Of a stretch of 32,364 nt of DNA, positions 1 to 32,364 are shown in pieces (position 1 is the stretch's first letter; each line of letters starts with the position of its first letter). Source of the stretch: Halorhabdus amylolytica (GTDB lineage Archaea > Halobacteriota > Halobacteria > Halobacteriales > Haloarculaceae); NCBI RefSeq assembly GCF_004944975.1, contig NZ_SPQG01000003.1:122218-154581 (forward strand), read 5' to 3'. The translations under genes and the position numbers were made by a program. The notes under the pieces are model-generated. The model ran no database searches, was not told where the DNA came from, and was given only the letters and a program-made list of their open reading frames with translations.

Positions 1-2033
1 ACCAGCATCGCGGTCTTTCCCTCCCGTTCGAGGCGTTCCATCGTCTCGGCGGCGGGCGAGGGATCGATTCCCTCGTCTTGGAGTAACTTGCGGTTGCCAA
101 CCAGTACCTCGACTGCTCGCGGATCGCTTCGCTCCCTGCTCGCTCGTTCGGAGCCGCTCCGCGGCTCCCAGCCCTCGACAGTCGCCCGAATTCCATGACC
201 GGGGACGTTCTCGAAGTCCTCGGGTTCGGGAACGTCAAGGCCTCGTTCCTCAGCACCGTCGACGATCGCACGGGCGAGAGGGTGTTCGCTGCCGCTTTCG
301 GCCGCCGCCGCGAGCCTGAGGACGTCGTCTTCGTCCCACCGCTCGCGTTCAGTAACGACCCCACCATCGGCAGCGGCTCCCTCCTCATCGAGGGCAACCA
401 CGTCGGTCAGTTCCATCTCGCCCTCGGTGAGCGTCCCCGTCTTGTCGAAGACGACGGTGTCGACGTCCTTCGCGCGTTCCAGTACGTCGCCACCTTTGAA
501 CAGGACGCCGTTCTGTGCGCCGATCGTCGTCCCGACCATCGTCGCCGCTGGCGTCGCCAGTCCGAGCGCACAGGGGCAAGCGATCAACACCGCGGAAGCG
601 AAGACGATGACCGCGAACTCGAAGACTGAGACGCCACCGCCGACGACTTCCGGCCCGCCGGCGACCTGGCCCCACAGCGGGAGCCACTCGACGAACCCGG
701 CCAGAAGTTCAGGAAAGGCGAACCAGACGACACCCCAGAAGACGGCGTTCGCGATGACCGCCGGCACGAAGTACGCCGAGATCCGATCGGCGAGGTTCTG
801 GATCTCGGGTTGGCGGGACTGGGCCTCCTTGACCGTCTGGACGATCTGCTGGAGCGCGGTGTCCGCGCCGATCTTCGTCGCCTTGACCGTCAACAACCCG
901 TTCTCGTTGATCGTCGAGCCGACGACCTCGTCGCCTTCGCTCTTCTCGACGGGGACAGACTCGCCTGTCACCATCGATTCGTCGACGGCGGACTGGCCCT
1001 CGACGACCACGCCGTCGGTCGGGATCTGTTCACCCGGCCGGACTTTCATCAGGTCGCCAGTCTGAACGTCTTCCAGGGGGACCTCCCGTTCGGTCCCGTC
1101 CGGGCCGACGAGCGTCGCCGTCTCGGCTTCCATCTCCAGAAGTTTCCGGAGCGCCTCGCCGGCCTGGCCCTTCGAGCGGGCTTCGAGGTAGTTACCCAGC
1201 GTGATGAACACGAGGATCAGCGCCGCGGTGTCGAAGTAGACCTCCCCCGCAACCAGCCCAGCAAGCACCGCGATGGAGTAGAAATACGCCGTCGAGGACC
1301 CCAGTGCGATGAGCACGTCCATATTGGCCCGGCGGTTGTTCACCAGGGCATTGTAGGAGTTCTTGTAGAACGGCCAGCCGAGCAGTGCCTGGACGGGCGT
1401 CGCAAGCAGGAACTCGACCCAGCCCAACCTGATGCCGACGAGTGTCTCGACGGCAGTGACGATCCCGCCGTCGAGAAGGAGTTTGTCGGCCATGAACACG
1501 AGCATCGGAGCCGACAGCAACGCGCCAAACAGCGTCAGCCGGAGTTGCTTTCGGATCTCGGCCTCCCGTGCTGTGTCGCGCGCACTCGTCTCGGAGCCGT
1601 CGTTGTCGCCGTCCTCGCGGACGGGTGAGTAGCCTGCGTCCTCGATGGCGTTGTAGAGCTTCTCGTGTGAGGTCTCCGCAGGGTTGTACGTGACCTGGGC
1701 TTCGTCGGTCGCGTAGTTCACCTCGGCATCGATGACTCCCGGCGTGTCTTCGAGTGCTGTCGCGTTCGTCTCGGCGCAGTTCGCACACGACATATCACTA
1801 ATCCCGATCGTGACGGTCTCGGAGACGGCGCCGTAGCCCGCGTCCTCGATCGCGTCGTAGATCTCGCCGAGCGATACTGTCTCTGTATCGTACTCGACTG
1901 ACCCCTCGTCGGTGGCGTAGTTGGCGCTGACTTCGACCACGCCATCGAGGGATTCGAGGCTGTCCTGGATCGTCGCCGAGCAGTTGGCACAGGACATCCC
2001 CGTGAGGTCGAGCTGTGCCGTTCGCGTTCCCAT
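1..2033 (-). CDS. copA: Heavy-metal (copper-type) P1B ATPase, 3' end outside window
   Basis: Integral-membrane ATPase that exports a soft metal ion, most likely Cu+, driven by ATP hydrolysis. About 677 residues are present and the C-terminal part (end of the P domain and last helices) lies beyond base 1. Two N-terminal HMA metal-binding domains each carry a GMSCANC/DMSCANC-type CxxC motif (first at C15/C18). They are followed by a membrane domain, the actuator loop with TGES, the CPC ion-binding motif in [11 protein letters not shown] (about residue 486) and the phosphorylation motif DKTGT (about residue 530). The CPC motif is the one used by Cu+/Ag+ pumps, so copper is an inference from the family. 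The start at 2033 puts the first CxxC at the usual distance. An unusual 19-codon insertion lies near the end of the visible part (114-170). No copper regulator is adjacent. Confidence 0.95.
114..170. repeat. In-frame low-complexity insertion within copA
   Basis: Fifty-seven bases (19 codons) interrupt the P-domain between ATVEG and VEVLVGN, which would be nearly contiguous in ordinary CopA proteins. The encoded peptide is rich in Arg, Ser and Glu, unlike the acidic surroundings. The DNA contains a perfect hairpin (8-bp arms GGAGCCGC at 150-157 and GCGGCTCC at 161-168, 3-base loop), followed by irregular 4-base periodic GCTC/GTTC sequence. I read this as a small repetitive element inserted in frame. 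The length of the insertion is judged from memory of the family, not from an alignment. Confidence 0.55.
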
Positions 2034-2162
2034 GGCTACTCTAGTCTATGGGTTCCCTCTTTAGACGACTTTCCGCTTCGAAAGGGTGGCTGAAAACGGC
2101 TTGCAGTTTCGATTCCAAAGCCCGGACGGATCCGTCAGTGAACGGAGTCTCGAAGCGGAGCG

Positions 2163-2255
2163 TCAGTTCTCGGTGTCGACCGACCGACGTTTCTTGAGGG
2201 CGATAGCCATGATGGCGACGATAGCGACGATGGCGATGAGTTTTGTTCGTTTCAT
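2163..2255 (-). CDS. 30-residue single-helix membrane peptide
   Basis: A short gene of 30 codons. It has a basic start (MKRTK), a 15-residue hydrophobic run of alternating Ile/Ala/Val, and a charged tail beginning KKRR. That fits one membrane-spanning helix, or an uncleaved signal anchor. A TATA-like TTTTATG lies about 30 bases upstream (near 2283-2289 on the complementary strand), suggesting leaderless transcription. It sits alone between copA and the ferredoxin gene. No family recognised; the coding status rests on composition and promoter spacing. Confidence 0.45.
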   Translation of the reverse strand: MKRTKLIAIVAIVAIMAIALKKRRSVDTEN

Positions 2256-2450
2256 CCCAGTTTACTTTCGTCGGGGAACCGCATAAAACATGCTGTCGGT
2301 TCTGGATCGTTCGAGGACGGTATCGTCCGTCGGTATTGGTGACGAGCCACCCGTTGAAGCGGACGCCTGGCCCCGAACTCGACGGTCGACAACCCTTGTT
2401 TCGACACCTCAGCCCGATCCGCATACGCCCGATTTTCCGACACGCGAAGG

Positions 2451-2458
2451 TTTAACAA
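2451..2458 (+). promoter_or_regulatory. TATA-like box for the ferredoxin gene
   Basis: TTTAACAA begins 30 bases before the GTG at 2481. This is the spacing expected for a leaderless haloarchaeal transcript, and it supports that GTG as the start. Confidence 0.5.
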
Positions 2459-2480
2459 GCGGTTTTGGCTAGTAGCGGCC

Positions 2481-3113
2481 GTGTCCTCCCCCTTCGAGAT
2501 CCTCGGGGTCGATCCCGGTGCGGATGAGGAGACGATCCACCGTGCCTACCGCCGTCGAGTCAAGGACGTTCACCCTGACCAGGGGGGATCGATCCCCGAG
2601 TTTCGCACGGTCCAGTCCGCCTACGAGGCACTCCTCGATGGTGGTCGCGAGATGGAATCCGGGTCGACCGACCGCACGGTGGACACGACATTGACAACCG
2701 ACGTCGAGTTCGTCGATTATGAGGTACTCGCGGACAACGGCTGGGCCTTGAACGACCCCGACCTCTTCGAGAAGTCCCGGGCGGCGGGTCTGATGGGAAC
2801 CGACTACGGTCGGCTCACCGTCGGCCGGGAGGACCCGCTTCTGGAGACAGTCGAACAGTGCGGGCACTCCTGGCCGTACTCCTGTCGGGGCGGCGCGTGT
2901 GCCAACTGTGCGGTCGCCGTTCTGGAAGGGGAACTGTCCCAGCCGGTCAATCACGTCCTCCCCGAGGATGCCATCGATCGCGGCATCAGGCTGTCCTGTG
3001 TCGGGCGTCCGCTCACTGATTCGCTCAAACTCGTCTACAACGTCAAACACCTGCCGTCGATCGCCGATCTTCGGCTCCCGCCCCGACCCGCCGACCGTCG
3101 ATCGAACGATTAA
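2481..3113 (+). CDS. DnaJ-domain/[2Fe-2S] ferredoxin fusion
   Basis: A 210-residue two-domain protein. Residues about 4-55 form a J domain: FEILGVDPGADEE opens it, and the HPD tripeptide that stimulates Hsp70 ATPase is present in VHPDQGG. Residues about 75-205 form a plant-type ferredoxin with the cluster motif CRGGACANC (Cx4Cx2C) and a fourth Cys in LSCVGRP. It should carry electrons in the cytoplasm; a J domain on a ferredoxin suggests chaperone help in cluster loading or a DnaK partner, which is inference. Such fusions are known in haloarchaea. The GTG start at 2481 fits the TATA box 30 bases upstream and begins just before the J domain. The gene stands alone, with no obvious oxidoreductase partner next to it. 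Confidence 0.9.
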   Translation: MSSPFEILGVDPGADEETIHRAYRRRVKDVHPDQGGSIPEFRTVQSAYEALLDGGREMESGSTDRTVDTTLTTDVEFVDYEVLADNGWALNDPDLFEKSRAAGLMGTDYGRLTVGREDPLLETVEQCGHSWPYSCRGGACANCAVAVLEGELSQPVNHVLPEDAIDRGIRLSCVGRPLTDSLKLVYNVKHLPSIADLRLPPRPADRRSND

Positions 3114-3192
3114 TTCGCCAGGCGGGAAATCGATCAAACAGTCGTTTGACCCATCGGTAAGTCCTTTGTAGTGGCCGTTTTAGCCAGGCGCG

Positions 3193-3813
3193 ATGGGTAC
3201 GCTATTGCCGCGCCGTGGGGAGCGGACCGAAACTGGCGACGAACCGCAGGTGCTCGGACTCGACGAGGAGGCGGCCGACGAGGCCTTCGCCGCGCTGTCC
3301 TCCGAGACGGCCCGGCGCGTCCTCGCGATGATCTACGAGGATCCGGCCACGCCCGCGGAGATCCGCGATGAGATCGGGACCTCACTGCAGAACGTCCACT
3401 ATCATCTCGAAAAGCTGGAGTCCGCGGACCTGATCGAATCCGGTGGCACAGACTACTCAGCGAAGGGCAACGAAATGACCGTCTACGCCCCGACCAACGA
3501 GGCGCTGGTGCTCGTCGCCGGTGAGAAGGAAGACCAGTCGCTGCTGAAGCGGGCGGTCGGTCGCGTGCTGGCAGGCGTCGGCGTCCTCGCCGGCGGTGCG
3601 CTGGCGTTCGGGTTCGTCGTCCAGCGATTCGTCACCGACACGGGGACGAGGTCGGGGGGCGACATGGGTACGATGGGGATCGAGACTGCGGATACCGCCT
3701 CAGAGGCCGCCGAGCCGTCACCGTTGTTTGCCGATCCTGCTGTTGCCTTCTTTCTCGGCGGTGCGTTCGTCCTCGCTGTTGTCGGAGTCTGGTGGTTCGC
3801 CCGCAACCGGTAG
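3193..3813 (+). CDS. ArsR-like winged-helix regulator with membrane anchor
   Basis: A 206-residue protein. Residues about 24-100 form an ArsR-type winged helix: ALSSETARRVLAMIYEDPATPAEI, then the recognition-helix region SLQNVHYHLEKLESADLIE. Two hydrophobic segments follow, at about residues 117-143 and 180-203, separated by a Gly/Ser/Glu-rich stretch and ending FARNR. The protein is therefore probably a DNA-binding regulator held at the membrane, a common haloarchaeal design; the signal is unknown. The start at 3193 is the first ATG and a weak TATA-like TTTGTA lies upstream. It precedes hisD in the same direction but is separated by about 77 bases, so a shared transcript is uncertain. Confidence 0.8.
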   Translation: MGTLLPRRGERTETGDEPQVLGLDEEAADEAFAALSSETARRVLAMIYEDPATPAEIRDEIGTSLQNVHYHLEKLESADLIESGGTDYSAKGNEMTVYAPTNEALVLVAGEKEDQSLLKRAVGRVLAGVGVLAGGALAFGFVVQRFVTDTGTRSGGDMGTMGIETADTASEAAEPSPLFADPAVAFFLGGAFVLAVVGVWWFARNR

Positions 3814-3890
3814 GAACACCACCGTCGATAATTAGGGTCCTCAGGCCGGATAGCAAGTGGTTTGGGGGAGGCGGGTAAATCACCGCGCGT

Positions 3891-5165
3891 ATGGACGTAC
3901 AGTCCATCTCCGACCTCGGTGCGGCACAGCGACGCGCACTCTTCGAGCGAGACTCCGGCATCGGCGAGATCCGCGAGAATGTCGCCGACATCGTCGGGCG
4001 CGTCCATCGCGAGGGCGACGTTGCGCTCTCGGAGTTCTGCCGGCGCTTCGACGACGTCGAGATCGAGGAGTTCGACGTCACCGACCGGGCCGTCGAAGCC
4101 TACGAATCCATCGACGACGACGTCCGCGAGGCGATAGAGACTGCCGCCGAGAACATCCGTGTGTTCCACGAGCGGCAGGTCCCTGAGGACTGGTCCGTCG
4201 AGACTGACGACGGTCGGGAACTCGGCCGGAAGTACTACCCTCTGGAGTCGGCGGGCGTCTACGCCCCGGGCGGGACCGCCGCCTACCCTTCGAGTGTCCT
4301 CATGGGCGTCGTGCCCGCGAAGGTCGCTGGCGTCGAACACGTCGCTGTCGCGACGCCGCCCGCCGAGGAGATCAACCCCGTCACGATGGCGGCGATGCAC
4401 GCCGCCGGTGCGGACGTTGTCTATCAGGTCGGCGGTGCCCAGGCCATCGCCGCACTGGCTTACGGGACGGAGTCGATCGATCCCGTCGACGTCATCGTCG
4501 GCCCCGGCAACCGGTGGGTCACCGCCGCGAAAGCCGAGGTCCGCGGCGATGTCCGTATCGACATGCTCGCCGGTCCTAGCGAGGTGCTGACGTTGACCGA
4601 CGAGACGGCCGATCCGGAGATCGTCGCCGCCGAGGTCCTCGCCCAGGCCGAACACGATCCCAACGCCGGCGTGGTCGCGGTGACGCCCGATGGCGACCAC
4701 GCTACGGCCGTCGCCGAGGAGATCGACCAGCAGGTACCCGAACGCGAGCGTGAAGACATCGTCCGCGAGGCCCTGGCCAACGACGCCAGTGGGGTCTTCC
4801 TCGCCGAATCGATGGACGAGGCGGTCGCGTTCAGCGAAGACTACGCCCCCGAGCATATCTTCGTCCACGCCGCGAACGAAGACGACTTGCTTGAACGGAT
4901 CACCAATTACGGGTCGGCGTTCGTCGGCGAGTTCACGCCCGTCGCCGCCGGGGATTACGCCAGCGGGACCAACCACGTCCTGCCGACCGGTGGATCCGCT
5001 CGGATCGCCAGTGGCCTCTCTGTGGACGACTTCGTCCGACCGGCGACCTACCAGCAACTCTCCGAAGACGGACTGAAAACGCTCCGTGAGACGATCACGA
5101 CGCTGGCTGAAGCCGAAGGGCTCGAAGCACACGCCCACAGCGTCGAAACTCGGTTCGGCGAGTGA
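3891..5165 (+). CDS. hisD: Histidinol dehydrogenase
   Basis: Catalyses the last two steps of histidine synthesis, NAD-dependent oxidation of L-histidinol to L-histidine. The protein has 424 residues, normal for the family. Recognisable blocks are VYAPGGTAAYPSSVLMG, IVGPGNRWVTAAK and AGPSEVL. The zinc ligands appear as Q252 and H255 in AQAEHDPNAG, D355 in GDYASGTNH, and the His in LEAH near the C-terminus (H414). The catalytic Glu-His pair is E321-H322 in APEHIF. No other his gene is adjacent, consistent with dispersed his genes in haloarchaea. Expected to be cytosolic. Confidence 0.97.
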   Translation: MDVQSISDLGAAQRRALFERDSGIGEIRENVADIVGRVHREGDVALSEFCRRFDDVEIEEFDVTDRAVEAYESIDDDVREAIETAAENIRVFHERQVPEDWSVETDDGRELGRKYYPLESAGVYAPGGTAAYPSSVLMGVVPAKVAGVEHVAVATPPAEEINPVTMAAMHAAGADVVYQVGGAQAIAALAYGTESIDPVDVIVGPGNRWVTAAKAEVRGDVRIDMLAGPSEVLTLTDETADPEIVAAEVLAQAEHDPNAGVVAVTPDGDHATAVAEEIDQQVPEREREDIVREALANDASGVFLAESMDEAVAFSEDYAPEHIFVHAANEDDLLERITNYGSAFVGEFTPVAAGDYASGTNHVLPTGGSARIASGLSVDDFVRPATYQQLSEDGLKTLRETITTLAEAEGLEAHAHSVETRFGE

Positions 5166-5239
5166 GCACAGACTGATACTTCCGGGCACCGTTCTATCCG
5201 GGCAAAAGTTTCATGTTGAAAACGGGTGACGGGTCCGGC

Positions 5240-5410
5240 ATGGACGACGCCATACGGTTCCGGATCGACGCGATCCTTTGGCTCTCGGCGTTCACCGCAT
5301 TGTTGGTCCTCTCGATCGCGTTCCGGATCGCACCGCAGATGACCGTCGGAATCGTCATGCTGGCGCTGCTGGTGGCCTTCGCAGTCGGAACTTCCGATTC
5401 CGACCGCTGA
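5240..5410 (+). CDS. Small two-helix membrane protein
   Basis: A 56-residue protein with two hydrophobic segments (about residues 10-27 and 33-50) and a short charged C-terminus (GTSDSDR). An upstream ATG at 5213 would add nine residues, but an AT-rich TATA-like stretch around 5204-5212 lies about 30 bases before 5240, which favours the shorter leaderless form. Convergent with the downstream dehydrogenase-like gene, whose stop is 10 bases away. No family recognised. Confidence 0.6.
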   Translation: MDDAIRFRIDAILWLSAFTALLVLSIAFRIAPQMTVGIVMLALLVAFAVGTSDSDR

Positions 5411-5420
5411 CCGCGGCCAG

Positions 5421-6323
5421 TTACCCGTCGTTCTCAGTCCCGTCGTTCGTCGACTCTTGCTCCCAGACCCGGAATCCTTCGCCGGTCGCCTCGCCGAGTT
5501 GCCCGGCGTCGACCTTCGCATCTAACACAGCAGGTGGCTCGAACCGCGGGCCGAGTTCGTCGGCCAGTTCTTCCATGGCAGCCAGGCGATCGGCCAGTCC
5601 AGCACGGTCGGCACTGGCCAGCGCCCCTTCGACGTGACCGAACCCGGCCTCCATCACGGCGTCGACTTCCGCCGGGGTCGCCACGTCGGCCTCGACCGCA
5701 CGCATGGCCTCCGCCTCCAGGGCGAGCTGGAGGCGCCGCGAGAGCAGCCCGGGGACGTCGTGGACGGCCACGGGCGTCCAGCCCAGTTCACGGACGAACC
5801 CGGCCGCTGTCTCGACAGCCCGATCGTCCGTCTGGTCGGCGCGAACGATCTCGATCACGCCCGGGTCGCCGTCCGCCGCGACCGTCGACAGTCCGACAGC
5901 GCGCCCGGGCCGCTCGAGGCCGACCGCGATCGCCGTCATCTCCGCCCGGTCGATGCACGTCGCGAGGACGACGTCGGGACCCACTTCTTCCTCGACCGCG
6001 GCCAGTCGATCCCGGATAGTTTCGACGTCGTCTTCCCGGGTTTCGATCACGATTGCCGCGTCCTCGACGGCAGCTTCGAGATCGGTCGTTCCGTCGATAC
6101 GATCGAGGCGGGCCGTGGGCTGGGGCTCGGCGGCCGCGCCCAGCGCCTCCTCGATCGCGTCGATGGCGTCCATGACGGCAGTTGCCTCGGATCCGAAAAG
6201 ACTGATCGCGGGTGCACCGTCGGCGGCCTCGCCGGTTCCGTGTCCGGTCACGACCGACCCTGAAACGGCCGCTTTCGCGAACCGCCGGGCAGCCTCGCCG
6301 GTGCCGATGATAGCGACGTCCAT
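5421..6323 (-). CDS. 3-hydroxyacyl-CoA dehydrogenase-like protein, catalytic His missing
   Basis: A 300-residue protein with the fold order of 3-hydroxyacyl-CoA dehydrogenase: an N-terminal Rossmann domain (MDVAIIGTGEAAR) and a C-terminal 3HCDH domain (VPGLLSRRLQLALEAEAMR... ATPAEVDAVMEAGFG). In active enzymes the catalytic His lies in a GLHFFNP-type motif followed by a Glu a dozen residues on. Here the region reads GLSTVAADGDPGVIEIV, so His is replaced by Ser, the NP is lost, and the Glu remains. The substrate-binding SS after the Rossmann domain is also changed (ATCIDRAEM). I infer loss or change of beta-oxidation activity. A TATA-like CTTATC about 27 bases upstream supports the ATG at 6323 and its own promoter. 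It lies 38 bases after the rhodopsin gene on the same strand. Confidence 0.8.
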   Translation of the reverse strand: MDVAIIGTGEAARRFAKAAVSGSVVTGHGTGEAADGAPAISLFGSEATAVMDAIDAIEEALGAAAEPQPTARLDRIDGTTDLEAAVEDAAIVIETREDDVETIRDRLAAVEEEVGPDVVLATCIDRAEMTAIAVGLERPGRAVGLSTVAADGDPGVIEIVRADQTDDRAVETAAGFVRELGWTPVAVHDVPGLLSRRLQLALEAEAMRAVEADVATPAEVDAVMEAGFGHVEGALASADRAGLADRLAAMEELADELGPRFEPPAVLDAKVDAGQLGEATGEGFRVWEQESTNDGTENDG

Positions 6324-6361
6324 GGGCGGACAGTCGATACGGTTCCCGATAAGAGTTTGTC

Positions 6362-7084
6362 TCAATCGTTCACGGCCAGCGGACGGGTCAACGCATCGGC
6401 GTCCGTGTCGACCGACTGTAACGTCCGGAGACCGTTCAGGGCGATCAGTCCGAAGCCGACCTTCGCTACCACGTCGATGTACGTGATGACGAGCGAACTC
6501 GTCTCGGCGTCCATCAGCCCGTATCCGGTCGGGGCGAGTAGCCAGATGACCGGATAGACCAGCCAGAGTACGATCACGAAATTCCGGAGTTTCCGGTAGA
6601 GGCCGGCCTGGACGACTGACAGTTCGTCGGCACTGTCGGCGGCCTGATAGATCAGCAAGTAGACGACGCCGACGAACGCCAGGCTGCCAGCCAGGAAGAA
6701 CAGTTCCTTCAGCGGCGTAGCGAACACTGCCCCCAGGAATCCGAGGGCGATCGTCGCGGCCTGCAGGCCGACCGCCGCACCAGTCAGCCGCCGGCCGGCG
6801 CCGGCGATCACGGCGATGAACAGGACGTGAAGCGGCGTCGTCAACAGCCAGTCGACGTAGCGGGGGACGAACACTGTCGCCCCGCCGCCAGCGCCGATCT
6901 CGCCGATTCCCAGCGCCATCAGCCCGTAGGCAACCGTCGCAATGAGCGTGACGATCACCACGTCCGCGTAGGTACGGTACCACTCGCGGGGCAAGACAAC
7001 GAACCCGTAGGCGAGTCCGACGCTTCCCAGTGCCATCCCGAGCGTGCCCAGCGTGAACCAGAGTGTGATGTCGATTGCGACCAT
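6362..7084 (-). CDS. sop2: Sensory rhodopsin II (phototaxis receptor)
   Basis: Seven-helix retinal protein of 240 residues that senses blue-green light and passes the signal to its bound transducer. Helix C carries R75 and the counterion D78 in RYVDWLLTTP, with Phe89 where proton pumps have the cytoplasmic donor Asp, as in sensory rhodopsins. Helix G carries D204 and the retinal-binding K208 in YIDVVAKVGFG. Helix F contains LVYPVIWLLAP. Assignment to the SRII type rests mainly on the gene 3 bases upstream, a transducer of HtrII length. The residue before the retinal Lys is Ala (A207); in Natronomonas SRII it is Thr204, implicated in signalling. A GGAGG ribosome site lies inside the end of the transducer gene, so the two are probably translated from one mRNA. 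Confidence 0.92.
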   Translation of the reverse strand: MVAIDITLWFTLGTLGMALGSVGLAYGFVVLPREWYRTYADVVIVTLIATVAYGLMALGIGEIGAGGGATVFVPRYVDWLLTTPLHVLFIAVIAGAGRRLTGAAVGLQAATIALGFLGAVFATPLKELFFLAGSLAFVGVVYLLIYQAADSADELSVVQAGLYRKLRNFVIVLWLVYPVIWLLAPTGYGLMDAETSSLVITYIDVVAKVGFGLIALNGLRTLQSVDTDADALTRPLAVND

Positions 7085-7087
7085 AGA

Positions 7088-9382
7088 TTAGTCCTCCAGT
7101 GCGGTTGCTGCCCTCGCGTCGGCATCGCCGGATCGATCGACCTCGAAGCGTGCGAGCAACGACTCCAGCTCGTCGGCCCGCTGGCGCAACTCTCCGGCCG
7201 ACTCGGAAACCTCCGCGATTGAATCAGTCTGTTCGTCGGCTGCCGACGCCACCGTATCGGCCTCCCGGGTCGTCTGCTGGCTGATCGCTGCGAGGTCGTC
7301 GACCATCGCCATGACCTCCTGGGCGGTGTGGGCCTGATCCTCGGTCGCGTCGTCGATCTCCTGGATTCCCCGGTCGGCTTCCTCGGCGTGCTCGACGATC
7401 GTCTCCAGGGACTCGACGGCCTCGGTAACGGTCGCGACTCCCTCGCTCATCCGTTCGCTCGTCGACTCCATCGTCTCGACGGTTTCGCCGGCCTGCTCCT
7501 GGATGGCCTCGATGCGGGCCTCGATGTCGCCGGCGGCGTCCTTGGTTTCCTCGGCCAGTTCCTTGATCTCGTCGGCGACCACGGCAAACCCTTCGCCGCC
7601 GCCCGAGTGGGCGGCCTCGATCGAGGCGTTGATCGCCAGCATGTTCGTCTGGTCGACGATCTGTGTGATCAGGTCGACGATCTCGCCGATTTCGTCCAGG
7701 TCGTCGTCGAGTTCGTTGATCGCCCGTCTGGTCCGTTCTGTCTCCCCCTCGATGGCGTTCATCTCCGCGATAGCCTCCTCGGCGGCTTGCTGGCCGGTCT
7801 CGCCGACCTCGGCGGCCTCCCGAGAAGTTGTGGCGACCTGCTGGGCCGAACTGGCGACCTGCTGGGCCGACGCCGAGAGGTTCTCCATCTCGCCCGCGAT
7901 GTCCTGGAGGCGCTCGCTTTGCTCGCTGGCGCCGTCGAAGATCTCCTCGATCGACTGACCGACCTGTCGGCTGGCTTCGCTTACCCGATCGGCGTTGCGC
8001 CGGACCGTGTCGCTCGAACGGGCGACCTCGTCGGCGAAGGCTTCGACGTCCGCGACGGTCGCCTCCAGGGCCGCGAGCGCCTCGTTCAGTTCCTCCCCGA
8101 CCGTCTGCATTGCCGCGTTGTCACTGTCGGGATCGACCCGCCGGGTGAGGTCGCCGTCGGCAACCTCGTCGAGGACGGCCCCGTACTCGGCGGCTTTCGT
8201 CTCCAGGTGCGAGGACAGCGCTTGCATCTCTTCTCGTTCCCGTTCGGCCTCTTCCCGAGCCGATTCAGCGTCCTTTCTGGCGGATTCGGCCTCCTCGCGG
8301 GCTGTCTCGGCTTCGGTGATCTGCTCGCGCAACGAGTCGCGCATGTCGGCCAGGGCCGCGTACAGCGATCCGATCTCGTCGTCGCGTTCACTCGTGAGAT
8401 CGACCTCGAGGTCCCCCCGGCCCATCGCCGCCGCTCGGTCGGCTAGCTGTCGGAGCGATAGCGCCGTGTTCGAACCCACAGTGACCCCGATCAGTCCGAG
8501 ATTGATGATCGCCAGCAACACCAGGCCGAGCAGGTCCGAGTTGATCTGACTCGTGAGTGCGTACGCCCGGTCGGCGGGCATGTGGGTCATGACCGTCCAC
8601 TGAAGCGTCGATAGCCTGGCCATCCCCATGACTGTCTCGCCCTCGCGACCGAAGGCGACATCGCCGGCCGAGAGGTTCCCGACAGCGTGTCCCGACGTGG
8701 TCAGGATCTTGTTCGCATCGGGATGTGCCACGTACTCGCCCGCCTCGTTCACGACGACAGTCGAGGTGTCGTTCCCGCCGCCCAGTGCCTCCGCGCGCGC
8801 CTCCAGATCGGCCATGTAGACGAGTGCACGGTCATCAGCCCCCTCGATTGGCGAGATAACGGCGATGATCGGGTGGTCGACGATCGGAACCGAGAACGGC
8901 TCGGAGACGTGGACGTCATCCGGATTGTCGAACGTCGGCGGGTCGGTGGCGAAGGCAGCACCCTGTTGGGCCGGATCGACGCCGACCATCCTGTCGCTCG
9001 AACTGGTCAGAAATTCCATCCCGTCCGTGTCCAGGTAGTGGACAGCGACCACGTCCTCGGGGACGTTCCCGTTCTCGATCATCCGATCGAGAGCCGGTTT
9101 GATCCGATCGACGTCGTCGGAGGCGAACACGGACAGTTTCGACGTCGTCCGGACGTCGCCCGTCACTGCCGACACCCACGTGTCGAGGTGGTCGGCCTGG
9201 GCGCCAGCCTGACTCGTGAGGTCGCGTTCTACGTCGTCCCGGAGTTCACCCGAAGCCTGTGCGCTGATCACCGCGCCGAAAGCGAGCATCACGACGATCG
9301 CGAACGCGAGGGCCACTCCCAGTCGCGCCGTGTACCGCTCGCGGACGACGGCGGGGAGCAACCCGGAGTTGTCCCGTGGCAT
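7088..9382 (-). CDS. htr2: Sensory rhodopsin II transducer (methyl-accepting, HtrII type)
   Basis: A 764-residue chemotaxis transducer. It has TM1 at about residues 20-42, an extracellular ligand-type domain of roughly 240 residues, TM2 at about 282-303, a HAMP region, a long charged coiled coil rich in EEAESAR-type repeats, and the cytoplasmic signalling hairpin. The conserved tip is recognisable in DQTNMLAINASIEAAHSGG followed by GEGFAVVADEIKELAEE, which contacts CheA/CheW. The length and large extracellular domain match Halobacterium HtrII (about 765 residues, reported also to sense serine) rather than the short-loop Natronomonas form. Immediate linkage to the rhodopsin makes the pairing secure; a chemical ligand is only inferred. 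A TATA-like CTTTACG about 30 bases upstream fits the ATG at 9382. Confidence 0.93.
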   Translation of the reverse strand: MPRDNSGLLPAVVRERYTARLGVALAFAIVVMLAFGAVISAQASGELRDDVERDLTSQAGAQADHLDTWVSAVTGDVRTTSKLSVFASDDVDRIKPALDRMIENGNVPEDVVAVHYLDTDGMEFLTSSSDRMVGVDPAQQGAAFATDPPTFDNPDDVHVSEPFSVPIVDHPIIAVISPIEGADDRALVYMADLEARAEALGGGNDTSTVVVNEAGEYVAHPDANKILTTSGHAVGNLSAGDVAFGREGETVMGMARLSTLQWTVMTHMPADRAYALTSQINSDLLGLVLLAIINLGLIGVTVGSNTALSLRQLADRAAAMGRGDLEVDLTSERDDEIGSLYAALADMRDSLREQITEAETAREEAESARKDAESAREEAEREREEMQALSSHLETKAAEYGAVLDEVADGDLTRRVDPDSDNAAMQTVGEELNEALAALEATVADVEAFADEVARSSDTVRRNADRVSEASRQVGQSIEEIFDGASEQSERLQDIAGEMENLSASAQQVASSAQQVATTSREAAEVGETGQQAAEEAIAEMNAIEGETERTRRAINELDDDLDEIGEIVDLITQIVDQTNMLAINASIEAAHSGGGEGFAVVADEIKELAEETKDAAGDIEARIEAIQEQAGETVETMESTSERMSEGVATVTEAVESLETIVEHAEEADRGIQEIDDATEDQAHTAQEVMAMVDDLAAISQQTTREADTVASAADEQTDSIAEVSESAGELRQRADELESLLARFEVDRSGDADARAATALED

Positions 9383-9491
9383 TGGGATGATTCTCGTCGC
9401 AGTTCACCGTAAAGCCCCGCTCCCAATTTTCACGGGTGATAACCCCGGGGAAGAGCGCGTGTCACACAACCGGGTCATCCTCTGGAAGGTC

Positions 9492-9569
9492 CTCCACGTG
9501 ACGTTGTGGGCGTCTCTCCACGTGACGTGCCGACGCGACCCAAACAGTCATTGTGACGCGTCGTGACGT
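9492..9569 (+). promoter_or_regulatory. Three CGTGACGT direct repeats between htr2 and the pseudokinase gene
   Basis: The octamer CGTGACGT occurs at 9497-9504, 9521-9528 and 9562-9569. The first two are part of an identical 13-mer CTCCACGTGACGT (9492-9504 and 9516-9528), and each contains the palindrome CACGTG. The last copy ends 12 bases before the ATG at 9582. They lie in the roughly 200-base divergent intergenic region and may be operator sites. No protein is known to bind them. Confidence 0.45.
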
Positions 9570-9581
9570 TCCGGACGAGTG

Positions 9582-11030
9582 ATGCCGGACGCCGGCGATC
9601 CTCGGAACAGCGACCCGTTCGCCCTGGTCAGGGAGGTGCTTGCGGATCCATCGGACGCGACCAGTTCCGTCCCGGCACTGCTTGGTCTGCTTGACGCCGA
9701 GGAGTCGACGGTCCGGCTTGCCGGGGCATTCGGACTCTGTCTGGTGGCCGTCGCCGATCCCGATTCGATCCCGACTGTCGTCACCCGTCTGACGGATCGG
9801 CTGGAGGGTGACGGTCGCGCCGAAGCCACGATGGCCTACGACTATCTCGCTTCGCAGTTCCCCCGTCGCGTCGACGAGATTCTCCAGGAACGCGAGACGG
9901 GGACAGGATCGTCGATGTCGCCCGGTCGACCGGGCGGACGGACGGACGAACGCGACGGCGTCGGCCGTGTCCGCCCGCCGGGTGTCGGATCCTACGATCC
10001 GCGGACGGTCGAACCGAATCGGAGCGTCATCGATCCGGCGGATCCACAGCGTCACCCGGACGGGGACGTCCCCGACCCCCGATCCGAGGGCTCCGAGACG
10101 GCGACCGACGATCGATCCGAGTCGACGCCGGGAGGGTTCCGGTCCGGGCCGACGGAGCGACAACAGTGGAACCGGCTGTACGAACGGCTCTCGGCGATCG
10201 TCGAACACAGCCGATTCGATGATTTGATGGTCCTCTCCGGACGGACGCGGGATCGGTACGCCGACGTGTCCCGCGTCCTCGCCGTCGAGGAGAACACAGA
10301 ACGCGCGCTTGCACTCCGTCTGTTTCACCGACCCTCCGAAGACCGGGATGCCTTCGTCGCGGATCTTTCGGATGCCCTGACGGAGTGGCAGGCGGTCGGC
10401 GACCACTCGAACGTCGTGACGGTGTTCGACGTCGGCGATCGTCCACAACCTTGGGCGGCGACCGAGCCGATCGTCGAGACGCTGGCCGACCGGGCCGGAC
10501 GCCTGCATCCATCTACCGCCGTCTCGCTCGCTATTGACCTCGCTGATGGCCTGGCCTACGCCCACCAACACGGCGTGATCCACGGCGGCCTCGATCCCGG
10601 GAACGTCGCCCTGCCTGCGGCCGACGGAAAGCCGGAGACCGGCGCGCTGGATAACTTTTCCCTGCTCGGAGTCTATCGGTGGTACGTGACGCCAGCGACC
10701 TGCCTTGATCCGCGCTACGCAGCCCCGGAGTACTACGACCGGCGCTTCGGCCGCGTCGACCACGCGACGGACGTCTATCACCTCGGGGCGGTCCTCTATC
10801 GGCTCTTGACGGGGCGACCCCCGTTCGAGGGCCCGTTCGACGAGATCCGCGAGGGCGTCATGCACGACGAACCCCCAAAACCGTCAGCGGTGGCCGAGTT
10901 ACCTGACGGGTTGGATCGGATCGTCACGAAGGCGATGGGCAAACACACCCTGGGGCGATACGAAACAATCAATGACCTTCGGGGTGATCTGGATCGCGTG
11001 CACGAGGAGTTGACTGCGGATGGCGATTGA
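9582..11030 (+). CDS. HEAT-like/protein-pseudokinase fusion
   Basis: A 482-residue soluble protein. Residues about 1-108 are helical and resemble HEAT-type repeats (VPALLGLLDAEESTVRLAGAFGL). Residues about 110-190 are a disordered, Gly/Arg/Asp-rich linker, and about 195-480 form a protein-kinase fold. The fold is clear from the C-lobe: YAHQHGVIHGGLDPGN, AAPEYYD, DVYHLGAVLYRLLTGRPPFEG. The catalytic residues are lost: the HRD-x-K loop reads HGGLDPGN (no Asp, no Lys; N341 kept), DFG reads NFS (about 358-360), and the VAIK lysine appears to be Arg in ALALRLF. I infer a pseudokinase scaffold rather than an enzyme. A GTG one codon earlier (9579) is an alternative start. Its 3' end overlaps the seven-helix gene by 11 bases, so the two are probably made together. 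Confidence 0.75.
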   Translation: MPDAGDPRNSDPFALVREVLADPSDATSSVPALLGLLDAEESTVRLAGAFGLCLVAVADPDSIPTVVTRLTDRLEGDGRAEATMAYDYLASQFPRRVDEILQERETGTGSSMSPGRPGGRTDERDGVGRVRPPGVGSYDPRTVEPNRSVIDPADPQRHPDGDVPDPRSEGSETATDDRSESTPGGFRSGPTERQQWNRLYERLSAIVEHSRFDDLMVLSGRTRDRYADVSRVLAVEENTERALALRLFHRPSEDRDAFVADLSDALTEWQAVGDHSNVVTVFDVGDRPQPWAATEPIVETLADRAGRLHPSTAVSLAIDLADGLAYAHQHGVIHGGLDPGNVALPAADGKPETGALDNFSLLGVYRWYVTPATCLDPRYAAPEYYDRRFGRVDHATDVYHLGAVLYRLLTGRPPFEGPFDEIREGVMHDEPPKPSAVAELPDGLDRIVTKAMGKHTLGRYETINDLRGDLDRVHEELTADGD

Positions 11031-11772
11031 CGGCGGCCTGGACACGGCGGCTGACGTCGCGATCGGGGTCACCGAGATCGGCGGCAACCCGAACCTGACG
11101 TTCGTCTACTTCATCGCGTTCGTCCTGATCGGTGCGCTCGGCGTCCGCTTTTGCGTTTATGCGTTCTGGAATCGACAGGCGAGTGACCTCCCTTCCCAGG
11201 CGTCGATCTGGACCGTGCTTGCACTGGTCGGCGGCGCCGCGGCGATCTACGGGATCGTCGGCGTGCTCGAGATCGTCGTCGATGGGATCCCCTCCGTCCG
11301 GACGGGCGTCTTCCTCGGGTTCGTCCTCCTGCTTGCACTGACGATGCGCTCGATCGCCCGCGAGGGATCACTCGACGACGATGACGGGGGATGGAGGTCC
11401 AGTCGGGCCGTCCTTAGCGTCTTCGCCCTCGCCGTCGCGGGGGTCTTCGTCGGGGAAGTGCTCGGCCTCGAGCGCCGACCGATCGTGGTACTGGCCGGTG
11501 TCGGTGCGATCGTCTTTGCCACTTACGGCTACTGGCACGGCCGGTCACAGCTTTCCCGGTCGATGGTCCAGGGGACGATGCTCGACACGCTGTTGCGTCA
11601 CCTGCTTCCCGTCCTCGCCTTCGGCGCCGCCGTCCCTGCGGTCGAGCTGGGCGTCCTCGGCGGGATCGACCGCACGATCGTCCTGCACGTCCAGGTCGTC
11701 TTCGTGATCATGACGGCGACAGCACTGATGACTGCCAACATCAAACTCCGGCAAAACCTCGCGCGGCTGTGA
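11020..11772 (+). CDS. Seven-helix membrane protein of unknown function
   Basis: A 250-residue protein with seven predicted membrane helices at about residues 27-49, 63-86, 95-112, 129-149, 154-172, 194-214 and 218-239. Positive charges cluster in the loops after helices 1, 3 and 5 and in the tail (KLRQNLARL), which places the N-terminus outside and the C-terminus inside, as in rhodopsins and GPCRs. Helix 7 has no central Lys, so it cannot bind retinal in the usual way. I recognise no family. The start at 11020 lies inside the end of the pseudokinase gene, in another frame. That overlap implies coupled translation and a joint function, perhaps a membrane receptor and its cytoplasmic partner; this is inference. 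Confidence 0.7.
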   Translation: MAIDGGLDTAADVAIGVTEIGGNPNLTFVYFIAFVLIGALGVRFCVYAFWNRQASDLPSQASIWTVLALVGGAAAIYGIVGVLEIVVDGIPSVRTGVFLGFVLLLALTMRSIAREGSLDDDDGGWRSSRAVLSVFALAVAGVFVGEVLGLERRPIVVLAGVGAIVFATYGYWHGRSQLSRSMVQGTMLDTLLRHLLPVLAFGAAVPAVELGVLGGIDRTIVLHVQVVFVIMTATALMTANIKLRQNLARL

Positions 11773-11783
11773 GTGCCGCGCCC

Positions 11784-12440
11784 TCACGGACAGGCCGCCG
11801 GATCGTCGGCGATGATCCCATCGACGCCCATCTTTGCCATGCTCTCGGCCCGGCCAGTGTCGTTGACGGTCCAGGGATAGACAGCGAGGTCTGACCGGTG
11901 AGCCCGCTCAAGCAACGCGAAATCGACGAGTCGCCAGTGGGGGGCCAGCCCGGCACAGGAAAGTCCCGCCGCCCGCTCGATGCCCGCCTCCGCCGAATCG
12001 TCGACGATCAACACCGTCGGCAGGTCGGTCTTCTCGCCGGCCGTCGCGATCACGTCCACATCGAAAGACGACAGCCAGACCTCGTTGTCGACGTTCTCGA
12101 CGAGATCACGCACGTCTCCTATCAGTCCGTCCTCCTTCAGTTCCAGGTCGAGACCGACGTCTGCCGGGACCGCCTCCAGCACCGATGAGAGCGTCGGGAC
12201 GCCCTCACCTGAGCCGGCGACGTCGAGGTCGGCCAGTTCCGAAACCGATAGTTCGTCGACGCGGCCGGTCGCGTCGGTCAGGCGATCGACGGTCTCGTCG
12301 TGGTGGACGACGAGTTCGCCCGAGCCACACCGGCGGATGTCGACTTCGATCATATCCGCCTGCTGAGCAGCCTGACGGACGGCCACGAGCGTGTTCTCGG
12401 GATACAGCCCGGCGAAACCGCGGTGGGCGATACAGCGCAT
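11784..12440 (-). CDS. ugpQ: Glycerophosphodiester phosphodiesterase
   Basis: A 218-residue GDPD-family TIM barrel that hydrolyses glycerophosphodiesters to glycerol 3-phosphate and an alcohol. Hallmarks are the N-terminal IAHRGFAGLYPENT, the metal-binding MIEVDIR, and the catalytic VVHHDETVDRLTD. Further on are DLELKED, PWTVND and GVDGIIADDP. The ATG at 12440 is chosen because the conserved fold starts at once and a TATA-like CTAACC lies about 30 bases upstream; in-frame ATGs further up would add a non-conserved tail. Convergent with the seven-helix gene. No signal peptide, so cytosolic. Could act in lipid turnover or scavenging. Confidence 0.9.
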   Translation of the reverse strand: MRCIAHRGFAGLYPENTLVAVRQAAQQADMIEVDIRRCGSGELVVHHDETVDRLTDATGRVDELSVSELADLDVAGSGEGVPTLSSVLEAVPADVGLDLELKEDGLIGDVRDLVENVDNEVWLSSFDVDVIATAGEKTDLPTVLIVDDSAEAGIERAAGLSCAGLAPHWRLVDFALLERAHRSDLAVYPWTVNDTGRAESMAKMGVDGIIADDPAACP

Positions 12441-12584
12441 ATTCCCGGCGAGGCGGGCCGGGCGGTTAGACCTTTGGCCCACGTCGGTCGGATCGTCCAT
12501 GGACGCGATCGGATAGCTGACTGGACGAACACGGCATTGGCCGCGGGGCAAACTTACAAACCGACGGCGCGTGATCGATCGAGC

Positions 12585-12767
12585 ATGGCCACGGCGAATA
12601 CCGCCGAGAAGGGGGTCGGGTTATCGATCCTCTTCGTCGTCGTCGCACTGTTGGGTGCACTCGTGATGTTCGTGAGTGCCGAGGAGCAACTGATCGCCGC
12701 GACCGGCTTCGCGGTCGCCATCGTCGCCGGGTCGCTCTCGATCGCTGCCTGGCACGTCTTCGCGTGA
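12585..12767 (+). CDS. Small two-helix membrane protein
   Basis: Sixty residues, with hydrophobic segments at about 11-30 and 37-56. A TATA-like CTTACAAA about 30 bases before the ATG supports a leaderless start at 12585. The gene is followed by a T-run that leads into the next promoter. Proteins of this size and layout are common in haloarchaea; function unknown. Confidence 0.65.
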   Translation: MATANTAEKGVGLSILFVVVALLGALVMFVSAEEQLIAATGFAVAIVAGSLSIAAWHVFA

Positions 12768-12805
12768 ACCAACGGTTTTTATCGCTCGGCGCCCAATGAA
12801 CGGGT

Positions 12806-13030
12806 ATGGCGGAGTTCAGTGAGGAGGAACGGGCTATCCTCGAGTACCTTCACGAGCGCGTGAGGGGCGAAGAGGGGTACTTCCGTGCGAAGGGAATCGC
12901 CGAGAGCATCGGGCTCTCGGCCAAGCAGGTCGGCGTCCGACTTCCCCGTCTCGCCGAGAAGGCCGACGAGGTCGACATCGAAAAGTGGGGGCGGGCGCGC
13001 TCGACGACCTGGCGGGTCACCCGGAGCTAG
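12806..13030 (+). CDS. Small winged-helix protein
   Basis: A 74-residue basic-tailed protein: FSEEERAILEYLHERV, then an HTH-like GIAESIGLSAKQVGVRLPRL, then a strand pair IEKWGRARSTTWRVT resembling a wing. It is probably a DNA-binding protein of a conserved haloarchaeal family (I recall similar proteins under DUF7123, not certain). TTTTTATCG near 12775-12783 gives a TATA box at the right distance for a leaderless ATG at 12806. A T6 run follows the stop. Confidence 0.75.
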   Translation: MAEFSEEERAILEYLHERVRGEEGYFRAKGIAESIGLSAKQVGVRLPRLAEKADEVDIEKWGRARSTTWRVTRS

Positions 13031-13067
13031 CGGCGCCTTTTTTGCCGACGCGGTGCTGTTTCACGGT

Positions 13068-13496
13068 ATGGCTATCCGTCTGGAGCGGGTGATCGATCTC
13101 CCGGCCCCCCCGGAGGATGTCTGGACGTTCATCTCAGATCCCGAACAGCGGGCGAGACATATCAGCGTCGTCGAGGATTTCTCGGTGAGCGGAGACGGTA
13201 GTGCCACGTGGCATCTCTCGCTCCCGATCCCCTTTCTCGACCGAACGATCGCCGTCGAGACCGAGGACGTCGAGGTCCGACCGCCCGAACACGTCAAGTT
13301 CGTCGGGCGTTCCCGGGCGATGCGTGTGGTGGGCGAACAAGATCTCGAGGAGAACGAGACCGGTACCCGACTGACCAACCACTTCACCGTCGAGGGCCGC
13401 GTCCCCGGGATCGAGCGCTTCTTCAAGAAGAATCTCGAGGACGAGTTCGACAATCTCGAAGCCGGTTTGCGCGAGTACCTCGACGGCGAAGGTTGA
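13068..13496 (+). CDS. SRPBCC (START-like) ligand-binding protein
   Basis: A 142-residue protein with the pattern of the polyketide-cyclase/CoxG-like SRPBCC group: an opening strand IRLERVIDLPAPPEDVWTFISDPEQ, a middle of alternating strands, and a long C-terminal helix after VEGRVPGIERFFKKNLEDEF. This fold makes a hydrophobic cavity for a small ligand; which ligand is unknown. The ATG at 13068 precedes the first conserved strand, and the short gap after the winged-helix gene includes a T-run. Convergent with cdc48, about 270 bases away. Confidence 0.8.
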   Translation: MAIRLERVIDLPAPPEDVWTFISDPEQRARHISVVEDFSVSGDGSATWHLSLPIPFLDRTIAVETEDVEVRPPEHVKFVGRSRAMRVVGEQDLEENETGTRLTNHFTVEGRVPGIERFFKKNLEDEFDNLEAGLREYLDGEG

Positions 13497-13659
13497 TGTT
13501 CGCACACGGCCCCCTGAGATCGAAGGCCGTCTCCCCAGTGGTCGGTTCGTCGGCGTGACACCTGGCATTTATCATGGCGACGGCCGTAGGAACGTCTGCC
13601 GGCACGACGCTTTTCTCGTCGGAGCCGGCCAACGACGCCCGTCCCTCGGCCGCGTCCCG

Positions 13660-13685
13660 GGGCGGACCGTCCGGGCGGTCCGCCC
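13660..13685. terminator. GC-rich hairpin in the convergent region before cdc48
   Basis: A perfect stem with 9-bp arms (GGGCGGACC at 13660-13668, GGTCCGCCC at 13677-13685) and an 8-base loop, in the roughly 270-base gap between two convergent genes. It may help end transcription or process RNA. There is no T-run beside it, so the terminator role is weak. I see no convincing gene in this gap. Confidence 0.35.
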
Positions 13686-13767
13686 GGCCTCGCTCCGATC
13701 GTCCGCTCCGGTCCTGTCTCCGTTTCGACCCGGTGCCTTGTCTGGCCAACAGCAAAAAACCAATCGC

Positions 13768-15870
13768 TCAGCCGAGCGACGGCTCGGTCCTCTCGAGTGC
13801 CGCCTCGAAGTGTTCGCGAGTGATCGTCACGTCCTCAGCATACTCGTTGGCTGTCCCGGGATCGTGTTCGGTGGCGACCTCACGGATGGCCCGAAGGGAG
13901 GCTTCCCGGACTAGCGCATCGAGGTCCGCGCCGGAGAACCCCTCTGTCTCGGCAGCGATGGCGTCGAGATCCACCCCTTCGAGAGGCTTGCCCTCGCTGT
14001 GGATCGCGAGGATTGCCTGCCTGGCCGACCGGTCCGGTGGGGGGACCGCAACGTGGGATTCCAGCCGCCCCGGGCGGAGGAGCGCGGGGTCGATCGCGTC
14101 ACGGCGGTTCGTCGCTGCCAGGACGACCAGGTTCGGGTCCGCTGCGGCGCCGTCGAGTTCGGTCAGCAACTGTGAAACGACCCGTTCGGTCACCTCGTGG
14201 CCGTCATCCCGGTGGGCGGCGATGGCGTCGATCTCGTCGAGGAAGACGATCGTCGGAGCCGTCTGGCGGGCCCGCTCGAACAACTCGCGGATGGCCTTTT
14301 CGCTCTCGCCGACGTAGCGATCCAGCAGTTCCGGTCCGGCCACCCGGATGAAGTTGACACCACTCTCACCAGCGACGGCCCGGGAGAGCAGCGTCTTGCC
14401 GGTCCCCGGCGGGCCATGGAGCAACATGCCGGTCGGCGGGTCCGTCTCTGTCGCCTCGAACAACGGCCCGTACTCGAGTGGCCACTCGATGGCCTCCCGG
14501 AGGACATCCTTGGCGTCTTCGAGCCCGCCGACATCCTCGAACGTCACCGCAGGGGACTCCGCGACGTAGGCCCGCATCGCCGAGGGTTCGACGCCTGAAA
14601 GCGCCCGCTTGAAGTCCTCCCGGGTGACTGTCGGTCGGTCGCGTTCGCGTCTGAGGGCGATCATCGCGGCCTCCGTGGAGACGGTGGCGACGTCTGCCCC
14701 GACGAAGCCGTGCATTTTCCCGGCCAGCCGGTCGAGGTCGACATCCTCGGCCAGGGGCATCCCGCGGGTGTGGACCTCGAGGATCTCCCGACGCCCCTCC
14801 CGGTCGGGAACGCCGATTTCGATCTCACGGTCGAAGCGACCGCCCCGACGCAGCGCGGGATCGACGGCGTCGACGCGGTTGGTCGCGCCGATGACGGCGA
14901 CTTGCCCACGCGCCTCCAAACCGTCCATCAGCGTCAGTAACTGCGCGACGACGCGGGTCTCCATGTCGGCGTCGTCGTCGCGTGCGCCGGCGATCGAGTC
15001 GATCTCGTCGATGAAGAGGATCGACGGCGCCGACTCCGCGGCGCGTTCGAACGCCGCCCGAAGTTGTTGCTCGCTCTCGCCTTTGTACTTCGAGACGATC
15101 TCCGGCCCCGAGATGGCCTCGAAGTGGGCGTCGACCTCGTTGGCGACCGCCTTCGCGATCAACGTCTTGCCGGTCCCCGGCGGGCCGTACAACAGGACGC
15201 CCTTCGGCGGGGTGATCCCGAGCCTGTCGAAGACGTCCGGATCCGAGAGGGGGAGTTCGATCATCTCCCGAACACGGTCGAGTTCCCCGTCGAGACCGCC
15301 GATGTCCTCGTAGGTAACCTCGCCCGGCCCGGTCGTTCCGTCTCCTTTCCCGTTCTGGCCTTCCCGCTCGGCCGCGTGGTCTTCCTCGAGGGCCAACCCG
15401 AACCGGATCTGGGTATCGTCGTTCACCCGGACAGTCCCCGACGGCTTGGTCTCGCCAACCGTGAACGTGGCTATCTCTGGCACTGTAACCCGGTCGCCTT
15501 CGCGGAGAGGGGTTCCGCGAAGGTGACTTTCGACCGTCGACTCAGCGTTCCCCTCCACCTCGTCGTCGATCGGACGCAAGAGAATCCGGTCGGCATCGGC
15601 CAGATCCGTGGGTTCGAGCGTTACCGTCGTACCGACCGTCACGTCCGCGTTCGAGCGCGTATCGGCGTCGATGCGGACGTACTCGCCGGTCCCGTCCTCG
15701 GGCCAGACCTTCGCGACCGTCTCGCGTTCTCCCTCGATGACGACCGTGTCGCCGCTGAGGATGCCCAGGCGGTCCCGGACGCTCTCGGGTACTCTGGCGA
15801 TCCCGCGGCCCGCGTCGCGCTTGTGGGCTCCCTCGACTCTGACCTCGACGGCCCGCTCGGCTGCGACCAT
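13768..15870 (-). CDS. cdc48: Cdc48/VCP-type AAA+ ATPase
   Basis: A 700-residue double-ring AAA+ unfoldase that extracts or unfolds proteins, usually for the proteasome. It has an N domain (about 1-175; [27 protein letters not shown]). D1 carries Walker [15 protein letters not shown], Walker B ILFIDEID and the arginine-finger strand [12 protein letters not shown]2 carries [27 protein letters not shown] and [11 protein letters not shown]. Both ATPase sites look intact. It is somewhat shorter than the usual 740-760 residue haloarchaeal Cdc48, so it may be one of several paralogues. The ATG at 15870 starts directly before the N domain. Divergent from the small gene at 16051, with two inverted repeats in between. 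Confidence 0.95.
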
Positions 15871-15969
15871 GTCCGCGCTTTGGACCTACCTCGCCTTGAG
15901 AATTCCTCCCGATCGCCGTTCGGATCGCGTGGATCAGGTCGAGTTCCGAACAGCCGCCTGGCAAACGTT

Positions 15970-16016
15970 CCGGATGAACGTATCCGGGGCAGCTTAAACC
16001 TCGAAGTATATCGAGG
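15970..16016. promoter_or_regulatory. Two inverted repeats in the cdc48 divergent promoter region
   Basis: CCGGAT (15970-15975) and ATCCGG (15982-15987) flank GAACGT; CCTCGA (15999-16004) and TCGAGG (16011-16016) flank AGTATA. Both have 6-bp arms and exactly 6-bp spacers and lie 29 bases apart. The layout resembles dimeric regulator sites serving one or both divergent genes. The regulator is unknown. Confidence 0.4.
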
Positions 16017-16050
16017 CAACGTCTATCCGACCGGCCGTATTATCTCGACT

Positions 16051-23069: not shown

Positions 23070-23365
23070 CAGGCGTGTTCGAGTTCGAGCGGCCAGTACC
23101 CGGCTTCGCGCATCGCCTCGCCGACGGCCGTATGAAAGGCCGGGAAGTCCTCGAAGGTCTCCTCGTCGACGTGTTCGAAGATGTCCGCCACGCTGAGGAC
23201 CCGTTCGTGGTCGATACGGACGGGGTGGTCGCCGAACTCGTCGACAAACGCTTCCGCAGAGACGGGAAAATCCTCGTCGTCGACCTTCTTGGCGATGATC
23301 GCCTGTCCGTACTTGCGTCGACCCTCGCTCCCTGCCTCGCCGTCCGGGTCGTGAGGCCAGTCCAT
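23069..23365 (-). CDS. Conserved haloarchaeal protein (DUF5785-like)
   Basis: A 98-residue acidic soluble protein beginning MDWPHDPDGEAGSEGRRKYG. It has a helical middle (AEAFVDEFGDHPVRIDHERVLSVADIFEHV) and an aromatic C-terminus. I recall the opening MDWPHDPDG as typical of the haloarchaeal DUF5785 family, which has no known function; the name should be checked. The start at 23365 is fixed by that motif. Its stop codon TGA (23071-23069) overlaps the terminal base of the 82-bp palindromic element. Confidence 0.8.
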   Translation of the reverse strand: MDWPHDPDGEAGSEGRRKYGQAIIAKKVDDEDFPVSAEAFVDEFGDHPVRIDHERVLSVADIFEHVDEETFEDFPAFHTAVGEAMREAGYWPLELEHA

Positions 23366-23514
23366 ACCCGGTAGTGTGTGTTCCCGGCCAAAAGGATTGT
23401 CCCCCGGCGGTCGTCCTTCGAGTGCTTTCGACCACGAAAGGTATTAATGGGAGATGGGCGAGGCATCTAACAGCGTCTCAGTGCCGACGGATGTTGTCGG
23501 CGCGGGGTGATACA

Positions 23515-24738
23515 ATGGTCGAAGACAACGGAACTAGCGGAGTCGACGGGCGTAGCGACGACGGGGGTCCCGGAAGCGAGTCCGGTCCGGGTCACGGAGC
23601 CGATCGACTGGCCGACGAAAACGACCCGTCGGGGGGCGGACAGCCCTTCCAGACGGCCGGAAACGCAGAGCCCTCCCCTCGTGGTAACGACGGCGGCGGA
23701 TCCTGGCTCCCGGGAGGTGCCAGGTGGACGCCGCTGACGATCCTGGCAGTGCTGGTCCTCGTTGGCGGTGTGGCGGCCGCCGGCGCGTTCATTGCCACTG
23801 GCGGAGACGTTCCAATGCTTGGCGCCAGCGGTGGGTCAGCGTCTCTCGACGCCGTTCCGGAAGACGTCGATATTGTGATGTACGCCGACGGGGGGATCGT
23901 CGACGACGACACGACGAAGACGATGGTGAACGGTGTCCTCGAGATGAGCAGTCAGGATCCCTCGTATTCAGGCCCGAGTAATTACGACGAACTACTTTCG
24001 GAAGCCAACAGTGAAACTGCCCTCGACGTCGACGCGTTCGACTCCGCGACGATGTTCGCCACGTATCCCGAGGGGTCGGCGGCGACAGCCGAGTACGCGG
24101 GAGCCGTCATCGAGTCCGACTGGACGGAGGACGATCTCGTGAACTCGATCGAGGAGACAGGCGGATCCGTCCAGGAACAGACCTACGCCGGGACGACGGT
24201 GTACGTACAGACGTCCGAATTCGGAACGGATACCTGGCTGGCCCCGCTCGGTGACGGGACGTTCGTCGTGGGCACCGAGGTGGCTGTCACGGACGCGATC
24301 GACGTCGAGAACGGTGACGCGAACGCCTTGAGTGGCGACCTCCGAAGCTCGTTCACTGATCTCCGTGACGGCTACGTCAAGTTCGCGGCGACGCTGCCCG
24401 AGGACGCGAGCGGACAGGCCGGTTCCATCCCTCAGGGTGGACGGTTAGCTCAGAACGTCCGGGCCGCTTCGGGCGTCTACTACACGAGCGGTGAGGATGT
24501 CGGGATGGAAGTCCACCTGACCGGGACCGACCAGAGCAGCGCGGAATCCGTCAAGGAGTCCATCGACGGCCTGCTCTCGTTCGCGGCAGTCGGTGCCCAG
24601 GACAGCCCGACAGCCGACCTGATCGATGCCATGGAAGTCAGCCAGGACGGCCAACAGGTCACTATCACCTTCGAATACCCGGCCCAGAAACTCGTGACTG
24701 TCATGGAACAGCTGTCCGGCGTGGAACCGACCGCCTGA
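23515..24738 (+). CDS. Membrane-anchored extracellular protein, function unknown
   Basis: A 407-residue protein. The first 70 residues are a Gly/Asp/Ser-rich, probably disordered segment (GTSGVDGRSDDGGPGSESG). A single membrane helix follows at about residues 72-95 (LTILAVLVLVGGVAAAGAFI), then an acidic domain of about 310 residues with alternating strands and helices (VPEDVDIVMYADGGI, AEYAGAVIESDWTEDDLVNSI). No signal-peptide cleavage site, lipobox or enzyme motif. The layout suggests an inside N-terminus and an outer domain. The ATG at 23515 is supported by GGTGAT three bases upstream, complementary to the 16S 3' end; an ATG at 23491 is the alternative. It precedes the ABC exporter genes by 33 bases. 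Confidence 0.75.
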   Translation: MVEDNGTSGVDGRSDDGGPGSESGPGHGADRLADENDPSGGGQPFQTAGNAEPSPRGNDGGGSWLPGGARWTPLTILAVLVLVGGVAAAGAFIATGGDVPMLGASGGSASLDAVPEDVDIVMYADGGIVDDDTTKTMVNGVLEMSSQDPSYSGPSNYDELLSEANSETALDVDAFDSATMFATYPEGSAATAEYAGAVIESDWTEDDLVNSIEETGGSVQEQTYAGTTVYVQTSEFGTDTWLAPLGDGTFVVGTEVAVTDAIDVENGDANALSGDLRSSFTDLRDGYVKFAATLPEDASGQAGSIPQGGRLAQNVRAASGVYYTSGEDVGMEVHLTGTDQSSAESVKESIDGLLSFAAVGAQDSPTADLIDAMEVSQDGQQVTITFEYPAQKLVTVMEQLSGVEPTA

Positions 24739-24771
24739 AAGACTTCTCTCGATAGATATTCCCTGCTCTCC

Positions 24772-25845
24772 ATGCGCCTTCGCCCCCTCCTCGTCAAAGA
24801 GCTCGTCTGGAGCAAGCGTAACGTCGTTGCGCTCGTCGTATTGCTGGTAGCGGTTCCGGCAGTGTTCGCCGGCGCGAGCGTCGGCTTTCAGACCGTGATC
24901 CCCACCGACATGCCGATCGGAGTCGTCGGCACCGACGGGGACGTCACTGACGACGACCTGACGATCGTCGAGGGTGCCGTCACGTTTTTCTCCGATCCCG
25001 TCAGATACGACTCGAAGTCAACTGCGATCGACGATCTCCGCCGGGAACGAGTGTACGCAGTCGTCGAAGTCCCGCCGAACGTCGGCACGCGGTCCGACGG
25101 ACGCCTGGACTTCACGCTATACGTTGACGGTAGCCTGGTCCCGTTTCGGGAGACATCGAAAGTGATCACCAACAACGTCAACGCGCGGCTGTCCTCAGCC
25201 CTCCCCATGGACGTTCGGATCTCCAGAACCGTAGTCGAGCCGACACATACCCTGCCGGAATACCTGATCCCACTGCTCCTGTTCGGAGTCGTGGCGCTGT
25301 TTGCGTTCACGTTCGTTCCCTATAACCTGGCGGGCGAACGGACCGCCCTCGACCGGATCCGGACGGAATCTTCGCTGGAGGCGCTCGTGATCGCCAAACT
25401 TACGTTCTTCACGGCATTGATGGCCGTTCCCCTGATCGTCTTCCGGCTAGCGACCGGGCACTTCGGTTACGACGTCGCCGTTCTGGCTCCGGGTGCCATC
25501 GCCGCCCTGCTCCTCTCGTTTCTGTTCATGGCGGCGGTGGCGATGGCGATCATGTTCCTGACCCGCTTCTCGACGAGCGGCCGGTTCGTCAACGTCATCC
25601 TGCTGTTCGGACTGTTCGCGTTCGGCGGACTGATCTACCCGGTCGGCTTCTTCTCCTCGATCCGGCGCGCGATCGCCCGGTTGATACCCCTCCACTACGG
25701 CATGATCCTCACACGGAGTGCGATGCTCAAAGATGTCCCTCTCGACATCTTCAGCGAGTGGTTCGCCGGTCTCTTCGGGGTGGTCGTCCTCGCCGGGATC
25801 GGCCTGGAACTGACGATCGTGGCCTACAGACGGAGGAGCACATGA
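24772..25845 (+). CDS. ABC-2 type exporter, permease subunit
   Basis: A 357-residue membrane protein. TM1 is near residues 18-40, then comes an extracellular domain of about 130 residues (VIPTDMPIGVVGTDGDV... VDGSLVPFRETSKVI). Five further helices follow from about residue 165, including GLFAFGGLIYPVGFFSSIRRAIARLIPLHYG, which is typical of ABC-2 permeases. The extracellular domain after TM1 is usual for this family. The substrate is unknown. The stop overlaps a 12-codon micro-ORF that leads to the ATPase gene, so the permease and ATPase are clearly one unit. Confidence 0.9.
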   Translation: MRLRPLLVKELVWSKRNVVALVVLLVAVPAVFAGASVGFQTVIPTDMPIGVVGTDGDVTDDDLTIVEGAVTFFSDPVRYDSKSTAIDDLRRERVYAVVEVPPNVGTRSDGRLDFTLYVDGSLVPFRETSKVITNNVNARLSSALPMDVRISRTVVEPTHTLPEYLIPLLLFGVVALFAFTFVPYNLAGERTALDRIRTESSLEALVIAKLTFFTALMAVPLIVFRLATGHFGYDVAVLAPGAIAALLLSFLFMAAVAMAIMFLTRFSTSGRFVNVILLFGLFAFGGLIYPVGFFSSIRRAIARLIPLHYGMILTRSAMLKDVPLDIFSEWFAGLFGVVVLAGIGLELTIVAYRRRST

Positions 25846-25880
25846 CTGTCGAACGATTCGGCACACGGAGGGGCACATGA
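25842..25880 (+). CDS. 12-codon micro-ORF coupling permease and ATPase
   Basis: It begins in the ATGA shared with the permease stop and ends in an ATGA shared with the ATPase start. Both junctions carry the same 16-base sequence (25830-25845 and 25865-25880, one mismatch), which contains a GGAGG ribosome site and CACATGA. The peptide MTVERFGTRRGT has no features. It could keep ribosomes moving between the two genes, or be a by-product of a 35-base duplication of the ribosome site. Confidence 0.4.
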   Translation: MTVERFGTRRGT

Positions 25881-26578
25881 ACTCGACAAACGGCGATACA
25901 GAACCGACGCTCGCAGTCGAGGACCTCCGGCGGGAGTACGGCCCGATCACCGCGCTGGACGACGTCTCACTCGCTGTTCGACCGGGACAGGTCCACTGTC
26001 TGGTGGGTCCAAACGGGTCGGGCAAGACGACATTGTTCCGAACGTTGTTGGGGCTCATCACCCCGACTGAAGGACACCTCCGGCGGCCCGAGGCCACCGT
26101 CGGTGTGGGCTTCCAGCGCCCGGTGTATTACCCCGATCTAACGGTCGAGGAAAACCTCGACGTGTTCGCTCGACTGATGGACGCACCCCGAGACGGGTGG
26201 CGCAAACGCGTCGTCGAGGTACTCGGACTGGAGCGGGTCGGTCATCGTCAGGCCGGTGACCTTTCCGGCGGGTTCCGGAAGAAACTCGACCTCGCGCTGG
26301 CGGTGCTCAAGCGACCCCGGTTCCTGTTGCTCGACGAACCGCTTTCGGACTTAGACGACGTCACGCAGAACAGACTCCTGGAGTTCCTCTCGGAATACGC
26401 CGAAGGTGGGAACGCTGTGCTCGTCTCGACCCACCGCATCGAGGACTTTGCGACCGTACTCGACCGACTAACTATCCTCGACGGGGGCCGGATCGTCCTC
26501 GATCGGTCCCGGGCCGAATTGACAGATCGTGATGAATCGATGACAGGAATCTACACCGAACTCGTCGGACCGGGGTGA
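25877..26578 (+). CDS. ABC-2 type exporter, ATP-binding subunit
   Basis: A 233-residue ATPase that powers the adjacent permease. Walker A GPNGSGKTT is at residues 44-52. Then come a Q loop in VGFQRPVYYPDLTVEENL, signature LSGGFRKK, Walker B FLLLDEP with D-loop SDLD, and switch His in STHR. All ATPase motifs are intact. The order permease-then-ATPase is the reverse of many ABC-2 operons. GGAGG lies 6 bases before the ATG. Two T-runs follow the stop. Confidence 0.93.
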   Translation: MNSTNGDTEPTLAVEDLRREYGPITALDDVSLAVRPGQVHCLVGPNGSGKTTLFRTLLGLITPTEGHLRRPEATVGVGFQRPVYYPDLTVEENLDVFARLMDAPRDGWRKRVVEVLGLERVGHRQAGDLSGGFRKKLDLALAVLKRPRFLLLDEPLSDLDDVTQNRLLEFLSEYAEGGNAVLVSTHRIEDFATVLDRLTILDGGRIVLDRSRAELTDRDESMTGIYTELVGPG

Positions 26579-26615
26579 AGTGGCCGACGGCGGCACTGAT
26601 ATACCTCCATTTTCG

Positions 26616-26661
26616 TTTTTGAGAAATACAGTAAGTTTAAGGAACAAGACGATAGTTTTTT
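26616..26661 (+). terminator. Oligo-T tracts after the ABC operon
   Basis: T5 at 26616-26620 and T6 at 26656-26661, within an AT-rich stretch 40-85 bases after the ATPase stop. These suit archaeal termination. TATA-like AGTTTAAG between them may start the transcript of the next small gene. Confidence 0.45.
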
Positions 26662-26741
26662 GCCCCCCTGTACGAACCGTTGTGGTGTAGCGTCCACCGC
26701 GACGGGCGTCGTCAGCGACAACCCTACGAGAGGACACAACA

Positions 26742-26891
26742 ATGGATCCATCGGGAGGTAAATCGGAACCGGATGGCCCGCGCATCGACGCGGAACACAC
26801 CGGCGATCAATTTTACATCATCTACGACCGGGCGAACTTCGACGCCTGGATCCAGTCCGATTATCACGTCGATCGAACGGCCTGGCGGTGA
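26742..26891 (+). CDS. 49-residue conserved haloarchaeal peptide
   Basis: A short acidic protein of 49 residues, with a disordered start and the segment QFYIIYDRANFDAWIQSD, a pattern (..YDxENPDAWIxSD..) that I recognise from many small haloarchaeal proteins of unknown function. GAGAGGA lies 8 bases before the ATG as a possible ribosome site. It stands alone between the ABC operon and the DUF420 gene; the 215 bases after it hold no supported gene. Confidence 0.65.
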   Translation: MDPSGGKSEPDGPRIDAEHTGDQFYIIYDRANFDAWIQSDYHVDRTAWR

Positions 26892-27107
26892 CCCTTCCGT
26901 TACGAAGGTCGTCGCCGGTACGTTCCGCATGTCGTCGTTTCCCCGCCGCTGGGATTCGCTTCTCGAAATCCCTGTTGTCGTCTGTTGACAGTCGAAATCG
27001 CGTTTTCCGTCGGTGAGGGGCGTCCGGTGCGGTGGTTCTCTCCGCCGAAGTGGCCGCGATCGATCGTCGAGCGTAACGTCCTTGTTTCCGGCCGGAGAGA
27101 TATAGCC

Positions 27108-27671
27108 ATGCGATCGACGGTCCGTGAACACGTTCCGCTTCTGACCGCGGTGCTTTCGGTCGTCTCGCTTGCGCTGGTGGTCGGCGTGGTAGCCGGAGTG
27201 GTCCCCTCGGGCGTCCTCCCGCGGCCCTCGGACAGTCTGTTGGCCACGCTCCCACACGTCAACGCCGTCCTCAGCGCCCTCGCACTGGTCGCGATCGTCG
27301 CGGGCCTCGCGGCGATCCGTCGTGGGGACGTTCCTGTCCACCGTCGGCGTATGGGCACCGCGTTCGGACTGTTCGTGCTTTTCCTGGGGAGTTACCTCTA
27401 CCGGATCGCTCTCCAGGGACCGACGACCTTCGAGGGGCCGGCAGCGATCGAACCGTTCTATTACCTCCTGCTCGCGATCCACGTCTCACTGGCGATCATC
27501 TGTCTGCCGCTACTGTATTACGTCCTCCTGCTCGCTTACGGGTACGACCCAGGTGACCTCTCCGAGACCAATCACCCGCGGGTCGGCCGGATCGCCGCGC
27601 CGCTGTGGGCGATCTCCTTCGCGCTCGGGATTGTCGTCTACCTCGCGCTTTACGTGATCTTCCCGGCGTAA
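27108..27671 (+). CDS. DUF420 membrane protein
   Basis: A 187-residue protein with about five membrane helices. Family marks are LPHVNAVLSALALVAIVAG, AAIRRGDVPVHRRRMGTAFGLFVLFLGSYL and AIHVSLAIICLPLLYYVLL, with conserved His residues in helices 2, the first loop and helix 4. DUF420 proteins are found near haem-copper oxidase genes and are suspected to help their assembly or electron transfer. No oxidase gene lies next to it here. The ATG at 27108 is preceded by AGATATAG. Convergent with purF, 37 bases apart. Confidence 0.88.
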   Translation: MRSTVREHVPLLTAVLSVVSLALVVGVVAGVVPSGVLPRPSDSLLATLPHVNAVLSALALVAIVAGLAAIRRGDVPVHRRRMGTAFGLFVLFLGSYLYRIALQGPTTFEGPAAIEPFYYLLLAIHVSLAIICLPLLYYVLLLAYGYDPGDLSETNHPRVGRIAAPLWAISFALGIVVYLALYVIFPA

Positions 27672-27708
27672 AACGGGGACATCCCGGCGTTCGTGAAGCT
27701 GATCCCGA

Positions 27709-29136
27709 TCAGTCGTCGGCGACTTCGGGAACGCCGATCGCGGGGGAGTCGATCTCCCGGTCGCTGGTTTCGCCGTCGATGTCGTAAGGGTACTCGCCGG
27801 TGACACACCCCAGACAGAGGTCGCCACGGTCGGTCTCGAGAGTCTCCGCGATCGAGTCGATCGAGAGATACGACAGACTGTCGGCACCGATCTCCTCGCG
27901 GATCTCCTCGACCGAGCGGTCGGCGGCTATCAGTTCCTCGCGGGATGCCATGTCGATCCCCATGTAACAGGGTGCGACGATTGGTGGCGCACCGATCCGC
28001 ATGTGGATCTCCTCCGCGCCGGCCTCGCGCAGCAAGTCGATCAACTGTGTCGAGGTCGTCCCGCGGACGATCGAGTCGTCGATCAGGGTAACGCTCTTGC
28101 CCTCGATCGTGTTCTTGATCGGATTGAGTTTCAGTCGGACGGCCTGCTCACGCTCGTCCTGGGTCGGCATGATGAACGTCCGGCCAACGTAGCGATTCTT
28201 CATCAGCCCTTCGGCGAACTCGACGTCCTCGGCGGCGGCGGCGTACCCCGAGGCGAACGCACGCCCCGAGTCGGGGACCGGCAACACGACGTCCGTGTCG
28301 ATGCCGGACTCCTCGTAGAGCTTCCGTCCGAGGTCGCGGCGGGCGTCGTAGACGAGCTGCCCGTCGACGACCGAGTCCGGGCGGGCGAAGTAGACGTACT
28401 CGAAGAAACAGTGAGCCGTCCGGTCCGTCTCGACGAGTTGGTAGGTGTCATAGCCCTCGCCGTCCGGATGGAGGACGACCAGTTCGCCCGGTCGGACGTC
28501 CCGGATCAACTCCCCACCGAGCGTGTCGATCGCGACGGATTCCGAAGCGATGACGTAACCGTCCTCGAGCTCGCCGATGCAAAGCGGGCGGTTGCCCTGG
28601 GGGTCCCGGACGCCCAGTACGGTGTCGTCGTGGGTGATCGTCAACGCATAGGAGCCGTGGATGCGTTCCATCGTGCGTTTGACCGCCCGGACGAGGTCCG
28701 ATTCGAGGAGGTTTCGTGCCAGATCGTGAGCGATGACTTCGGTGTCACCGTCCGAAGTGAACGCATGTCCCAGCTCGGCGAGTTCCTCCCGGACGGCGTC
28801 GGCGTTTACCAGATTGCCGTTGTGACTCAGGCCCAGCGAGCCACTCTTGAACGAGACGGTAAACGGCTGGGCACAGTCCTTGTCGACGCTGCCGGCAGTC
28901 GGATACCGGACGTGGCCGATCCCGACCGAGCCGGCCAGCCCGGCGATGTCCTCGGCGTCGAAGGCGTCCCCGACCAGTCCCATCTCCACGTGGCTGTGTT
29001 GCTGGAAGCCGTCGTGGGTGACGATCCCGGCCGATTCCTGGCCGCGGTGCTGGAGGGCGTACAGCGAGTAATAAAGCGGTCGGGCGGCCTCGCGGTCGGC
29101 GAGTGAGACGCCGACGACGCCGCACTTCTCTTCCAT
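27709..29136 (-). CDS. purF: Amidophosphoribosyltransferase
   Basis: Catalyses the first committed step of purine synthesis, PRPP plus glutamine to phosphoribosylamine. A 475-residue class-II glutamine amidotransferase: Cys5 in MEEKCGVVG becomes the N-terminal nucleophile after removal of four residues. The glutaminase domain shows GHVRYPTAG and SHNGNLVNA. The PRPP-binding motif is VTLIDDSIVRGTT. Cysteines in HCFFEYVYFARPDS, VAPCYMGID and CLGCVTG match the four ligands of the [4Fe-4S] cluster of Bacillus-type enzymes, so this is a cluster-containing form. It starts four bases after rpl37e and is probably the third gene of the lsm-rpl37e-purF operon. Confidence 0.96.
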   Translation of the reverse strand: MEEKCGVVGVSLADREAARPLYYSLYALQHRGQESAGIVTHDGFQQHSHVEMGLVGDAFDAEDIAGLAGSVGIGHVRYPTAGSVDKDCAQPFTVSFKSGSLGLSHNGNLVNADAVREELAELGHAFTSDGDTEVIAHDLARNLLESDLVRAVKRTMERIHGSYALTITHDDTVLGVRDPQGNRPLCIGELEDGYVIASESVAIDTLGGELIRDVRPGELVVLHPDGEGYDTYQLVETDRTAHCFFEYVYFARPDSVVDGQLVYDARRDLGRKLYEESGIDTDVVLPVPDSGRAFASGYAAAAEDVEFAEGLMKNRYVGRTFIMPTQDEREQAVRLKLNPIKNTIEGKSVTLIDDSIVRGTTSTQLIDLLREAGAEEIHMRIGAPPIVAPCYMGIDMASREELIAADRSVEEIREEIGADSLSYLSIDSIAETLETDRGDLCLGCVTGEYPYDIDGETSDREIDSPAIGVPEVADD

Positions 29137-29140
29137 ATGC

Positions 29141-29314
29141 CTATTCGCCGGCTTTGTCCTGCCACTCGTAATCGCGTCGCTTGGCCGACTTGCCGAAGCC
29201 ACACGACGAGCAGACGCCCTTCGAGGCGTGATAGGACTTCTCGCCACAGCGCCGACACTTAACGTGTGTCGTCTTGTTCTTCTTCCCCTGACTCGGCGTT
29301 CCTTTCCCGGTCAT
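29141..29314 (-). CDS. rpl37e: Ribosomal protein L37e
   Basis: A 57-residue, basic, zinc-finger ribosomal protein of the large subunit. The ligands are C20, C23, C35 and C38 ([21 protein letters not shown]). Its start overlaps the stop of lsm by four bases and purF follows after four bases. This gene order is widely conserved in haloarchaea. Confidence 0.96.
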
Positions 29315-29496
29315 GGACGTATCGAGACGACGTTGTCGCCGCGTATAATCGTTGTGTCTTGGTCGTCTGCAAGCACCAGGTTCATGTGCTGGTCGTAGCC
29401 GGAGAGTTCGCCGACGCGCTCGGTCCCATCTTTGAGGGCGACGATCACTTCGGTTCCCAGCGACGCCTCCAGCACGTCGAGTGGTTTCTCGCTCAT
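29311..29496 (-). CDS. lsm: Sm-like (LSm) RNA-binding protein
   Basis: A 61-residue archaeal Sm protein that forms an RNA-binding ring. Sm1 is [26 protein letters not shown] and Sm2 is [14 protein letters not shown], with the RNA-contact residues of the loops (DxHMN, RGDNV) present. The ATG at 29496 is chosen because TTTATG lies about 27 bases upstream, giving a leaderless transcript; a longer frame reaching 29523 would include that TATA box. First gene of an operon with rpl37e and purF. Confidence 0.95.
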
Positions 29497-29535
29497 ACGA
29501 AAGGAACCGGGCGACGTCGGCATAAACGTACCGTT

Positions 29536-30163
29536 CTATTGATCATTCTCCGTCGGGCTGACCGCGAACGGTGCGTACGATCGGACGGACGCGACGAAGG
29601 TAGCGAGCAGATCGGCGGCCGTCCAGATCCCGACGCGGTTGTCCATCCCTCGAGCTGCCAATCGAGTCCCAGCGAGTAATTCCAGTCCGGAGGCGAATGT
29701 AACCGGATCGCCGATCTCGACGAGATCGCGGGCGGCGTCGCCGTCCTCTACGCCGACGTCAACGTACTGTTCGGCCACGTCTTCGACGCTCTCATCCGCT
29801 TGATCGCGCAGGTGGATCGCCGTCTGGCCGACGACGCCGGCGACGGGGCCCTCGTCAGTGTGGACGGTGACGTGTTGCCCGCGGGTGACCGTCCGGTCGG
29901 AGCCGCCGATCCGGGACAGTCGCAGGTACCCGTCCTCGGTGACGTCCCTGACCATGAATCCGATCTCGTCGCCGTGTCCTGCGATCGCGATTTCCGTCTC
30001 GCCGCCCTCGTGGACTGCCACGGCGTTCGTACTCGTCCGTCCGTACCTCGTCGGCGAACTCCGAGACGTATTCGACCCAGACGCGCTGGCTTGGCGTTTC
30101 GAACCCTGAGGGGCTCGGGGTGTCCAGAAGCGATTCGAGGAACTCCCGCTGTGGGTCCTACAT
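29536..30163 (-). pseudogene. Decayed M42-family aminopeptidase
   Basis: Remains of a zinc (cobalt) aminopeptidase of the M42 family. The N-terminal part (REFLESLLDTPSPSGFE) reads from an ATG at 30163, but the second codon is TAG. Near 30028-30031 about two bases are missing, because DEY is followed in the right frame by NAVAVHEGG only after a shift. The middle (AGHGDEIGFMVRDVTEDGYL, RGMDNRVGIWTAADLL) keeps the first metal His and the bridging Asp. The C-terminal half, including the catalytic EE (VQEEVG-type) and last His, is absent and replaced by a 25-residue tail. Three independent lesions make a functional product very unlikely. Confidence 0.85.
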
Positions 30164-30247
30164 ACGATCACTCCGCGAGGTACCACCAAGAACATCACGC
30201 CTGCTACCGGCGGAACTTCTATGTTCTCGCCCTCCGATCCCGCTGGT

Positions 30248-30463
30248 ATGACGGAGTTCACGTTTTTCGAGCTACACTTCGAGGAAGGTTCGATCCCTGC
30301 AGTCGGCGGGCTCGAAACGGCTGACGACGATGCAAGTGACGATCAGGATGACGGATCATGTGGTCCGGGCTTCGGAACAATCGTTCTCGGTTTCGTGGTC
30401 CTGATGCTCGCTTTCGCCCTCGCCCGCAAATTGCTTTCCGAGACCACTGTAGACAGGACGTGA
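30248..30463 (+). CDS. Small membrane protein with acidic N-terminus
   Basis: A 71-residue protein with an acidic, Asp-rich first half (ADDDASDDQDDGSCGPGFG) and one membrane helix at about residues 43-63 (TIVLGFVVLMLAFALARKLL). CTTCTATG about 27 bases upstream supports a leaderless start at 30248 over the upstream ATG at 30221. The last seven codons and the stop lie in the first unit of a 26-bp tandem repeat, so the C-terminus (ETTVDRT) may be recently acquired. No family recognised. Confidence 0.6.
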   Translation: MTEFTFFELHFEEGSIPAVGGLETADDDASDDQDDGSCGPGFGTIVLGFVVLMLAFALARKLLSETTVDRT

Positions 30464-30515
30464 CTGAGACCACTGTAGACAGGACGTGACTGAGACCACT
30501 GTAGACAGGACGTGA
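30440..30515 (+). repeat. Three tandem copies of a 26-bp unit
   Basis: Units at 30440-30465, 30466-30491 and 30492-30515 (last one two bases short) are identical, each starting GAGACCACTGTAGACAGG. The first unit contains the stop codon of the small membrane protein at 30461-30463. As 26 is not a multiple of three, change in copy number would not extend the protein. Probably slippage expansion; there are no spacers, so it is not a CRISPR. Confidence 0.9.
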
Positions 30516-30611
30516 GGTGTCGTCGTCACGATATCTGATCCGTGACGGAAAGAGTAGGTCGGTCCGATGTCGTCGTGCGATCGGTCGCCGGCGACGAGGG
30601 AGGTAAGCGTC

Positions 30612-31754
30612 CTACTTTCGGGGACGGAACAAGATCCGGGTGCCGGCGTAGGCACCGAGGACGATCCCGATTCCGGCGACGATCCCGTGAACGCTCAGTG
30701 ACGCGACGCCGGTGTAGAGGTTCGTCACGTTACACCCCGGCGCGAGCTTCGCCCCGACTCCCATCAACACGCCGCCGGAAACGGGAGAGACACCGATCGA
30801 GCGCGTCGGCGCCTCGAGAGCGAACTCGCCACTGGTGACTGCCGCGAGAAACGCACCCGCGAGGAACCCGGCGATGACTCCCATACCGGGGGAGACGCCG
30901 CCGGGGTACGCGGCCGCGAGGCCGGGAACGGCATCCAGAACGTCGATACTGACCGTGCCGAACGCGAGTGCGACCCACCCCTCCAGTGGGCCGGAGACGG
31001 TCCAGACGCCCGAGACGGCGATCCAGACGGTCGCCGTCAATGCGATCCCGATGCCACTGGTGCGTGGATCCCACGGTCGACGGAGCACGCGTTCGAGATC
31101 AATCCCGGACGTGCGTGCTTGGACGTACCGTTTCGTTCCCTCACGGAGGCCAGCCAGTCCGACGACGATCGACGCCCGAAATCTGGCAATTTGACTCTCG
31201 TCTTCGTCAATTTCGCCTTCGAAGTGTCGACGGATGGATCCAGTGACGGCGGCGTACGCGAGGACGACGGCCCCGACGAACGCGATGGCGACGACGGGTG
31301 CCGAGACGGGGAGTGCAAAGGCGGTGGTGCCCGTCCCGAGCCACAGCGGCGTGAAGTACCACTCTCCAAGCCAGGGATGAATCAGTCCTGTGAGGACGAA
31401 CCCGACGACGCCGCCCGCGAGAACGAGCGCGTACTGGCCGCTGCCGCTGGCGACCCGCCAAAGCGTACTCGTCAGACACGCACCTGCGAGGATCATCCCG
31501 ACGCCGAAGAGAGCCCCGCCGAACAGGCCGTAGACACCCCACGACGGCAGCCAGAAACTGGCTCCACCGCCGAACAGATAGGCGCCACTCCATGTGAGTG
31601 TGGTGAGTACCGTGGCGAGCAGGATACCCCCGCCGACTCGCGACGACCGGAACAGGAAAAAGTCCGACAGTGCACTCGCATAGCAGATCCGTCCCTTCTG
31701 GAAGCAGACGCCGAACCCGATCCCGGCCACCAGCGCGAACGCGAGTTCACTCAT
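30612..31754 (-). CDS. YeeE/YedE-family sulfur (thiosulfate-type) transporter
   Basis: A 380-residue protein with about nine or ten membrane helices made of two related halves. The family imports thiosulfate or related sulfur species by passing them along conserved cysteines. Here C17 and C24 (GVCFQKGRICYASAL), C93 (LAGACLTSTLW) and C341 (KLAPGCNVTNLYTG) are present. A cytoplasmic, charged loop (FEGEIDEDESQIARF) separates the halves. The start at 31754 overlaps the stop of the cupredoxin-like gene by eight bases, so the two are coupled. Substrate inferred from family. Confidence 0.88.
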   Translation of the reverse strand: MSELAFALVAGIGFGVCFQKGRICYASALSDFFLFRSSRVGGGILLATVLTTLTWSGAYLFGGGASFWLPSWGVYGLFGGALFGVGMILAGACLTSTLWRVASGSGQYALVLAGGVVGFVLTGLIHPWLGEWYFTPLWLGTGTTAFALPVSAPVVAIAFVGAVVLAYAAVTGSIRRHFEGEIDEDESQIARFRASIVVGLAGLREGTKRYVQARTSGIDLERVLRRPWDPRTSGIGIALTATVWIAVSGVWTVSGPLEGWVALAFGTVSIDVLDAVPGLAAAYPGGVSPGMGVIAGFLAGAFLAAVTSGEFALEAPTRSIGVSPVSGGVLMGVGAKLAPGCNVTNLYTGVASLSVHGIVAGIGIVLGAYAGTRILFRPRK

Positions 31755-32157
31755 CGCTGTCGTACCCACAGCCACGGAGGACGTCCGCAGGGACAGACTT
31801 GAGTTCGAATGAACCGTCGCCGCCCTCACAGACGACCTCGTAATCGCCGGGTTCATTCGGAACGGTGACCTGTCTGGTGACGGTCTCCCCCGGCGGTACG
31901 GTCACGTCCAACGGTTCGAAATCACTTCGAAGGACGTGTTTCCGGTTGTCCCGGTTCTCGAAGACGACCGTCACGTCGTGGCCCGCGGCGATCTCCAGGG
32001 ATGTCGGTGTGAACGTTCCATCACGGATCGTGACGGTCGTTCGATGCCCCGCGTCTTCGGTGGTCGCCCCAGGACCCGACGCGTCGAGACAGCCACCCGT
32101 CCCCCCAACAGCCCCCGTCACCAGTACTCCGAGGAACTGTCGACGTCTCAATGTCAT
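31747..32157 (-). CDS. Cupredoxin-like Tat lipoprotein
   Basis: A 136-residue exported protein: Tat signal RRRQFLGVL and lipobox TGGC (Cys23), then a single cupredoxin-type beta sandwich (VTIRDGTFTPTSLEIAAGHDVTVVFENRD, LDVTVPPGETVT, GDYEVVC). Type 1 copper sites need His-Cys-His-Met. Here H74 and C110 are visible, but the His and Met expected shortly after the Cys are absent (VCEGGDGSFEL), so copper binding is doubtful. It might instead handle a sulfur compound for the transporter whose start overlaps its stop. TATA-like TTTTATC about 33 bases upstream fits the ATG at 32157. Confidence 0.8.
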   Translation of the reverse strand: MTLRRRQFLGVLVTGAVGGTGGCLDASGPGATTEDAGHRTTVTIRDGTFTPTSLEIAAGHDVTVVFENRDNRKHVLRSDFEPLDVTVPPGETVTRQVTVPNEPGDYEVVCEGGDGSFELKSVPADVLRGCGYDSDE

Positions 32158-32308
32158 TCTTCGAATAGGATAACGTTGCCGGTACTTCGATAAAACCGTT
32201 ACGACCGGCGCTCGCACGGTCGAGAGCTGACGGTCTGTCCTGGCCCGGTTGCTTCCGGACAGTCGGGCGGCGTCGATCGGACTCGTGAAGGGGGACCGGT
32301 CACCCCTC

Positions 32309-32364
32309 ATACGGATTATGGTAGATTATTCCCGGATGACGCCGACCCGGGGGTCGACGGATAC
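32309..32364. repeat. 82-bp dispersed palindromic element, copy 2 (cut by window end)
   Basis: These 56 bases match 22988-23043 except for one change (G at 32320 against T at 22999), including the left inverted repeat and the internal CGACCC/GGGTCG hairpin. The right terminal repeat would lie about 26 bases beyond the window. It is about 150 bases upstream of the cupredoxin start. Confidence 0.8.

Follow-up and report, generated by a model that had tools for sequence, protein, structure and literature searches.

A linked haloarchaeal gene pair predicted to encode a seven-helix, possibly receptor-type membrane protein and a HEAT-repeat pseudokinase

Sensory rhodopsin II (PF01036) is a retinal-linked seven-helix protein with its N-terminus outside and its C-terminus inside the cell, and it signals through a partner encoded by the adjacent gene, the membrane transducer HtrII. 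Seven-helix sensor modules are also found in the HisKA_7TM histidine kinases (PF16927), which are common in the same genomes as the proteins described here, and seven helices with a conserved cytoplasmic face are found in GPCRs, including LYCHOS/GPR155. Kinase folds that no longer catalyze are known from bacterial membranes: the Ser/Thr pseudokinases MviN/ActPs3, EssB/YukC, and GLW have a kinase fold with degraded catalytic motifs and act as scaffolds at the membrane; in the examples reviewed, they are joined to transmembrane segments or to other domains (PMC12599244). In MviN, for instance, the pseudokinase domain recruits an inhibitor and thereby regulates cell-wall synthesis (PMC12599244). 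HEAT repeats and haloarchaea are not mentioned in that review (PMC12599244). We also found no description of an archaeal pair consisting of a pseudokinase and a stand-alone seven-helix protein in the open-licence literature, a scope that makes this weak evidence of absence; the first-pass annotation of the DNA analyzed here had likewise known of no such system.

The pair in Halorhabdus amylolytica resembles each of these systems in part. Its seven-helix member shares with sensory rhodopsin II the number of helices, the N-out/C-in topology, a TM-score of about 0.5, and a putative signalling partner encoded next to it, but a profile comparison with 29 opsins gave no relation (hhalign probability 0.2%), there is no link to retinal, and the partner is a soluble pseudokinase instead of a membrane transducer. 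GPCRs, LYCHOS/GPR155 among them, provide the best structural matches over the seven helices (Z 16–18); identity, however, is about 10%, with no sequence sign of descent, the protein is archaeal, and the fold may be convergent. Unlike the HisKA_7TM proteins, the archaeal protein stands alone, without a kinase or PAS domain, and comparison with 28 HisKA_7TM domains yielded an hhalign probability of 0.5% and no Pfam match. The second member is similar in fold and sequence to PknB-type Hanks kinases but lacks the catalytic Lys and the HRD Asp. It also differs from the bacterial pseudokinases in being soluble, predicted to carry HEAT-like repeats, and accompanied by a separate seven-helix partner. 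We put the chances as even that the pair represents a membrane receptor-type protein together with a soluble HEAT-pseudokinase that serves as a scaffold or switch on its cytoplasmic face.

The window, that is, the whole analyzed stretch of 32,364 nucleotides, corresponds to C20:122218-154581 in a genome of 3.46 Mb. The two open reading frames overlap by 11 bases (11020–11030), and the pair diverges from htr2 and sop2, with the start codons of htr2 and the pseudokinase gene 199 bp apart. Both the overlap and the divergent arrangement had been proposed in the first-pass annotation, and we found the frames, including its choice of the pseudokinase start codon, as it had described them; the two phototaxis genes were recognized by Pfam (Table 1). 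Among named relatives, Halorhabdus salina is the closest, with 74% identity in the seven-helix protein.

Table 1. Features of the gene pair, its surroundings, and related loci. Positions refer to the window unless a locus (L) or contig (C) is named; fractions are counts among relatives.
Feature	Position	Strand	Basis or remark
sop2	6362-7084	opposite to pair, after htr2	Pfam Bac_rhodopsin
htr2	7088-9382	opposite to pair, divergent	Pfam MCPsignal, HAMP
Pseudokinase gene, HEAT-like repeats, 482 aa	9582..11030	+	ORF; Pkinase match; AF2 model
N-terminal HEAT-like alpha-solenoid, six helices, residues ~12-105	9615..9896	+	AF2 secondary structure, pLDDT mostly >90
Linker, low-confidence, probably disordered, residues 110-187	9909..10142	+	pLDDT <50
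Predicted pseudokinase domain, residues ~192-480	10155..11021	+	VIA-align Z 28-30 to PknB/Stk1
Beta-3 Lys position, Arg246	10317..10319	+	R 37/46, K 1/46
HRD position, HGG, residues 334-336	10581..10589	+	Asp absent 46/46
DFG position, NFS, residues 358-360	10653..10661	+	D 27, N 13, E 4 of 46
APE motif, kept, residues 381-383	10722..10730	+	P and E 46/46, A 45/46
Orphan seven-helix gene, 250 aa	11020..11772	+	ORF; outside all Pfam families; AF2 model
Cytoplasmic 5-6 loop and helix 6 start, residues 181-201	11560..11622	+	most conserved loop
CDC48/VCP-like AAA ATPase gene	13771-15870		downstream of pair
GatZ/KbaZ-like tagatose-bisphosphate aldolase gene	17925-20083		overlaps pfkB-family kinase gene
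Kinase paralogue, same genome	C1:186703-187356		VAIK Lys, HLDLKPAN, DWG kept
Sister-group HEAT-pseudokinases	L126:9632-11194, L208:6289-7743, L209:6057-7505, L206:6760-8262, L207:5495-6904		HGG motif
c8 ORF, example	L088:10299-10535	opposite to pair	family unrecognised
f12 block loci	L104, L107-L111, L115, L117-L119, L121, L122		
Decay-stage loci	L100 (G190), L103 (G194), L113 (G171), L116 (G031)		

The 250-residue protein belongs to no Pfam family and had no sequence match in the PDB up to E = 1; its sole NCBIfam match was below threshold (E = 0.35), and plasmid-borne homologues in PLSDB are annotated 'hypothetical protein'. An AlphaFold2 model based on 54 relatives (pLDDT 92.3, pTM 0.88) predicts seven helices (residues 24–54, 58–86, 94–116, 124–148, 152–180, 187–208, and 218–249), and the charges obey the positive-inside rule, in agreement with the N-out/C-in topology assigned earlier. 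The top Foldseek matches in the PDB were rhodopsin phosphodiesterase, sensory rhodopsin II, bacteriorhodopsins, and class A GPCRs, with E-values of about 1e-3 to 6e-2 (best 1.1e-3, none reaching 0.001) and TM-scores up to about 0.6 (about 0.5–0.6 for bacteriorhodopsin). In the VIA-align ranking, the LYCHOS GPCR domain came top (Z 17.9 for 222 residues at an rmsd of 3.7), ahead of class A receptors. Since helical bundles can reach Z values up to 14 through their common arrangement, we took the likeness to GPCRs as a shared arrangement, not as descent; a search for detectable homology to GPCRs returned neither a Pfam GPCR family nor a PDB sequence match. In the model, the seven helices, with the N-terminus outside, follow the same order and packing as those of GPCRs. 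The predicted fold is GPCR/rhodopsin-like, a likeness of fold only, and sharing it does not prove a receptor. Identity as a microbial rhodopsin was rejected, given that, besides the profile result above, there was no Bac_rhodopsin match and no Lys in the position of the Schiff base: the only Lys in helix 7, K242, lies at the cytoplasmic end and is mostly Arg in relatives, which bears out the earlier remark that a retinal lysine is missing.

The cytoplasmic half was more conserved than the outer half in each of the seven helices (means, 2.13 versus 1.55 bits; Mann-Whitney p = 5e-5). G185, T186, D189, L191, R193, and V198, within the 5–6 loop and the start of helix 6, are each kept in at least 90% of the 54 relatives, and the best-conserved polar residues (N51, R110, R129, D189, R193, and Q245) cluster on the side of the cytoplasm. 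This pattern fits an intracellular docking or output face combined with a variable outer side, and it is equally compatible with a cytoplasmic active site. The main rival to the receptor-type reading builds on the latter: the seven-helix protein might be a membrane enzyme, a lipid-binding protein, or a transporter, with its active site in the conserved cytoplasmic Arg/Asp/His cluster, and the pseudokinase might be its allosteric subunit or regulator, a role with a precedent in MviN (PMC12599244). Some gene neighbourhoods are in keeping with such a function. In the f12 genomes, genes for RGP-like (glycosyltransferase-like), solute-binding, permease-like, ABC ATPase, and PMT_2/DUF7846 proteins come after the pair, where the 536-residue protein of the block is presumed from its gene position to be the permease; a gene for a solute-binding protein likewise follows the pair in several Halorussus genomes. 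The neighbours vary between families, however. In f17 (Halorussus and Haladaptatus), a gene for a HalX response regulator comes after the pair, in several cases with genes for a solute-binding protein or Dak, and the f1 neighbours are TFB, GDPD, and 3HCDH. Because the neighbours in f12, f17, and f1 disagree, the neighbourhood points to no single pathway. In addition, the protein matched no enzyme or transporter family, and the fold searches were topped by receptors and rhodopsins. We consider the enzyme or transporter function unlikely.

The 482-residue protein matches Pkinase (PF00069, E = 1.3e-11) and is similar to PknB at the sequence level over residues 271–475 (E = 8e-22). In an AlphaFold2 model built from 46 relatives, its kinase domain superposes on PknB and Stk1 with an rmsd of about 2.5 over about 250 residues (VIA-align). 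Pfam gave a weak, sub-threshold match to HEAT_2 (E = 0.02), while the model contains six N-terminal helices and the RefSeq name of the relatives is 'HEAT repeat domain-containing protein'.

According to the first-pass annotation, this protein had lost the HRD Asp and Lys, the DFG motif, and apparently the VAIK Lys, and the alignment columns over 46 relatives agree on every count: the window protein has R246, HGG, D338 in place of the catalytic-loop Lys, and NFS. It thus possesses none of the residues by which an active Hanks-type Ser/Thr kinase is recognized (beta-3 Lys, HRD Asp, and DFG Asp). The HRD Asp is replaced by G, A, S, or T in all 46 relatives, and no Lys is conserved at the catalytic-loop position. 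By contrast, the DFG Asp, which is Asn in the window protein, is kept in the form of DWG in 27 relatives, mainly outside the window's family, indicating that the loss of the metal site is partial across the family and that of the HRD Asp is total. The kinase fold itself (Z about 29 to PknB) is retained along with the APE motif, and the alpha-F Asp and alpha-I Arg are as invariant as the Pro and Glu of APE (46/46). The first-pass annotation had named intact motifs at a shifted site as evidence against motif loss; the alignment contained none. A paralogue encoded in the same genome retains the motifs and aligns in register, which rules out faulty alignment as the source of the losses. Judged from these sequences, the kinase-fold family is a conserved, family-wide pseudokinase and not a decaying gene. 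An anti-phage role was discarded: the PADLOC matches (PD-T4-6, MAD6, and PglW) all fall within the generic kinase fold, and none involved the seven-helix protein.

The kinase fold might alternatively be an enzyme with an unusual mechanism, such as AMPylation or phosphotransfer with Arg in place of Lys; the prevailing beta-3 Arg, together with the Asp often present in place of the first DFG residue, might still allow nucleotides to bind to some extent. We regard this as improbable in view of the complete absence of the HRD Asp, the lack of a conserved catalytic Lys or of any replacement conserved across families, and the additional loss of the DFG Asp in the window protein.

The seven-helix gene is present in 55 of 195 genomes surveyed in the order. 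We searched about 20 kb around the loci of these 55 genomes, together with eight named loci, in six frames with profiles of the two families. For 57 of 60 full-length seven-helix homologues, the pseudokinase gene was located no more than 1.2 kb upstream, in the same orientation. These linked pairs span five family-level groups, and start/stop overlaps of 1–13 bases recur among them. A linkage of this extent shows that the pairing is not due to chance, and it is the reverse of homologues occurring mostly apart, which the first-pass annotation had set out as the observation that would count against its proposal. Of the three exceptions, G147 has the pseudokinase gene 3.4 kb off on the other strand, G017 has a clear orthologue (by tree) on the same contig at a distance of about 92 kb, and G182 has only related HEAT-pseudokinases located elsewhere. 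No pseudokinase accompanied three seven-helix remnants of 52–79 residues (L011, L113, and L116), and no fusion of the two proteins was seen among the loci. Pairwise distances of the two proteins were correlated (r = 0.95, exceeded in 0 of 1000 Mantel permutations; 0.87–0.95 within families), although shared vertical descent explains much of this correlation and would alone predict correlated distances.

Two side observations concern the pairs themselves. Many Halorussus loci (L080–L094) have a conserved antisense ORF of 79–83 residues (cluster c8) between the two genes, a point against their forming one module, and stages of decay were visible in an f17 genus (g33, probably Haladaptatus), where the pair shows an in-frame stop, a frameshift, and remnants.

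When 392 genomes of the phylum were searched with profiles, the family turned up in the same order only, apart from a seven-helix subfamily of distant relationship (E about 1e-20 to the seven-helix profile) that has no pseudokinase and no consistent partner. This subfamily occurs in G007, G024, G043, G051, G098, G128, and G140 (L196–L203), next to varied genes (multicopper-oxidase-like, trypsin/PDZ, and ABC1 kinase-like). Conversely, a sister group of HEAT-pseudokinases with the HGG motif, conserved in the window's genus and G182, has no seven-helix neighbour. Each part can therefore exist alone. The two genes might be co-transcribed without functional coupling, as neighbours by descent that act separately, and their separation in G017 and G147 would suit this explanation. 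The linkage, however, persists over the five family-level groups though all other neighbours change, and the decayed seven-helix copies are also without the pseudokinase; we consider it improbable that the two are uncoupled.

The neighbouring sop2-htr2 genes had suggested a phototaxis context, which was not borne out. Within the window's family, 10 of 17 loci, from several genera, show this divergent arrangement, whereas sop2 is near the pair in none of 43 loci outside it, and loci of the window's family that lack sop2-htr2 keep TFB and GDPD genes next to the pair. Genome G191, in which no opsin was found, retains the pair, as does G098, with a single weak opsin match, and strong sop2 homologues occur without the pair in other genomes of the window's family (G003, G125, and G103). 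Opsins are present in 39 of 55 genomes with the seven-helix gene and in 80 of 140 without it (Fisher p = 0.10), an association too weak and not significant for a functional link by co-occurrence, which we rejected. The phototaxis genes beside the pair are incidental, being neighbours and not required partners, and despite their recurrence within one family, the notion of an accessory that modulates sop2-htr2 or its signalling to the archaellum is highly improbable.

We return to the receptor-type protein with its HEAT-pseudokinase scaffold or switch. The 250-residue protein would be a stand-alone, seven-helix, receptor-type protein, N-out/C-in and unrelated to retinal proteins. A stimulus would act at its variable outer side or inside the membrane, and the resulting change would be relayed to its conserved cytoplasmic face, on which the cytoplasmic 482-residue protein may dock via its kinase fold. 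The pseudokinase would transfer no phosphate but serve as a scaffold or conformational switch; its HEAT solenoid, tethered by a flexible linker, might recruit or release a downstream protein. What the analysis shows is the linkage, the motif loss, the predicted fold, the topology, and the conservation, whereas contact between the two proteins, signal reception, switching, and output are inferred. The "receptor and cytoplasmic scaffold" of the first-pass annotation stands as the best available reading, with the genes together and the motifs degraded, while its binding and receptor function are the conjectural part.

More tentatively, the pair may belong to an undescribed archaeal receptor system, in which a stand-alone, GPCR-shaped receptor signals via a dedicated soluble HEAT-pseudokinase and depends on neither retinal nor two-component phosphotransfer nor chemoreceptor arrays. 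The pair makes a testable target, since the two genes are short, lie side by side, and occur in many haloarchaeal species, and since the seven-helix protein is without a Pfam name. If the two proteins are truly a receptor and its pseudokinase effector, they would provide an archaeal example of signalling through a catalytically dead kinase, and seven-helix signalling in archaea would extend to a form in which retinal, G proteins, histidine kinases, and chemoreceptor arrays all play no part.
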